From Flavobacteriales bacterium (GTDB taxonomy: Bacteria; Bacteroidota; Bacteroidia; Flavobacteriales_F; PHOS-HE28), in assembly GCA_023957375.1 (NCBI GenBank), contig JAMLHB010000002.1:1-64000 (forward strand): a DNA stretch of 64,000 nt. Reading direction: 5' to 3'. Position numbers and translations under genes: made by a program. Below, in pieces: positions 1-64,000 of this stretch; positions within the stretch are counted from its first letter, which is position 1; each line of letters opens with the position of its first letter. The notes below the pieces were generated by a model. The model worked only from the letters and a program-made list of their open reading frames with translations. It had not been told where the DNA came from and searched no databases.

Positions 1-1362
1 GTAACGGGGGCCGGGGCACACATCGAGATCGTGCCACTGGCCCAGGCCGACGCCAACGCTTCTTCGCGGGTGCCGATCGCCCAATCTTTCTATCCTTGGT
101 TGGACACCGTGCCGGGGGTGAAGCACATCCAGGTGTTTGCCCTGCAGCCGGGCATTGTGGAAACCGACCGCGACATTCAGGGCGTGGTGGTGAAGGGCGT
201 GGGCGCGGACCACGACTGGGACTTCCTGCGCAGCCATTTGGTGGCCGGCACCGTGCTGGCCATCGGTGACAGCGTGCGGCCGCAGGTGATCATCAGCCAA
301 TGGATGGCGCGGCGGCTGGTGAAGCAGGTAGGCGATGAACTGACGGTGTACCTGATCAAGGGGCGGGAGGATATCCGGCCGCGCAAGTACCGCTTGGCGG
401 GCATCTATGAAACCGGCCTGGAAAAAGTGGACCATCAGGTGGTGTATGTGGACATTGCGCACATCCAACGGTTCGCCCAGTGGGGCCTGCAGGCGGAAAT
501 CGCCACGCTGGAAGTGGCGGGGGCGCACGGCGTGGCCGTGGAAGGTTCAGGCTTCGGCGGCGACGGCCATTTCAGCTACACCTGGCCCGGAACCAGCTTG
601 CAGGGCCAGGGCCCGCACCTGATCTGCACGCGGAGAGACACGACGCTGATGCTGGTGCTGAACGACAATAGCGGGACATTGCCCGACACGGCATGGATCA
701 TGATCCGGCCCGAGGCGGAACCGCCCGCAAGCGGATGCCTCTCCCCTGCCCAAGCCGTGATCACCCGTCATGGAAGTGGCGGCAGCTACAAGGATTATTG
801 CGGAGGCTATGAGGTGCTGCTACAGCCTGGGCAGGACCTGATGGCCATGGACGACCTGATCTACCGCAACTACTTGGGCGTTGGCCTGCGCACCGTAACG
901 GCCCACGAAAAATACCCGGAGATCTTCACCTGGCTCAATCTGTTGGACACCAACGTGGTGGTGGTGATCCTGCTGATGGTGATCGTGGCCATCATCAACA
1001 TGACCTCGGCCTTGCTGATCATCATCCTGGAACGCACCAACATGATCGGGGTGTTGAAAGCCTTGGGCACCGGCAACCGCGCCATTCGGCGGATTTTCCT
1101 GATCGATGCGGCCTACATACTGGGCATCGGCATATTGCTGGGCGACGTACTGGGCATCGGGCTGGCACAGACCCAAAAGCACTTTGGCCTGGTGCGGCTG
1201 CCGGTGGAGAGCTACTATGTGGACCAAGTGCCAGTAGACCTCTCCTTGGGGCCCATCTTAGCGCTGAACATCGGGGTGCTGGTGGTATGCGTGGTGGCGC
1301 TGGTGGTGCCGAGCATGTATGTATCGCGGATCGCGCCGGCGAAGGCGATCCGGTTTGATTAG
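1..1362 (+). CDS. FtsX-family ABC transporter permease (LolC/E- or MacB-like), 5' end outside window
   Basis: The reading frame is open from base 1, so the gene starts upstream; 453 codons are visible. The first ~300 residues are a soluble periplasmic-type domain. Three hydrophobic segments follow (about residues 315-345, 360-385, 415-440), the usual C-terminal part of an FtsX-type permease, ending in the family-typical 'APAKAIRFD' tail. Such proteins work with an ATPase to move lipoproteins or other envelope substrates. The N-terminal membrane helix expected by the family must lie off the window. Which subfamily (LolE-like or another FtsX permease) cannot be decided from this fragment. The next gene starts about 80 bases downstream behind its own promoter, so they are probably not one operon. 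Confidence 0.8.
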   Translation, partial: VTGAGAHIEIVPLAQADANASSRVPIAQSFYPWLDTVPGVKHIQVFALQPGIVETDRDIQGVVVKGVGADHDWDFLRSHLVAGTVLAIGDSVRPQVIISQWMARRLVKQVGDELTVYLIKGREDIRPRKYRLAGIYETGLEKVDHQVVYVDIAHIQRFAQWGLQAEIATLEVAGAHGVAVEGSGFGGDGHFSYTWPGTSLQGQGPHLICTRRDTTLMLVLNDNSGTLPDTAWIMIRPEAEPPASGCLSPAQAVITRHGSGGSYKDYCGGYEVLLQPGQDLMAMDDLIYRNYLGVGLRTVTAHEKYPEIFTWLNLLDTNVVVVILLMVIVAIINMTSALLIIILERTNMIGVLKALGTGNRAIRRIFLIDAAYILGIGILLGDVLGIGLAQTQKHFGLVRLPVESYYVDQVPVDLSLGPILALNIGVLVVCVVALVVPSMYVSRIAPAKAIRFD

Positions 1363-1372
1363 GATGCCGCAT

Positions 1373-1420
1373 GGGGGGGGGGGGGGGGGGGGCCGCCCCC
1401 CCCCCCCCCCCCCCCCCCCC
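1373..1420. repeat. Twin homopolymer tract G20-CCG-C25
   Basis: Twenty G (1373-1392), then CCG, then 25 C (1396-1420). The two runs are complementary and could fold into a G:C hairpin. The tract ends 5 bases before the -7 box of the cystathionine beta-synthase gene, so it occupies the position of the -33 element. It may be a slippage-prone (phase-variable) promoter element or an assembly/sequencing artefact. Confidence 0.9.
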
Positions 1421-1425
1421 GCCCC

Positions 1426-1433
1426 TACCTTCG
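1426..1433 (+). promoter_or_regulatory. -7 promoter box TACCTTCG
   Basis: Matches the Bacteroidota -7 consensus TAnnTTTG except for C at position 7. It ends 6 bases before the ATG at 1440, so transcription should begin at or next to the start codon (leaderless). Confidence 0.6.
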
Positions 1434-1439
1434 CAGCGC

Positions 1440-2792
1440 ATGAAGATCCACGAGAACATATTGGGCACGGTTGGCAACACGCCGATGGTGAAATTGAACC
1501 GCATGGTGGCCGACCTGCCCTGCACCGTGCTGGCGAAGGTTGAAACGTTCAATCCCGGCAATAGCATCAAGGACCGGATGGCGCTGAAGATGATCGCCGA
1601 CGCGGAAAGATCCGGATTATTGAAGCCCGGCGGCACCATCATTGAAGGCACCAGTGGCAACACCGGCATGGGCTTGGCCATGGCGGCCATCATCAAAGGC
1701 TACAAGTGCATCTTCACCACCACGGACAAGCAAAGCAAGGAAAAGGTGGATGCCTTGCGCGCGTTCGGCGCCGAGGTGATCGTGTGCCCCACCAACGTGG
1801 AGCCGGAAGATCCGCGCTCGTACTACTCCGTGAGCTCGCGGCTGGAAAAGGAAACACCCAATGCGTGGAAGCCCAACCAGTACGACAACCTGAGCAACAG
1901 CCAGGCCCACTACGAAAGTACCGGCCCGGAGGTGTGGGAACAGACCGGCGGCAAGGTGACCCACTTGGTGGTGGGCGTGGGTACGGGGGGCACCATCACG
2001 GGCACCGGCCGATACCTGAAGGAGAAGAACCCGGCGATCAAGGTGTGGGGCATCGACACCTACGGATCGGTGTTCAAGAAGTACAAGGAAACCGGGGAGT
2101 TCGACCAGAACGAGATCTACCCGTACATCACTGAAGGCATTGGCGAGGACTTCCTGCCGAAGAACGTGGACTTCCATATGATCGACCTGTTCGAGAAGGT
2201 CACCGACCGCGATGCAGCCATATACACCCGGCGGATCACGCGGGAGGAAGGGATCTTCGCCGGCAACAGCGCGGGCGCCGCCATGGCGGGCCTGATGCAG
2301 CTGAAAAGCAAGCTGAAGCCCACGGACGTGGTGGTGGTGATCTTCCACGACCACGGCACGCGCTACTTGGGCAAAATGTTCAACGACGACTGGATGCGCG
2401 AGCGCGGCTTCCTGGACGAAAAGCCCAAAGCTGCGGACTTGCTGCGCGGCAAGGAACTGGCGCTGGTAAGCGTGGAGGCGGACGAACCGGTGCGCAACGC
2501 CATCGACAAAATGCGCGCGCACAACATCGACCAATTGCCCGTGTTCGAGGGCGGCAAACCGGTGGGCACCCTCACGGACGCGCAGCTGTTCGATGCCATC
2601 CTCGAGGACAGCGATGTGCGCCTGCAAGCCGTTCGCGTGGTGATGGGCCCTTCGCTGCCGGTGATGCAACCGGATACGCGCTTGGAAGAGATCGCAAAGC
2701 AATTGGGCAACGGTTCACCGGCCGTGCTGGTGGAGCAACCGAACGGGTATGGCATCATCACCAAGCAGGATATTTTGGGGAAGCTGAAGTAA
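1440..2792 (+). CDS. Cystathionine beta-synthase (PLP enzyme with C-terminal CBS domains)
   Basis: 450 residues. The fold-type II PLP enzyme domain fills about residues 1-320. The PLP lysine is K44 in 'NSIKDR', the phosphate/substrate loop 'TSGNTG' is near 71-76, and the glycine-rich PLP-phosphate loop 'GVGTGGTITGTG' is also present. Two CBS modules follow (about 335-450). This domain order is that of cystathionine beta-synthase, which condenses serine (or a related substrate) with homocysteine; O-acetylserine-dependent cysteine synthases normally lack the CBS pair. The start ATG at 1440 is chosen because an upstream in-frame ATG at 1371 would only translate the G/C homopolymer tract into poly-Gly/poly-Pro, and because the TACCTTCG box lies 6 bases before 1440. 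Confidence 0.88.
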   Translation: MKIHENILGTVGNTPMVKLNRMVADLPCTVLAKVETFNPGNSIKDRMALKMIADAERSGLLKPGGTIIEGTSGNTGMGLAMAAIIKGYKCIFTTTDKQSKEKVDALRAFGAEVIVCPTNVEPEDPRSYYSVSSRLEKETPNAWKPNQYDNLSNSQAHYESTGPEVWEQTGGKVTHLVVGVGTGGTITGTGRYLKEKNPAIKVWGIDTYGSVFKKYKETGEFDQNEIYPYITEGIGEDFLPKNVDFHMIDLFEKVTDRDAAIYTRRITREEGIFAGNSAGAAMAGLMQLKSKLKPTDVVVVIFHDHGTRYLGKMFNDDWMRERGFLDEKPKAADLLRGKELALVSVEADEPVRNAIDKMRAHNIDQLPVFEGGKPVGTLTDAQLFDAILEDSDVRLQAVRVVMGPSLPVMQPDTRLEEIAKQLGNGSPAVLVEQPNGYGIITKQDILGKLK

Positions 2793-2802
2793 AAGGACCA
2801 CC

Positions 2803-3063
2803 ATGCCGGAACTCTGCCGATTTTATGGAATTATCATCCGGATGTACTTCCTGGACCACAATCCGCCACATTTCCATGCTGAGTACCAAGGACAACGGGC
2901 GGAATTTGATATCCGAACACTTGAAATCATTGCTGGCCACGTACCCTCCCGGGCCCATGCCATGGTGTTGGAATGGGCTGCCACCCACCGGGCTGAGCTA
3001 CTGGCCAACTGGCAACGAACCACCGTGCCGGAAGCACTCATACCCATTGCACCCTTAACTTAG
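2803..3063 (+). CDS. DUF4160 domain protein
   Basis: 86 residues, matching the small DUF4160 family through 'FYGIIIRMYFLDHNPPHFHA' near the N terminus, a highly conserved 'HNPPHFHA' core. The function of the family is not established. It starts 10 bases after the preceding stop and ends 4 bases before the DUF2442 gene, so the two form a tight pair. Adjacent DUF4160/DUF2442 genes recur in many bacteria and have been suggested to be toxin-antitoxin-like; this sequence does not prove that. Confidence 0.8.
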   Translation: MPELCRFYGIIIRMYFLDHNPPHFHAEYQGQRAEFDIRTLEIIAGHVPSRAHAMVLEWAATHRAELLANWQRTTVPEALIPIAPLT

Positions 3064-3067
3064 TGGC

Positions 3068-3316
3068 ATGAACACGGTATCGCAAGTGGAAGCCCTGGAC
3101 GGCCTGCGGGTGAAATTGCAATTTGCCGATGGCTTGTCTGCGGTAGTGGAGCTGAAGGTTTACATCGGCACAGGTTTCACGGTGGACCTGTTGGACCCGG
3201 AACGGTTTGCCGAGGTTGGCACGGAACCGGGAGGAGGCATTGCCTGGCCAAACGGTTTCGATATATGCCCCGAGTTCCTGCGGGAACTGGCCGAAAATCG
3301 TCAAGTGGCTGCATAA
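3068..3316 (+). CDS. DUF2442 domain protein
   Basis: 82 residues with the DUF2442 pattern: an N-terminal beta-rich part ('LRVKLQFADGLSAVVEL') and the conserved C-terminal 'GGIAWPNGFDICPEFL' motif. It starts 4 bases after DUF4160 and is almost certainly co-transcribed with it. DUF2442 proteins are small putative DNA-binding or antitoxin-like partners; no direct activity can be read from the sequence. Confidence 0.82.
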   Translation: MNTVSQVEALDGLRVKLQFADGLSAVVELKVYIGTGFTVDLLDPERFAEVGTEPGGGIAWPNGFDICPEFLRELAENRQVAA

Positions 3317-3407
3317 CACTTGCTACCGGAGCATGGTATGGTGGCCATCAACATGGCCCACTGGTTGGAAAACCATGATGTGGGGGAATTAGCTTATAAT
3401 TCGGACT

Positions 3408-4184
3408 ATGCCCGACCAGATGCACCGCATGGTCCAAGTGTCGGAAAATCCGCAGCGGATCATCTCGCTGGTCCCTTCCCAAACGGAACTGCTGTACGAC
3501 CTTGGCCTGGGAAACCGCGTGGTGGGCATCACCAAGTTCTGTGTTCATCCGGAGGAATGGTTCCGCACCAAGCCCAGGGTTGGCGGTACCAAGAAGGTAG
3601 ATATCGAGAAAGTGCGCGCGCTGAAGCCGGACCTCATCATCGGCAACAAGGAAGAAAACACACGGGCGGACATCGCGGCGTTGGAGCAGGAATTTCCGGT
3701 GTGGGTGAGCGACATGGAAGACCTGGTGGGCGCGTTGGAGATGGTCCACCTGGTGGGGAAACTCACCGGAACCCCAGCGCGTGCGGCGGAAATTGCCGCG
3801 GGCATCCAGGCTGCCTTTGACGCATTGACACCTCTCTCCCCTCCCCGCACGGCTGCCTATTTTATCTGGAAAGAGCCTTTGATGCTGGCCGGGCACGGCA
3901 CCTTCATCGCGGACATGCTGAAACGCTGCGGCCTCAACCTCCCAACGGAATTGGGTGATCGCTACCCGGAAATCGGCACCCCGGAATTGCACGCATTGGC
4001 ACCGGACGTGGCCTTGCTTTCCAGCGAACCCTACCCGTTCAGCGAAAAGCACATGCAAGAATTTGCCGATATCCTGCCGGGCGTACCGGTCCATTTGGTG
4101 GACGGGGAAATGTTCAGCTGGTACGGCAGCAGGCTCCTGCAAGCTCCTGCATACTTCAGTCGTTTGCTGGAACGGCTGGCGTGA
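3408..4184 (+). CDS. Helical-backbone metal receptor / BtuF-like ABC substrate-binding protein
   Basis: 258 residues. It begins with the family hallmark 'NPQRIISLVPSQTELLYDLGL' region and contains the 'VVGITKFCVHP', 'KPDLIIGNKEEN' and C-terminal 'GSRLLQAPAYFSRLLERL' segments of the TroA/BtuF fold (two Rossmann-like lobes linked by a long helix). These proteins bind cobalamin, heme or siderophore for an ABC importer. No export signal is visible with either the ATG at 3408 or the internal Met at residue 7, and no transporter genes lie beside it; signal-less members of this family are common. An AT-rich TATAATTCG lies just before the ATG, an imperfect -7 box. Confidence 0.75.
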   Translation: MPDQMHRMVQVSENPQRIISLVPSQTELLYDLGLGNRVVGITKFCVHPEEWFRTKPRVGGTKKVDIEKVRALKPDLIIGNKEENTRADIAALEQEFPVWVSDMEDLVGALEMVHLVGKLTGTPARAAEIAAGIQAAFDALTPLSPPRTAAYFIWKEPLMLAGHGTFIADMLKRCGLNLPTELGDRYPEIGTPELHALAPDVALLSSEPYPFSEKHMQEFADILPGVPVHLVDGEMFSWYGSRLLQAPAYFSRLLERLA

Positions 4185-4219
4185 ACCGGGGCAAATGCCC
4201 GTCGCCGAAAGGCCGCTCC

Positions 4220-4227
4220 TACATTTG
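4220..4227 (+). promoter_or_regulatory. -7 promoter box TACATTTG
   Basis: Perfect TAnnTTTG box, 33 bases before the patatin gene ATG at 4261. Confidence 0.6.
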
Positions 4228-4260
4228 CCCAACCCGCCCCACCAGGGCTGGAATCGCCGG

Positions 4261-6540
4261 ATGTTCCGTCTGCCATTTCTGATCATCGCCTTATCCATGG
4301 GTGTGGCGCTCCATGCCCAGCGCGTGGGCCTGGTGCTCAGCGGTGGCGGTGCCACGGCTCTTAGCCACATCGGTGTATTGAAAGCCTTGGAGGAAAATGG
4401 GGTGCCCGTCGACTACATCACTGGCAGCAGCATGGGGGCACTGGTGGGGGCGATGTACGCCTCGGGCATTTCCCCGGCGGAAATGGATTCGCTGTTCCAA
4501 ACCGACCTGTACCGCTTGATGGCCTACGGGGAGGTGGAACCGGAATACACGTACTATTTCAAACAGGACCGAGAGGACGCCTCCATGATCACCCTTGGGC
4601 TGAACGTGGACACCACCCTGCAAATGTCCCTGCCCACCAATCTGCGCTCCCCGGTATTGATCGATTTTGAGCAGATGCGCACCTTCGCGGGGCCATCAGC
4701 GGCCGCAGGCTACAACATGGACAGCCTGTTCGTGCCGTATCGCTGCGTGGCCTCCGACATCACGGCGCGTCGCGAAGTCGTGTTCCGCCAAGGCAATCTG
4801 GCCGTGGCCGTGCGTGCGAGCATGAGCTATCCATTCTACTACAAGCCCATCCAGGTGGGGGGGCATCTGATGATGGACGGCGGGCTCTACAACAACTTTC
4901 CAGCGGACGTGATGTACCACGACTTCCTGCCGGATTACATCATCGGGAGCAACGTGGCGTTCAATGCACCGCCGCCGGGCGAGGACGATCTGATGGGCCA
5001 GTTGAAGGCCATCATGACGCAGCCCACCAACTACGTGCTTCCCTGCGACCCGGGAACGATCATCGAGCCGAAGACCAGCGTATCGCTATTTGATTTCACC
5101 AGCGCCAAGCAGGCCATCGCCGATGGCTATGCGGCCACCATGGCCCGGATGCCGAAGATCTTGGCGGAGGTACACCGCAGGCGGACCGCGGAAGAGTTGG
5201 CGGCCGCCCGTGCCCGATTCCGTGCCAAATGCCCCCCGCTGGTGTTCGGCGACATCCGGTTCCAAGGATTGGGCAAAGGCCAGGCCCTGTATTGCGAGCG
5301 TTTGTTGAACAAGCACAACGAGCCCATCACGGCGGCCAGCTTGAAGGAGCGCTACTTCCGGCTGTATGCGGACAACAACATCAGCGGCCTATTTCCCCGG
5401 GCCACCTTCATGCCCCAGCGCGGCAACTATGAGCTGGACCTGTTGGTGAAGCGGGAACGCAAGCTGGAAGTGCAGTTCGGCGGCCTCCTGAGCTCCCGGC
5501 CGGTGAACACGGGAATGATCTCCGCCCGCCTCAACTTGTTCGGGCGCACCAGCAGCGTGCTGGAGGGGATGGCCCATTTCGGGAAATTCTACACATCCGG
5601 CCTATTGCGGTGGCGCACGGACCTGAGCTCGCGCAAGCCGGTCTTCCTTGAACCGGTGTTCACATACAACCGGTGGGATTATTTCAGCGGGTTCACCTCT
5701 TTCTTCCAGGAAGTACGCCCATCCTACATCGTGCAACGTGAGCTGTGGGGGGGGGTCAACACGGGCATGGCCATGGGAAACAAGGGGCTGTTGCGCGTGG
5801 ATGCGAAATGGGCGCAAAGCCGCGATAGCTACTACCAACAACAGGATTTCAGCGCACAGGACACGGCGGATGCCACGGAGTTCAGCTACCTCACTACCGG
5901 CCTGTCCGTGGAACGCAACAGCCTGAACCGGAAGCAACAGCCCAACCGGGGCGAATTGTTGCAGGTGAGCCTGCGGTACATCGGTGGCCTGGAACGCACA
6001 CGGCCCGGCTCACTGTCCGCTTGGCAGGGGGATTATACCGGGCGGCATGACTGGGTGATCCTGAAGGCCGTACTGGACAAGTATTTCCTGCGCAAGGGGC
6101 CGTTCCGGTTCGGTTTCCTGGCAGAAGGGGTGTACAGCACCCAGCCCTTCTTCCAGAACTACACCGGCACCCTGTTGCAGATGCCCGTATTCCAACCCAC
6201 TCCGGAAAGCAAGACCTACTTTTTGGAAAACTACCGGGCCCCCCAGTATTTGGCCGGCGGCGTCCGCACCTTGGTGGCCGTGGCACGCAACAAGTTCGAC
6301 CTGCGGCTGGAGGGCTACCTGTTCCAACCTTACCGGGCCTTGGAGCGTGAGGCGGGCAACAACCCGGGCGAGGGCGAGGCCGTCAGTACCCGGCATTTCC
6401 TGGCCAGCGGGTCACTGATCTATCAAACTCCGCTGGGGCCGGTGTGGTTCAACACCAGTTACCTGGACGGGCTGCACGCGCCCTGGGTATGGAGCCTGAA
6501 CTTCGGTTACGCCATCTTCTCTCAGCGGGCACGCGAGTGA
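4261..6540 (+). CDS. Patatin-like phospholipase fused to POTRA/beta-barrel (type Vd autotransporter-like)
   Basis: 759 residues. A signal peptide (residues 1-20, ending 'ALHAQ') is followed by a patatin domain. The oxyanion loop 'SGGGATALSHIG' starts at about residue 27, the nucleophile Ser57 lies in 'GSSMG', and the Asp206 dyad partner lies in 'DGG'. After about residue 400 the sequence becomes a POTRA-like segment and then a long aromatic, alternating beta-rich region ending in 'NFGYAIFSQRARE', typical of an outer-membrane barrel. This is the architecture of PlpD/FplA-type Vd systems, in which a lipase is displayed or released through its own barrel. The longer upstream reading frame overlaps the previous gene; ATG 4261 starts the signal peptide and follows the promoter box at 4220. 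Confidence 0.85.
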   Translation: MFRLPFLIIALSMGVALHAQRVGLVLSGGGATALSHIGVLKALEENGVPVDYITGSSMGALVGAMYASGISPAEMDSLFQTDLYRLMAYGEVEPEYTYYFKQDREDASMITLGLNVDTTLQMSLPTNLRSPVLIDFEQMRTFAGPSAAAGYNMDSLFVPYRCVASDITARREVVFRQGNLAVAVRASMSYPFYYKPIQVGGHLMMDGGLYNNFPADVMYHDFLPDYIIGSNVAFNAPPPGEDDLMGQLKAIMTQPTNYVLPCDPGTIIEPKTSVSLFDFTSAKQAIADGYAATMARMPKILAEVHRRRTAEELAAARARFRAKCPPLVFGDIRFQGLGKGQALYCERLLNKHNEPITAASLKERYFRLYADNNISGLFPRATFMPQRGNYELDLLVKRERKLEVQFGGLLSSRPVNTGMISARLNLFGRTSSVLEGMAHFGKFYTSGLLRWRTDLSSRKPVFLEPVFTYNRWDYFSGFTSFFQEVRPSYIVQRELWGGVNTGMAMGNKGLLRVDAKWAQSRDSYYQQQDFSAQDTADATEFSYLTTGLSVERNSLNRKQQPNRGELLQVSLRYIGGLERTRPGSLSAWQGDYTGRHDWVILKAVLDKYFLRKGPFRFGFLAEGVYSTQPFFQNYTGTLLQMPVFQPTPESKTYFLENYRAPQYLAGGVRTLVAVARNKFDLRLEGYLFQPYRALEREAGNNPGEGEAVSTRHFLASGSLIYQTPLGPVWFNTSYLDGLHAPWVWSLNFGYAIFSQRARE

Positions 6541-6561
6541 CCGCAAGGTCATAAAGTCAAG

Positions 6562-6639
6562 AGGCTTCCAGCCTGTGCTGTTGTCGTTCCACAGGCTGGA
6601 AGCCTGTGACGTTGTCGTTCCACAGGCTGGAAGCCTGTG
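6562..6639. repeat. Palindromic short interspersed repeat (two full copies, one half copy)
   Basis: CACAGGCTGGAAGCCTGTG, an 8-bp perfect inverted repeat around GGA, occurs at 6590-6608 and 6621-6639. A half copy sits at 6562-6577, and the spacer GTTGTCGTTC is repeated. It lies between convergent genes and gives no convincing gene. Similar 'fix-the-stem' palindromes are dispersed in many genomes. Confidence 0.8.
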
Positions 6640-6704
6640 CTACAACAGGGCTCTTCCTCCTTCAGTGCCATTGGGAGTGACCGATTGCAGCTGTGAACGA
6701 ACAA

Positions 6705-6722
6705 GCCCCGGGAACCCGGGGC
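6705..6722 (-). terminator. Hairpin downstream of the DUF3467 gene
   Basis: GCCCCGGG/CCCGGGGC, 8-bp perfect stem around AA, located 30 bases past the stop codon on the minus strand and followed there by TTGTTCG. Probable intrinsic terminator ending the rpoC-DUF3467 transcript. Confidence 0.6.
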
Positions 6723-6751
6723 CTGCCTGAAAGGAAAATCGGCCAGCCTGA

Positions 6752-7072
6752 TCAGGCTTGGGCTGCGGGCCCGCCGAAGTTCATCGGTATCTCGGGCATC
6801 TCGCTCTCGCGGATCGGCCCGTGCACGGCTTCGTATTTCTGCACATTGTCGGCCAAGGCGCGCATCAGGCGCTTGGCGTGCTGCGGGGTGAGCAGCACGC
6901 GTGCCTTCACCTTTGCCTTGGGCACGCCAGGCATCACGCGGACAAAATCCAGAACAAACTCTGAATTGCTGTGGGTGATGATGGCCAAGTTGCTGTAGAT
7001 CCCGTCGGCCACCTCCTCGCTGATCTCGATGTTCAGCTGGTTGGGCCTGGGTTGGTTCTTGTCGTCTGCCAT
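6752..7072 (-). CDS. DUF3467 domain protein
   Basis: 106 residues beginning 'MADDKNQPRPNQLNIEISEE', with the DUF3467 features 'GIYSNLAIITHSNSEFVLDF' and 'KARVLLTPQHAKRLMRAL'. Proteins of this family are small and often found just downstream of rpoC in Bacteroidota; their function is unknown. The ATG at 7072 is preferred over a longer frame because the extension is low in conservation and overlaps the rpoC end. It lies 76 bases after rpoC on the same strand, separated by a hairpin. Confidence 0.82.
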   Translation of the reverse strand: MADDKNQPRPNQLNIEISEEVADGIYSNLAIITHSNSEFVLDFVRVMPGVPKAKVKARVLLTPQHAKRLMRALADNVQKYEAVHGPIRESEMPEIPMNFGGPAAQA

Positions 7073-7114
7073 GGTCCTGTGTTTCCTTGTTTGACTTGTC
7101 CTTGCCGGGGAGGT

Positions 7115-7143
7115 GGTGCCCCTTCGCTGTTGGAAGGGGCACC
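7115..7143 (-). terminator. Hairpin after rpoC
   Basis: Perfect 11-bp stem GGTGCCCCTTC/GAAGGGGCACC with a 7-base loop, beginning 5 bases after the rpoC stop. There is no clear T-run on the minus strand, so it may attenuate or protect the 3' end rather than terminate fully; DUF3467 lies just beyond. Confidence 0.5.
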
Positions 7144-7148
7144 GTGCG

Positions 7149-11450
<4,302 letters not shown>

Positions 11451-11455
11451 GGCGC

Positions 11456-14400
11456 TCAGGGATTCAATTGGTTCATGTTGTCACTTTCACCTTCCAGGCT
11501 TACCTCCAAGGCCAGGCCCCGCAGCTCGTGCAGGAGCACGTTGAAGGATTCGGGAATTCCCGGCACGGGCATGGGTTCCCCCTTCACAATGGCCTCGTAC
11601 GCCTTGGCGCGGCCCATCACGTCGTCGCTCTTCACCGTGAGGATCTCCTGCAGCACATTGGCCGCACCGAAGGCTTCCAGGGCCCACACCTCCATTTCGC
11701 CGAAGCGCTGGCCGCCGAACTGGGCCTTGCCGCCCAAGGGCTGCTGGGTGATCAAGCTGTAGGGTCCGATGGAACGGGCGTGCATCTTGTCGTCCACCAT
11801 GTGCGACAGCTTCAGCATGTAGATCACGCCCACGGTGGCGGGCTGGTCGAAGCGCTCGCCGGTGCCTCCGTCGTGGAGGTAGGCCTTGCCATAGCGCGGC
11901 AGGCCGGCCTCATCGGTCTGTTCATTGATCTGCTCAATGGAAGCGCCGTCGAAAATGGGGGTGGCATACTTGCGCCCCAGCTTCAGGCCGGCCCAACCGA
12001 GCACGGTCTCATAGATCTGGCCCAGGTTCATCCGTGAAGGAACGCCCAGGGGGTTGAGCACGATGTCCACCGGTGTGCCATCGGCCAGGAAAGGCATGTC
12101 GGCATCGCGCACGATCTTGGACACGATGCCCTTGTTGCCGTGGCGGCCGGCCATCTTGTCGCCCACGGTGAGCTTGCGCTTGTTGGCGATGTAGACCTTG
12201 GCCAGCTTCATGATGCCGGTGGGCAGTTCGTCGCCGATGCTCACCTGGAAGTTCTTGCGCTTGTAGGCCCCGCTGATGTCGCTGTGGCGGATGGTGTAGT
12301 TGTGGATCAACTGGCGCACCAGCTCGTTGGTCTTCTTGTCGGCGGTCCAGTCGGTGGGGTCCACGGTGATGTAATCCACCTTCTCCAGCACCTTGGCGCT
12401 GAATTTCACGCCTTTTCGGATCTGTTCCTCCTTGTACTTGTTGAAGACGCCGTTGGAGTTGGTGTTCCCGATCAGGGACATGAGCTTTTCCACCAGGAGG
12501 TTTTTCAGGTCGGCCAATTCCTTGGCCTCCTCCTTGGCGATGCGCTCCAGCACGGCCTTCTCGTTGCCCTTCACCTTCTTGTCCTTCACGGCCCGCGCGA
12601 AGAGCTTCTTGTTGATCACCACGCCCTTGGTGCTGGGCGGTGCCTTCATGGAGGCGTCCTTCACGTCGCCGGCCTTGTCGCCGAAGATGGCGCGCAGGAG
12701 TTTCTCTTCCGGGCTGGGATCGGTCTCGCCCTTGGGGGTGATCTTGCCGATGAGGATGTCGCCTTCCTTCACTTCGGCCCCGATCCGGATCAGTCCGTTC
12801 TCGTCGAGGTCCTTGGTGGCCTCCTCGCTCACGTTGGGGATGTCGGAGGTGAGTTCCTCCTGGCCGCGCTTGGTGTCGCGCACCTCCATGATGTACTCAT
12901 CGATGTGGATGGAGGTGAACAGGTCTTCGCGCGCGGTTCGCTCACTGATCACGATGGCATCCTCGAAGTTGTAGCCCTTCCACGGCATGAAGGCCACCAC
13001 GAGGTTGCGCCCGATGGCCAGTTCGCCGTCCTCGGTGCTGTATCCTTCGCAGAGTGTTTGCCCGGCATGCACCTTCTCGCCCTTCGTGACGATGGGGTGC
13101 AAGTTCATGCAGGTGCTCTGGTTGGTCTTCCGGAACTTGGTGAGCTTGTATTCCTTTTCGTCGCCGTCAAAGCTCACCACGCGCTGCTCGTCGGTGCGCT
13201 TGTATTCGATCACGATGCGCTCGCTGTCCACGTATTTCACCGTGCCATCGCCTTCGGCGGTGATGAGCACCCGGCTATCGCGGGCCACGAGTTCCTCGAG
13301 GCCGGTTCCCACGATGGGGGAATCGGGCCGCATCAACGGCACGGCCTGGCGCATCATGTTGGAGCCCATCAGTGCACGGTTGGCGTCGTTGTGCTCCAGG
13401 AAGGGGATCAGGCTGGCGGCGATGGAGGCGATCTGGTTGGGCCCCACGTCCATCAGGTTGATCTCCTTGGGCGGCACCACGGGGAAATCGCCCATTTGGC
13501 GGGCCTTCACCCGGTCGTTGGTGAACTCACCGTTGGCCTCCAAGGGTGCATTGGCCTGCGCGATCATTTTCATGTCCTCCTCCTCCGCGCTGAGGTAGAT
13601 CGGTGCGGCTTTCAGGTCCACCTTGCCGTCCTTCACTTGGCGGTAGGGTGTTTCAATGAAGCCGAGGTTATTGATCTTGCTGTACACGCACAGGGAGCTG
13701 ATCAGGCCGATGTTCGGGCCTTCCGGCGTTTCGATGGTGCAGAGGCGGCCGTAGTGGGTGTAGTGCACGTCGCGCACCTCGAAGCCGGCACGCTCTCGGC
13801 TGAGGCCGCCGGGTCCAAGTGCCGAAAGGCGGCGCTTGTGGGTGATCTCGGCCAGCGGGTTGGTCTGGTCCATGAACTGGCTGAGCTGGTTCGTTCCGAA
13901 GAACGAGTTGATCACCGAGCTCAGGGTTTTGGCATTGATCAGGTCCGTGGGGGTGAACACCTCGTTGTCGCGCACGTTCATGCGCTCGCGGATGGTGCGG
14001 GCCATGCGCGCCAGGCCCACGCCGAACTGGCTGTGGAGCTGTTCGCCCACGGTGCGTACGCGGCGGTTGCTCAGGTGGTCGATGTCGTCCACATCGGCCT
14101 TGGAGTTCACCAGTTCAATGAGGTAGCGGATGATGGCGATGATGTCCTCCTTGGTGAGCACGCGCACGCTGAGCTCGCTTTCCAGGCCCAGTTTCTTGTT
14201 GATGCGGTAGCGGCCCACCTCGCCCAGGTCGTAGCGCTGCTCGCTGAAGAAGAGCTTGTCGATCACGCTGCGCGCCGTTTCCAGGTCGGGCGGCTCGGCG
14301 TTGCGAAGCTGGCGGTAGATCACCTCCACGGCCTCCTTTTCGGAGTTGGAGGTATCCTTTTGGAGGGTATTGAAGATCAGCGCGTAGTCCGCCGCGTTCA

Positions 14401-15307
14401 CACCCTGCTTGTGCAGGATGATGGTTTTGGCGCCGCTGTCCAGGATCTCCTCCACGTGGTGTTCCTCCAGCACGGTTTCACGGTCGATCAGCACTTCGTT
14501 GCGCTCGATGGAGACCACCTCGCCGGTGTCCTCGTCCACGAAATCCTCCACCCAGCTCTTCAGCACGCGGGCGGCCAGTTTGCGGCCCACGGCCTCCTTC
14601 ATGGCGGCCTTGGTCACTTTCACTTCGTCGGCCAGGCCGAAGATCTCCAGGATCTGCTTGTCGCTTTCGAAGCCGATGGCGCGCAGCAGGGTGGTTACCG
14701 GCAGTTTCTTTTTACGGTCGATGTAGGCGTACATCACCCCGTTGATGTCCGTGGCGAACTCGATCCAGCTTCCCTTGAAGGGGATCACACGGGCGCTGTA
14801 CAGCTTGGTGCCGTTGGCGTGGCGGCTTTGGCCGAAGAACACGCCCGGGCTGCGGTGCAGTTGGCTGACGATCACCCGGTCGGCGCCGTTGATCACGAAC
14901 GACCCCTTGGGGGTCATGTAGGGGATCTGGCCCAAGTAGACGTCCTGCACGATGGTTTCGAAGTCCTCGTGTTCGGCGTCGGTGCAATAAAGCTTCAGCT
15001 TGGCCTTCAGGGGCACGCTGTAGGTGAGCCCCCGCTCCACGCATTCCTCGATGCTGTAGCGCGGGGGATCGATGAAGTAGTCGAGGAATTCGAGCACGAA
15101 CTGGTTCCGGGTGTCCGTGATGGGGAAATTCTCCATGAACACCTTGTAGAGTCCCTCGGTGGCCCTGTTCTCCGGCAGGGTCTCGATCTGGAAGAACTCC
15201 TCGAAGCTCTTCAGTTGGATATCGAGGAAATCGGGATAGGCGATCGGAAGGGCCGCGGATCCGAAATCAATGCGCTTGTTCTTGTGCTTGGGGTGCATCT
15301 GAGGCAT
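11456..15307 (-). CDS. rpoB: DNA-directed RNA polymerase subunit beta
   Basis: 1283 residues from the ATG at 15307 ('[16 protein letters not shown]'). A longer open frame to 15358 adds an unconserved extension. The rifampicin-pocket region ('[17 protein letters not shown]...[14 protein letters not shown]') is present, and its residues look like a susceptible wild type (Q, D, H, R and S all present). The C-terminal beta clamp ('[24 protein letters not shown]') is complete. Transcribed from rplL across a 173-base gap with strong hairpins, then into rpoC. Confidence 0.97.
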
Positions 15308-15362
15308 GTGGGAGTGCTGAAGGAATTGATCGCAAGACCGGCGACCTGGCTGTACCATTTAA

Positions 15363-15467
15363 CCCCGGTACCGGGGGTCGGAGAGGGTGCCCGCCTCAAC
15401 GGGCAAAAGGACCCGATGGGCCGGGTGTGCAGCTGTTCACTGCCTCACCCGGCCATCGCGGTCCTTT
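15363..15467 (-). promoter_or_regulatory. Three stacked hairpins in the rplL-rpoB gap
   Basis: The gap holds a 14-base palindrome CCCCGGTACCGGGG (15363-15376), a small stem TGCCCG/CGGGCA (15388-15405) and a long near-perfect stem of about 20 bp (arms 15406-15427 and 15446-15467). The place corresponds to the attenuator and RNase III processing region between rplL and rpoB in E. coli, which lowers polymerase output relative to ribosomal proteins. A similar role is inferred here. Confidence 0.55.
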
Positions 15468-15480
15468 GGATCCTGTGGGC

Positions 15481-15861
15481 TTACTTGATCTCAACTTCTG
15501 CCCCGGCTTCCGTCAGTTGCTGCTTCAGGTTCTCGGCTTCCTCCTTGGAAACACCCTCCTTCAGGGGCTTCGGTGCGCTGTCCACCAGTTCCTTGGCCTC
15601 CTTGAGGCCCAGGCCGGTGAGTTCCTTCACCAGTTTCACTACGGCGAGCTTGCTTTGTCCACCGGATTTCAACACCACGTCGAAGCTGGTCTTGGCGGCG
15701 GCTTCTTCGCCCCCCCCTCCTGCGGCGGGGCCGACGGCTACTGCCACGGCGGCTGCGGCGGGTTCAATTTGGTATTCGTCCTTCAGGTACTGGGCCAATT
15801 CGCTCACCTCCTTCACGGTGAGGCCAACGAGCTGATCGCCCAAGGTTTTGATGTCTGCCAT
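15481..15861 (-). CDS. rplL: 50S ribosomal protein L7/L12
   Basis: 126 residues. N-terminal dimerization domain ('[30 protein letters not shown]'), an Ala/Gly/Pro-rich hinge (about 36-52), and a C-terminal factor-binding domain with '[37 protein letters not shown]'. It forms the mobile stalk that recruits translation factors. Lies between rplJ and rpoB, the usual order. Confidence 0.97.
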
Positions 15862-15950
15862 CTTTTGGTTTTGTTACTTGCGGTTGTTGGGAAGCTGACT
15901 GTGCGTAACGCGTTTGTTGCAGGGCTGCGTGGTAGCCCTCCGGTATCTTT

Positions 15951-16481
15951 TTATGCGGCTCTTTCCTCCAGGGCCTTCACCAAGCCGGCGATCTTGTGGC
16001 CGCCGCCGCCCTGCAGGGCGCTGATGACGTTCTTGATCGGGCTTTGGAGCAGGCCGATGATCTCACCGATGAGCTCTTCGCGGCCCTTGAGCTGGCTGAG
16101 CATCACCAACTGGTCGTCGCCGATGAACACGGCTTCGTCGATCCAGGCGCTCTTGAGCATGGGGCGGTCGCCCTTCTTGCGGAAGTCGCGGATCAGCTTG
16201 GCCGGCACGTTGCCCTTTTCGGCGAACAAGAGGGCGGTTTGGCCCACCAGGGTGGGGAACAGTTCGCTGTAATCCTTGCCTTCCACACGCTCCATAGCCT
16301 TGCGTAGGAGGGTGTTCTTCACCACCTTCATCCGCACACCGCCCTTGTTGCAGGCGCGGCGCAGGTTGCTGGTGCTTTCGGCGGTCATGGAACTGGCATC
16401 AGTGAGGTACAGGACGTTGGCGTCCTTGATGTCACCGATCAGTTCTGCGATGGCTTGGTCTTTTTCTGCGCGGGTTGCCAT
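15951..16481 (-). CDS. rplJ: 50S ribosomal protein L10
   Basis: 176 residues with 'ADASSMTA...STSNLRRACNKGGVRMKVVKNTLLRKAME' in the N-terminal domain and a C-terminal helix that holds L7/L12 dimers. It is the stalk base and, by analogy, the autogenous regulator of rplJL. 89 bases separate it from rplL. Confidence 0.96.
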   Translation of the reverse strand: MATRAEKDQAIAELIGDIKDANVLYLTDASSMTAESTSNLRRACNKGGVRMKVVKNTLLRKAMERVEGKDYSELFPTLVGQTALLFAEKGNVPAKLIRDFRKKGDRPMLKSAWIDEAVFIGDDQLVMLSQLKGREELIGEIIGLLQSPIKNVISALQGGGGHKIAGLVKALEERAA

Positions 16482-16504
16482 TGTTCTGTTTCGTTTGGGG
16501 TTGG

Positions 16505-17197
16505 TTATCCCACCACGCGGGTGTCCACTTTAATGCCCGGCCCCATGGTGCTGCTCACGTAAATGCTCTGGATGTAGGTGCCCTTGGAAGTGGTGGGCTT
16601 GAGCTTCACCAGGGTTTGCAGCAGTTCATTGGCGTTCTCGGAGATCTTGTCGGCGCCGAAGGAAGCCTTGCCGATCACCGCATGGATGATGCCGGCCTTG
16701 TCCACCTTGAAGTCGATCTTGCCGGCCTTCACTTCCTGGGTGGCCTTGGCCACGTCCATGGTCACCGTGCCGGTCTTGGGGTTGGGCATCAGGCCGCGGG
16801 GTCCGAGCACGCGGCCTAGGGCGCCCACTTTGGCCATCACGTTGGGCGTGCAAATGATCACGTCCACGTCGGTCCAGCCGCCTTTGATCTTTTCCACGTA
16901 CTCATCCAGGCCGGCCATATCAGCACCGGCGGCCAAGGCTTCCTCGCATTTGGCCGGGTCGGCCAGCACCAGCACGCGCACGGTGCGGCCGGTGCCATGG
17001 GGCAGGCTCACGGTGCCGCGCACCATTTCGGTGCTCTTTTTGGGGTCCACCCCGAGGCGCACCGCAATGTCCACGGTGGCGTCGAACTTGGTGGTGCTGG
17101 TCTTCTTCACCAGGTTGGCGGCTTCCAGCAGGTCGTACGCCTTGGAAGCATCATACAAGGCTGCGGCAGCCTTGCGCTTTTTTGTCGTTTGTGCCAT
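16505..17197 (-). CDS. rplA: 50S ribosomal protein L1
   Basis: 230 residues from the ATG at 17197 ('[26 protein letters not shown]'). Contains the L1 signature '[21 protein letters not shown]' and '[15 protein letters not shown]'. It forms the L1 stalk at the tRNA exit site and in many bacteria represses its own operon. The frame extends upstream across the end of rplK, but 17197 is 8 bases past the rplK stop and fits the family N terminus. Confidence 0.96.
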
Positions 17198-17205
17198 GGC
17201 TCGGG

Positions 17206-17646
17206 TTATTTCAGGGGGCTTTCGCCGGTTACGGTGATGCCCATGGACCGGGCGGTGCCGGCCACCATGCTCATGGCGCTCTCCAGGGTGAAACAATTCA
17301 GGTCGGGCATCTTGTCCTCGGCAATGGTTTTCACCTGGTCCCAGCTTACGCTGCCCACCTTGTCAGTCTGCGGAACGCCACTGCCCTTCTTGGCCTTGGA
17401 GAGTTCCAACAGCTGCACGGCGGCAGGCGGGGTTTTGATGATGAAGTCGAAGGACTTGTCCGCGTAGAGGGTGATCACCACAGGCAGCAGCTTGCCTGCC
17501 TTGTCCTGCGTGCGGGCATTGAACTGCTTGCAGAACTCCATGATGTTCACCCCTTTGGCGCCCAATGCCGGGCCCACCGGGGGGGCGGGGTTGGCCGCTC
17601 CTCCTTTTACTTGGAGCTTCAATTGCCCCGTAACCTCCTTTGCCAT
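17206..17646 (-). CDS. rplK: 50S ribosomal protein L11
   Basis: 146 residues starting '[29 protein letters not shown]', the standard L11 N terminus, with the RNA-binding C-terminal domain ending '[19 protein letters not shown]'. Part of the GTPase-associated centre. First gene of the rplK-A pair, 8 bases before rplA. Confidence 0.97.
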
Positions 17647-17745
17647 GTTCGTGTTGTTGTGTCCTGGTTATCGTGCGCCATGCGGCGGACTCGGACTGGT
17701 TTATTCGTTGTTGGGGTGGCACGCCGCCCGCGGTTGCTGCCTTGG

Positions 17746-18300
17746 TCAGATTTCCTTCTCTACTTGCATGAAGCTCAATTCCAACGGCGTTCTACGGCCG
17801 AAGATCTTCACCATCACCTTGAGCTTCTTCTTCTCTTCGTTGATCTCCTCGATGGTTCCGTTGAACCCGTTGAAGGGTCCGTCGATCACCTTCACCCCTT
17901 CCCCGACATGATAGGGGTTGTAGGGCGATTCATCGGCATCGGCCAGTTCATCCACGGTGCCCAGGATGCGGTTCACCTCGCTTTGGCGCAGGGGCACGGG
18001 ATCGCCACCTTTCTCTGCGCCCAGGAAGCCGATCACGTTGGTCATCTGCTTGAGGGTATGGGCGGTTTCTCCGCTCAGGTCCGCCTCCAGCAGCACGTAA
18101 CCGGGGAAGAAGTTGCGCTCCTTGCTCACCTTCTTTCCGTCGCGGATCTGGTAGAACTTCTCCATGGGGATGAGCACCTGGGCGATGTACCGGCCCAAGT
18201 TGGAGCGGCGCACTTCGGCGTCGATGAGCTCCTTCACCTTCTTCTCCTTCCCGCTCACGGCGCGAAGCACGTACCACTTCTTGTTGCTTACCCCGCTCAT
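17746..18300 (-). CDS. nusG: Transcription elongation/antitermination factor NusG
   Basis: 184 residues. NGN domain ('[23 protein letters not shown]...[16 protein letters not shown]...[12 protein letters not shown]') followed by a KOW domain ('[42 protein letters not shown]'). Couples RNA polymerase to ribosome or Rho. Four bases separate it from secE upstream; rplK follows after 99 bases. Confidence 0.97.
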
Positions 18301-18304
18301 CCCC

Positions 18305-18532
18305 TTATCCGATGAACTTGTAGATGAACCCCAGGATACCCTTCCAGAAGCTGGTATTGCCCATGTTGTGTACGCCGAACACGAAGTCCATCAGGAAGAT
18401 GATGAGCGACATGACGGCCGTGGAGACCAGCACCAGGATGGAACTGTTCTGGAGCTCCTTCCAGGTGGGCCAACTGACCTTGTGCACCAGTTCGGTGTAG
18501 GCCTCGCTCAGGTATGTCTTGATGCTTGCCAC
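18305..18532 (-). CDS. secE: Preprotein translocase subunit SecE
   Basis: About 75 residues with the SecE core '[20 protein letters not shown]' and a single transmembrane helix ('[22 protein letters not shown]'). Forms the SecYEG channel. No ATG is available: the GTG at 18532 is chosen because the only longer option, GTG at 18550, would overlap the 3' end of tRNA-Trp. The start is therefore only about 15 bases downstream of the mature tRNA. Confidence 0.9.
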
Positions 18533-18547
18533 TGTTGTCAGTTTTTG

Positions 18548-18620
18548 CACGGGAGGCAGGAATCGAACCCGCAGCCTACGGTTTTGGAGACCGTCGCTCT
18601 ACCGATTGAGCTACTCCCGT
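18548..18620 (-). tRNA. tRNA-Trp (CCA)
   Basis: Full cloverleaf: acceptor ACGGGAG/CTCCCGT, anticodon stem-loop ACGGT-CTCCAAA-ACCGT with anticodon CCA (plus-strand 18585-18587), and T-arm 'GGGTTCGATTCC'. 3' CCA not encoded. Sits between tuf and secE, as in many bacteria. Confidence 0.95.
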
Positions 18621-18654
18621 TCATTTCCTTTCCTGTGCCTTGCTTTCGGCGCCG

Positions 18655-18685
18655 AAGGCCGCCCCGCGCAGTGCGGAGCGGCCTT
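18655..18685. terminator. Hairpin between tuf and tRNA-Trp
   Basis: AAGGCCGC...GCGGCCTT stem with a further GC-rich inner stem, 21 bases after the tuf stop. On the minus strand it lacks a T-run, so partial termination or a processing site between tuf and the tRNA is more likely than full termination. Confidence 0.4.
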
Positions 18686-18705
18686 TTGGCATCCATATTC
18701 TGCGC

Positions 18706-19893
18706 TTACTTGCTGATTTCGGTAACCTGGCCGGCACCCACGGTGCGCCCACCCTCGCGGATGGCGAAACGCAGGCCCTTGTCCATGGCGATCGGCACGA
18801 TCAGTTTCACGGAGATCGTCACGTTGTCGCCGGGCATCACCATTTCGCGGCCTTCGGGCAGGGTGATCTCGCCGGTAACGTCCGTGGTGCGGAAGTAGAA
18901 TTGGGGGCGGTACTTGTTGTGGAAAGGGGTGTGGCGTCCGCCTTCCTCCTTCTTCAACACGTAGATCTCGCCCTTGAACTCGGTGTGCGGGGTGATGCTG
19001 CCGGGCTTGGCGATCACCATGCCGCGGCGGATCTGGTTCTTTTCAATGCCGCGCAGCAGCAGGCCCACGTTGTCGCCGGCCTCGCCGCGGTCCAGCAGCT
19101 TCTTGAACATTTCCACGCCGGTGCAGGTGCTGGTGAGCTTTTCCTCCTGCATCCCCACGACCTCCAAGGGGTCTCCGGTCTTCACCACGCCCAGCTCGAT
19201 GCGGCCGGTGGCCACGGTGCCGCGGCCGGTGATGGAGAACACGTCCTCCACGCTCATCAGCAGGGGCTTTTCCACGTCACGGGGCGGCACGGGGATCCAG
19301 GTGTCCACCGCTTTCATCAGTTCCATCACACTTTCCACCCACTTGGGCTCGCCGTTCAGGGCGCCCAGGGCGCTGCCGCGGATCACCGGGGTGTTGTCCC
19401 CATCGTACTCATAGAAGCTGAGCAGCTCGCGGATCTCCATTTCCACCAGGTCGAGCAGTTCGGCGTCATCCACCAGGTCCACCTTGTTCATGAACACCAC
19501 GATCTTGGGCACGCCCACTTGGCGGCCCAGCAGGATGTGCTCGCGGGTTTGGGGCATGGGGCCGTCGGTGGCGGCCACCACCAGGATGGCACCGTCCATT
19601 TGCGCGGCACCGGTCACCATGTTCTTCACATAGTCGGCGTGGCCCGGGCAGTCCACGTGCGCATAGTGGCGGTTCTCGGTGGAATACTCCACGTGCGAGG
19701 TGTTGATCGTGATGCCGCGTTCCTTTTCCTCGGGCGCGTTGTCGATGGAATCGAAGCTGCGTGCCTCGGACAGGCCCTTGTCGGCCAGCACTTTGCTGAT
19801 GGCCGCCGTGAGGGTGGTCTTGCCGTGGTCAACGTGGCCGATGGTGCCGATGTTGAGGTGCGGTTTGTTGCGTTGATAAGTCTCCTTTGCCAT
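18706..19893 (-). CDS. tuf: Elongation factor Tu
   Basis: 395 residues beginning '[20 protein letters not shown]'. P-loop '[10 protein letters not shown]' (19-28), switch II 'DCPGHADY', guanine specificity 'NKVD', and domains 2-3 complete to 'GQVTEI'. Delivers aminoacyl-tRNA to the ribosome. Preceded by four tRNA genes in the same order (Thr-Tyr-Gly-Thr) as E. coli thrU-tyrU-glyT-thrT-tufB. Confidence 0.98.
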
Positions 19894-20001
19894 GTGGGAA
19901 CGGTCGTTTGGTGTTGTTCTTGTTCGTTACTTGTTCCGGTTGATCCTTTCCGATGTACCTGCCGTTGCGGCTTTCTCCTTTCCCCATGGACCGGGGCCTG
20001 G

Positions 20002-20073
<72 letters not shown>

Positions 20074-20154
20074 CTTTGTATGGTTGGTTCGCCGCACCCC
20101 TGGAAGCGGGGTGGCAGCGATCGGCCGCCGGCGCGGATGCGGGGGCGGCCAAAG

Positions 20155-20227
20155 AGCGGGAGACGAGATTCGAACCCGCGACATTCAGCTTGGAAGGCTG
20201 ATGCTCTACCAACTGAGCTACTCCCGC
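20155..20227 (-). tRNA. tRNA-Gly (TCC)
   Basis: Acceptor GCGGGAG/CTCCCGC, anticodon arm TCAGC-CTTCCAA-GCTGA with anticodon TCC, T-arm 'GGGTTCGAATCTC'. CCA not encoded. Third of four tRNAs leading to tuf. Confidence 0.95.
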
Positions 20228-20278
20228 TTGGTTGCCGGACGGGCGATCATCTTCGGGCGGCTCCGTGAAGGGCGATGG

Positions 20279-20361
20279 TGGGGAGAGCAGGATTCGAACC
20301 TACGAAGTCGTAAGACAGCAGATTTACAGTCTGCCCCCGTTGGCCGCTTGGGTATCTCCCC
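20279..20361 (-). tRNA. tRNA-Tyr (GTA)
   Basis: 83 nt with a long variable arm (class II). Acceptor GGGGAGA/TCTCCCC, anticodon arm GCAGA-CTGTAAA-TCTGC with anticodon GTA. CCA follows at 20278-20276, so it may be encoded. Confidence 0.95.
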
Positions 20362-20376
20362 TTGGTCCTGGCACGG

Positions 20377-20449
20377 AGCCAATGAAGGGACTCGAACCCC
20401 CGACCGGCTGATTACAAATCAGCTGCTCTACCAGCTGAGCTACATTGGC
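20377..20449 (-). tRNA. tRNA-Thr (TGT)
   Basis: Acceptor GCCAATG/CATTGGC, anticodon arm GCTGA-TTTGTAA-TCAGC with anticodon TGT, T-arm 'GGGTTCGAGTCCC'. CCA not encoded. First gene of the tRNA-tuf transcript. Confidence 0.95.
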
Positions 20450-20517
20450 AAGTACAACACGGAAAAGAACACTCCGAACCCGCCTCCGGGATGGTCATCC
20501 CCCCGGAATTGGGCCTG

Positions 20518-20548
20518 CAAATGTATACAAAAGCATGAAGCCACCAAA
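20518..20548 (-). promoter_or_regulatory. Promoter of the tRNA-tuf transcript (TTTG, 19 bases, TACATTTG)
   Basis: On the minus strand TTTG (20548-20545) is followed after 19 bases by TACATTTG (20525-20518), the full Bacteroidota -33/-7 pair. It lies about 70 bases upstream of tRNA-Thr(TGT) and should drive the stable-RNA/tuf block. Confidence 0.65.
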
Positions 20549-20620
20549 CGCAGGCACCAAGAAGACCGCCATGGCCTTGCGTTAAAGAGTTGCAAATGCC
20601 CTTGCCGCAAGGCTTGTGGG

Positions 20621-20920
20621 CTATCCGCGCACCTTGGCCTTGTCTTTCTCCACTTGGCTGCGCAGGGCTTCGATGGCGTTCACGGCAGCTTCCTCAAAGC
20701 TTACCGCGCGGCGCTTGGCAAAGAGGTCGTTGCCCGGCACGGCCAGCCGGATCTCCACATGCTTGTTCTCCGGCCGCTCCCCGTCGGGGCCTACCCGCAG
20801 GGTGACGTCGCCGGAAAGGATGTTGTCATGGAACAAGGTGAGCTTGTTGAGCTTCTCCTTGATGAAATCCACCAGTTTGATGTCGGCGTCGAAATGGAGG
20901 GAATGCACGTTCACGTTCAT
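20621..20920 (-). CDS. hpf: Ribosome hibernation-promoting factor, short form
   Basis: 99 residues of the HPF/RaiA family: beta strand 'MNVNVHSLHFDADIKLVDFIKEKLNKL', then 'KHVEIRLAVPGNDLFAKRRAVSFEEAAVNAIEALRSQVEK'. There is no long-form C-terminal dimerization domain. It inactivates ribosomes in stationary phase. It starts 7 bases after the recombinase gene on the same strand, so it is co-transcribed with it. Confidence 0.9.
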   Translation of the reverse strand: MNVNVHSLHFDADIKLVDFIKEKLNKLTLFHDNILSGDVTLRVGPDGERPENKHVEIRLAVPGNDLFAKRRAVSFEEAAVNAIEALRSQVEKDKAKVRG

Positions 20921-20927
20921 CTCACGG

Positions 20928-21833
20928 TCACTTTGGTTTGTTCAGTGGTTGTTCGGGCCCGCCGCGCGGATGTGCCTGGCGATGGGCCTGTTTGAGCTTC
21001 TCGATGGTGTTGTGCGTGTACACCTGCGTGGCGGCCAGGTTGGCATGGCCCAGCAATTCCTTCACGGCATTGAGGTCGGCGCCGTGTTCAAGCAGGTGCG
21101 TGGCAAAGGTGTGTCGCAACACGTGTGGGCTTCGTTTGTCCTGGGTGGTGACCGCACTAAGGTAATGCTTCACCAGGGATTGCACCGTGCGCCTTGGCAG
21201 TGGCTTCCCGTCCGGCTTCACCAGCAGCGCGGGGCCCGGGCCCAATGCGGTGCGCAGGGGCAGATAGGCGCGCAACAGGTCCACCAGCGGGGAAGCCAAG
21301 GGAATGATGCGCTCCTTGTTGCGTTTGCCCAACACGCGCACCGTGGCGCGGTGCAGGTCGACGCTCTCTTCGGCCAGGCCCATCAGCTCGGCCAAGCGCA
21401 TGCCGGTGCCGTAAAGCAGTTCCATGATCAAGCGGTCGCGCAGGCCGGCAAACCCCTCGGGCCAGGGCATCTCCTCCAGCATTTGCTGCATGCTGCGTTC
21501 AGTGACGAATTCGGGCAGCCGCGCGGGCGCCTTGGGCGGGGTGATCAGTGCGGTGGGGTCGCCCTGCACGGCACCCACGGTGCGTGCGAAGCGGAAAAAG
21601 GCCCTCAGTGCGCTCAGCTTCCGGTTCACCGAGCGCGCCCCCACCCCTGCCTCCATCAGTTGCACCATCCAAGCCCTTACGGCCTTCCCGTTGGCCCGCA
21701 GCAGGTCTTCCATTTGAAGCTCTTGCAGCAGGAAATGGGCAAATTGCCCCAGGTCGCGCCGGTAGGCGTCCACGGTGTGGCGACTGGCGCGCTGCTCGTA
21801 GGCCAAGTGTTCAAGAAAGCGGTCGATCACCAT
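20928..21833 (-). CDS. XerC/D-type tyrosine recombinase
   Basis: 301 residues. N-terminal SAM-like DNA-binding domain (1-90) and catalytic domain with all residues visible: R146 ('GTGMRLAEL'), K170, H237-x-x-R240 ('HVLRHTF'), H263 and nucleophile Y272 ('VYTHNTIEKLKQAH'). This is the length and C-terminal signature of chromosome-dimer-resolving Xer proteins rather than phage integrases. Bacteroidota carry XerC and XerD paralogs and the sequence alone does not say which. Location beside hpf and rpsU matches other members of the phylum. Confidence 0.9.
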   Translation of the reverse strand: MVIDRFLEHLAYEQRASRHTVDAYRRDLGQFAHFLLQELQMEDLLRANGKAVRAWMVQLMEAGVGARSVNRKLSALRAFFRFARTVGAVQGDPTALITPPKAPARLPEFVTERSMQQMLEEMPWPEGFAGLRDRLIMELLYGTGMRLAELMGLAEESVDLHRATVRVLGKRNKERIIPLASPLVDLLRAYLPLRTALGPGPALLVKPDGKPLPRRTVQSLVKHYLSAVTTQDKRSPHVLRHTFATHLLEHGADLNAVKELLGHANLAATQVYTHNTIEKLKQAHRQAHPRGGPEQPLNKPK

Positions 21834-21852
21834 GGGCGGGAAGCGAAATGCA

Positions 21853-21890
21853 AAAGAGGCGAACGGACCGGTCGGTCCGTTCGCCTCTTT
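21853..21890 (-). terminator. Intrinsic terminator after rpsU
   Basis: Perfect 18-bp stem AAAGAGGCGAACGGACCG with its complement and a 2-base centre. On the minus strand it is followed by TTTTG. It lies 36 bases past the rpsU stop and just before the recombinase start. Confidence 0.8.
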
Positions 21891-21926
21891 GATCTTCTTG
21901 TCTACAGGCCCTTGGTGAAAGCGTGC

Positions 21927-22118
21927 CTACTGCTCGCCCCCGTACATCTCCTGTTTGTACACGGCGCGTTGGCGTTCCACGCGGCGTTCCACGCTGGGCT
22001 TGGTGAAATGCTGGCGGCGGCGCAGTTCGCGCAGCTTGCCCGTGCGGTCGAACTTCTTCTTGAACTTCTTGAGTGCCTTGTCGATGGGCTCGCCTTCCTT
22101 CACCGGGATGATCAGCAT
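21927..22118 (-). CDS. rpsU: 30S ribosomal protein S21
   Basis: 63 residues, 'MLIIPVKEGEPIDKALKKFK' then the basic 'RTGKLRELRRRQHFTKPSVERR' segment. The start at 22118 is set by the family N terminus; the longer frame runs through the promoter. Own promoter upstream and a strong terminator downstream, so a single-gene unit. Confidence 0.95.
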   Translation of the reverse strand: MLIIPVKEGEPIDKALKKFKKKFDRTGKLRELRRRQHFTKPSVERRVERQRAVYKQEMYGGEQ

Positions 22119-22142
22119 GTTGCTTTTTTCTGAATTGGGGTG

Positions 22143-22172
22143 CAAATATAGTTGTTTGGGTGATCGGTGCAA
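22143..22172 (-). promoter_or_regulatory. rpsU promoter (TTG, 19 bases, TATATTTG)
   Basis: TATATTTG at 22150-22143 with TTG at 22172-22170, the usual 19-base spacing; 24 bases to the rpsU ATG. Confidence 0.65.
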
Positions 22173-22189
22173 GTGGGGGCCGGTCCAGG

Positions 22190-22272
22190 GGTTGGTAGTT
22201 GTGGGTGGTCAGTCGACAGCTATAGGTTGGCAGGCTGTCAAGCCCACGACCCCCCACTAACAACTAGCAACC
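22190..22272. repeat. GTTGT-type inverted repeat after the acyl-CoA dehydrogenase gene
   Basis: GGTTGGTAGTTGT (22190-22202) and ACAACTAGCAACC (22260-22272) pair at 12 of 13 positions. The arrangement resembles the hairpin repeats at 28238 and 31931 and probably acts as a terminator-like structure after the gene ending at 22292. Confidence 0.5.
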
Positions 22273-22291
22273 GACAACTGCAAACAGTCCC

Positions 22292-23434
22292 TCACCGAAG
22301 AATATCCCTGCTGATCACCAGCTTTTGGATCTCGCTGGTGCCCTCGCCGATGGTGCAGAGCTTGCTGTCGCGGTAGAATTTCTCCACGGGGAAGTCCTTG
22401 GTGTAGCCGTATCCGCCGAAGATCTGCACGGCATCGGTGCTCACCTGCACGCTCACCTCGCTGGCGTAGTACTTGGCCATGGCGCCTTCCTTGGTCATGC
22501 GCTTCCCGTTGTTCTTCAGGTCGCTGGCACTGCGGATCAGCAGTTCGGCGGCTTCGATCTTCGTGGCCATGTCGGCGAGCTTGAAGCTGATGGCCTGAAA
22601 TTCGGAGATGGGTTTTCCGAACTGGTGCCTTTCCTTGGAATAGGCAACGCTGGCGTCCATGGCACCTTTGGCAATGCCCAAGGCCAGTGCCGCGATGCTG
22701 ATGCGCCCGCCATCCAGCACCTTCATGGCTTGCTGGAAGCCCTTCCCCACTTCGCCGAGCACGTTCTCCTCCGGAATGCGGCAGTCCTGGAAGATCACTT
22801 CCGCAGTCTCGCTGGCGCGCATGCCCAATTTATTCTCCTTCTTGCCACCGGAGAAGCCGGGGGTGCCGCGCTCCACCACGAAGGCGGTCATGCCGTGGTG
22901 GTCCAGCAGTTCGCCGGTGCGGGCGATCACCACCATCACATCGCTGCTGATGCCGTGGGTGATCCAGTTCTTGGTGCCGTTGAGCACCCATTCGTTGCCC
23001 TCTTTGCGGGCGGTGGTGGCCATGCGCATGGCGTCGCTGCCGGTACCCGCCTCGGTAAGGCCCCATGCCCCGAGCCATTCGCCGGTGGCCAGCTTGGGCA
23101 GCCACTTCTTCTTCTGCGCTTCGTTGCCGAAGTACAGGATGTGGCCGGTGCAGAGCGAATTGTGCGCGGCCACGCTCAGGCCCACGCTGCCGCACACCCG
23201 CGCCACCTCCACGATGGTGTCCACGTATTCGTGGTAGCCTAAGCCCGCGCCGCCGTATTCCTCAGGCACCAGCACGCCCATGATACCGGCCGGGCCGAAG
23301 TGCTTCTTGAAGAGGTCGATGGGCATGTGCTGGGTTTCGTCCCAATCCATCATTTGGGGGCGTACTTCCCGCTGTACCAGGTCGCGCACGGCTTGCGCGA
23401 TCATCCGTCCGTTCTCGGTCGTGCTGAAATCCAT
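22292..23434 (-). CDS. Acyl-CoA dehydrogenase
   Basis: 380 residues from the ATG at 23434. Family motifs: 'GAWGLTEAGTGSDA' (FAD/substrate binding), 'ERHQFGKPISEFQA', 'QIFGGYGYTKDFPVEKFYRDSKL', and the catalytic base Glu364 in 'IGEGTSEIQ', the position used by short/medium-chain enzymes. Oxidizes acyl-CoA to the 2-enoyl-CoA, passing electrons to ETF. An open frame continues upstream but runs through the promoter; 23434 follows the TACTTTCG box and gives the standard length. Confidence 0.93.
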   Translation of the reverse strand: MDFSTTENGRMIAQAVRDLVQREVRPQMMDWDETQHMPIDLFKKHFGPAGIMGVLVPEEYGGAGLGYHEYVDTIVEVARVCGSVGLSVAAHNSLCTGHILYFGNEAQKKKWLPKLATGEWLGAWGLTEAGTGSDAMRMATTARKEGNEWVLNGTKNWITHGISSDVMVVIARTGELLDHHGMTAFVVERGTPGFSGGKKENKLGMRASETAEVIFQDCRIPEENVLGEVGKGFQQAMKVLDGGRISIAALALGIAKGAMDASVAYSKERHQFGKPISEFQAISFKLADMATKIEAAELLIRSASDLKNNGKRMTKEGAMAKYYASEVSVQVSTDAVQIFGGYGYTKDFPVEKFYRDSKLCTIGEGTSEIQKLVISRDILR

Positions 23435-23489
23435 GTTCGGCTTTTGAATGCTAATGCTGCCGCGATGGAAACGGTGTTTTGCGGCGGCG

Positions 23490-23497
23490 CGAAAGTA
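23490..23497 (-). promoter_or_regulatory. -7 promoter box TACTTTCG
   Basis: Minus-strand TAnnTTTG-like box 55 bases before the acyl-CoA dehydrogenase ATG. Confidence 0.45.
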
Positions 23498-23806
23498 GGC
23501 TCTTCCGGGCGACCGGACCACGGTGCACAGGGCTACTTGGTCCCGCCTGCCCTTCGGGCGCGGCATTTCCAGGTTTTCAACCACGGATGCACGCCAATAA
23601 GCACGGATGAAAAATGTTTTCGCCTTGAGCCTGCTTTGGGGGGCGCCTTGTCCCCCATGCCTTCGGGCACCTGCACCGAAGCGCCCCGGCGTCGGCACGC
23701 GAAGCAAGTTCCGTGTGGACCCGCCTGCCGGCCGGCAGGTCCGTGGCTCTCGTCAAACAAGGCGAAGCACCACCGGACGCGGAGCCCGGGAGCGATGCTA
23801 CGGCGT
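23498..23806. other. Intergenic region with fragments of dispersed repeats
   Basis: About 310 bases with no convincing gene. It contains a CCACGGATG...CACGGATG fragment (from 23581), related to the repeat inside the MITE-like element at 28791, and a palindrome CCTGCCGGCCGGCAGG near 23730. A minus-strand open frame (23533-23814) is compositionally odd and judged not coding. Confidence 0.5.
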
Positions 23807-24769
23807 TCACTCACCTTCCACGGTGAGGTACGGTGCCATGCGGTCGCGGATGCTGTCGGTAACTAGCACACAGCCGGTGATGTCTTCCACCCGTTTGAAG
23901 GGGCCATGCTGTTGCCTGTACGCAACCAGGGCCCTGGCCACTTTCCAGCCCATGTATGGGTGGCGGCCCAGCTCCTCCACCGTGCAGGTGTTCAACGGCA
24001 CCCTTAGCACCGCATCCGGGTCCACGGTGAGCTTGGCTTTGAGTTCCTGCAGGGCATCAGGCTTGTTGCGCAGGATGGGCACTTCCGCCAATTGCTCCAG
24101 GTTGGTGAAGCCGCCCAAGCGTTCGCGGTAACGCAGGATGCTGCGGGCAAAGGAGGGGCCGATGCCCGGCACGGCAACCAGCTCAGCGGAATCCGCCTTA
24201 TTCAGTTCCACGGGGCTTGAAGGGCGATTCCCCGCACGGGCCTCCCACCGGTGAGCCATGGTGTCCGTCGGCCAGTTCCGGGTGCGTGCATGCCGCTGCC
24301 CGCCCTGGGCTGGCAGGCTGTCCGGCAGCTGAATGAAGGGTTCCCACTGCACGAAGAGTTCCGGCTCCACCACGCGCATGCGGGCCAGGTCGCGCTTGAT
24401 GCGGAAGCGGCCTCCGCGTTCCTCGAAGCGGTGGATGGCACCGGCTTGCCGCTCGCTGAGGCCCAACATCACCCATTGTTCCACGGGCAGGCCATTGGGG
24501 TCGAAGTTGAACAATTCGATGTCTTCACGCGTGGCCACGCGGCGCAGCTGCCGCTGATGTGCCGTATCCTGCATGCTCTGCCACACCACCTCGATCCTCT
24601 CCTTGTCCGCAAGCAGGGGCGGCCGGATCCACTGCTCCCAGGTGACCCATGCCGCAGCAATGATGCACAGGCCGAGCAGTACGGTGAAACCGCGCCGTTC
24701 GCCACGGTGCATGGCGAAGAGGTCTTTGAGCTCCTCCCGCCAGTTCCGCTGTTGTCTTCGGCGCGCCAT
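23807..24769 (-). CDS. Membrane-anchored helix-hairpin-helix (ComEA-like) protein
   Basis: 320 residues. A basic N terminus is followed by one transmembrane helix (about residues 28-45, 'GFTVLLGLCIIAAAWVTW'). Repeated helix-hairpin-helix modules follow: one degenerate ('LFNFDPNGLPVEQWVMLGLSERQAGAIHRF'), then 'VELNKADSAELVAVPGIGPSFARSILRYR' and 'VPLNTCTVEELGRHPYMGWKVARALVAYR'. HhH domains bind DNA; ComEA proteins catch incoming DNA in natural transformation. The long multi-HhH form is common in Bacteroidota, where the role is untested. It starts 11 bases after the RmlD-like gene, same strand. Confidence 0.82.
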   Translation of the reverse strand: MARRRQQRNWREELKDLFAMHRGERRGFTVLLGLCIIAAAWVTWEQWIRPPLLADKERIEVVWQSMQDTAHQRQLRRVATREDIELFNFDPNGLPVEQWVMLGLSERQAGAIHRFEERGGRFRIKRDLARMRVVEPELFVQWEPFIQLPDSLPAQGGQRHARTRNWPTDTMAHRWEARAGNRPSSPVELNKADSAELVAVPGIGPSFARSILRYRERLGGFTNLEQLAEVPILRNKPDALQELKAKLTVDPDAVLRVPLNTCTVEELGRHPYMGWKVARALVAYRQQHGPFKRVEDITGCVLVTDSIRDRMAPYLTVEGE

Positions 24770-24780
24770 GCGCCGTGAAG

Positions 24781-25683
24781 CTATGCTTCCAGTTGATCCC
24801 GCAAAATGGCGAGGCCTTCCTCAAAGCCGCGCGGGGCATAGCCCAGCCCGCGGCGGGCCTTGTCCAGCACAAAGCCGGTGACGGGCGGGCGCTTGGCGGG
24901 CTGGCCCAGGCTGTCGCTTTTCACGGGCGTTACCCCCGTGGTGGGCAGCTTGAAAAAGGCGCCCACGCGCTGCACCAGTTCCAGGATGTTCATGCCGTCC
25001 GGGCCGCTGAGGTGAAAGATGCCCGTGGCTTTTTTCTTGGCGATGCGGATACAGCCATCGGCCAGGTCTTCCGCCAGGGTGGGCATGCGCCACTGGTCGT
25101 CCACCACTTGGATGGGCGTGCCTTTTTCCAGCGCACCCTTCGCCCACAGCACCACATTGCTCCGGCTCAATCCCTTGGCAATGCCGTACACGATGATGGT
25201 GCGGGCGATGGCCCACTGCTTCAACCCGGCCTGCTGCACCAAGCGCTCGCCGTCCAACTTGCTGTGGCCGTAAATGCTCAACGGGGCGGGCTGGTCCTCT
25301 TCCCGGTACGGGCCGTGCTTTCCATCGAAGATGAAGTCGGTGCTGAGGAAGATGAAGTGGCTGTTGTGGCGCTTGGCCGCCTGCACCAACAGTTCCGTGG
25401 CCGTGACGTTCTGCAGTTGGCAGGCCACAGGGTCCAGCTCACAAGCATCCACGTTGGTCATGGCGGCGGTGTGGATCACCACCTCGGGCCGAAAGGCATC
25501 AAAGGCCGCGTCCACGGCTGGCTGCTGGGTGATGTCCACGGAACGATAGCGCTTGCCCAATGGATCCGCGGTGCGGTCATCCCCGCGCGAGGTGGCCAGC
25601 AGTTCCACGGCGGGATCGTTGCGCAAGGCAGCGATCAGTTTCTGGCCCAGCAGGCCGTTGCTTCCGGTGATGAGGATGCGCAT
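24781..25683 (-). CDS. RmlD-like dTDP-4-dehydrorhamnose reductase family protein
   Basis: 300 residues. Extended SDR with nucleotide-binding 'TGSNGLLGQKL' (7-17), 'DITQQPAVDAAFDAFRPEVVIHTAAMTNVDACE', and active-site Y138-x-x-x-K142 ('YGHSK'). Close to RmlD, the last enzyme of dTDP-L-rhamnose synthesis, but no rml genes lie nearby, so the sugar substrate is not certain. Start ATG 25683 lies 6 bases after a TACCTTCG box (leaderless). Probably co-transcribed with the ComEA-like gene. Confidence 0.83.
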   Translation of the reverse strand: MRILITGSNGLLGQKLIAALRNDPAVELLATSRGDDRTADPLGKRYRSVDITQQPAVDAAFDAFRPEVVIHTAAMTNVDACELDPVACQLQNVTATELLVQAAKRHNSHFIFLSTDFIFDGKHGPYREEDQPAPLSIYGHSKLDGERLVQQAGLKQWAIARTIIVYGIAKGLSRSNVVLWAKGALEKGTPIQVVDDQWRMPTLAEDLADGCIRIAKKKATGIFHLSGPDGMNILELVQRVGAFFKLPTTGVTPVKSDSLGQPAKRPPVTGFVLDKARRGLGYAPRGFEEGLAILRDQLEA

Positions 25684-25689
25684 GGCCGG

Positions 25690-25697
25690 CGAAGGTA
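25690..25697 (-). promoter_or_regulatory. -7 promoter box TACCTTCG
   Basis: Minus strand, 6 bases before the ATG at 25683; identical sequence and spacing to the box at 1426. Confidence 0.6.
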
Positions 25698-25729
25698 GGA
25701 GCCGTTGTGCGTGCAGGTGGTAGGTGGCA

Positions 25730-26119
25730 CAGGGCCATCGGGTCTGAACCACCCGTTGAGCCTGCGATCTCGATCAGTTGTTCGTTGTCAGTTGTTAGGG
25801 TTGACCCCGCAAACGGTGCGCGGTGGCCAATTCGTTGAGTTTGAACCTACGCCCGCGTATTACGCCGGATTATGCAGCAGGGTTCGTTGCGAGCCTGCCT
25901 GACGGTAGGCAGGGGTCGAAATCACAATGGCAGCGCGGTTTTCACCGAGAAGGAATAGCACAGGCTATTGTGCCGAGGGGAAAACCGGCGAAGCGTACGC
26001 TGCCGCAGTGATTTCGGGCCGTGGTAGAAATCCTGCTGCATAATCCGGGTATTAGGGTGCCCCCTCTGAACTGCGGAGTACCTTGAGAACTCGTTGGAAC
26101 GGCCCTGACAACGAACAAC
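25730..26119. repeat. Nested palindromic repeat region
   Basis: This 390-base gene-free stretch holds nested inverted repeats. GTTGTTCGTTGTCAG (25777-25791) pairs with 26105-26119 (15 of 15). CCGGATTATGCAGCAGG (25865-25881) pairs with 26032-26048 (17 of 17). GAAATCAC (25918-25925) pairs with 26008-26015. A central ATAGC/GCTAT loop completes it. The left edge (25730-25745) is CAGGGCCATCGGGTCT, identical to the terminal repeat of the MITE-like element at 28791. A further CCTGCCTgacggtAGGCAGG palindrome lies at about 25894. It may be a degenerate or composite MITE. The remaining bases to 26360 show no gene. Confidence 0.75.
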
Positions 26120-26360
26120 TTTCAACTCACAACCAGTCGAAACTTCAAATTCAGCCGCCAATTGCGGACTCCAGGCCCGATAGCCCTGGCAGGCGGCAGG
26201 TGGGCAGCGGGCAGATGGCGGAGCATAGCTGAAAGGGGAACCGTCAAGGCACCAAGAGATCCGTTTCGGGCGATGATGTGATGAGGTTGAACGGAAAAGT
26301 TTGAACCGGACAGGTGGTCACGTGTACAGGGCGATAATTCCAACAATACGCCACCACGCC

Positions 26361-28223
26361 ATGCGTCACGCCCTTCTTCTCTTCTTCACATTCATCACCT
26401 CCGCGCTCTGCGCACAATCCATCAGCGGCAACTTAAACGCGGGTGCATCGGGCGCCAGCTTGGGTTACGGCAATGTGGACATCTACCGCGGCGACAAGCT
26501 GGTAGCCTCCGTGCTCACCGACCGCGAAGGCAACTTCAACGTGCGCTTGGACACCGGCCTGTACCGCTGCGTGGTGAGCTACGACGGCTTCGTGAGCAGC
26601 ACGAAAACCGTGCGGGTGAAGGCCGACGAGAAAGTGGATTTTGCCGTGGCCAAGGAAACCGGCACGCCGAAAGGTGCCGCGCCCACCAGCGAAAGCAAAG
26701 TGATGACCACCTACTCCATGGCGGACGCCGCGCCGGAATACGGCCGCCATGCCCGCGCCATTGGCGTGGAGTTCGCCCCCGTGAACGCTTCGTGGCCCGC
26801 CACCTTCAACCGGCACACCGCCGATGTTGCCGCCGCCGAAGGTGTGCTCACCGCCGGAGAGGTGAACGATTTCGCCAAATGGCGACAGTGGACCGACCTC
26901 TCGGCAGAAGCCTTGTCCAGCTTGCGCAAGGCGTGGGGCATGGCGCCCAACGGCCGCTACACCCTGGACCTACAAACACCGCAGGGCTTGCCTTTGGCCG
27001 ATGCGTTGGTGCGGCTCATGCACGGAAGCCGCGTGCTCTTCCAGGCGCGCACCGACAACACCGGCAAAGCGGAGCTGTGGGCCGCGCTGGACGTGGCGGA
27101 CACCTTGGAACCGGGGCGGTTGCAGCTGCATGTGGAATACGGCGGGCAAAGCTTCCATGTGGAGGATGCGCGGCCCTTCACCCGGAAGGTGAACCGCTTG
27201 GTGGTGGACGTGCCGTGCGGCCCAAGCAACGCCGTGGACATTGCGTTCGTGGTGGACGCCACCGGCTCCATGCAGGACGAGATCGATTTTCTGAAGGCGG
27301 AGATGAACGACATCATATACCGCAGCAAGCGCATCGGCGACCAGCTCAGCTTCCGCTTCGCCAACGTATTTTACCGCGACGCGGGCGCCAATGATGAATA
27401 CACCACACGCAGCATGGATTTCACACCTGTGCTCTCCACGGCGGTGAATTTCATTTCAGCCCAGCGCGCCGACGGCGGCGGAGACACGCCGGAGGCCGTG
27501 GAGATCGCCCTGGACAGCGCGATCAACGGCCTTTCGTGGAGCGCCTCGGCACGCGCACGGGTCCTCTTCTTAGTGCTGGACGCAGGGCCGCACCTTACTG
27601 AAGCGGTGAAGCAACGCATGCGTGAACTGGCCGCGCAGGCCGCCGCCAAGGGCATCCGCGTCGTGCCCGTGGCCGCCAGCGGTACCGACAAGGCCACCGA
27701 ATACCTGATGCGCACCTTGGCCTTGGCCACCAACGGCACCTACACCTTCCTTACTGACCACAGCGGTGTGGGGCGGCCGCATACAGCCCCCAGCACGGAC
27801 AAATTCGAGGTGGAATCGCTGAACAGCCTCTTGGTGCGCATCCTGAAGAGCTTCACCTACATGCCCGATTGCCAGCAGCAGCTCCCGGAGCTGGCGCTGG
27901 AGTATCCGGATTCCACGGTGCAAGCGCCCCTTTCCTCCGACAGCACCACGGCCATTCCCGAAGGAGGTCCGGGGCAAGCCACACTTCGGTGGAGCTACTG
28001 GCCGAACCCGACTTCAGGCTTGGTGTACATCACGGCGGATGCGGGGATCCCCGAGCTCTACATCACCGACCTCAGCGGCAAGGTGCTGCAGGTGGTGAAG
28101 GGGTTGGCGGACGTGCGCACCGTGCAAGTGGACCTCGGCGCCTACGCCACGGGCATTTACCTGATCCGCTATCCGTACGGCAGCAATTGGTTCAGCGGCA
28201 GGGTGGTGCTGCAGCGGGGGTGA
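26361..28223 (+). CDS. Secreted VWA-domain protein with T9SS sorting domain
   Basis: 620 residues. A signal peptide (1-18, 'MRHALLLFFTFITSALCA') is followed by a carboxypeptidase-regulatory-like beta domain (about 22-95). The VWA domain starts near residue 293 ('AVDIAFVVDATGSM', MIDAS aspartate D299). The C-terminal ~75 residues are a T9SS type A sorting domain ('YWPNPTSGLVYI...ITDLSGKVLQ...GIYLIRYPYG'). VWA domains bind ligands through a metal ion; adhesion or surface assembly is likely. Stands alone, converging on the YehS-like gene. Confidence 0.87.
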   Translation: MRHALLLFFTFITSALCAQSISGNLNAGASGASLGYGNVDIYRGDKLVASVLTDREGNFNVRLDTGLYRCVVSYDGFVSSTKTVRVKADEKVDFAVAKETGTPKGAAPTSESKVMTTYSMADAAPEYGRHARAIGVEFAPVNASWPATFNRHTADVAAAEGVLTAGEVNDFAKWRQWTDLSAEALSSLRKAWGMAPNGRYTLDLQTPQGLPLADALVRLMHGSRVLFQARTDNTGKAELWAALDVADTLEPGRLQLHVEYGGQSFHVEDARPFTRKVNRLVVDVPCGPSNAVDIAFVVDATGSMQDEIDFLKAEMNDIIYRSKRIGDQLSFRFANVFYRDAGANDEYTTRSMDFTPVLSTAVNFISAQRADGGGDTPEAVEIALDSAINGLSWSASARARVLFLVLDAGPHLTEAVKQRMRELAAQAAAKGIRVVPVAASGTDKATEYLMRTLALATNGTYTFLTDHSGVGRPHTAPSTDKFEVESLNSLLVRILKSFTYMPDCQQQLPELALEYPDSTVQAPLSSDSTTAIPEGGPGQATLRWSYWPNPTSGLVYITADAGIPELYITDLSGKVLQVVKGLADVRTVQVDLGAYATGIYLIRYPYGSNWFSGRVVLQRG

Positions 28224-28237
28224 AGGCGGGGTATCCG

Positions 28238-28278
28238 TTGTCAGTTGTCAGGTCACTGGGAACGGACAACTGACAACT
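28238..28278. terminator. GTTGTCA-type hairpin between convergent genes
   Basis: GTTGTCAGTTGTC (28238-28250) and GACAACTGACAAC (28266-28278) form a perfect 13-bp stem with a 15-base loop. It sits 14 bases after the VWA gene stop and 5 bases after the YehS-like stop, so it can serve both as a bidirectional terminator-like structure. Confidence 0.6.
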
Positions 28279-28283
28279 AAGCC

Positions 28284-28508
28284 CTACCCCTGCCTCGGCC
28301 CGCGCAGGTGGATCACTAAGCCGTTGAGGAAGTTGCGCAGCACCTGGTCGCCGGCCTCCACGTACTTCGGATGGTCTTCCTTGCGGAACAGGTCGTTCAC
28401 CTGGCTGGTGGTCATGTGGAAATCCACCAAGGCGAGGATCTTCACGATGTCGGTGTCATGGAGCTTGAGCGCCACGCGCAGCTTCTTGAGGATATCGTTG
28501 TTGGTCAT
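28284..28508 (-). CDS. DUF1456 (YehS-like) protein, single-repeat form
   Basis: 74 residues, 'MTNNDILKKLRVALKLHDTD' then 'ILALVDFHMTTSQVNDLFRKEDHPKYVEAGDQVLRNFLNGL', the DUF1456 repeat. E. coli YehS has two such repeats (about 150 residues); this protein has one, followed by a short tail. Function unknown. Its ATG overlaps the stop of the upstream PspC-like gene (ATGA), showing translational coupling. Confidence 0.82.
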   Translation of the reverse strand: MTNNDILKKLRVALKLHDTDIVKILALVDFHMTTSQVNDLFRKEDHPKYVEAGDQVLRNFLNGLVIHLRGPRQG

Positions 28509-28738
28509 TCCAGTTCCCACACGGTGCTGCGGCGCGCAAAGGGCCGCTTGATGCGCTCCTTGTGCTGGAGGACGAAGGCCATGACCAGGTACAGTACCAC
28601 GTTGAGGCCAACGGTAACGAAGCTGAGGTAAATAAAGCTGAGCCGCACCTGCTCGGTTTTGATGTTGAGCTTGTGGGCCCACCATTCGCACACCCCGAAG
28701 GCCTGATGCTCAAAGTGGGTTTTGATGCGGTCGATCAT
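28505..28738 (-). CDS. PspC-domain small membrane protein
   Basis: 77 residues. 'GVCEWWAHKLNIKTEQVRLSF' matches the PspC N-terminal motif (usually GVCGGLAEYFGIDPTLVRL) and is followed by one hydrophobic helix ('YLSFVTVGLNVVLYLVMAFVLQ'). PspC proteins sense envelope stress or modify transcription; the role here is unknown. Overlaps the YehS-like gene by four bases. A weak TAAATTGC box lies 14 bases upstream. Confidence 0.75.
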   Translation of the reverse strand: MIDRIKTHFEHQAFGVCEWWAHKLNIKTEQVRLSFIYLSFVTVGLNVVLYLVMAFVLQHKERIKRPFARRSTVWELE

Positions 28739-28790
28739 GGTTTTGAGGGGTGCAATTTAGGTAAGCCAACGATGGTTGGAACGAAAGGGG

Positions 28791-28993
28791 CAGGGCCATC
28801 GGGTCTTATACCTGCGCCTGGCGGCGTATTCATACCCTGACTTTTGAACCACGGATCCACACGGATGGACACGGATCAAGAAGGTTGTTTTACTCGGTAG
28901 GTGGGTCCGCAATCCGTGTGCATCGGTGTCCATCCGTGGTTTGAATACCATTGGAAGCCGCGCCCGCAGGGCGCGTTAGACCCGATGGCCCTG
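28791..28993. mobile_element. MITE-like element, 203 bp, with 16-bp terminal inverted repeats and 10-bp target duplication
   Basis: CAGGGCCATCGGGTCT at 28791-28806 is perfectly inverted at 28978-28993. The element is flanked directly by ACGAAAGGGG at 28781-28790 and 28994-29003, a perfect 10-base direct repeat. The interior is itself palindromic: GTATTCA/TGAATAC and a run of CCACGGATG-CACACGGAT units facing their complement. No gene fits inside, so it would be non-autonomous. A further copy of its terminal repeat lies at 25730. Confidence 0.85.
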
Positions 28994-29005
28994 ACGAAAG
29001 GGGTG

Positions 29006-29061
29006 GTTCGTAGGGCGTGGTGCATAGGGCGTAGTTCGTAGGGTGTGTGACTCGTGACTCG
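29006..29061. repeat. Heptamer array, eight units in register
   Basis: Eight consecutive 7-mers: GTTCGTA, GGGCGTG, GTGCATA, GGGCGTA, GTTCGTA, GGGTGTG, TGACTCG, TGACTCG. It begins 2 bases after the MITE target duplication and ends exactly at the IS3 terminus. Bases 29026-29043 recur inverted at 30515-30532, on the other side of the IS. Confidence 0.8.
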
Positions 29062-29081
29062 TCCTGAAAAAAGTTGACGGG

Positions 29082-30032
29082 TTAATGGATTTTGTCCTGT
29101 GTTGGGTTTACAAGTTCCGAATTGTCCTGTGAGGGGTTGACGACGCTATAATAGTTCTTCCATCGCCTCTTGGGTTTATGGTCCAGCAGGTGCGCGTTGT
29201 CGGGCACGAGCATGTCGCAGCTCATGTGGGGGCGCTCCCCGTTGTATATGGCCACGGCCTGGTCCACCACGGCCTTGGCCTGGGTGATGTTGGTGATGCG
29301 GTGATGGGCCAGCAGTTCGTTCTTCAGGATACCGTTCAACTGCTCTGCAACGGCATTGTCGCGCGGGTCCGAGGTCTCGGTCATGCTGATGCGCATGCCC
29401 GCCGACCGCAGCGCCTTGACGTACCGGACATAGCAGTACTGGCTGCCCCGGTCACTGTGGTGGATGATCCCTTCGAGGCTCCTTGTGCAATTGCCCTGGG
29501 CCATGCGCAGCGCGGCCACGGCATGGTCCCCGTCCATGCTGGTGGCCACGCGATGGCCCACGATCTTGTGGGAGCAGGCATCGGTGACCAGGAAGATGAA
29601 GTAGAAGCCCTCTTCCACGGCCCAGTAGGTGATGTCGCTTACCCACACCTGGTCCGGCCGCTCGAGCACAAGGCCCTTTACCAGGTCGGGGTACACCCGC
29701 AGGCCATGCCCGCTGTAGGTGGTGCGCACACGCCGTCGACGGGGTCGGATCAACAGGTGCTCCGCCCGTAGCAGGTCGAAGAATCCGTCCCGCCCGAAGG
29801 GCTCGGGGAGCTGACCGATCTCCGCCTTGAGCGCCGCATACAGCTTCCTGCCGCCAAGCTTGGGCATGCGGGAACGCAAGGCACGCACCCGCTGCACCAC
29901 CTCCTCCTGGCCTTGATGCACGCGCTCGGCGTGCCGGGCGTACTTATGGTGCGCCTGCCTGCTCACACCAAGTGACCGACACAATGCCTCCTGGCCCAGC
30001 TTCGGATGCAGCGTCTTCATTTCATGGATCAC
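29082..30032 (-). CDS. IS3-family transposase OrfB (DDE integrase domain)
   Basis: 316 residues. Begins with an HTH-like 'LHPKLGQEALCRSLGVSRQAHHKYARHAE' and has the DDE triad: D in 'VWVSDITYW', D in 'IIHHSDRGSQYC', E in 'NAVAEQLNGILKNEL'. Catalyses strand transfer when made as an OrfAB fusion. The nominal GTG start at 30032 overlaps OrfA; production probably relies on -1 frameshifting at AAAAAAG (30050-30044). The last 24 residues contain VNPSQD and VNPTQD because the frame reads through the duplicated terminal motifs. Confidence 0.93.
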   Translation of the reverse strand: MIHEMKTLHPKLGQEALCRSLGVSRQAHHKYARHAERVHQGQEEVVQRVRALRSRMPKLGGRKLYAALKAEIGQLPEPFGRDGFFDLLRAEHLLIRPRRRRVRTTYSGHGLRVYPDLVKGLVLERPDQVWVSDITYWAVEEGFYFIFLVTDACSHKIVGHRVATSMDGDHAVAALRMAQGNCTRSLEGIIHHSDRGSQYCYVRYVKALRSAGMRISMTETSDPRDNAVAEQLNGILKNELLAHHRITNITQAKAVVDQAVAIYNGERPHMSCDMLVPDNAHLLDHKPKRRWKNYYSVVNPSQDNSELVNPTQDKIH

Positions 30033-30430
30033 TTGGTGACGGACTTTTTTCTGATCGCAACCTTCAGCTCGCGCTCGGCGATATCGATCATCATCGAATA
30101 GGCCTCGGCGCGCAGTTCCGCCGCCTCCAGTTTCTTCTTCATGGCAGCCAAGTCGTGCCGAAGCTGTTCCAGCTCCGGCATTTCACCCTTAACAGCCGTA
30201 TTTGCATTGGCTTTTCGTCGTCCCATTTGCGAGAGCAGTTCCTTGTGTTCGGTCAAGATACCGTGCCCGTACTTCTCCAGCCACCGATCCAGTGTGGGCG
30301 CACCGCCGATCCCGTACTCCTTGAGCGCCTCGCTCTTGCGAAGCTCTCCGCTCAAAACCCGGTAGACCGCCTGCTTCTGTAGCTCAACCGGGTACTGCTT
30401 GTTAACTCTGAACTCCTTTGAAAGTCCCAT
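30029..30430 (-). CDS. IS3-family transposase OrfA
   Basis: 133 residues. Helix-turn-helix ('YPVELQKQAVYRVLSGELRKSEALKEYGIGGAPTLDRWL') and a C-terminal coiled coil ('ELEQLRHDLAAMKKKLEAAELRAEAYSMMI'). The zero-frame codons AGA-AAA-AAG near the end make the canonical A-AAA-AAG slip site, and OrfB is exactly in the -1 frame, so OrfAB fusion is expected. DNA-binding and regulatory part of the transposase. Confidence 0.92.
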   Translation of the reverse strand: MGLSKEFRVNKQYPVELQKQAVYRVLSGELRKSEALKEYGIGGAPTLDRWLEKYGHGILTEHKELLSQMGRRKANANTAVKGEMPELEQLRHDLAAMKKKLEAAELRAEAYSMMIDIAERELKVAIRKKSVTK

Positions 30431-30530
30431 CTTGAAGGGTTGTTTGGTGTCAACCTATTTCAGGACAAGACACGAAGGCGAAGAGCACTGCACAGGCCCG
30501 ATCGGAGAGGGATCCCCTACGAACTACGCC

Positions 30531-31895
30531 CTACGTCCTGTCCGCCCCTTTATGCAGCTGCACGCCGATGGCACAGGAAAGGCACCGGTGTTCCTTGCAG
30601 TAGCGGCTACGCAGCTCGATCAGGGCTTGGCTTCGGCTGGCGGAGTTGGCTGGCACACCCAAGGAGGCCCATTCGCGGAGGATGGCATTGCGTTCCGCAG
30701 GGAGGCCTTCCAGCAGGGCCAGCGCACGGTCTTCCCAGGGCTGGTATCCGCGGATGCGGCCCATGGCAAACAGATAGGGCACAATGCTGTTGATGATCAG
30801 TCCATCGGCCGTGCTGCGGCCCAGGCGCTTGGTGCTTGGCACACCCGGCTTGCCGAAGCGGTAATGGTCGTTCCAGTAGCCGCCGGGCTGCACATCCAGC
30901 AAGGCTTGCACCGGTGCGGGATCATCATGGGCCAGCAGGCTGTCATAGCCGTGGATGCTGCTGGAGAGCAGCGCCGCCCATTGCGCGAGCCTCACGGTAG
31001 GAAAATTGGGCGGGCGCAAGCGTCCGAAATTCCAAGCGGCCACTGGTACCGGCTTGAGGCCATGCACCTGCGCCAGCCACCGGTATTCCTGCTGCAAGGC
31101 CTGCGGATACCCTTCCACGGGATCCCCTTCCAAAAAGCCCGCTTGCCCGAAGAGCAATGCTTCCACCCGTTGGGGATCATCGCGGTATTTGAGCAGCAGC
31201 TTCAGCGGCAGCACGTGGGCCAGCATGGCGAAGGGCTCGGCGTTCACCGGGCCGCCCAGGGCCTTGAGCAGCACGTGGTGCAAGGTTTCGGCGGCATCGT
31301 TGCCCAAGCGGTGGTAGAGGGTTTCCACCTCCTTCGCCTTGCGCTCCAAGCGCTCCACCAGCAAGCGTTCCAGCCAAAGCCGGATGCGGGCGGGGTCCAC
31401 GCCGTGCAGATGTGGTGCACAGGGCACGGTGCGCCTGGAAGTCATCAGCTCCTGGTGCAGGTGCAGGTTCCGCTCGTCGATGCGGCCGCGCAATTCCACG
31501 GTGGGCGGGCAAATGCCGTTTGGGGTGTGGACGTTTGCATCGTGCCGGTACACGGTGTGTAGCACCACGTTGTTGTAGGCGGGGTCATGCTGGTGCCCGT
31601 GGGCGTTCCAATCGCTGCTGCGCAGGTGTACTTCCACGTTGCCCGCCCACTCCTGCCCACCGATGCGCACGCGGGCATCGCGCAGGTCGGGCCCGCCGTT
31701 CAGCTGGATACGACCGGGGTGCAGCACTTCCAGGGGTTCCCCGTTCGTGGTGCGCAGGTCGGCCGGTTCAAACAGCCCAGCTTCCCAAATGAACTGCAGC
31801 AGGTCTTCGCCGTAGGGAAACGCGGGGTCGAGCAACAGATCGGTTGCGCATGTTTTCACATCCTCGGCAGTGGTGGTGGCATTCGTGCGCTCCAT
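30531..31895 (-). CDS. DUF2851 family protein
   Basis: 454 residues with the DUF2851 features: 'DLLLDPAFPYGEDLLQFIWEAGLF', 'GEPLEVLHPGRIQLNGGPDLRDARVRIGG', 'WAGNVEVHLRSSDWNAHGH' and a C-terminal Cys pair ('CKEHRCLSC'). The 'GPDF...GNVEVH...SDW' core is characteristic of this mostly Bacteroidota family, whose function is unknown. Its stop codon TAG lies at the edge of the GTTCGTA/GGGCGTA repeat (30515-30532). The 136 bases upstream hold the hairpin repeat of 31931-32073. Confidence 0.85.
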   Translation of the reverse strand: MERTNATTTAEDVKTCATDLLLDPAFPYGEDLLQFIWEAGLFEPADLRTTNGEPLEVLHPGRIQLNGGPDLRDARVRIGGQEWAGNVEVHLRSSDWNAHGHQHDPAYNNVVLHTVYRHDANVHTPNGICPPTVELRGRIDERNLHLHQELMTSRRTVPCAPHLHGVDPARIRLWLERLLVERLERKAKEVETLYHRLGNDAAETLHHVLLKALGGPVNAEPFAMLAHVLPLKLLLKYRDDPQRVEALLFGQAGFLEGDPVEGYPQALQQEYRWLAQVHGLKPVPVAAWNFGRLRPPNFPTVRLAQWAALLSSSIHGYDSLLAHDDPAPVQALLDVQPGGYWNDHYRFGKPGVPSTKRLGRSTADGLIINSIVPYLFAMGRIRGYQPWEDRALALLEGLPAERNAILREWASLGVPANSASRSQALIELRSRYCKEHRCLSCAIGVQLHKGADRT

Positions 31896-31930
31896 GTCGG
31901 CTTTTCCGTCAGGCCTGCGCTGATAAGGTA

Positions 31931-32073
31931 GGAATAGTTCGTGGTTCGCAGGTCAGCACATGGTGCGACGTGGAATTGGGTGGTCCGTTGTCCGTTGTCA
32001 GTTGTCAGTTGTCAGTTGTCGGGAAAGACCACTGACAACCAACACCTACACCCTACAAACCACGAACTATTCC
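31931..32073. repeat. Hairpin repeat element with 16-bp terminal inverted repeats and GTCAGTT heptamers
   Basis: GGAATAGTTCGTGGTT (31931-31946) is perfectly inverted at 32058-32073. Inside is a run of heptamers (GTCCGTT twice, GTCAGTT three times, 31983-32017) and a facing TGACAAC. The right terminal repeat lies inside the end of pyrF and encodes its last residues; the TAG stop at 32053-32055 lies just inside it. Confidence 0.8.
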
Positions 32074-32892
32074 CCGATCCAGCAACGCCGCCTCCAAGAC
32101 CCGTTGCAGCCCTTCGGCCGCTTCACGCGCCTTGGTGATCGCTTCCTCTTCCTTGCCGGCGTAGAGGATACCGCGCGACGAGTTGATCAACAGGCCACCA
32201 TCTTGGGTCATGCCGGCCTGGAGCACGGCCTGGAGGTCGCCGCCCTGTGCACCCACGCCGGGCACCAGGAAGAAGTGTTCCGGCGCCATGGCCCTGGCCT
32301 GTTTCAGCAGCTCCGGCCGCGTGGCACCGGTCACGAACATCAATTCACCGGGGCCGCCCAGCTCCGCCATGCGCTGCATCACCCGCTCAAAGAGCCGCTG
32401 GCTGCCGTCTTCCACGGGCAGGAATTGGAAATCCAAAGCACCTTCATTGCTGGTGATGGCCAGCACGATGGCCCACTTGCCGGGGCGGCCGAGGAACGGC
32501 GTGATGCTGTCCTCGCCCATGTAGGGCGCCACGGTCACCGCGTCGAAATCGAGGTGGTCGAAGAAGGCCTCGGCGTACTTGCGCGCCGTATTGCCGATGT
32601 CGCCGCGCTTGGCATCGGCGATGATGAAGCAATCGCCCACGCTGCGGATGTAAGCCACCGTGCTTTCCAGGTCGCGCCAGCCGGCGGCACCATTGGCTTC
32701 GTAAAAAGCGAGGTTGAGCTTGTAGGCCACTGCCACATGGTGCGTGGCTTTTACGATGGCATGGTTGAAGGCGCGCACCGGATCATGTTGGTCCTTGAAG
32801 CGCTGTGGAAGCCGGTGTTGTTCGGTGTCCAAGCCCACGCACAGCAGGCTGCGTTTCTGTTTGACGATGCGGATCAGGTCCTCGCGCTTCAT
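32053..32892 (-). CDS. pyrF: Orotidine 5'-phosphate decarboxylase (type 2)
   Basis: 279 residues from the ATG at 32892 ('MKREDLIRIVKQKRSLLCVGLD'). Motifs of the longer type 2 enzymes: 'KSLLCVGLDTE', 'FIIADAKRGDIGNTARKYAEAFF' with the catalytic D-A-K-R-G-D, 'VTVAPYMGEDSITPF', and 'VPGVGAQGGD'. Last step of UMP synthesis. The C-terminal 'GIVRGL' is encoded by the flanking repeat. A longer open frame to 33018 has no family support. Confidence 0.93.
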   Translation of the reverse strand: MKREDLIRIVKQKRSLLCVGLDTEQHRLPQRFKDQHDPVRAFNHAIVKATHHVAVAYKLNLAFYEANGAAGWRDLESTVAYIRSVGDCFIIADAKRGDIGNTARKYAEAFFDHLDFDAVTVAPYMGEDSITPFLGRPGKWAIVLAITSNEGALDFQFLPVEDGSQRLFERVMQRMAELGGPGELMFVTGATRPELLKQARAMAPEHFFLVPGVGAQGGDLQAVLQAGMTQDGGLLINSSRGILYAGKEEEAITKAREAAEGLQRVLEAALLDRGIVRGL

Positions 32893-33024
32893 TGCCGGTT
32901 CACGGTGATCGGGGGCCGCAAAGGACGGGATTATAGGCTGATGTACCGCGTGGAACTGTTCTGCAGGCGTGGAATGCAAGTGGCGGCGGGGAGTGGGCGG
33001 AAGTCCTCCGTTAGGCATGCGCGA

Positions 33025-34524
33025 TCAAACACGCCCCGGTCCTACCAGCGTTTCATCATTCGGACTGCGGTGCGGCACCAAGTACAGCAACCCGAAAAGC
33101 AGCACGGCGAACACCACCATGCCCCCGTAGGCGCCGCGCATGGACACGTTGATGGCCTCCTCGAGGAAAGTGCGCACGGGCGCGGCCGTGGCGGGGTCGT
33201 GGATCAACCGGATCACGTCCGCAGTGGATCCCGGTGCTCCGGGCGGGGCATGGGCCAGCCGGTGCAGGAAGACGTTGTTGAAGATGGCGCCCATCACGGC
33301 CGCACCGAGGCTCTGGCCCAGGTTGCGGCAAAAGATGTTCGCCCCGGTGACCACGCCGCGGTGTTCCCAGGCCACCATGTTCTGCAAGCCCACCAAGGAA
33401 GGGGTGAACAACAGGCCAAAACCGGCGCCGATCAGCACTTGGTCCAGCACGATGAGGGAGATGGGCTGTGGCGCCGGGATCAGCAGGAAGGCGATGCTGG
33501 CCAACAGCACCAACACCGAGCCGACCAGCGCGGTTTCGCGGAAACCGATGCGCAGGTACAGCTTGCCCGACAAGGCCGAAGCCGTGGGCCAACCGATGCT
33601 CATGCTGGCCAGCACAAAGCCGGAGGCGATCACGCCCAGGCCCAGCGAGGCTTGTGTGAACGTGGGCAGGTAGGTGTCCGGCCCCATCATGACAATGCCC
33701 ATGGCGGCCACGGCCAAATTGGTGAACACCATGGTACGGTTGCGCCACACCCACGCAGGCATGATCGCCGAAGGAGATCGGCGTTCCACCCGCACAGCCC
33801 ATGCCGCCAGCAGGGCCACGGCCACCAGCAGCACCAAGCTTTGCACCGAGCGCCACGGCCAGCTTTGGCCGCCTTCCAGCAGGAAGACGAAAAACAGCGA
33901 CAAGGTGGCGGTGATCAGCAGTGCGCCCTTATAGTCAATGCGCACCGGCACCCGTACCACATGCTCCCGGAAGTTGCGCAGCAACAGGAACAGGGCCACC
34001 GCACCGATCGGCAGGTTGATCAGGAAGATCCAGCGCCAGTTGAAGTATTCCACCAGCGCCCCGCCCAAAGCAGGCCCCACGATGGCGCTCACGCCCCACA
34101 CGCTGCTCAGCCAGCCCTGCACGGCGGCCCGCTCCTCCACGGTGTAGATGTCACCGGCGATGGTGTTCACCGTGGCCATGATCGACCCGGCGCCCAGCCC
34201 CTGCAGGCCGCGGAAGGCGATCAACGCACCAATGCTCCAAGCGGCCGCGCAGGCCGCCGAACCCGCCAGGAAAACGGCCACGCCGGCCACCAGCACCCAC
34301 TTGCGCCCAAAGAGGTCGGCCAGCTTGCCATACAGGGGGATGGTGACCGTTTGCGCCAGCAGGTAGATGGAGAAGACCCAGGAGATCTTGTTGAAACCGC
34401 CGAGGTCTGAAACGATCTGGGGCAGCGCCGTGGCCACGATGGCAATGTCCATCGCCGCCAGCATCATGGTGAGCATCAGTGCGGCAAGCACCCTCCCCCG
34501 CTTCATTCCCGCTGCACCAGCCAT
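33025..34524 (-). CDS. MFS drug-exporter-like transporter (DHA2/EmrB-type, 14 TM)
   Basis: 499 residues, mostly hydrophobic with about 14 predicted helices. Signatures: 'LAAMDIAIVATALPQIVSDLGG' (motif D1), 'GKLADLFGRKWVLVAGV' (motif A), 'FRGLQGLGAGSIMATVNTIAGDI' and 'GWLSSVWGVSAIVGPALGGALVE' (motif C of drug:H+ antiporters). Substrate unknown. The start MAGAAG at 34524 lies 8 bases after a TATTTTTG box; an internal Met at 34506 is possible. Confidence 0.87.
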   Translation of the reverse strand: MAGAAGMKRGRVLAALMLTMMLAAMDIAIVATALPQIVSDLGGFNKISWVFSIYLLAQTVTIPLYGKLADLFGRKWVLVAGVAVFLAGSAACAAAWSIGALIAFRGLQGLGAGSIMATVNTIAGDIYTVEERAAVQGWLSSVWGVSAIVGPALGGALVEYFNWRWIFLINLPIGAVALFLLLRNFREHVVRVPVRIDYKGALLITATLSLFFVFLLEGGQSWPWRSVQSLVLLVAVALLAAWAVRVERRSPSAIMPAWVWRNRTMVFTNLAVAAMGIVMMGPDTYLPTFTQASLGLGVIASGFVLASMSIGWPTASALSGKLYLRIGFRETALVGSVLVLLASIAFLLIPAPQPISLIVLDQVLIGAGFGLLFTPSLVGLQNMVAWEHRGVVTGANIFCRNLGQSLGAAVMGAIFNNVFLHRLAHAPPGAPGSTADVIRLIHDPATAAPVRTFLEEAINVSMRGAYGGMVVFAVLLFGLLYLVPHRSPNDETLVGPGRV

Positions 34525-34532
34525 GCCTTGGG

Positions 34533-34540
34533 CAAAAATA
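34533..34540 (-). promoter_or_regulatory. -7 promoter box TATTTTTG
   Basis: Perfect minus-strand TAnnTTTG, 8 bases before the MFS gene ATG at 34524; divergent from the box at 34586. Confidence 0.6.
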
Positions 34541-34585
34541 GCGGGAGCAGGCGCCGCTGCATCGGCCCGGCCGGAAGGTGGCCGC

Positions 34586-34593
34586 TACATTTG
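34586..34593 (+). promoter_or_regulatory. -7 promoter box TACATTTG
   Basis: Perfect TAnnTTTG, 8 bases before ATG 34602. Forms a divergent, near-leaderless promoter pair with 34533-34540. Confidence 0.6.
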
Positions 34594-34601
34594 GCCGCAG
34601 C

Positions 34602-35912
34602 ATGGCCGACCTCCTGCTCACCTGCGGCTATGTCGCGCTCTTCCTGTATCTCATCATACGCTGGCCGTTCTTCCGCGTGGAGGGGCTCGGGCCGAAAGCG
34701 ATCGGTGTGCTGTTCCTGTTGAAGGTGGCGGCAGGCACCGGGCTTTGGTGGATCTACACGTTCCACTATGCCGACCGGGCCAATGCGGACATCTACAAAT
34801 TCTTCGACGACGGCAACGTGATGTTCGGCGCCCTGCGGGCCCACCCTGTTGATTACTTGCAAATGCTCACCGGCATCGGTACCCGCAACCCCTATTTCAG
34901 CGAGCACTACTACGAAGTGATGAACAACTGGTACCGGCGCTGGGAAACGGGCTATTACAACGATGCGCATACCATGATCCGCTACAATGCGGTCCTGCGC
35001 CTGTTTTCCTTCGGCGTCTACCACGTGCACACGGTATTTTCCGCGTTCCTCTCCCTCACCGGCTTGGTCGCCCTGTACAAGGTCTTCACCGGCTTGGTGC
35101 CCGGCATGGGCCGGGTGGCGGCCATCGGCTTGTTCCTGTGGCCCAGCATGCTGTTCTGGAGCAGCGCTCCCATCAAGGAGGCCCTGTTGTTCCTGGGCAT
35201 CGGCCTGTTCCTGCTGGCGCTCTTCCGTTTTGGCCAGCACCGCAACGGCGCCAAGGTGTGGATCATGTTGCTCGCGGGGCTGTTCATCCAGCTCAGCCTG
35301 AAGTCGTATGTGCTGGCGTGCATGCTGCCCGGGTTGGCGGCGCTGTGGTGGTGCCGCCGCACCGGCAACCGCCGGGCTGTGTTGAAATTTGGAACGGCCC
35401 ACCTGGCCGCAGCGTTGCTGATCTTGGCAGCGCCGCTGCTTTCGCCCCGCCTGGACGTGGTGGCCATGATCCACCAAAAGTTGCGCGATATGCTGGGCGT
35501 GGTGGCCGCCACGGACCCGGGCAGCTTCATCCCCACCACCCTGTTCGAGCCCAATGCCTGGGGCCTGGCGCAGGCCTCACCCCACGCTCTTTTCCTCACC
35601 TTCCTTTCGCCTTTGGCCACCTGGAACATCGGCGCGTTGGGGATCATGGGTGCCGTGGAGAACTTGGCACTACTGGCCTTGATCCCCTTGGCTGCGGTGT
35701 GGGCACGCCCGTGGCGCGAGGTGGACCTGCCCCTGCTCCTGCACGCCCTGTGCTTTTGCTTGGCACTGGGCCTGTTGATCGGTTGGACCACCCCCGTGGT
35801 GGGCGCCGTGATGCGCTACCGCATTCCCCTGCTTCCCTTTTATACCTTGGCCTTTGCGCTGGTGGCCGATCCCCGGCGCATCGCCCGGACCCTGCGGACC
35901 TCCCTGCCATGA
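34602..35912 (+). CDS. Polytopic membrane protein of unknown function (glycosyltransferase/polymerase-like)
   Basis: 436 residues with around ten hydrophobic segments from residue 5 to 425. Between the first helices is a soluble loop rich in Tyr/Trp/Asp ('HYADRANADIYKFFDDGN...NPYFSEHYYEVMNNWYRRWETGYYND'), as in large membrane glycosyltransferases or EpsG-like proteins. A conserved-looking 'WPSMLFWSSAPIKEALLFLGIGLFLLAL' segment follows. I do not recognise a named family. The stop overlaps the amidohydrolase start (ATGA at 35909-35912), so the two are translationally coupled. Confidence 0.7.
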   Translation: MADLLLTCGYVALFLYLIIRWPFFRVEGLGPKAIGVLFLLKVAAGTGLWWIYTFHYADRANADIYKFFDDGNVMFGALRAHPVDYLQMLTGIGTRNPYFSEHYYEVMNNWYRRWETGYYNDAHTMIRYNAVLRLFSFGVYHVHTVFSAFLSLTGLVALYKVFTGLVPGMGRVAAIGLFLWPSMLFWSSAPIKEALLFLGIGLFLLALFRFGQHRNGAKVWIMLLAGLFIQLSLKSYVLACMLPGLAALWWCRRTGNRRAVLKFGTAHLAAALLILAAPLLSPRLDVVAMIHQKLRDMLGVVAATDPGSFIPTTLFEPNAWGLAQASPHALFLTFLSPLATWNIGALGIMGAVENLALLALIPLAAVWARPWREVDLPLLLHALCFCLALGLLIGWTTPVVGAVMRYRIPLLPFYTLAFALVADPRRIARTLRTSLP

Positions 35913-37552
35913 AAGCCTTTGCCCTCCTCGCCCTGCCCTTGTTGCTGGGCTCCTGCAAGTACGCCTACAAGAACCGGGAGGCCGACCTGGTGGTGCACAA
36001 TGCACAGATCTTCACCATGGACGGGGCGGGCACCAAGCAGACCGCCATGGCCATCAAGGACGGCCGCATCCTGGAGCTGGGGCCTGAGTTCCAGATCCTC
36101 AACCGCTACCGCGCCAAAAAAACCATCGACTTGGGCACCAAGGCCGTCTATCCCGGCTTCATCGACGGGCATGGCCACTTCCTGGGCTATGGGCTGAACA
36201 AACAGAAGGTGAACCTCGCCGGGGCAAAGAGCTGGGGCGAGGTGCTGCGCCGCGTGCAGGCGCATGCAGCAGCGCACCCCGGCACCGGTTGGCTGCTGGG
36301 CCGCGGCTGGGACCAGAACCTGTGGCCCGGGCGGGAATACCCGGTGAACGACAGCCTGAACCTGTTCTTCCCGGACAGGCCAGTGCTGCTGCAACGGGTG
36401 GACGGCCACGCCGCCATTGTAAACCAGCAAGCACTGGACCGTGCCGGGCTGGACGCTGCCGCCAACATCGAAGGCGGCCTGCTCGCCAAGCAGAACGGCA
36501 AGCTCACGGGCCTGCTGCTGGACAATGCCGTGTCCGCCTTCCAAAAGATCTTCGACGACGCGGACGAGGCCACCAAGCGCCAAGCCGTGCTGGACGCCCA
36601 ACGCGATTGCTTAGCCGCCGGGCTTACCATGGTCTGCGATGCCGGCCTGGACGCGGGCACCATCGATCTGCTGAAACGCATGCAGGCCGAAGGCACCCTG
36701 CAGATCCGCATCTATGCGATGCTGGCCGATGACAGCGCGAACTTCAAAGCATACGCCGCCGGGCCGTTCATCAGCGAACGCTTGGTGGTGCGGGCCGTGA
36801 AATGCTACGCCGATGGGGCCTTGGGGTCGCGAGGCGCCCTGCTGCTCCAACCGTACAACGACGACCCCGCCGCAGGCCACGGCTTGCAGCTCGCCCGGCG
36901 CGAGCATTTCGTGCAAGTGGCCCGATGGTGCAAAGAGAACGGTTTCCAGATGGCCACGCACTGCATCGGCGACAGCGCCAACCGCCTGCTGTTGGGCGTG
37001 TACGGCGAAGTGCTCGGCGGCACCAACGACCTGCGCTGGCGCATTGAGCACGCCCAGTGCATGGACACGGCCGATTTCCATTTGTTCGGCAAGTACAACA
37101 TCATCCCCAGCATGCAGCCCACCCATGCCACCAGCGACATGGGGTGGGCGGTTGACCGCTTGGGGCCCGCGCGCTTGGCCAATGCGTACGCCCTCAAGCG
37201 GCTGATGCGGCAGAACGGCATGATCGCCTTGGGCACCGACTTCCCCGTGGAGGGGATCGATCCGCTGATGACCTTCTACGCGGCCACGGTGCGCAAAAAC
37301 GCCGAAGGGCAACCCGCGGACGGCTTCCAGATGGCCGATGCGCTCAGCCGGGAGGAAGCCCTTCGCGGCATGACCGTATGGAACGCCTTGGCCACGTTCA
37401 CCGAAACCGACCTGGGCAGCTTGGAGGTGGGCAAGAAGGCGGACTTCACCGTGGTGGACCGCGACCTGATGGGCGTAAGCGAAGACCTGTTGAAGCGCGC
37501 CGCCATAACAGCCACCTTCATCGGCGGCGAGCAGGTGTGGCCCCTGCGCTAG
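35909..37552 (+). CDS. Lipoprotein amidohydrolase, YtcJ-like
   Basis: 547 residues. A lipoprotein signal with lipobox 'LLLGSC' (Cys at about 16) is followed by an amidohydrolase-3 domain. The metal site starts with 'GFIDGHGHFLGYG'; then come 'GWLLGRGWDQN', 'VVRAVKCYADGALGSRGALLL', 'MATHCIGDSANRLLL', 'WRIEHAQ' and 'IALGTDFPVEGIDPLMTFYAAV'-type motifs. Members hydrolyse amide or related bonds using one or two metal ions; the substrate is unknown. Anchored to the envelope by the lipid. Coupled to the upstream membrane protein. Confidence 0.87.
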   Translation: MKAFALLALPLLLGSCKYAYKNREADLVVHNAQIFTMDGAGTKQTAMAIKDGRILELGPEFQILNRYRAKKTIDLGTKAVYPGFIDGHGHFLGYGLNKQKVNLAGAKSWGEVLRRVQAHAAAHPGTGWLLGRGWDQNLWPGREYPVNDSLNLFFPDRPVLLQRVDGHAAIVNQQALDRAGLDAAANIEGGLLAKQNGKLTGLLLDNAVSAFQKIFDDADEATKRQAVLDAQRDCLAAGLTMVCDAGLDAGTIDLLKRMQAEGTLQIRIYAMLADDSANFKAYAAGPFISERLVVRAVKCYADGALGSRGALLLQPYNDDPAAGHGLQLARREHFVQVARWCKENGFQMATHCIGDSANRLLLGVYGEVLGGTNDLRWRIEHAQCMDTADFHLFGKYNIIPSMQPTHATSDMGWAVDRLGPARLANAYALKRLMRQNGMIALGTDFPVEGIDPLMTFYAATVRKNAEGQPADGFQMADALSREEALRGMTVWNALATFTETDLGSLEVGKKADFTVVDRDLMGVSEDLLKRAAITATFIGGEQVWPLR

Positions 37553-38289
37553 GCCGGTCCCGCCAGCAGGGCCCGCGTCCAATCGTAGCCGATGCGCTCG
37601 ATGGCCGCCCCCTTGCCCAACTCGAACATGTTGAACCTGGAAAGCTCCGGTGGTTCCACGAACATCCCGCAGCCCTGCGCCGAGCGCATCACCATTTCGC
37701 GGAAATTGAGGTGCCAGATGCGGTCCATGGTGCGCAGCCAATTGCGCCTGCCGGGAATGAACACCGGAAGCGGGTTCACATGTACGGCCACCACCTCGGC
37801 CTTGCAGTCTGCAAAAGGTTCCACCGGCAAGTTGTTGCTCAGCCCGCCGTCCACGCAATAGGTGCCGCCCACCTGCACCGGCGGAAAGATCAGCGGAATG
37901 GCGCAGGAGGCCATCAGGGCGGGGATCAATTCACCGCTGCTGAAGATGCACTGCCCACCCCGTTCCAGATTGGTGGCACTGATGTACAGCGGGATGGGCA
38001 GGTCTTCGATGCGCCGGTGCCGCAAGGACCGCTCCAAGAATGCAGCGATCCGCTTGGAGGCCAGGGCCGGCCTGCGCCTCAGAAAGGGGCGTTTGAACTC
38101 CTCCTCCACCAGCGCCATGGCTTCACGGGGGGTGCGGCCGTCAGCGACCAGCGCTCCGGCCAAGGCGCCCGCGCTGGTGCCGGAGATGGCGCTTGGCACG
38201 ACCCCCGCCTCGTGGAAGGCGCGCAACGCCCCCAAGTGGGCCGCTCCGCGGATCCCGCCCCCGGAAAGGACAAAGGGTCTTTCCTGCAT
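37549..38289 (-). CDS. Cytosolic patatin-like phospholipase (RssA-like)
   Basis: 246 residues without a signal peptide. Oxyanion loop 'LSGGGIRGAAHLGAL' (8-22), nucleophile Ser39 in 'GTSAG', dyad Asp147 in 'DGG'. A single patatin domain, of the RssA/YlbK type. Convergent with the amidohydrolase gene, overlapping it by four bases. A second patatin in this window (4261) is a very different secreted form. Confidence 0.88.
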   Translation of the reverse strand: MQERPFVLSGGGIRGAAHLGALRAFHEAGVVPSAISGTSAGALAGALVADGRTPREAMALVEEEFKRPFLRRRPALASKRIAAFLERSLRHRRIEDLPIPLYISATNLERGGQCIFSSGELIPALMASCAIPLIFPPVQVGGTYCVDGGLSNNLPVEPFADCKAEVVAVHVNPLPVFIPGRRNWLRTMDRIWHLNFREMVMRSAQGCGMFVEPPELSRFNMFELGKGAAIERIGYDWTRALLAGPA

Positions 38290-38323
38290 CTCGCTCCTGT
38301 TCGGCGCACAGCCTTGCCCCGGC

Positions 38324-40900
38324 CTATTCCTTTACAAAGCGGAAGTTCGCCACCAGGGCGTTCCCCTTTACGCGGAGCAGGTAATGGCCGGATGGCAATC
38401 CCGCCACCGGCACCACGGGTCCCTGGCCTTTCAGCGTACCGCCGCGCACCTTTCTCCCGCCCATGTCCATGATCTCGTACGGCAGTTCATCCATGGAAGG
38501 ATCCAACCCGTCCACATGCAGCCGGTCCGAAGCGGGCACCGGCCACACGTGCAGCGCCGCACCAACTTCTTCGGGCAGGTCCACCGTGAAGACCAGCACC
38601 GTGTCCGAATAGGCTGTACAACCCGCGCTGTCGGCAACCTGCACGAAGTAGTATCCGTTCTCCTCCGCCTCCAGCAAGGAATCCACCGCCCCGGGGATTG
38701 GATCATTGTTGAAATACCACTGGTATGCCGCAGCCGGGCCGACGGTTAAGACCACCCCTTCCGCAGTGACCTCCGCCACTGGCAGCGGGTTGGGCACCAG
38801 GATCAGCGTATCGCTCCAGCCCAGGCAGCCCCGGGTGTCCTGCACCTGCAGGCGCAGCGTATCGCCCATTGTCCACACCTCACGGACCGTGGCCCCGGTG
38901 TTCCACCAGTAGCGGTACATGAAATCCGGCCCCGAGACGGACACGCTGTCCCCTTCGCATAGCGGGCCGGCTTGGGTGAGGGGCACGCTGAAATTGGTGG
39001 ACACCATCGCATTGAAGGCATGCACCTTTCCGTTGCCGTAGCTTACGTTGGGCACGGCCCCGGTGAAATCATCTGTAAAAGCCGAGGCGATCAGGGCATC
39101 ACGCACTTGGATGTGGGTGCTTCGCGGGCACTTCTGCAGCAACAGCGCGGCCGTCCCGGCCACCACGGGCGATGCGATGGAGGTGCCGCCATTGCGCATG
39201 TGCAGGCTGTCCAACAGCTTGTTCGCCGCCGCATCGAGCATGATCTGCAGCACGTTCAGCGGCGCGGCGCCGAACGTGACGTCCGCCGGGGCGGCCACAT
39301 CGGGCTTCACCACACCAGTGCGTGCGGGCCCCCGGCTGCTGTTCACGCTGATGTTCCCGGGTGTGTTGCCCAAGTTCTGCAAAGTGCCCGTCACATCGGT
39401 GTACACCTGTTGGTTGTAGTAATTGCCCACGGTGACCACGTTGGGGGAGCAGGCCCATGAATCCACGATGCTCTGCCGGTTGTCCGGTAGCACATAGTGC
39501 ACGATCGGTGGGAATTCAGCACTGTCGGGTATGGCAGTGATCATCTTGGACGTACCGAACAGGTCGGTGCTCCACGCATCGAACAAGCCGCTGCCCGTGG
39601 TCATGAAGCGGTACAGGAGCTGGCCTGCGGAATCAGGTTCCGGGATATACACTTCCAGATGGTACTGCCCCCCGCGCAACTGGCCCTGGGTGAACACGCG
39701 GCCCAGTTTGTTCCCGTCCGTGCTCCACAGGGTGTCGACCACGATCTGCCCCAAGGTTCCTTGGATGTTGCGGAAGGGGATCCGCCCGCGGAAGGCATAG
39801 CCCCCGTTGAACTTGTCGGCACCGATGCTGTAGCTCACTTGGTTGAAGTCGGCGGTGTCCGCCCACAGATCGAAGTACACAGCACCCACATTGAGCATGC
39901 TGTTGGCATTGTACGCGAACCAAGTGAAGCTGGTATCGGTACCCACGCCGGTGCGCAGGTGGTATGGCGCCAACGCTCCGCTGTTCCCGGCGGCGCATAC
40001 CAGCACGCGTCCCGGTGCGCTGGCCAGGATCTGGTCGATCATCAGGGCGGCGGGGTCCAGGCCGTCGTGGCTGCCGTAGTAATCGCCCAAGCTCAGGTTC
40101 AACGCCACCGGCCTGTTTAATTGAGCGGCCTGATCGGTGATCCAGCGCACGGCGTCCACCACCGAGGAGCTCCAGTTGGGGTGGTTCAGTTTGTTCGCCA
40201 CGATCAGCAGGTCCGCCTTGGGGGCCACCCCCGCACAGTGGCCGTTGCCGTTGTTGTTGGCTGCCGCCGTGGCGGCCACGGTACTGCCATGTCCCCATTG
40301 CCCGGGGTCATCCACGGCGGGGCAATTCCCCGCGTTGATGGCCGCGCTGTCCCAGGCCTGCCCATACCCGTAACCCGTTGGGGTCAGCCACGGGTCCTCC
40401 GGAAAGTTTTGGTCCCAGTAGCGCAACACGCGGGTTCTGCCCAAGGTGTCCTGGAAGTCGGGGTGGAGCAGTTCGATGCCGGTATCGATGATGCCCACCA
40501 GCACCCCCTCGCCCTGGTAGGCGGCCGGCAGCGGGGCCAGCCCTTCGTGCACCTCGTTCACATGGGCCTTTACCCGCATGCTGTCGTTCAGCGTGCGGCC
40601 CTCCCCAAGGTTGAAAACTATGGACTGCACGGCCGCCTCCCGGTCCAACTGCTGCACCTGCCCGTTCTGCACGGCAGCCTGCACCCAACCATCAATGGCC
40701 ATCTTCACCCGCCCGCCCAACGCTTTCACCACGCCGGCCACCTCTTGTGCATCACCGCCCAGGAAGAGGTCCACTTCCCCGGCGGGGTCGGCCGTTTCCA
40801 ACCAGGCCCGCAACTGGAAGCCCATCTTTGAGGGGCCTTGCGCCAACGCCGCGCCCAACGGGCCCAGCAGCAGCACCAACAGGAGCAGGATCGTTTTCAT
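38324..40900 (-). CDS. Secreted subtilisin-like serine protease (S8) with T9SS sorting domain
   Basis: 858 residues from the ATG at 40900. Signal peptide 1-20 ('MKTILLLLVLLLGPLGAALA'), inhibitor-like propeptide, and S8 catalytic domain with Asp139 ('VGIIDTGIELLHPDF'), His204 ('WGHGSTVAATA') and Ser574 ('GGTSIASPVVAGTAALLL'). A PKD/Ig-like part follows (about 690-770). The C-terminal sorting domain ends 'VAGLPSGHYLLRVKGNALVANFRFVKE'. The insert between His and Ser is long, typical of this Bacteroidota group. The ATG lies 5 bases after a TAACTTCG box; the longer frame runs through that promoter. Confidence 0.92.
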   Translation of the reverse strand: MKTILLLLVLLLGPLGAALAQGPSKMGFQLRAWLETADPAGEVDLFLGGDAQEVAGVVKALGGRVKMAIDGWVQAAVQNGQVQQLDREAAVQSIVFNLGEGRTLNDSMRVKAHVNEVHEGLAPLPAAYQGEGVLVGIIDTGIELLHPDFQDTLGRTRVLRYWDQNFPEDPWLTPTGYGYGQAWDSAAINAGNCPAVDDPGQWGHGSTVAATAAANNNGNGHCAGVAPKADLLIVANKLNHPNWSSSVVDAVRWITDQAAQLNRPVALNLSLGDYYGSHDGLDPAALMIDQILASAPGRVLVCAAGNSGALAPYHLRTGVGTDTSFTWFAYNANSMLNVGAVYFDLWADTADFNQVSYSIGADKFNGGYAFRGRIPFRNIQGTLGQIVVDTLWSTDGNKLGRVFTQGQLRGGQYHLEVYIPEPDSAGQLLYRFMTTGSGLFDAWSTDLFGTSKMITAIPDSAEFPPIVHYVLPDNRQSIVDSWACSPNVVTVGNYYNQQVYTDVTGTLQNLGNTPGNISVNSSRGPARTGVVKPDVAAPADVTFGAAPLNVLQIMLDAAANKLLDSLHMRNGGTSIASPVVAGTAALLLQKCPRSTHIQVRDALIASAFTDDFTGAVPNVSYGNGKVHAFNAMVSTNFSVPLTQAGPLCEGDSVSVSGPDFMYRYWWNTGATVREVWTMGDTLRLQVQDTRGCLGWSDTLILVPNPLPVAEVTAEGVVLTVGPAAAYQWYFNNDPIPGAVDSLLEAEENGYYFVQVADSAGCTAYSDTVLVFTVDLPEEVGAALHVWPVPASDRLHVDGLDPSMDELPYEIMDMGGRKVRGGTLKGQGPVVPVAGLPSGHYLLRVKGNALVANFRFVKE

Positions 40901-40905
40901 GGAGC

Positions 40906-40913
40906 CGAAGTTA
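40906..40913 (-). promoter_or_regulatory. -7 promoter box TAACTTCG
   Basis: Minus strand, 5 bases before the protease ATG; near-leaderless. Confidence 0.55.
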
Positions 40914-41378
40914 AGCGGGATAAGCCGCGCACAGTTGATCATACGGGGGCAAGGCAGGCAAAAAATCAATGCGCCCTGCGTCGTGTTCCACGCTGCAGAC
41001 GTAATGCACCAATCCGTTGGTCACCATCAGGTACGGCACCCTGAACACCGTATTGTACCGGGCCGCCTGTTCAAAGGCGCTCTGGCCCACTTTCACCTCC
41101 GGTGCCTTGCACTCCACCAACAGCACGGGGCGCCCCCGCCGGTCGTGCACCACCAGGTCGGCTCTCCTGGTCATTCCGTTCATGACCAACTTGCGTTCCA
41201 CGGCGATCAACGACACGGGGCATCCTGCCTCCTTCACTAGATAGTTCAGCACATGTTGGCGCACCCATTCCTCCGGGGTCAGCACCACCCAGACGCGCCT
41301 CACGGGGTCAAAGATCCGCTCCCCATCCGGGCCGTGTTTAGTTTTGACACCGTGGTCGGGCAGGTTCAAGGCTTGCAT
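40911..41378 (-). CDS. Orphan HsdR N-terminal-domain (PD-(D/E)xK nuclease-like) protein
   Basis: 155 residues. Matches the type I restriction enzyme R-subunit N-terminal domain: 'FDPVRRVWVVLTPEEWVRQHVLNYLVKEAGCP', then nuclease core D74 ('RRADLVVHDRRGRPVLLVECKAPE') with E89-x-K91. The helicase domains and specificity/methylase partners of a restriction system are absent. Such orphans are standard next to holA in Bacteroidota and are probably not restriction enzymes. Start 41378 is set by a TATATTGG box 5 bases upstream; the ORF could extend to 41399. Its 3' end overlaps the promoter box of the protease gene. Confidence 0.85.
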   Translation of the reverse strand: MQALNLPDHGVKTKHGPDGERIFDPVRRVWVVLTPEEWVRQHVLNYLVKEAGCPVSLIAVERKLVMNGMTRRADLVVHDRRGRPVLLVECKAPEVKVGQSAFEQAARYNTVFRVPYLMVTNGLVHYVCSVEHDAGRIDFLPALPPYDQLCAAYPA

Positions 41379-41383
41379 CCACA

Positions 41384-41391
41384 CCAATATA
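41384..41391 (-). promoter_or_regulatory. -7 promoter box TATATTGG
   Basis: Minus-strand box with one mismatch to TAnnTTTG, 5 bases before ATG 41378. Confidence 0.45.
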
Positions 41392-41401
41392 CCCCACAAA
41401 A

Positions 41402-42175
41402 GTGCACACCAAGGAAGAGATCGTGAAAAACTGGCTGCCCCGGTATACCGGTGTGCCGCTGGAGGCGTTCAAGCGCTACGTGCTGCTGACCAACTTCGAC
41501 AACTACCTGGACTTGTTCGCCAGGCAGACCGGAGCCACCCTTCACGGGGAAGGCAAGCCCATGCAGGTGGCCATCGCCGAGGACATGGTGATGATCAACT
41601 TCGGCATGGGCAGTCCCACAGCCGCCACCATCATGGACCTGCTGAGCGCGGTGATGCCCAAGGCCGTGCTGTTCTTAGGCAAATGCGGGGGTCTGAAAAG
41701 GAAGAACGAACTGGGCGACCTGATCCTGCCCATTGCGGCCATACGCGGGGAAGGCACCAGCAACGACTACTTTCCGCCGGAGGTGCCGGCGCTGCCGAGC
41801 TTCATGATCCACCGGGCGGTGAGCGGTGTGATCCGCGACATGGAACTGGATTACTGGAGCGGCACGGTGTATACCACCAACCGCCGCGTGTGGGAGCACG
41901 ACGAGCACTTCAAGGAACGCCTGCGCCGCGACCGTTGCATGGCGGTGGACATGGAAACAGCCACCATTTTCATCACGGGTTTCCACAACGAAATACCCAC
42001 GGGAGCACTGTTGCTGGTAAGTGACCAGCCGATGATCCCCGAAGGCGTGAAGACCGGCGACAGCGACAAGAAGGTCACGGGCAATTTCGCGGAAAACCAC
42101 GTGAAGGTGGGCATCGCGTCCCTGCGCGACATCATCAACGAGGGCCGGTCGGTGAAGCACCTGCGCTTTGAATGA
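41402..42175 (+). CDS. AMP nucleosidase (short Bacteroidota form)
   Basis: 257 residues, GTG start. Nucleoside-phosphorylase fold: 'MVMINFGMGSPTAATIMDLLSAVMPKAVLFLGKCGGL', 'GDLILPIAAIRGEGTSNDYFPPEVPALPSF', 'MAVDMETATIFITGFHNEIPTGALLLVSDQPM'. Cleaves AMP to adenine and ribose 5-phosphate. The long N-terminal regulatory domain of E. coli Amn is missing, as usual here. Divergent from the HsdR-N orphan; its stop overlaps the holA start (ATGA at 42172-42175). Confidence 0.9.
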   Translation: MHTKEEIVKNWLPRYTGVPLEAFKRYVLLTNFDNYLDLFARQTGATLHGEGKPMQVAIAEDMVMINFGMGSPTAATIMDLLSAVMPKAVLFLGKCGGLKRKNELGDLILPIAAIRGEGTSNDYFPPEVPALPSFMIHRAVSGVIRDMELDYWSGTVYTTNRRVWEHDEHFKERLRRDRCMAVDMETATIFITGFHNEIPTGALLLVSDQPMIPEGVKTGDSDKKVTGNFAENHVKVGIASLRDIINEGRSVKHLRFE

Positions 42176-43185
42176 GCACCACGGACGACTTCCGCAAGAT
42201 CCGGCGCGAGCTGGCCAACGGCACCTTCAAGCCGATCTACTTCCTGCACGGCGAAGAATCATTCTTCATTGACCGCCTTGCGGAAGAAGTTGAACGTTAC
42301 GGACTACAGGAGCATGAACGGGATTTCAACCTGAGCATCCTGTACGGCAAGGACACCACGCCGGAAACCCTGGTGGACGTGTGCCTGCGCTACCCCATGA
42401 TGGCGGAACGCCAGGTGGTCGTCCTGCGGGAGGCCCAAACATGGAGGATCGAAGCGTTCGACAAGCTGGAGGGCTATTTTAGGAAGCCCACGCCCACCAC
42501 CGTGCTGGTGATCTGCTACAAGCACAAGAAAGCGGACGGGCGCAAAACCTGGCTGAAGGACCTCGCCAAAAAACAGGTGGTCTTCACCAGTGATAAGCTG
42601 AAGGACGAAAAGCTGCCCGAGTGGATCCAGCTCTACGTCAACTCCCACAAACGGCGCATCGGGCCGGTGGAAGCCAAGTTGCTTGCGGACCATTTGGGCA
42701 GCGACCTGGGCAAGCTCACCAACGAGGTGGAAAAGCTTTGCATCGTCACCGAACAAGGAGGAGCCATCACCACGGACTTGATCCAGCGCAACGTGGGCAT
42801 CAGCAAGGAGTTCAACATCTTCGAGCTGCAAAAGGCCATGGGTAGCGGGGACCATTACAAGGCCCAGCGGATCGCGCATTTCCTGGCTTCGGACAAGAAT
42901 TCACCCTTGGTGATGACGGTCGGGCTGCTGAGCTCGTATTTCGCCAAGGTCGGTGTTGTGCACTCCAGCGCCGGAAAGTCGCAAGGTGAACTGGCTACAG
43001 CATTGAAAGTTCCCCCGTTCTTCGTGAAGGAATATGCCCAGGCCGCGCGCATCTACACCCCGGCAAAGCTCCGGCAAGTGCATCACTTGCTCCGCGAAGC
43101 CGACCTCAAGTCCAAAGGCGTAGGCAACACCAGCGCTGATGACGGGGAATTGTTGCGGGAGCTGGTGACGAGGGTGATGATTTAA
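42172..43185 (+). CDS. holA: DNA polymerase III subunit delta
   Basis: 337 residues. Clamp-loader fold: 'FKPIYFLHGEESFFIDRLAEEVERY' near the N terminus, 'TPETLVDVCLRYPMMAERQVVVLREAQ', domain III 'LGSDLGKLTNEVEKLCIV' and 'FNIFELQKAMGSGDHYKAQRIAHFL'. Opens the sliding clamp for loading. Translationally coupled to AMP nucleosidase. A heptamer array begins about 20 bases after its stop. Confidence 0.92.
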   Translation: MSTTDDFRKIRRELANGTFKPIYFLHGEESFFIDRLAEEVERYGLQEHERDFNLSILYGKDTTPETLVDVCLRYPMMAERQVVVLREAQTWRIEAFDKLEGYFRKPTPTTVLVICYKHKKADGRKTWLKDLAKKQVVFTSDKLKDEKLPEWIQLYVNSHKRRIGPVEAKLLADHLGSDLGKLTNEVEKLCIVTEQGGAITTDLIQRNVGISKEFNIFELQKAMGSGDHYKAQRIAHFLASDKNSPLVMTVGLLSSYFAKVGVVHSSAGKSQGELATALKVPPFFVKEYAQAARIYTPAKLRQVHHLLREADLKSKGVGNTSADDGELLRELVTRVMI

Positions 43186-43207
43186 GAATTGTGGGGGCTT
43201 GTGGTCT

Positions 43208-43485
43208 TGAGTCCAGAGTCTGAGTTCTGAGTCGGGAGTCAGAAGTCCGGGAGTCCGAAGTCCGGGAGTCCGAAGTCCGGGAGTCAGAAGTCCAGGAGTC
43301 GGGAGTCCGAAGTCCGAAGTCCGGGAGTCCGGGAGTCCGAAGTCCGAAGTCCGGGAGTCCGGGAGTCCGAAGTCCGAAGTCCGGGAGTCAGAAGTCCGGG
43401 AGTCGGGAGTCGGTGAGCCGGGAGTCAGAAGTCCCGGAGTCGGGAGTTGACTCAAGACTCAGGACTTCTGGACTCACGACTCATG
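43208..43485. repeat. AGTC-type 7/8-mer array, left of the four-helix-bundle gene
   Basis: More than 25 units starting with AGTC, mostly 7 bases (AGTCGGG, AGTCAGA, AGTCCGA) with 8-base variants (AGTCCGGG, AGTCCAGG). It then switches to the opposite orientation (GACTCAA, GACTCAG, GACTTCTG, GACTCAC, GACTCAT), so the end can fold back on the array. The last 41 bases (43442-43482) recur at 44117-44157 with one mismatch. No spacer/repeat pattern of a CRISPR is present. Confidence 0.9.
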
Positions 43486-43586
43486 ACGTAAATCCCTTGA
43501 GTCGGGAGCTGCGAAGCGGACGGCCTGGCAATCGGATGGTTTGTATTTCGGGGGGAATGCCTATGTTCGGAAAAAACCAATGAACC

Positions 43587-43949
43587 ATGGGAAGAGTACA
43601 GGATTTGTTTGCCTACCGGAAGGGTTTCGCATTGGCCATGGCCATTTTCAAAACGACGAAACAATTTCCAAAGGAAGAACAATACAGTATGACCGATCAG
43701 ATCCGCCGCAGCTCGCGCTCTGTAGTGGTCAATCTGACGGAAGCATACCGGCGCAGGCGCACATTGAAGTACTTCGAGGCGAAGCTCAATGACTGCGAAA
43801 CCGAGCTGGGCGAAACACAGACGTGGATTGAATTCGCGAAGGCGTGCGAGTACATCACCGAGCAGGTCTATGACAAGCTTTACAATGATGCCGAAGAGGT
43901 AGCGAGGCTGCTGAATATGATGGCGAAGAACCCGAGGAAGTTCATGTAG
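43587..43949 (+). CDS. Four-helix-bundle protein (23S rRNA intervening-sequence/Avd-like family)
   Basis: 120 residues, almost entirely helical. Family signatures: 'DLFAYRKGFALAMAIFKTTKQFPKEEQYSMTDQIRRSSRSVVVNLTEAYRRR', then 'YFEAKLNDCETELGETQTWIEFAKACEYI' and 'LYNDAEEVARLLNMMAKN'. These are small basic bundles first seen inside 23S rRNA intervening sequences and related to the Avd accessory protein of diversity-generating retroelements; they bind nucleic acid. No rRNA or reverse transcriptase is here. The gene lies in a 105-base gap after one array, and its TAG stop is immediately followed by the second array (GAGTCGG). AT content is higher than in its neighbours. Confidence 0.87.
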   Translation: MGRVQDLFAYRKGFALAMAIFKTTKQFPKEEQYSMTDQIRRSSRSVVVNLTEAYRRRRTLKYFEAKLNDCETELGETQTWIEFAKACEYITEQVYDKLYNDAEEVARLLNMMAKNPRKFM

Positions 43950-44169
43950 GAGTCGGGAGTCTTGAGCCGGGAGTCGGTGAGTCGGTGAGTCGGGAGTCGG
44001 TGAGTCGGTGAGTCGGGAGTCGGGAGTCGGTGAGTCGGGAGCTGATGAGTCGGGAGTCTTGAGTCGGGAGTCTTGAGTCGGGAGTCGGTGAGTCGGTGAG
44101 TCGGGAGTCGGGAGTCGGGAGTTGACTCAAGACTCAGGACTTCCGGACTCACGACTCTCATGGGCTCAC
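43950..44169. repeat. GAGTCGG 7/8-mer array, right of the four-helix-bundle gene
   Basis: About 23 units of GAGTCGG or GAGTCGGT, with variants GAGTCTT, GAGCCGG and GAGCTGAT, starting at the base after the stop codon. It ends in the inverted-orientation block shared with the left array (44117-44157) plus a further GGCTCACGAC. It finishes 20 bases before the valS promoter box. Confidence 0.9.
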
Positions 44170-44188
44170 GACTTCACCGAACCTCCGG

Positions 44189-44196
44189 TACCTTTG
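44189..44196 (+). promoter_or_regulatory. valS -7 promoter box TACCTTTG
   Basis: Perfect TAnnTTTG, 16 bases before the valS ATG. The second array ends only 20 bases upstream, so it may occupy the -33 zone. Confidence 0.6.
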
Positions 44197-44212
44197 CCGC
44201 CCTTCAGAAATC

Positions 44213-46858
44213 ATGGAACTTCCCAAGCACTACCAGGCGCAAGCCGTTGAGGACAAGTGGTATCCGCATTGGTTGGAAAAAGGCTATTTCCACAGCGTGC
44301 CGGATGGGCGCGAACCATACACTGTGGTGATCCCCCCGCCCAACGTGACCGGCGTGCTGCACATGGGGCACATGCTGAACAACACCATCCAGGACGTGCT
44401 GGTGCGGCGCGCGCGGATGCAGGGCAAGAACGCCTGCTGGGTGCCCGGCACGGACCATGCCAGCATTGCCACGGAGGCCAAGGTGGTGCGGTTGCTGGCC
44501 GAGCAAGGCATCAAGAAGAGCGCCATCGGCCGGGAGAAATTCCTGGAACACGCCTTTGCCTGGAAGGAGAAGTACGGCGGCGTGATCCTGGAGCAATTGA
44601 AAAAGCTCGGTGCCAGTTGCGATTGGGAGCGTACACGCTTCACCATGGAGCCAACCATGAGCGAGGCCGTGCTGGACGTGTTCATCGACCTGCACAAAAA
44701 AGGCCTGGTGTACCGCGGCCAGCGCATGGTGAACTGGGACCCTGTGGCCCTCACTGCGGTGAGCGACGAAGAGGTGATCCACAAGGAGGTCAACTCCAAG
44801 CTGTACCACGTGCGCTACCAAGTGGAAGGCACTACCGATGCGTGGATCACCATTGCCACCACGCGCCCGGAAACCATCTTGGGCGATACCGCGGTGGCCG
44901 TACATCCCGAGGACGAGCGCTACGCCCACCTCAAAGGCAAGCGCGTGCTGGTGCCGCTGATCAACCGCCCCGTGCCGCTGATCTTCGATGCCTACGTGGA
45001 CCGCGAGTTCGGCACCGGCGCGCTGAAGGTGACCCCCGCGCACGACATCAACGACTGGGAGATCGGCCAGCGGCATAAGCTGGAGGTGATCGACACACTG
45101 AACCCCGACGGCACCCTGAGCCCCGCTGCGCAGCTCTATGTGGGCGAGGACCGCTTCAAGGTGCGCAAGCAGATCGCCAAAGACCTGGAGAAAAAAGGCC
45201 ACCTGGTGAAGACCGAGGACATCCGGAACAAGGTGGGCTACAGCGAGCGCACCGATGCCGTGATCGAGCCGCGCCTCAGCTTGCAGTGGTTCGTGCGGAT
45301 GGCCGAGCTGGCCAAGCCCGCGCTGGAGGTGGTGAAGGAAGGAAAGGTGAAGCTGCACCCGCAGAAATTCGTGAACACCTACACGCACTGGATGGAGAAC
45401 GTGCGCGACTGGTGCATCAGCCGCCAGCTGTGGTGGGGACAGCAGATCCCGGCATGGTACAACGAAGCGGGCGAGGTGGCCGTGTGCAAGACCGAAGCCG
45501 AGGCCATCGCCCAGTTCCAGGCCGCAGGCCAAAGCACCCAGGGCATCCGGCAGGACGAGGATGTGGTGGACACCTGGTTCAGCAGTTGGCTGTGGCCCAT
45601 CAGCGTGTTCGATGGCTTCAAGGACCCGGAGAACGCCGACATCAAGTACTACTATCCTACCAACGACCTGGTGACGGCGCCGGAGATCCTCTTCTTTTGG
45701 GTGGCGCGCATGATCATGTCCGGGCTGGAATACCGCAACGAAGTGCCGTTCAGGAACGTGTACCTCACGGGCATCGTGCGCGACAAGCAGGGCCGCAAGA
45801 TGAGCAAGAGCTTGGGCAACAGCCCCGATCCGCTGGAGCTGATCGCCAAGTACGGCGCCGACGGCGTGCGCATGGGCATGCTCCTCTCCTCCCCCGCCGG
45901 CAATGATCTGCCGTTCGATGAAAGCCTTTGCGAGCAGGGCCGCAATTTTTCCAACAAGATCTGGAACGCGTTCCGCTTGGTGAAGGGGTGGAGCGTGTCG
46001 CCCTTCGGCTCCGCTCAGAGTGACCCGCTCCACCCCGCAGGTAACGCAGCGGCCATCGCCTGGATGCGCAGCCGCTTGCAGCGCACCACCGCCGAGCTGG
46101 AGGAACTCTATGCCCAGTTCCGCATCAGCGAGGCGCTGATGACCACCTACAAGCTGATCTGGGACGACTTCTGCAGCTGGTACCTCGAAGCGGTGAAACC
46201 GGCCTTCAAGGACGGTGCCGCCGAGCCGATCGATGCGGCCACGTACGAAGCCACGCTCACGCTCTTCGAGGACCTGCTGAAGCTGCTGCACCCGTACATG
46301 CCCTTCCTCACCGAGGAACTGTGGCACCACTTGCGCGACCGCAAGGACGGCGAGGACATCATCATCGCGGTCTGGCCAAAAGGCGGGGCTGGTGATACAA
46401 CGCTGGAAGCCGAAGTGCAACATGCTTTCGACTTAGTGAGCGCCGTGCGCGGCGTGCGCAACGAGCGCGGGCTTTCACCCAAGGAGACCCTTCAAGTTGG
46501 TCCATCGGGAGCGACACCATTAGGTGGCGCAACTGCTTCACTCGTGGACAAACTGGCGAATACCGGACCGCTCGCCGGTCCGTTTAAGTCCATTCCCGCC
46601 GGTGCAACCGCAGTATTCTCCGGAAGCACGGAATATGCCGTGATCCTCCCCGAAATGGACAGTGCCGCCGAAAGTGAAAAAGCCCAGGAGGAATTGAAAT
46701 ACCTGCGCGGCTTCTTGGCCAGTGTGGAGAAGAAGCTGGGCAACGAACGCTTCGTGAGCGGCGCGCCCCCTCAGGTGCTGGAGAACGAGCGCAAGAAGAA
46801 GGCGGACGCCGAGGCGAAGATCAAGGCGTTGGAGGAACGGCTGGCGGTACTGAAATAG
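44213..46858 (+). CDS. valS: Valine-tRNA ligase
   Basis: 881 residues. HIGH-type motif 'NVTGVLHMGH' (44-53), KMSKS at 529-533, editing CP1 domain ('TIATTRPETILGDTAVAVHP'), anticodon-binding domain, and C-terminal coiled coil ('SGAPPQVLENERKKKADAEAKIKALEERLAVL'). Class I synthetase charging tRNA-Val. Complete length. Transcribed alone; followed by dispersed repeats. Confidence 0.97.
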   Translation: MELPKHYQAQAVEDKWYPHWLEKGYFHSVPDGREPYTVVIPPPNVTGVLHMGHMLNNTIQDVLVRRARMQGKNACWVPGTDHASIATEAKVVRLLAEQGIKKSAIGREKFLEHAFAWKEKYGGVILEQLKKLGASCDWERTRFTMEPTMSEAVLDVFIDLHKKGLVYRGQRMVNWDPVALTAVSDEEVIHKEVNSKLYHVRYQVEGTTDAWITIATTRPETILGDTAVAVHPEDERYAHLKGKRVLVPLINRPVPLIFDAYVDREFGTGALKVTPAHDINDWEIGQRHKLEVIDTLNPDGTLSPAAQLYVGEDRFKVRKQIAKDLEKKGHLVKTEDIRNKVGYSERTDAVIEPRLSLQWFVRMAELAKPALEVVKEGKVKLHPQKFVNTYTHWMENVRDWCISRQLWWGQQIPAWYNEAGEVAVCKTEAEAIAQFQAAGQSTQGIRQDEDVVDTWFSSWLWPISVFDGFKDPENADIKYYYPTNDLVTAPEILFFWVARMIMSGLEYRNEVPFRNVYLTGIVRDKQGRKMSKSLGNSPDPLELIAKYGADGVRMGMLLSSPAGNDLPFDESLCEQGRNFSNKIWNAFRLVKGWSVSPFGSAQSDPLHPAGNAAAIAWMRSRLQRTTAELEELYAQFRISEALMTTYKLIWDDFCSWYLEAVKPAFKDGAAEPIDAATYEATLTLFEDLLKLLHPYMPFLTEELWHHLRDRKDGEDIIIAVWPKGGAGDTTLEAEVQHAFDLVSAVRGVRNERGLSPKETLQVGPSGATPLGGATASLVDKLANTGPLAGPFKSIPAGATAVFSGSTEYAVILPEMDSAAESEKAQEELKYLRGFLASVEKKLGNERFVSGAPPQVLENERKKKADAEAKIKALEERLAVLK

Positions 46859-46866
46859 GGCTCGGT

Positions 46867-46975
46867 TTTTTCACCACGGAGGCACGGAGGACACAGAGGA
46901 ATACGTCGTGGTTTTTTTCACCACGGAGGCACGGGGCGCACAGAGGAATGCAACGTGGTTTGTTCACCACAGGGG
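46867..46975. repeat. CACGGAGG-type repeat, three consecutive copies
   Basis: About 50-base units beginning TTCACCACGGAGGCACGG at 46869 and 46918, with ACACAGAGGAA or GCACAGAGGAA after them. A third, degraded start TTCACCACAGGGGC lies at about 46965. No gene. Located in the gap between convergent valS and a T9SS gene. Confidence 0.7.
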
Positions 46976-46984
46976 CCGCAGTCT

Positions 46985-49222
46985 CTATTGCTTCATGAAG
47001 CGGGCCGTTCCTGCAGCAGTGCGGACCATGTACATACCGGGTGCAAGTGAGCGCACATCGACCTGGAGGCCATCGCTTCTCCGTGTGGTTGGTGCAACAA
47101 GGCGTCGGCCATCCATGGAAAGTAGTTCGAAAGCGGCAGTGGTGCCTTCCGGCAGCCGCACGTACAGGATGCCGTCGGTGGGGTTCGGCATCAGGCGGAC
47201 CTGGCCCGGGTCTGCCGCGGCCACGCCCGTACCGATCTCCGCCACATGCGTCACAGTGTTCGTAATCACCGGTTCGTTGAAATCAAAATAGATGGCAGCG
47301 GTGTTCGCCAACTCATCACCGGGCACCAAGCCCGCGTGCGGCTTGATCCGGAAGGCCACGTAGCCTTGGCTGCCCAACAGGTCAGTGGTGCTGTCCGGAA
47401 GCAGGATCTGGTTGAAGGTGAACACCAGTTCGCGCCCGGAGCCAAACGATGGTGTGAACGCATGCGATGCCCCCAGGATCTCCAATGAAGCAATGTCCAG
47501 GTCCGCGTCCAAGGTGTCGCGGATCACCACGGTGAATGCCGTGTCCGTGCCGGTGTTCTGGAAGCGGATGGTGTAGTCGATCCATTCGTCCTGCCCAAGG
47601 AAGAACTGCGAACTGCTTCGCGTGGCATCGGTGTACCCGGCCTTGTCGTTGGGGTCGTAACTGCCCGTCACCGTTTGGTTCAGTGTGTACGCGTCATTTG
47701 TGGGATCGGCATCGCTCAATCCGTTCTGCACGTTCATTGTACTGGTAACGATGCTGCCCAAAGGCGTTCCTGCCGGCACCTGCACGTGCACCTTGAAGTC
47801 CATGTATTGGAACGCGCTGAGAGGTGGAAACTGCCACGTGATCGTGTTACCCGTTACATCCGTGGGTGTGGGTGTTGCCCCGTCGTATGTCAAGGCCGGG
47901 TCGATCACCAGGGTGACCGTGACCGGGCCGCTCATGTAGGCCGAATTGTTGCGCACCCGCCCCCAATAGGCGCCCGCAAACCCGGGCCTCATGGGGGTGG
48001 CTTGCAAAACCGCGCCGAGGTCAAGTGCCACGGTACTGCTGTCCGCGAAATCCAGGACCACCGGGTTGAAGTTGATCGTGAAGGGGGCAGGCGAAGTGCT
48101 GGGGCAGAGCTGCACCAGCGTGGGATTACCCTGGCCGATCGTATAACTCCCGTTGACCAGATTCATGCTGTAGGCACCGCTTCCGTCCGTGATGGTGTAC
48201 AGCGGGCCCGGCAGCACTTCGAGCACCATGTTCGGCACGCCCCAATCTCCCGCTTCCTTAACGCAGTCCTGGTCGTTGTCAACGAAGACCGTTCCGCTCA
48301 CGCTGTTGCACGTGTTCCCGTAGTCAGGAATGGTGATGGAAGTGGCTTGGCTGCAATTATCGTACAACGGAAGTTCCGGGATCCCGACCAATCGTTGGTA
48401 CAGGGTGTAATTGCCCGGCGCCAGCCCGGTATAGGTGTAAGTTTGGGCGCTGGCGCCGTGCCAATAGTTGTAGCCATAGGCAACGACCTGGTCATTCCCG
48501 TCCCGCAATTCACCGGTCACTTGGTAATGGTGCGCTTCCATGCCAAAAGAGACCACCACGCTCCCATTGGGCTGGCCGTTGCAGGCACCGTTCACCTGCA
48601 CGATGTCCACTGTGGGCCACACAACGGGATAGCCACCTGTAACCGTGAACGTACCGCCGCACCCATTGCCATCCTGGAAGTTGATCGCCACGGTTTCGCC
48701 CGGTGCGGCAGGTTGCCCTTGTGCATTGTGGATCCGCACGTAGTACACGTCATATCCCATGCCTTCAAAATCGTACACCACGGGCCACGGCTCCTCCCCA
48801 TTGAAGAGGTACGGAGGGGGGCCGATACTCTCGCTATTGGACATCCACATGATGTACGGTTGGCCCAACAACGGATCTTCCTCACAGTAGGCTCCACCAA
48901 CCTCGCCGTCCAAACCGTGACCAGTGTAGTCTTCGGCCGCCACCTCACCGTTCGCCGTGGCCTGCTGGCCATCAGCATCCGTCACCGTCACAGTGTACGT
49001 GCCCGGTCCAAGCCCGGTGATCGTTGCCGTGGTCCCTCCCGTGTTCCATGAATAAGAGTAAGGCGGGATGCCTCCATTTACGTTCGCTGTGCAACGGCCT
49101 GGATAGGCGCAGATCTGGTTCACCACTGAAACGGTGACAGTGATCGCGGAAACCAAGGTGGTGGCCAGCAAGGCGATGGTGATGGTGATCAATCGCAGCA
49201 TGAGTGAGTTGGGTGCTTTCAT
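46985..49222 (-). CDS. Large secreted T9SS protein, paralog A (SprB-like repeat, DUF7619-like domain)
   Basis: About 745 residues. An N-terminal signal helix ('[20 protein letters not shown]') is followed by an SprB-like repeat ('[37 protein letters not shown]'), an SdrD/Cna-like beta domain ('[28 protein letters not shown]'), a DUF11-like region, and a '[10 protein letters not shown]...[24 protein letters not shown]' module. The T9SS sorting domain comes last ('[13 protein letters not shown]...[20 protein letters not shown]'). Probably displayed on or released from the cell surface, perhaps as an adhesin. Starts at 49237, 49222 or 49201 are possible. First of three tandem paralogs with blocks of near-identical DNA. 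Confidence 0.85.
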
Positions 49223-49285
49223 ATTCTTCGGGATCATCGCAGGTTGAACGGCCCATTCAATCCAGGTACGCTCGGAAGGTCCGGT

Positions 49286-51514
49286 TCATTTCTTTACAAA
49301 ACGAGCGAGGCCTTCGGACGATCGGACCACGTAGGCCCCTGGCGCCAGAGACCGCACATCCAACTCCGCCCAATTGCCCTGTTGCTGCACCGGAACAGTG
49401 AGGCTGCGCCCATCCATGGCCACCACGCGCCAATCCGTCGGTACCGGCCCGGCGATGGCCTGCACGCGCACGATGTCCGTGGCCGGGTTGGGTACCACCA
49501 CGAGGCTGGCATCATTGACCTCCGCAGCAATGCCCGTTCCGATCTCCGCCACATGCGTCACGGTGTTCGTGATCACCGGTTCGTTGAAATCAAAATAGAT
49601 GGCAGCGGTGTTCGCCAACTCATCACCGGGCACCAAGCCCGCGTGCGGCTTGATCCGGAAGGCCACGTAGCCTTGGCTGCCCAACAGGTCAGTGGTGCTG
49701 TCCGGAAGCAGGATCTGGTTGAAGGTGAACACCAGTTCGCGCCCGGAGCCAAACGATGGTGTGAACGCATGCGATGCCCCCAGGATCTCCAATGAAGCAA
49801 TGTTCAGGTCCGTGTCCAAGGTGTCGCGCACCACCACGGTGAAAGCCGTGTCCGTGCCGGTGTTCTGGAAGCGGATGGTGTAGTCCAGCCATTGGTCAGT
49901 GCCGATGTAGTAAAGCGCATCACTAAACCGGGTGCTGGTGTGGCCGGCCTTGTCATTGGGATCGTAACTCCCCACTACCTCCTGCGCCGCCGCATCGGCA
50001 TTGTTCGCAGTGTTGGCATCGTACAAGGTGTTTTCCACCGTCAGCAAACTGTTCAGCAAAGACCCCAAAGGCGTTCCTGCCGGCACCTGCACACTGACAT
50101 TCAGTTCCTTGGAATGGAACGCGGTGAAGGAGCTGAACTGCCAGGTGACCGTGTTGCCCGTTACATCCGTCGGCGCCGGTGAAGCACTGATGTACTCCAG
50201 CGCCGGGTCTATCTCCATGGTAACGGTTACCTCGCCGCTTGGCCAAGGTGAGCGGTTCTTCACATGCCCCCAGTATGTTCCGGCGAAACCAGGCCGCATG
50301 GCGGTGGATTCCATCTGCACGCCCAGGTCAAGCGGCACCGTGCTGCTGTCCGCAAGGTTCACAACCACCGGGTTGTCGTTGAGCGTGAAAGGTGCGGGTG
50401 AGGTGGCGGGGCATAATTGCAATAGAGAGGGGTCTCCTTGGGCAAGCGTATAGTTACCGTTCACAAGCGCGATGCTGTACGCGCCGGCTTGGTTGGTGAT
50501 GACGTACTGCGGGCCCGGCTGCACTTCCAACACCGCATCCGGAACGCCTGCATCGCCGGGGTCCTGCGTGCAGTCCTGGTCATGGTCGATGAACACCGTT
50601 CCGCTCAATGTTCCGCATTCCGCCCCCAGCTGGGGAATGTTGAAGCCAAAGGACGAGGAGCATCCGCTGCTTGGCAAGAGAGACCCTCCTGTCATGAATT
50701 GAGTAAGGTTGTAATTGCCGGCGGCCAGGCCACTCATGGTAAAATTGTGGGGGCCTCCACCCGTATTGTACACCTCAAAGTCTTGATCGAACGGAGAAAA
50801 GGATGCCTGTACGCCTTGCTGGTGGCCTTCGCCCGTGGAGTGGATGGTGATGCTGCCGGACGTAGTGCCCACGCATGCTCCTTGAATGCTTACGATGCTC
50901 AATGTGGGCCATTGTACAGGATATCCGATGTACAATGAGTAGGTTCCCGTACACCCGTTCCCGTCCACGAACGGGACGCTGTATGCGCTACCATACGTGG
51001 GGTTCACGAGGGTTGTGCCATAATAGTATTGCCAGTAACCTCCCATGTCAGGAATGTAATAGGAGATGGAATCCAATTCCACGCCATCCACATAATAGGG
51101 CGGTGGGCCCGGCATGATGGCTGCGTCCGGCATAAAGCCGATCTTATAGTAGGATGACGCGTCACAGGGCCCATATCCGATATAGTCAAAGATGTCACTC
51201 ACTCCGCCCAGTGACAGGAAATCACCATGGTCGCTGGCAGTGACCGTGATCTCGGCTGAAGCCTGCTCCATGTTCGCATCCGTGACTGTCACGGTATAGT
51301 CCCCTGGTTGCACTCCCGTCAACGTTTGCGTGGTGGCGCCCGTGCTCCATGCATAGGTGTATGGCGGCACCCCATTGTAGGCGGTCGCTTGCAACCGCCC
51401 ATTGCCATACGTGCAGGCTGGTTGCCTCGTCACCACGATATTGACGGAGATCGCCGCCGCCGAGTACCATGCGAAGCTGAATCCGAATACGAGAAGGATG
51501 CGGGACAAGGTCAT
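49286..51514 (-). CDS. Large secreted T9SS protein, paralog B
   Basis: 742 residues with the same order as paralog A: signal peptide ('MTLSRILLVFGFSFAWYSAAA'), SprB-like repeat ('[35 protein letters not shown]'), 'SGTVFIDHDQDCTQDPGDAGVPDAVLEV' domain, DUF7619-like module and sorting domain ('VVPNPATDIVRVQAI...LAPGAYVVRSSEGLARFVKK'). Bases 49572-49803 are identical to 47265-47496 of paralog A. The C-terminal coding end is nearly identical to paralog C (for example 113 identical bases at 49380-49492). It is therefore a mosaic of its two neighbours. Confidence 0.87.
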   Translation of the reverse strand: MTLSRILLVFGFSFAWYSAAAISVNIVVTRQPACTYGNGRLQATAYNGVPPYTYAWSTGATTQTLTGVQPGDYTVTVTDANMEQASAEITVTASDHGDFLSLGGVSDIFDYIGYGPCDASSYYKIGFMPDAAIMPGPPPYYVDGVELDSISYYIPDMGGYWQYYYGTTLVNPTYGSAYSVPFVDGNGCTGTYSLYIGYPVQWPTLSIVSIQGACVGTTSGSITIHSTGEGHQQGVQASFSPFDQDFEVYNTGGGPHNFTMSGLAAGNYNLTQFMTGGSLLPSSGCSSSFGFNIPQLGAECGTLSGTVFIDHDQDCTQDPGDAGVPDAVLEVQPGPQYVITNQAGAYSIALVNGNYTLAQGDPSLLQLCPATSPAPFTLNDNPVVVNLADSSTVPLDLGVQMESTAMRPGFAGTYWGHVKNRSPWPSGEVTVTMEIDPALEYISASPAPTDVTGNTVTWQFSSFTAFHSKELNVSVQVPAGTPLGSLLNSLLTVENTLYDANTANNADAAAQEVVGSYDPNDKAGHTSTRFSDALYYIGTDQWLDYTIRFQNTGTDTAFTVVVRDTLDTDLNIASLEILGASHAFTPSFGSGRELVFTFNQILLPDSTTDLLGSQGYVAFRIKPHAGLVPGDELANTAAIYFDFNEPVITNTVTHVAEIGTGIAAEVNDASLVVVPNPATDIVRVQAIAGPVPTDWRVVAMDGRSLTVPVQQQGNWAELDVRSLAPGAYVVRSSEGLARFVKK

Positions 51515-51803
51515 GATCCAGGGGTTTTACTGAACAATTGACGTTGAAGGGCATGCGGGGTTGCCCGTATCCGTCATTTCAATTCTTCAACCAGTTTCCC
51601 GTTGCCTGGCGCGCAGTTGAACCCAACAACAATATCAATAGGTGCATGGGACTATCCGTCCACATGCTCCATGGGTTCATTGGACCGCATACCATCGATG
51701 CCCGGCGTCCACCCGATCAACTATTCCGCCATCGGCAACGGTTCCAATGCAGTGCGCCCGCCCATCGCCAATCCCAAGATCACGGCTGGCGGTGCTGAAG
51801 TGA
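51515..51803. other. Intergenic region between T9SS paralogs B and C
   Basis: 289 bases, no gene recognised. A plus-strand frame (51700-51760) encodes 'YSAIGNGSNAVR', resembling the N-terminal motif 'YAAIDIGSNAVR' of the Ppx/GppA gene at 55212; it is isolated and unproven as a remnant. Confidence 0.4.
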
Positions 51804-53990
51804 TCAGTACTTCACCAATCGCGCGGCGCCTTCGGACGATCGGACCACGTAAGCCCCCGGCGCCAGGGACCGCACATCCAACTCCGCCCAATTGCCGTGT
51901 TGCTGCACCGGAACAGTGAGGCTGCGCCCATCCATGGCCACCACGCGCCAATCCGTCGGTACCGGCCCGGCGATGGCCTGCACGCGCACGATGTCCGTGG
52001 CCGGGTTGGGCACGACCACGAGGCTGGCATCATTGACCTCCGCAGCAATGCCTGTTCCGATCTCTGCCACGTGCGTCACGGTGTTGGTGAGAATGGGATC
52101 GTTGAAATCGAAGTAGATCCCGGCGCTGTTCGTGATCTCATCGCCCGGCAGCAGGCCCGATCGTGCCCTGACCCGGTAACTCACGTAGCCCTGGCTCCCC
52201 AACAGGTCCGTGGTGCTGTCGGGCAGGTTGATGCCATCGAAAGTGAAGACCAGCTCGCGCCCTGTGCCGAACGAAGGGGTGAACGCATGTGAAGCGCCGA
52301 GGATGTCCAATGACAGGATGTTCAGGTCAGTGTCCAAGGTGTCGCGGATCACCACGGTGAAGGCCGTGTCCGTGCCGGTGTTCTGGAAGCGGATGGTGTA
52401 GTCGATCCATTCGTCCTGGCCAAGAAAAAACTGCGAACTGCTTCGCGTGGCATCGGTGTACCCGGCCTTGTCGTTGGGGTCGTAGCTGCCCGTTACCGTT
52501 TGGTCCAAGCTCACTGTGTCGTTTGTGGGATCGGCATCGCTCAATCCGTTCTGCACGTTCATTGTACTGGTAACGATGCTGCCCAACGGCGTGCCTGAGG
52601 GCACCTGCACATTCACGCTGAAATTCATGGACTGTATCGGGCCGAAGGGGCCCAGTTGCCACGTGACCGTATTGCCCGTTACATCCGTGGGTGTGGGTGT
52701 TGCCCCGTCGTAGGCCAAAGCCGGGTCGATCACCAGGGTGACCGTGACCGGGCCGCTCATGTAGGCCGAATTGTTGCGCACCTGTCCCCAATAGGTGCCC
52801 GCAAACCCAGGCCGCATGGCGGTGGCTTGCATGTTCACGCCGAGATCAAGTGCCACGGTACTGCTGTCCGCGAGGTCCAGCACCACCGGGTTGAAGTTGA
52901 GCGTGAAGGGTGCCGGCGAAATGCTTGGGCAGAGCTGCACTATCCCGGTAGCGTCCTGGCCGATCGTATAACTCCCGTTGACCAGCTGCATGCTGTAGGC
53001 GCCGCTTCCATCCGTGATGGTGTACAGCGGGCCCGGCAGCACTTCGAGCACCCTGTTCGGCAAGCCTATCTCACCTGCGTCCTTCACGCAGTCCTGGTCG
53101 TTGTCAATGAAGGCTGTTCCGCTCACCGTCCCGCATTCCGCGCCCAACTGGGGGATGGTGAAGTTGAAGGTGCTTGTGCATCCCGAAAAGGGCATGTGGG
53201 AGGCCATGCCTATGAACTGGGTAAGGGTGTAACTTCCAGCGGCGAGGCCGGTAATGGTAAAATCGGAAGGTCCGCCACCCGTGAAATAATCTGATCCATA
53301 TGGATAATACAGCGTGGCCTGTACCGCCTGCTGATGCCCCTCGCCCGTGGAGTGGATGGTGATGCTGCCCGAGCTGGTGCCTTGGCAGGCCCCTTGGATG
53401 TACACCGCACTTAACGTTGGCCACTGCACCGGCCAGCCGATATACGTAAGTAGGGTCCCGGTACACCCATTTGCATCGGAAAAAGTGAACGTTTGGCTTC
53501 CCGGAGTGGGGTTATCGAGAAGCCGGTACCATACGTTATACCACTGCCCATCAGATTCCTCCTGGTAGGTGAGCGAATCCAAGGTCACGCCATCGATGGA
53601 ATAAGGTGCCGGGCCGGGCAGCGGTCCGTTCCGATTGATCCCCAGCATGGTCGAGTTTCCGCATAGGGCCAGGCCGTTAAACCAATCATTCATCTGGCCA
53701 TAATTCCCGGCGGTAAGGCTGTATGTGGCCGTGGCAGTGGCCATGGTGGCATCCGTGACCGTAACGGAATAGCTGCCCGGCAACAAGCCTTCGATGATCT
53801 GTGTAGTGGCACCCGTGCTCCATGCATAGGTGTAGGGTGCCTGCCCGCCGCTGGGCTGCGCTTTCAGGCTTCCATTAGCATAGGTGCAAATGGGTCGCTG
53901 CTGAATGAGGATCTGCACGGAGAGCGAGGCTGCTGCGGAATAACCCGCAAGCATCAAGAAAGCGAGGAGAAGGGTACGGATCGGATTCAT
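51804..53990 (-). CDS. Large secreted T9SS protein, paralog C
   Basis: 728 residues from the ATG at 53990. Signal peptide 'MNPIRTLLLAFLMLAGYSAAA', SprB-like repeat ('GGQAPYTYAWSTGATTQIIEGLLPGSYSVTVTDAT'), '[28 protein letters not shown]' domain, DUF7619-like module and sorting domain ending 'VVRSSEGAARLVKY'. Upstream Met at 54050 adds a non-signal extension and is less likely. Shares the middle region with A and the C-terminal end with B. Confidence 0.86.
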   Translation of the reverse strand: MNPIRTLLLAFLMLAGYSAAASLSVQILIQQRPICTYANGSLKAQPSGGQAPYTYAWSTGATTQIIEGLLPGSYSVTVTDATMATATATYSLTAGNYGQMNDWFNGLALCGNSTMLGINRNGPLPGPAPYSIDGVTLDSLTYQEESDGQWYNVWYRLLDNPTPGSQTFTFSDANGCTGTLLTYIGWPVQWPTLSAVYIQGACQGTSSGSITIHSTGEGHQQAVQATLYYPYGSDYFTGGGPSDFTITGLAAGSYTLTQFIGMASHMPFSGCTSTFNFTIPQLGAECGTVSGTAFIDNDQDCVKDAGEIGLPNRVLEVLPGPLYTITDGSGAYSMQLVNGSYTIGQDATGIVQLCPSISPAPFTLNFNPVVLDLADSSTVALDLGVNMQATAMRPGFAGTYWGQVRNNSAYMSGPVTVTLVIDPALAYDGATPTPTDVTGNTVTWQLGPFGPIQSMNFSVNVQVPSGTPLGSIVTSTMNVQNGLSDADPTNDTVSLDQTVTGSYDPNDKAGYTDATRSSSQFFLGQDEWIDYTIRFQNTGTDTAFTVVIRDTLDTDLNILSLDILGASHAFTPSFGTGRELVFTFDGINLPDSTTDLLGSQGYVSYRVRARSGLLPGDEITNSAGIYFDFNDPILTNTVTHVAEIGTGIAAEVNDASLVVVPNPATDIVRVQAIAGPVPTDWRVVAMDGRSLTVPVQQHGNWAELDVRSLAPGAYVVRSSEGAARLVKY

Positions 53991-54192
53991 GGGCGTAATT
54001 GCTTTAACCGTTGGCGTTGGAATGACAATTGTATCTTGAACTTCATTCAATTGGTGGGTTTCCCCAACAAACTATTGACGCAGGAAGCAACACCTGGTTG
54101 CCTGTTGGATGCCGTGGATGGAGTCGGCGCGAACTTGATTTATCAACTCACGGGGAGAGCGGACCGGACAGCTTCCCGCTTGAACTGCGGGA

Positions 54193-55128
54193 TCACTGTT
54201 TGATCACCCGTTGATGGTGCAATTGCCCATGGCCATCCTTTATGCGCAGGATGTATGGACCAACGGGCAGGCCTGAGCCATCCACCAGTACGCTGGTGCC
54301 GGTGACCGCCATGCGCTTCAGCATGCGCCCGGTGAGGTCCAACAGGCTCACCTCCCCTTGCAGAACCGGTGAACTGACCTGCACGGTGAAGCAATCTGTG
54401 AAGGGCATGGGAGCCACGGACCAGACATTCGGTGCATTACTTGCGATAACCTCCGGCACTGCCAGCGGAAGCGCACAAGGTCCTCCCGATGGTGAGGTGA
54501 TCTGGTCGTCCCGGTAGCAGAGGAACGAGCACAAACATTCATCCACGATACAGTATGTAGGGCGCGGGATGAAATAGCCCGTTGTGTTGCCCATTCGTTC
54601 CACGATGGTGAACATGTCCACGACACTACCATCGTGCATTACGCCCATGGCCAACGTGCCCAAAGCCACTCCATCCACTGCCGTGGATGAAGTCCCCAGT
54701 ACGGTCAGGTAGGTCGCCTCATCACAGACACCCGTCCACTCCGCGGTTCCCTGCTGCCATCCCGGCGACCACCGATCACCCACCGCTGCGCCAAACCAGT
54801 ACAGCGTATCCCATTCCTGCAGGTCCGCCAACCACCACAACACGATACCGGGTTCCGTACGGGTCACTATGTCCGGACCACCCGTTTCGATCAGTGTGTC
54901 ACTGCCCCAGATCTGAGTGATTGCACCATGCTGCTCGATGCGCTGTGCCGCATGGCCGTCCACCACCGTATCCCCTGCGTAGGTGAAGCTATTGTAACTG
55001 GCACCCAATATGGGGTCGCTGGAATTGTACACCCACCTGGCCCCCGGTGGGCACCAGCTCTGGGCCTCTGCCGCCAAGCTGGCCAGTGCAAATGATCCGA
55101 TCAGGATAGTGATCTGCCTTCTGTTCAT
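54193..55128 (-). CDS. Secreted protein with T9SS sorting domain
   Basis: 311 residues from the ATG at 55128 (alternative Met at 55140). Signal peptide 'MNRRQITILIGSFALASLAAEAQ' is followed by a domain of unknown function containing 'CPPGARWVYN', several Trp and Cys residues ('CIVDECLCSFLCYRDDQ'), and a sorting domain ('WSVAPMPFTDCFTVQV...LDLTGRMLKRM...LPVGPYILRIKDGHGQLHHQRVIKQ'). Smaller than and unrelated to the three paralogs next to it. I do not recognise the N-terminal part. Confidence 0.8.
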   Translation of the reverse strand: MNRRQITILIGSFALASLAAEAQSWCPPGARWVYNSSDPILGASYNSFTYAGDTVVDGHAAQRIEQHGAITQIWGSDTLIETGGPDIVTRTEPGIVLWWLADLQEWDTLYWFGAAVGDRWSPGWQQGTAEWTGVCDEATYLTVLGTSSTAVDGVALGTLAMGVMHDGSVVDMFTIVERMGNTTGYFIPRPTYCIVDECLCSFLCYRDDQITSPSGGPCALPLAVPEVIASNAPNVWSVAPMPFTDCFTVQVSSPVLQGEVSLLDLTGRMLKRMAVTGTSVLVDGSGLPVGPYILRIKDGHGQLHHQRVIKQ

Positions 55129-55200
55129 CGCTTGATCCATTTGGCCTATGCACCATAGACACACCTTGCCCAAGATACGCTGCCTCGCCCCTGCCCGGCC

Positions 55201-55208
55201 TACCTTCG
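55201..55208 (+). promoter_or_regulatory. -7 promoter box TACCTTCG
   Basis: Same box as at 1426 and 25690, ending 3 bases before the ATC codon that opens the conserved Ppx/GppA N terminus. Confidence 0.5.
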
Positions 55209-55211
55209 CCC

Positions 55212-56129
55212 ATCGCCCGCCCGCTCACATACGCCGCCATCGACATCGGTTCCAACGCCGTGCGGCTGCTGGTGGGCGAGGTGGTGGAGCGCGAGGACCA
55301 TCCGGTGATCAAGAAGATCTCGCTGGTGCGCGTGCCCATCCGCTTGGGCGAGGATGTGTTCGACACCGGCGCCATCGGCAACGCGAAGCGCGACCAGTTG
55401 ATCAAATCAATGAAAGCGTTCCGCCTGCTGGGCGAAGTGTACGGCGTGCCCTACCTGCGCTGCTGCGGCACCAGCGCCATGCGCGAAGCCACCAACAGCG
55501 TTGATGTGATCACCCGCGTGGAGATGGAAAGCGGCGTACACATCGAGGTGATCGACGGCACCACGGAAGCCGACTTGATCATGAGCACCTTCTGGACGCA
55601 GGACCTGCTGAAGGACCGCAGCTACCTGTACATCGACGTGGGCGGCGGCAGCACGGAACTCACCTGGATCGAAAAAGGACAGCGCAAACGCTCCGCTTCA
55701 TTCCCGTTAGGCACCGTGCGCATGCTGAAGCACAAAGTGGACGACAGTGTTTGGTCAGAGATCAGCGCCTTTCTCAGTGAACTGCGCGAACAGCGCGGCC
55801 AGCTTGCCGGCATCGGCACGGGCGGAAACATCAACCGCTTGTTCAAGGAGAACAAGAACAGCTACGGTCAGCCGCTCTCGCGGACGGACATCCACAAACA
55901 GCATGAACGCATCGCTTCCTTCAGCGTAGAGGACCGCGTGAAAAAGCTGCGCTTGCGCCCCGACCGCGCGGACGTGATCATCCCTGCGGCGGACATCTTC
56001 CTGCGCATCATGGAGGAAGCGGGCATCGAGGAGGTCTTTGTGCCCAAGGTGGGATTGGCGGACGGGATCATCTTCGACTTGTACACGAAGCAGTATGGGC
56101 GGGCGAAGTATGCGGCAAGAGCTGTGTAG
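55212..56129 (+). CDS. Exopolyphosphatase / Ppx-GppA family phosphatase, start codon unclear
   Basis: About 305 residues. The ASKHA phosphate-1 motif 'YAAIDIGSNAVRLLVGEV' is encoded from 55230, followed by 'CCGTSAMREATNS', 'IDVGGGSTELTWI' (phosphate 2), 'GIGTGGNINRLF' and 'VFVPKVGLADGII'. Hydrolyses polyphosphate or pppGpp. The first ATG/GTG/TTG in frame is the GTG at 55260, inside the motif, which would remove 'DIGSN'. No in-frame ATG, GTG or TTG was found back to about 55140. ATC 55212, 3 bases after the promoter box, is the likeliest start; CTG 55191 is another. C-terminal Ppx domains are absent, so it is the short form. Confidence 0.8.
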   Translation: MARPLTYAAIDIGSNAVRLLVGEVVEREDHPVIKKISLVRVPIRLGEDVFDTGAIGNAKRDQLIKSMKAFRLLGEVYGVPYLRCCGTSAMREATNSVDVITRVEMESGVHIEVIDGTTEADLIMSTFWTQDLLKDRSYLYIDVGGGSTELTWIEKGQRKRSASFPLGTVRMLKHKVDDSVWSEISAFLSELREQRGQLAGIGTGGNINRLFKENKNSYGQPLSRTDIHKQHERIASFSVEDRVKKLRLRPDRADVIIPAADIFLRIMEEAGIEEVFVPKVGLADGIIFDLYTKQYGRAKYAARAV

Positions 56130-56273
56130 GAGATCGGTGATCGGTGGCAGATTGGCCCAGGGATGGTCCTGCATTGAAACCGCCAGAGACGGGACAAGGG
56201 ATCCGCACTCGCGAAAAACGTGAGCGCAGGGTCAAGGCCGGGGGGAACTACCCATGCACGGTGCACCAATGAA

Positions 56274-56299
56274 AAAGCCCCGGCCAAGGCCGGGGCTTT
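56274..56299 (-). terminator. Intrinsic terminator of the cold-shock gene
   Basis: Perfect 12-bp stem AAAGCCCCGGCC/GGCCGGGGCTTT around AA, followed on the minus strand by TTTTT-class bases. Begins 27 bases after the gene's stop codon. Confidence 0.85.
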
Positions 56300-56325
56300 C
56301 CAATTGCCCGCAATGAGGCTTAGCC

Positions 56326-56517
56326 TCAGACCTTGCGTACGTCGATCGCGTTGAGGCCCTTGGGGGTCTCTTCCACTTCGTAGGTGACCGCGTCACCTTC
56401 CCAAAGGGCGTCACGGGTGCCGGTTTTGTGCACAAAGACGTCTTTGCCGCCTTCGTCGGGGGTGATGAACCCGAAACCTTTCTCCGTGTTGAAGAACTTC
56501 ACTTTACCACTTGCCAT
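56326..56517 (-). CDS. Cold-shock-domain protein
   Basis: 63 residues, 'MASGKVKFFNTEKGFGFITP' then 'DVFVHKTGTRDALWEGDAVTYEVEETPKGLNAIDV'. RNP1 ('KGFGFI') is intact; the RNP2 equivalent reads 'DVFVH'. RNA/DNA chaperone of the CspA family. Start 56517 fits the family; the longer frame reads through the promoter. Monocistronic, with its own promoter and strong terminator. Confidence 0.95.
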   Translation of the reverse strand: MASGKVKFFNTEKGFGFITPDEGGKDVFVHKTGTRDALWEGDAVTYEVEETPKGLNAIDVRKV

Positions 56518-56543
56518 TGTACTGTCGTGTTTGTTTAACCGTG

Positions 56544-56551
56544 CAAAGGTA
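56544..56551 (-). promoter_or_regulatory. -7 promoter box TACCTTTG of the cold-shock gene
   Basis: Perfect minus-strand TAnnTTTG, 26 bases before the ATG. Confidence 0.6.
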
Positions 56552-56649
56552 GGTCCTTGCCAGCCTACACGGCCCATTCCCTTGAAAATAAGATCCATGC
56601 CGGTCTTCGGGATCTTCGTGGAAGATCAGGTGCGGAACCAGTGGCGACC

Positions 56650-59022
56650 CTACCCCTCTTCGAGCTTCAGCCAAGCCTGCACCATGCGCAGTTGGCCATA
56701 GCTGTACAGCTCGCCGAAATGACCTCGTGCGGCGTTGGTGTCCTTTTCCGGGAAATCGCGCATCCAATCGGCGATGTGGTCGCGTACGGCCTCCTCCATC
56801 ACCGTGCCAATCTCCACTTCTCCCTCCGCGATCCCGCGTGCGGCGTGGCCTTCCAGGGTGCCGAGTGAGAGTTGCCTTTCCGCAGCGGCCTCGGCCAGGG
56901 TCTTGCCTTCCTTCAGCAGCGCGTAGGTTTTGCGGTAGGTTTCACCTCTTGGGGCCTTGGGTTTTTTCTCCGGGGCAAACACGTCATCCGCAGATCGGCG
57001 GTTGCGCTTGCGGCCGCTCTTGGCGCTGCCCTCGGGCTTGTGCTCCCCTGCCCATTGGGCCACTTTCTGCACCATGCTCGCGCGTTGTGCATTCAATTCC
57101 CGATCTGTTTCCGGCATGGGCTTGATCTCCTCCCCGTTGAGGATGCACTCGGCAATGGTGCCCGCCTTGGCGATCTGCGCCAGCTTCTTCACCAGCATGC
57201 CGTCGATCTCCCGCAGGTCCGCGGCGTATTCCTTGGTGCGGCTTAGTTGCTCCACCTGCGCCAGGTGCTGCAGCAGGTCCTTCATGCTTTCGCGCAGCAG
57301 CTTTCCGTAGTATGTGGCGCCCTTGCCGATGCGCTCCAGGAGCATCTGCCGCTCGTCCGTGTGCATCAGGCGCAGCAGCTGGTTGCCAAAGGTGGCGGTG
57401 TTCACTTCCTCGGCCTGCAATTTGTCCGCGAAGCGCACCAGGGCGGTCTTCATGCTTTCATCCTCGAATCCGCCCGTGTCGTGGTCCTTGCGGGTAAAGC
57501 CCACCTTCTTCAGGATGTCGCCGAGGTTGAAGGTGCTGGACAGCACGGCTTGCAGGTACTGCCGTTGTTGCTCCTTCAGTTGCTCGGGCAAGGGCTGCTG
57601 GGCGTGGCGGCTTTCGCTGAAGGCCACCACGTCGCGGTCGGTGCTCACCACGGAGGGATCGATGCGGGTGCGCAGGATCAGCCCGTCCAGCGCGCGCAAC
57701 CGCGAGAGCGCCACGTACACCTGGCCAGGCGCGAAGGCACTGCCCACATCGATGATGGCCTTGCTGAAGGTGAGGCCCTGGCTCTTGTGTACGGTGATGG
57801 CCCAGGCCAGCTTCACCGGGTACTGTTCGAAGGTGCCCAGCACTTCCTCCTTCTGCTCCTTGGTGACGCCATCCACCGCGTAGCGCTTGTTCTCCCACGT
57901 TTCAGTCTTCAGCGTATACGGCATGCCGTCGTCGATCATTTCCACCGCAATGCCGTCCTTGCCGATCGCAGTGACCTTGGCCAGCTTCCCGTTGAAGTAG
58001 GCCTTGTCCATGTCGTTGCGGATGAACATGACCTGCGCGCCTTCCTTCAGTTCCAGCTCGGGCAGCACCGGGTACATGCTCTGCGGGAAATCGCCTTTCA
58101 CCGTGGCCTCGAAGCGGTGCGCTTTGCCGGGCAAGGCTTTCAGGGCGCGCTCGTTGATCTCGTCAGCGGTGCGGTTGTGCGTGGTGAGGGTGATCACGCC
58201 CTCGGATTCCTCCCTCGGAATGTTGGCGCGGTAGTGCGCATTGAGGATCTCCACGTCCTGCTTGGTCACCGTGTTGTTGCGCAGGTTGTTGAGGATGCCG
58301 ATGAAACCGGCGTCCTGCTGGCGGAAGATCTTGTCCAGCTCGATGTGCGCGTAGCCGCTCTCCTTCAGCGCGCGCGACTCGAAGAAGTGCATGCTGTTGT
58401 ACCACTGGCGCAGCACCTGCCACTCGTCGTCCTTCACCACGGGCGGAAGTTGGAAGAGGTCGCCGATGAGCAGCAGTTGGGCGCCGCCGAAGGGGCGGTC
58501 ATACACGCGGCGCACGCTGCGCATGCGGTGGTCAATGGCGTCCAACAGGTCTGCACGCAGCATGCTCACCTCGTCGATGATCAGCAGGTCCACATCGCGC
58601 AGCACGTTGCGGCGCACGGCGTTCAGCGGGTGGCGGCGGCTCAGCGTGTCGCGATCGTGGAAGTTGCCGTACGGTGGGATGTCCGCGGGCAGTTGCCGCT
58701 CGGGGATGAAGCTTCCGAAGGGCAGGAGGAACTGCGAATGGATGGTGACGCCCTTGGCATTGAGGGCGGCGATGCCCGTGGGGGCCAGGATCACAAAGCG
58801 CTTGTGGGTGCTGCGCGCCAGTTGGTGCAGGAAGGTGGTTTTACCGGTGCCTGCCTTGCCGGTGAGGAACACGTGCCGCGCCGTGCTGTTCACGAATTGC
58901 GCGGCCAGTGCGGCCATTTCGGTGGTTTCGATCACGCCGGCACCGGCCATGGCGGCCTGGATCGGGTGTTCAGCGGTGGAAGAATTCCCGGCAATGGAAT
59001 TGCCTGCTACATCAATGGACAT
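56650..59022 (-). CDS. Pif1-like SF1 DNA helicase with C-terminal helix-turn-helix
   Basis: 790 residues from the ATG at 59022. Walker A 'GKAGTGKT' (55-62), 'APTGIAALNAKGVTIHSQF', Walker B D150-E151 ('LLIIDEVSML'), 'QLLLIGDLFQLPPVV' and 'WAITVHKSQGLTFSKAIID...GQVYVALSRLRALDGLIL' (motifs V/VI). A C-terminal HTH-like segment ('TYRKTYALLKEGKTLAEAAAERQLSLGTLEGH') resembles the HTH_40 domain. Unwinds 5'-overhang, G-quadruplex or R-loop DNA by family analogy. GTG 59079, which lies 4 bases after a TAGCTTTA box, is an alternative leaderless start adding 19 residues. Confidence 0.9.
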   Translation of the reverse strand: MSIDVAGNSIAGNSSTAEHPIQAAMAGAGVIETTEMAALAAQFVNSTARHVFLTGKAGTGKTTFLHQLARSTHKRFVILAPTGIAALNAKGVTIHSQFLLPFGSFIPERQLPADIPPYGNFHDRDTLSRRHPLNAVRRNVLRDVDLLIIDEVSMLRADLLDAIDHRMRSVRRVYDRPFGGAQLLLIGDLFQLPPVVKDDEWQVLRQWYNSMHFFESRALKESGYAHIELDKIFRQQDAGFIGILNNLRNNTVTKQDVEILNAHYRANIPREESEGVITLTTHNRTADEINERALKALPGKAHRFEATVKGDFPQSMYPVLPELELKEGAQVMFIRNDMDKAYFNGKLAKVTAIGKDGIAVEMIDDGMPYTLKTETWENKRYAVDGVTKEQKEEVLGTFEQYPVKLAWAITVHKSQGLTFSKAIIDVGSAFAPGQVYVALSRLRALDGLILRTRIDPSVVSTDRDVVAFSESRHAQQPLPEQLKEQQRQYLQAVLSSTFNLGDILKKVGFTRKDHDTGGFEDESMKTALVRFADKLQAEEVNTATFGNQLLRLMHTDERQMLLERIGKGATYYGKLLRESMKDLLQHLAQVEQLSRTKEYAADLREIDGMLVKKLAQIAKAGTIAECILNGEEIKPMPETDRELNAQRASMVQKVAQWAGEHKPEGSAKSGRKRNRRSADDVFAPEKKPKAPRGETYRKTYALLKEGKTLAEAAAERQLSLGTLEGHAARGIAEGEVEIGTVMEEAVRDHIADWMRDFPEKDTNAARGHFGELYSYGQLRMVQAWLKLEEG

Positions 59023-59371
59023 GGGATTGAAAAGTGGAAGAACGGCTCCGGTTGTTGACGACAGGATCGCCACCGGCACGCCCTAAAGCTACACCATGTC
59101 CATTCACCACCTGCTTTGTCCTTCGCAACCAAGTTGCACTGCCTTTCCCAAAAAGCGCCCGCCGCATCCCTAAAATTGGGGAGCCCTTGGTCATTCAATG
59201 GTTGCCGGTTAAATTGGCAACGTAAAACACAAAGCCAGTACGACCTGCCCATTGCCCAGGGTAAAAAGAATTCTGCTCCAGCCTGTCCACGCGACGAATG
59301 ACAACGGATACTTACGATCCAACGTCAACCACGTTTCCTATCCACTCCCATCCAATCTCGTACCCGGTTGA
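59023..59371. other. Divergent intergenic region
   Basis: About 350 bases between the helicase and the response regulator. The only signal I see is a minus-strand TAGCTTTA (59091-59084), a possible -7 box of the helicase gene. No hairpin, repeat or small gene is convincing. Confidence 0.4.
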
Positions 59372-60013
59372 ATGCAAATGATCCGCATCATCGTGGTGGA
59401 CCGTCATGAGCTTGTGGCCTTGGGCATTGCATCGCGACTGGCCGATCAGCCCGAACTGGAAGTGGTGGGCCATGCCTGCTCGGGAGTCAAGCTGCTGGAG
59501 CGGTTGCGCGAAACACAGGCGGACCTGATCCTCATTGATGTTTCGCTGCATGAAATGGACGGCATTGATACCGTGCGGAAGCTGCATCGCAACTATCCCG
59601 GTCTGAAGGTGCTTGCCCACTCGGCGCTTACGGAGATCGAGTACGTGAACAGCATGCTGATCGAAGGAGCCTCCGGCTATGTGCTCAAGGACGGCCCCGC
59701 GGATGAACTGGCCCATGCCGTGCGGACGGTCATGAACGGCGACACGTACATCTCACCACATGCACAGCACAGCATTGCCAACGGCTACCGCTTCACGGAA
59801 AAGCGCATGGGCGGTGAATATGTGGGCCTCACCAAGCGCGAGCGCGAGATCATCCGCATGGTGGCCCTGGACCGCACCAACCGCGAGATCGCGGATGCCT
59901 TGTTCATCACGGAAGAGACCGTGAAAACACACCGCAAGAACCTGATGACGAAATTGAACGTGCGCGGCGTGGCGGGCTTAGTGAAATACGCCGTGGACCG
60001 TTGTTGGGTGTAG
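59372..60013 (+). CDS. NarL/FixJ-family response regulator
   Basis: 213 residues. Receiver domain with acidic pair near D10, phospho-acceptor D56 ('LILIDVSLHEMDG'), S84 ('LAHSALTE') and K106 ('GYVLKDGP'), then a LuxR-type HTH ('LTKREREIIRMVALDRTNREIADALFITEETVKTHRKNLMTKL', about 152-195). Binds DNA when phosphorylated. No histidine kinase gene lies alongside, so it is an orphan here. A second Met at residue 3 is possible. Confidence 0.93.
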   Translation: MQMIRIIVVDRHELVALGIASRLADQPELEVVGHACSGVKLLERLRETQADLILIDVSLHEMDGIDTVRKLHRNYPGLKVLAHSALTEIEYVNSMLIEGASGYVLKDGPADELAHAVRTVMNGDTYISPHAQHSIANGYRFTEKRMGGEYVGLTKREREIIRMVALDRTNREIADALFITEETVKTHRKNLMTKLNVRGVAGLVKYAVDRCWV

Positions 60014-60080
60014 CTGCTTCGAAACCGCGAGAACCCCGCTGTGATCAGCAAGTGATCTGTCCAGCGCCTGAGGGGGAGAT

Positions 60081-60148
60081 GAAGAAGGGAAGAAGAGAAG
60101 AAGAGAAGAAGAGAAAAAGGGAAGAAGGGAAGAAGAGAAGAGAAGAAG
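60081..60148. repeat. Polypurine 8-mer array (GAAGAAGG/GAAGAAGA type)
   Basis: 68 bases of uninterrupted purine built from 8-base units: AAGAAGGG, AAGAAGAG (repeated), AAAAAGGG, AAGAAGGG, AAGAAGAG. Lies 67 bases after the response regulator stop. It could form triplex/H-DNA or act as a recombination spot; the open frame through it is low-complexity and not considered a gene. Confidence 0.8.
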
Positions 60149-60334
60149 CATCGGCCCTCATCGCTTCGTCACCTCTTCGCCATCAAGGCCAGCGCTGCAT
60201 AACCGTGATGGCCTTTCCTATCGGCCCAGTAAGCTCAAGCTGGCATAGCTAAAAAATCCTCATTTGTGGGTATTGTGAAGGCCTGCCGGCGCCTGGAATT
60301 TTGTATCCGAAGTTGGAACACGATCCTCCTGGCA

Positions 60335-60847
60335 ATGAAAAACAGAACCTCCATCCAAGCCTCTCTGCTCCCCGTGTCCATCGCCTGTGGCCTTGCCTGC
60401 GCACCGGGCACTTATAGCCAGGACAAAGTGGAAATCCATGGCCGGGTCTTGATCGATGAGGGGCACCAGGAGGGCACGTTTGAAGTGCTCGAAGTGGGCA
60501 ACTGGATCTGCATGCCCTTGGAAGTGTACCCGAACGGGCGGTTCAACCTGAAACTCAATGCTGGCGAGCGCGCCTACCTCCGGTTTGAACAGGGGGGCTT
60601 TCTCACCAAGGAAGTCTTGGTGGACACCCGCAATGCCAACATCACCAAGGCTGCGGCCCGCAAGAACAAGACGCTGAAGTTTGACGTGCAAATGACCCCT
60701 GTGCTACCGGACAAGCAATTGGCATACGCCGGTCCTGTGGGTATCATCACCTACCAGAAAGGCACCGGGCTGATGAAGGTGAAGTACGACCGGAGCCTGG
60801 TCCGCACAGGCAACGGGGACATCGTGGAAAACGCTGCGCGGCGCTGA
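60335..60847 (+). CDS. Predicted secreted protein of unknown function
   Basis: 170 residues. A signal-like N terminus ('MKNRTSIQASLLPVSIACGLACAPGTYSQ') is followed by a small beta-rich domain: 'VEIHGRVLIDEGHQEGTFEVLEVGNWICMPLEVYPNGRFNLKLNAGERAYLRFEQGGFLTKEVLVDTRNA'. This resembles the carboxypeptidase-regulatory-like or 'intracellular filament-like' domain of other Bacteroidota secreted proteins. No sorting domain. The start at 60335 is the first Met giving a signal peptide. Isolated gene, convergent with the next T9SS gene. Confidence 0.65.
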   Translation: MKNRTSIQASLLPVSIACGLACAPGTYSQDKVEIHGRVLIDEGHQEGTFEVLEVGNWICMPLEVYPNGRFNLKLNAGERAYLRFEQGGFLTKEVLVDTRNANITKAAARKNKTLKFDVQMTPVLPDKQLAYAGPVGIITYQKGTGLMKVKYDRSLVRTGNGDIVENAARR

Positions 60848-60897
60848 GCCCTGTCCGGAATGTTTGTGGCCCATTCCTCAACCTGGCCGGCTTGCCG

Positions 60898-62115
60898 CTA
60901 ACGGAAGAATACCTTGGCATCGGTGCCTTCCGGAGTGGCCAGTTGGAGCACATAAGCGCCATGCCCCAAAGGGCCCAGGTTTAAGCGCAGGCGTTCATCC
61001 ACCGGCGTGCCTTGCATCAATATACGGCCCTGCAGGTCGCACAGCATGTAGCGGCATTCGCCGAATTCAGCCATCGGGCCGATGACCAGTTCATCACCGA
61101 CCACCGTGGCTGCGTCCAAGGGGGAAGCGGCCCCGGCGAGGTCCAATGGCACCACAGGGGAAAATGTCCAAGCGCCATCCATATCCACCTGCCGCAACCG
61201 GTAATAGTTCAGGCCTGGTGCCGGTTGCTGATGCACGTAGGAATAGTGCAGCACCTGCTGGCTGTTCCCTGCGCCTGGTACCCGCCCCAGCTCGTTGAAG
61301 TCCGCGCCGTTCAATCCGTGTTCCACCGCGAACCAGGCATTGTCCTGTTCACTGGCCGTGGCCCACTCGAGCAATGCGTCACCGCCCGACGTACGCGCGC
61401 CAAAGCCCAACAGCTCCACCGGCAAGGTGCCTGGCGTGGTGATCCTCACGTCATTCACCGCAAAAGATGGATCCGTGCCCGTTCCGTCGTTGTTGTTCAC
61501 CCAGTGGAAGGCAATGCGCAACGTATTGATGGACCAACAGGAACTGGGCAACGGAATGGTGAGGTGAGTCCAGCGGCCTTGGCCGCCACAGCCTGAGTTG
61601 TTCGTTTTGGGCATGTCCTGCAGCAGGGTCCAGGATGCCCCGTTGTCGGTGCTGTACTCCGCCGTGGCATTGTCCGAAGTGCCGTTGCCGTCCTCGATGT
61701 AGTCGAATTCCAGAGAGAGCGTACTGTAACCCACCGTACTGATCGTCTTGGACCAGGAGCGTTTGTTGGTGGTGGTGTTGCAGAGAAAGCAGCCGGAACC
61801 GCAATTGCTGAAACCGCCCGCATCATACGCGGCGCCCAGGTCGCCCAAAGTTGCCGAACCGACATGCAGGGTCTTGTTGCTCCCGCACCCGGTGCCGCAG
61901 GCGCCGGCTGCATTGCCGTTCTCCTTGCAACTGATGTAGTACTTGTTCGATTTCCCGCAGGAGCCGCCCACATCCTGGTTTAGGTTGGCCCCGGTTTCCC
62001 AATTGTTGGTGCCGTCAAAGCTTTCCTGCCACACCACGGTTTGGGCCATGCAGGAAGCGCCTGGTGCCACGAGCAGCAGGCAGAAGACCGGAGCATTCGC
62101 GCGGCATGGCATCAC
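60898..62115 (-). CDS. Secreted T9SS protein with a Cys/Gly-rich N-terminal domain
   Basis: 405 residues. Signal peptide ('MMPCRANAPVFCLLLVAPGASCMAQ') and a cysteine-rich jelly-roll-like domain ('NWETGANLNQDVGGSCGKSNKYYISCKENGNAAGACGTGCGSNKTLHVGSATLGDLG'), as found in MAM/T9SS-associated proteins. Then 'GTLPVELLGFGARTSGGDALLEWATASEQDNAWFAVEH', a common connector, and a sorting domain ending 'GAYVLQLATPEGTDAKVFFR'. Two adjacent Met codons; 62115 used. Substrate or partner unknown. Confidence 0.82.
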   Translation of the reverse strand: MMPCRANAPVFCLLLVAPGASCMAQTVVWQESFDGTNNWETGANLNQDVGGSCGKSNKYYISCKENGNAAGACGTGCGSNKTLHVGSATLGDLGAAYDAGGFSNCGSGCFLCNTTTNKRSWSKTISTVGYSTLSLEFDYIEDGNGTSDNATAEYSTDNGASWTLLQDMPKTNNSGCGGQGRWTHLTIPLPSSCWSINTLRIAFHWVNNNDGTGTDPSFAVNDVRITTPGTLPVELLGFGARTSGGDALLEWATASEQDNAWFAVEHGLNGADFNELGRVPGAGNSQQVLHYSYVHQQPAPGLNYYRLRQVDMDGAWTFSPVVPLDLAGAASPLDAATVVGDELVIGPMAEFGECRYMLCDLQGRILMQGTPVDERLRLNLGPLGHGAYVLQLATPEGTDAKVFFR

Positions 62116-62215
62116 CTACCGGCATTTACCGCAAGGTACACCATTCTAACGGTTTGCGCTCTTGTATCGCATTCAAGGGTTGAGCAATGTCAGTCCTTAG
62201 GCCCGGAAGCCCGGA

Positions 62216-62223
62216 TACATTTC
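62216..62223 (+). promoter_or_regulatory. -7 promoter box TACATTTC
   Basis: One mismatch to TAnnTTTG (followed by G), 7 bases before ATG 62231. Confidence 0.5.
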
Positions 62224-62230
62224 GGCTGCC

Positions 62231-62572
62231 ATGGAATGGAAAGAACTGGATTCAATAGTGGAACTGGACCGAATTGACCAACTGTCCAAGGGGCAACCCG
62301 TGCTGATCTTCAAACACAGCACACGTTGCCCGATCAGCAAAGCGGCATTGAACAGGCTGGAGCGTGCTTGGACGGCTGAAGATGCCGCGCGGCACCGTGT
62401 TTATTACTTGGACCTGCTGGCGCACCGGGATATTTCAGACGCGGTGGCCACACGCTACCACGTCCAGCACGAATCGCCGCAGGCATTGGTGATCCGCAAC
62501 GGCACCTGCACGCACCGGGCGTCGCACACGGCGATCACTTTCGCGGAAACGGTGGAGGCGTTGAGCGAGTAA
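62231..62572 (+). CDS. ytxJ: Monothiol bacillithiol-system protein YtxJ
   Basis: 113 residues of the thioredoxin-like YtxJ family: 'QPVLIFKHSTRCPISKAALNRLERAW' with the single catalytic C33, 'VYYLDLLAHRDISDAVATRYHVQHESPQALVIRNG'. Proposed to reverse protein S-bacillithiolation. Implies bacillithiol chemistry in this organism. Monocistronic; near-leaderless promoter. Confidence 0.9.
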   Translation: MEWKELDSIVELDRIDQLSKGQPVLIFKHSTRCPISKAALNRLERAWTAEDAARHRVYYLDLLAHRDISDAVATRYHVQHESPQALVIRNGTCTHRASHTAITFAETVEALSE

Positions 62573-62786
62573 GACGAATTACGGGAACGGCGCGGGAAGG
62601 ATTGAGGCGGGCCGGAAGACTGGCGGGAGCGGGGGGAGGGATTGAGGCAGGAGCCCGCCAGAGGCGGATCAAGGGTCGGGCACTCGGGCCGCACAGGCCA
62701 CCCACAGGCCGGACCCGAGCGCCGGGATACTGCTATGGCCTCGCGCGGACACCCGAGCGCGGGTTGAGGAGTTCCTATTGCGCGGT

Positions 62787-62807
62787 CCTCAACGTGGCAC
62801 GTTGAGG
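62787..62807. terminator. Small hairpin CCTCAACGT-GGC-ACGTTGAGG
   Basis: Perfect 9-bp stem with a 3-base loop, between the convergent ytxJ and the partial T9SS gene. The 270-base gap also holds GGGA/GAGGC-rich imperfect repeats (62590-62660) but no gene. Confidence 0.4.
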
Positions 62808-62844
62808 CAGGCAAAACCACTGCCGCAAGTGCGACTGGCAGTGC

Positions 62845-64000
62845 TCAATCCTTGCTGAACCGCAAGGTTTCCACGTGCTTAGCCCCGAAGAGCTGGAGCA
62901 CATAGCTGCCCGCAGCCAGGTCGGCCACGTTCAGCTCCACCGCACCACCTGCGGCCAGGCCCACTAGTGCCTGATCACGCAACATGCGGCCACTGGCATC
63001 AAATATGCGGAGGTGCGTGCCCGAAGTCCACCCGTGTGAAGAGGCAATCACCAGCCTGTTGTGGGCAGGGTTTGGGAAGATCCGCACACCATCCACCGCT
63101 GCCCCCGTGATGCCGGTTGTGATCACCTCCACGGGATCGGACAGCGACACGCATCCGTAGACACTGGTCACCTGCACGGTATAGCTGCCGGTATGCAGGT
63201 CGGTGATGGTGGCTCCCGTTCCGCCGGGCACGGTATCTCCGTTCAGGAACCATTGATAAGACTCCCCTGCGCTGGCCCCCAGGAAGCTGCCCTGGTCGGT
63301 GATCAGTGCCTGGTACAGGCTACAGTCCACCAGGGTGTTCAGCACCGTGTTGGTGATCACCGGCGCGTTCCAGTCGAATACGATGCCTGCACTATTGGTG
63401 ATCTGCGTGCCGTCTGGGGAACCGGCCACGGGCCGGATGCGGAACCGCACGAACCCATGGCTTGCAGTCTCGTTGGCTCCGCTGTCCGGCAGCAGGATAT
63501 GCTGGAACTGGAAGAGCGCTACGCGGCCCGTGTCCACCTCGATGCGTGTGAGCGGGTGCGAGGCGTCCAGCACCTCCATGGTGAGCGGGTCCAGGTCCGT
63601 GTCCAAGGTGTCCAGCACGCTCACGTTAAAGGCGGTGTCGGTACCCGTGTTCTGGAAGCGCACGGTGTAGTCCAGCCAGGGGATGTCCACCGGCACGGCC
63701 CCGGCGCTGCCGTAGCCCTGTGGGGTCACGAGCTTGTCGTTGGGGTCCCAGGAGCAGCTCACACCCTGCGGACCAAAACCGGCAACTAGGGTATCGGGCA
63801 GGTTCGCGGCCACCATGGTGGCATGCCAACCGGCCGTAGTGCCGGCGGCGCCTACATCCACCGTGATCTGTGCCACGAACTCCTGGAACCAGTGCAGGCT
63901 GTCCATATTCCAGAAGAAGGTCGGCCCCACGATGGAATCCGGGGCGGGTGAGACCGAAGAATAGGTGAGGTCGCCCAGCAGTTCGAAGCTCAAGACCAGG
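62845..64000 (-). CDS. Secreted T9SS protein, N-terminal part outside the window
   Basis: The frame is open to base 64000; at least 385 residues of the C-terminal part are visible. It contains the same 'CSWDPNDKLVTPQGYG...[28 protein letters not shown]' module as paralogs A-C, an Ig/PKD-like segment ('ALITDQGSFLGASAGESYQWFLNGDTVPGG') and a T9SS sorting domain ('RIFPNPAHNRLVIASSHG...LAAGSYVLQLFGAKHVETLRFSKD'). A fourth, more distant member of the same protein type. Confidence 0.85.
   Translation of the reverse strand, partial: LVLSFELLGDLTYSSVSPAPDSIVGPTFFWNMDSLHWFQEFVAQITVDVGAAGTTAGWHATMVAANLPDTLVAGFGPQGVSCSWDPNDKLVTPQGYGSAGAVPVDIPWLDYTVRFQNTGTDTAFNVSVLDTLDTDLDPLTMEVLDASHPLTRIEVDTGRVALFQFQHILLPDSGANETASHGFVRFRIRPVAGSPDGTQITNSAGIVFDWNAPVITNTVLNTLVDCSLYQALITDQGSFLGASAGESYQWFLNGDTVPGGTGATITDLHTGSYTVQVTSVYGCVSLSDPVEVITTGITGAAVDGVRIFPNPAHNRLVIASSHGWTSGTHLRIFDASGRMLRDQALVGLAAGGAVELNVADLAAGSYVLQLFGAKHVETLRFSKD

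Follow-up and report, generated by a model that had tools for sequence, protein, structure and literature searches.

A cassette of an S23 gene between matched repeat arrays in Flavobacteriales, and its possible mobility

The cassette between holA and valS

What kind of element is a small gene that sits alone between two long arrays of 7- and 8-base repeats? The question is raised by the holA-valS junction of the window (the whole 64,000-nucleotide stretch analysed here), where, with both neighbours named by reading their translations, holA ends at 43185 and valS starts at 44213. The junction is occupied by a cassette whose gene (43587-43949, + strand) encodes a 120-residue protein of the S23, or IVP, family (PF05635, TIGR02436). 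The left array (43208-43487) consists of a forward run of AGTC-type 7/8-mers (43208-43448, + strand, 30 AGTC) and, behind it, an inverted tail of GACTC units (43449-43487, - strand, 5 GACT), which in the predicted fold is base-paired to the array's 5' end; a spacer or 5' leader, conserved in comparison with the related strain L148, runs from there to the start codon (43488-43586, + strand). The right array (43950-44174) starts at the first base after the TAG stop codon, with its own forward run (43950-44123, + strand, 21 AGTC) and an inverted tail (44124-44174, - strand, 6 GACT) that is a near-copy of the left one. Successive AGTC motifs in both arrays are mostly spaced by 7 or 8, and the density of AGTC and GACT together is about 120 per kb within the arrays (62 in about 0.5 kb) versus about 2 per kb in the remaining window. 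An earlier note, made from the sequence of the window, had described an S23-type gene alone between two AGTC arrays, the right one beginning directly behind the stop codon, and profile matches, TRF (scores of 236 and 216 for the left and right arrays) and unit counts bear out this arrangement. The arrays themselves are more elaborate than that description, as each combines a forward run with an inverted tail and is thus a potential hairpin, with a predicted RNA fold of -134.8 kcal/mol for the left array (z -5.0). Elsewhere in the window, five tRNA genes are clustered at 18548-20449 (- strand), and a repeat of about 47 bases, of the CACCACGGAGGCACGGAGCACACAGAGG type, lies at 46864-46970, just after valS.

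The protein matches PF05635 (23S_rRNA_IVP, E 1.2e-30) and TIGR02436 (1.6e-28), with a weak match to Pfam bAvd (3e-10). Its AlphaFold2 model (pLDDT 94.4) aligns to the Xanthomonas S23 structure PDB 2GSC with a TM of 0.90, and the predicted structure belongs to the S23/IVP four-helix-bundle fold, like 2GSC and 2RLD. Of the suggestion that this is a small basic helical bundle, the bundle holds, but the protein is only mildly basic, with about 21 K/R versus 17 D/E counted by eye. The median dN/dS of S23 genes is 0.09 over 28 pairs, and therefore the protein is under purifying selection and is put to use. No catalytic domain was found in the S23 protein, and neither the open reading frame list nor profile searches identified a transposase or integrase in the cassette, in which S23 is the sole gene, in agreement with the earlier reading that transposase, integrase and reverse transcriptase are all lacking. 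The fold is shared with Avd of diversity-generating retroelements (4DWL from phage, TM 0.79 at 12% identity, besides the bAvd match), but the window protein has a DivGenRetAVD score of 31, under the cut-off of 80, and its genome encodes no RVT_1 domain. A co-occurrence of S23 with reverse transcriptase was considered and rejected, with RVT_1 having 0 matches in this genome and none in 26 of the 35 genomes searched.

Matched arms around S23 genes in the genus and in other phyla

The genome carrying the window (3.83 Mb, 4 contigs) contains four PF05635 genes above cut-off, at sites that include sdhC-sdhA, sdhA-sdhB and similar junctions. All four have arrays on both sides, each with a distinct unit: AGTC at the window gene, TTGTCAG at L003, GCGGGTT/AACCCG at L004, and GAGAGGAA / TTCACTTC at L001, where the sides match only loosely. 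The resemblance between arms was scored by local alignment of the 300 bases upstream against the reverse-complemented 220 bases downstream, which was used instead of an earlier measure, shared 7-mers over 350-base flanks, that was diluted by coding sequence. In the genus, the median arm score was 34 for matched loci versus 17 for mismatched pairs, and at a threshold of 30, inverted matching arms were found at 49 of 79 genus loci (62%) and at 7 of 16 loci from elsewhere in the class, with about one third of genus loci lacking clear inverted arms under this score.

Such arms are rare around other sequences. The earlier note had set beforehand, as the comparison on which its proposed association would stand or fall, the enrichment of arrays at homologous genes, and the association withstood it; the genus figure of 49/79 compares with 8 of 483 other genes (1.7%; Fisher p 5e-41), and with 0 of 21 PIN-domain genes, and the link is seen in both Bacteroidota and Cyanobacteria. 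Across 484 gene-like open reading frames of the window's own genome, nine score, namely the window gene itself and eight more, among them a RAYT/REP locus and an IS, as do 0.28% of random intervals. The arms also have a consistent geometry: the left arm contains more G than C in 50 of 59 loci, indicating conserved polarity, and by medians the arms are 31 nt long, ending 59 nt upstream of the start codon and beginning 22 nt downstream of the stop. This proximity to start and stop would suit autoregulation, in which the protein controls its own expression by binding the array within its transcript or promoter region, the arms being operators rather than ends; many nucleic-acid-binding proteins autoregulate. 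Yet this would leave unexplained the right arm, the inverted orientation, and the filled and empty junctions and solitary arrays described below, making it very improbable as an account of the cassette.

The association extends well beyond the genus. Elsewhere in the class, 13 of the 16 loci from other families score above the 99th percentile obtained with mismatched pairs, and most Bacteroidales loci also have matched arms (L153, L155-L159). For S23 genes on cyanobacterial plasmids, from Nostoc, Anabaena, Calothrix, Geminocystis, Pseudanabaena, Picosynechococcus and others, 6/12 exceed the corresponding percentile and about 10/12 are matched by eye, with arm units such as TAGGGAG / CTCCCTA, GGGAACA / TGTTCCC, GGTGACA and GGAGATA. 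A single-protein query returned 17 related loci, including two from Patescibacteria without clear arms. Hence the generality of the S23-array association across Bacteroidota and Cyanobacteria is well supported by these comparisons. Several of the plasmid cassettes are situated within cas operons, nrd and tra operons being occupied as well, and those between cas genes have the orders cas6-S23-cas4 and cas10-S23-cmr3 (L191, L194, L200). As a CRISPR survey counts '23S rRNA IVP' among CRISPR-linked proteins (PMC10910872), this status may reflect insertion of cassettes into cas operons, in which case S23 genes there may be passengers and not CRISPR components.

Filled, empty and exchanged junctions

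Arm sequence tracks the relatedness of the S23 protein rather than the site. Between S23 genes located at different sites, the arms have a similarity of 0.004 below 30% protein identity and 0.249 at 70-80%; pairs of at least 55% identity at different sites have a mean arm similarity of 0.132 versus a permuted mean of 0.024 (maximum 0.068; 0/5000), where sites were assigned automatically, such that some single-member sites may be wrong, and the AGTC case was read directly. In that case, the window's lineage is found at two sites, holA-valS and GNAT-aspartokinase, with AGTC arms in both. At one locus (L147, around 2120-2180), the neighbouring gene, for a GNAT acetyltransferase, apparently has a short AGTC array within its reading frame.

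The same junctions can be filled or empty. At holA-valS, both gene and array are absent from the closest relative found (L161, with a 98% identical ValS), L164 has a solitary AGTC hairpin array, and elsewhere this junction contains other unit families. In most genomes, sdhA and sdhB are separated by 0 to about 90 nt, often with the start codon directly at the sdhA stop, versus 543-853 nt in nine genomes with a cassette, whose arms begin at the stop codon and finish at or just before the start codon. Hence the comparison of related genomes for presence or absence of the whole cassette, proposed in the earlier note, identified both states at two junctions; no target-site duplication was recognised at them. 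The S23 genes at sdhA-sdhB (L001, L037, L054, L058, L060, L079-L084, L153 and L159, from different Bacteroidota families) represent several lineages with 31-57% identity between groups, and the junction is also used in Bacteroidales, which therefore suggests that it is a preferred, recurrent target.

Cassettes also differ from their flanks in divergence. The window and L148 are 93% identical across a 402-nt stretch reaching from the inverted tail into S23, versus 79% over 2236 nt of flanking genes, and L003 and L042 share 96.8% identity in the cassette versus 86-88% in the flanks. The forward run of the left array is much shorter in L148, with the inverted tail kept; array length is therefore volatile. 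Compared across loci in this way, the arms match each other, differ by lineage, accompany the gene when it occupies new sites and flank it in junctions that related genomes leave empty, and the cassette has been exchanged horizontally, although transfer at one junction could be homologous exchange and not insertion. These alignments support the cassette being mobile as a unit, and it is from them that we infer movement itself.

Could these features instead arise at the level of RNA? In the rRNA intervening sequence (IVS) of Coxiella, termed a selfish element, an S23 open reading frame lies in a loop with a 28-bp terminal stem, three tandem heptamers precede it, and RNase III carries out the excision (PMC4990558). 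By analogy, the arms would form a stem in a polycistronic mRNA that RNase III cuts out, with the element persisting through being removed or tolerated, and the protein protecting or escorting the RNA. The corresponding parts in Coxiella, the strong fold of the left array, and the many sites that are co-directional operon junctions all fit this, where automatic orientation calls for neighbouring genes are noisy, some being visibly wrong, and no claim is based on them alone. However, mismatches between arms have no G-U wobble preference (118 vs 123, p 0.80), and therefore RNA pairing is not favoured as what keeps the arms alike; the pattern favours DNA copying or a recent common origin. Furthermore, some copies are antisense to their operon (nrdB-S23-nrdA in Nostoc) or beside a divergent gene (L050, L062, L072), and pairing alone leaves unexplained how the arms travel with the gene between sites. 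An explanation purely at the RNA level is therefore unlikely, with processing of the IVS type possible as an additional feature of an element moving as DNA.

Solitary arrays and the proposed element

Arrays are far commoner than S23 genes. In 864 kb of the window's own genome, excluding the window cassette, 24 arrays without an S23 gene pass the filter, these including a few probable coding repeats, versus 4 genes per 3.8 Mb; two other genomes have 14 and 12 arrays in 400 kb. An array therefore does not depend on having the gene beside it. Those read in detail are often forward-then-inverted and belong to families known at S23 genes (AGTC, TTGTCAG, CCTACG, CACCATT), and within the window, a solitary GTTGTCAG array with an inverted half and no S23 gene (31983-32060) has the unit family of this genome's S23 gene at C1:1290168. 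Family means for cognate and non-cognate units were 1.25/0.53, 0.4/0.15 and 0.5/0.07 in three genomes, although with numbers this small, the sharing of unit families between solitary arrays and the S23 arms of the same genome is only suggestive. The abundance of solitary arrays, the many unit families without S23, even at the same junction, and the volatile length of the array in the window relative to L148 would also be expected if arrays were autonomous, microsatellite-like hairpins growing in tight junctions, in or beside which S23 lands to borrow ends, with its protein having another job. Such hitch-hiking is doubtful, given that other small genes are rarely bracketed in this manner (8/483, and no PIN gene), that the arm unit tracks S23 relatedness across sites, and that the same anatomy recurs in distant phyla.

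The explanation preferred here, to which we assign a probability of roughly one half, is a selfish S23 element resembling an IVS, which carries its own repeat arms as it moves in DNA form from one gene junction to another, and whose protein acts on those arms. Such an element would comprise a single S23/IVP gene and ends made of a short unit of 7-8 nt; each element lineage would have its own unit, oppositely oriented in the left and right arms. The four-helix-bundle protein, a solved relative of which is a five-membered ring, would bind its own arms when these fold in single-stranded form, and the cassette would be delivered to a further non-coding gene junction by replication, repair or recombination of the host, such that it would need no transposase or reverse transcriptase of its own. 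The arms would lengthen and shorten through slippage. In a composite copy such as that in the window (hairpin-gene-hairpin), recombination between the two arrays may leave a solitary array, like a solo LTR, and the numerous solitary arrays would then be remnants or non-autonomous copies. What the protein does and how the element moves are thus both proposals.

This putative element resembles several known systems without coinciding with any of them. As in the 23S rRNA IVSs of Leptospira and Coxiella, an S23 open reading frame lies between complementary ends, with heptamers upstream in Coxiella; the differences are that the cassettes here stand between protein-coding genes, Rfam detecting no rRNA in the window, where the flanking genes are holA and valS, or in 15 related loci, nor an rRNA context in any S23 locus so tested, and that both arms are often long tandem arrays, with a unit varying by lineage. 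The resemblance to REPtrons (RAYT with REP palindromes) raised by the earlier note extends to the layout of one gene, flanking inverted repeats and many solitary repeats elsewhere in the genome; the identity does not follow, as the cassette has no RAYT (Y1/IS200-like) transposase and its units are tandem 7/8-mers rather than one palindrome, and hence it fits the layout but is not a REPtron. What is apparently a true REPtron is present in the same genome (C1:112299-112866, - strand, L108), where a RAYT-like transposase is flanked by GACCTTG-type REP-like repeats. MITEs and composite transposons likewise have inverted ends, solitary copies or a gene between two repeats, whereas the S23 cassette has no transposase and no identified target-site duplication, and its ends are expandable arrays.

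The arms also resemble published tandem 7-mers in intergenic regions. Arrays of TAACTGA occur between genes of Beggiatoaceae, Cyanobacteria and Bacteroidetes, with horizontal spread suspected although 'no mechanism is evident' (MacGregor 2015, PMC4679880), and arrays of GGGAATC in Xanthomonas, with 70-75 cases as inverted pairs, and of GGGGA(T/C)T in Nostoc are also on record (PMC4692102). S23/IVP genes are unmentioned in the text of both papers, and in the open-licence literature no paper was found joining S23 genes with heptamer arrays. Hence of the novelty claimed in the earlier note, the link between gene and array stands, whereas the parts, IVSs with S23 open reading frames and heptamer arrays, were each already known. 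Structures have been solved for the large PF05635 family, whose function is not known, and heptamer arrays dispersed in genomes have been published without a mechanism; S23, known until now mainly from rRNA insertions, is found in many distant bacteria as a mobile-looking, repeat-bracketed cassette. Treating gene and arrays as one cognate movable unit would give both a testable role, and tie the rRNA IVS to a wider class. A broader proposal can be made tentatively, with less confidence than the preferred explanation: S23/IVP may be the trans-acting factor of unrecognised mobile elements, free of transposase and reverse transcriptase, whose ends are lineage-specific short-tandem-repeat arrays, and which would have given rise to the heptamer arrays (STRR, TAACTGA, GGGAATC and others) dispersed in cyanobacteria, Bacteroidota and Xanthomonas, with the rRNA IVS as a special case.

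Some units from different phyla resemble base-composition variants of one another, such as TTGTCAG here and TTATCAG, the reverse of TAACTGA, in cyanobacteria and Beggiatoaceae, a resemblance that could reflect shared ancestry of array families. Other repeat loci were observed in the same genome. At 28850-29060 of the window, inverted repeats of the CACGGATCC / GGATCCGTG type are followed by a AGGGCGTGGTTCGT array, without an S23 gene; an AAA ATPase gene is accompanied by AAAGTT inverted repeats at C1:94816-95992, and a MarR-like gene has GCATGGCCATGC repeats on both sides at C1:337798-338308.
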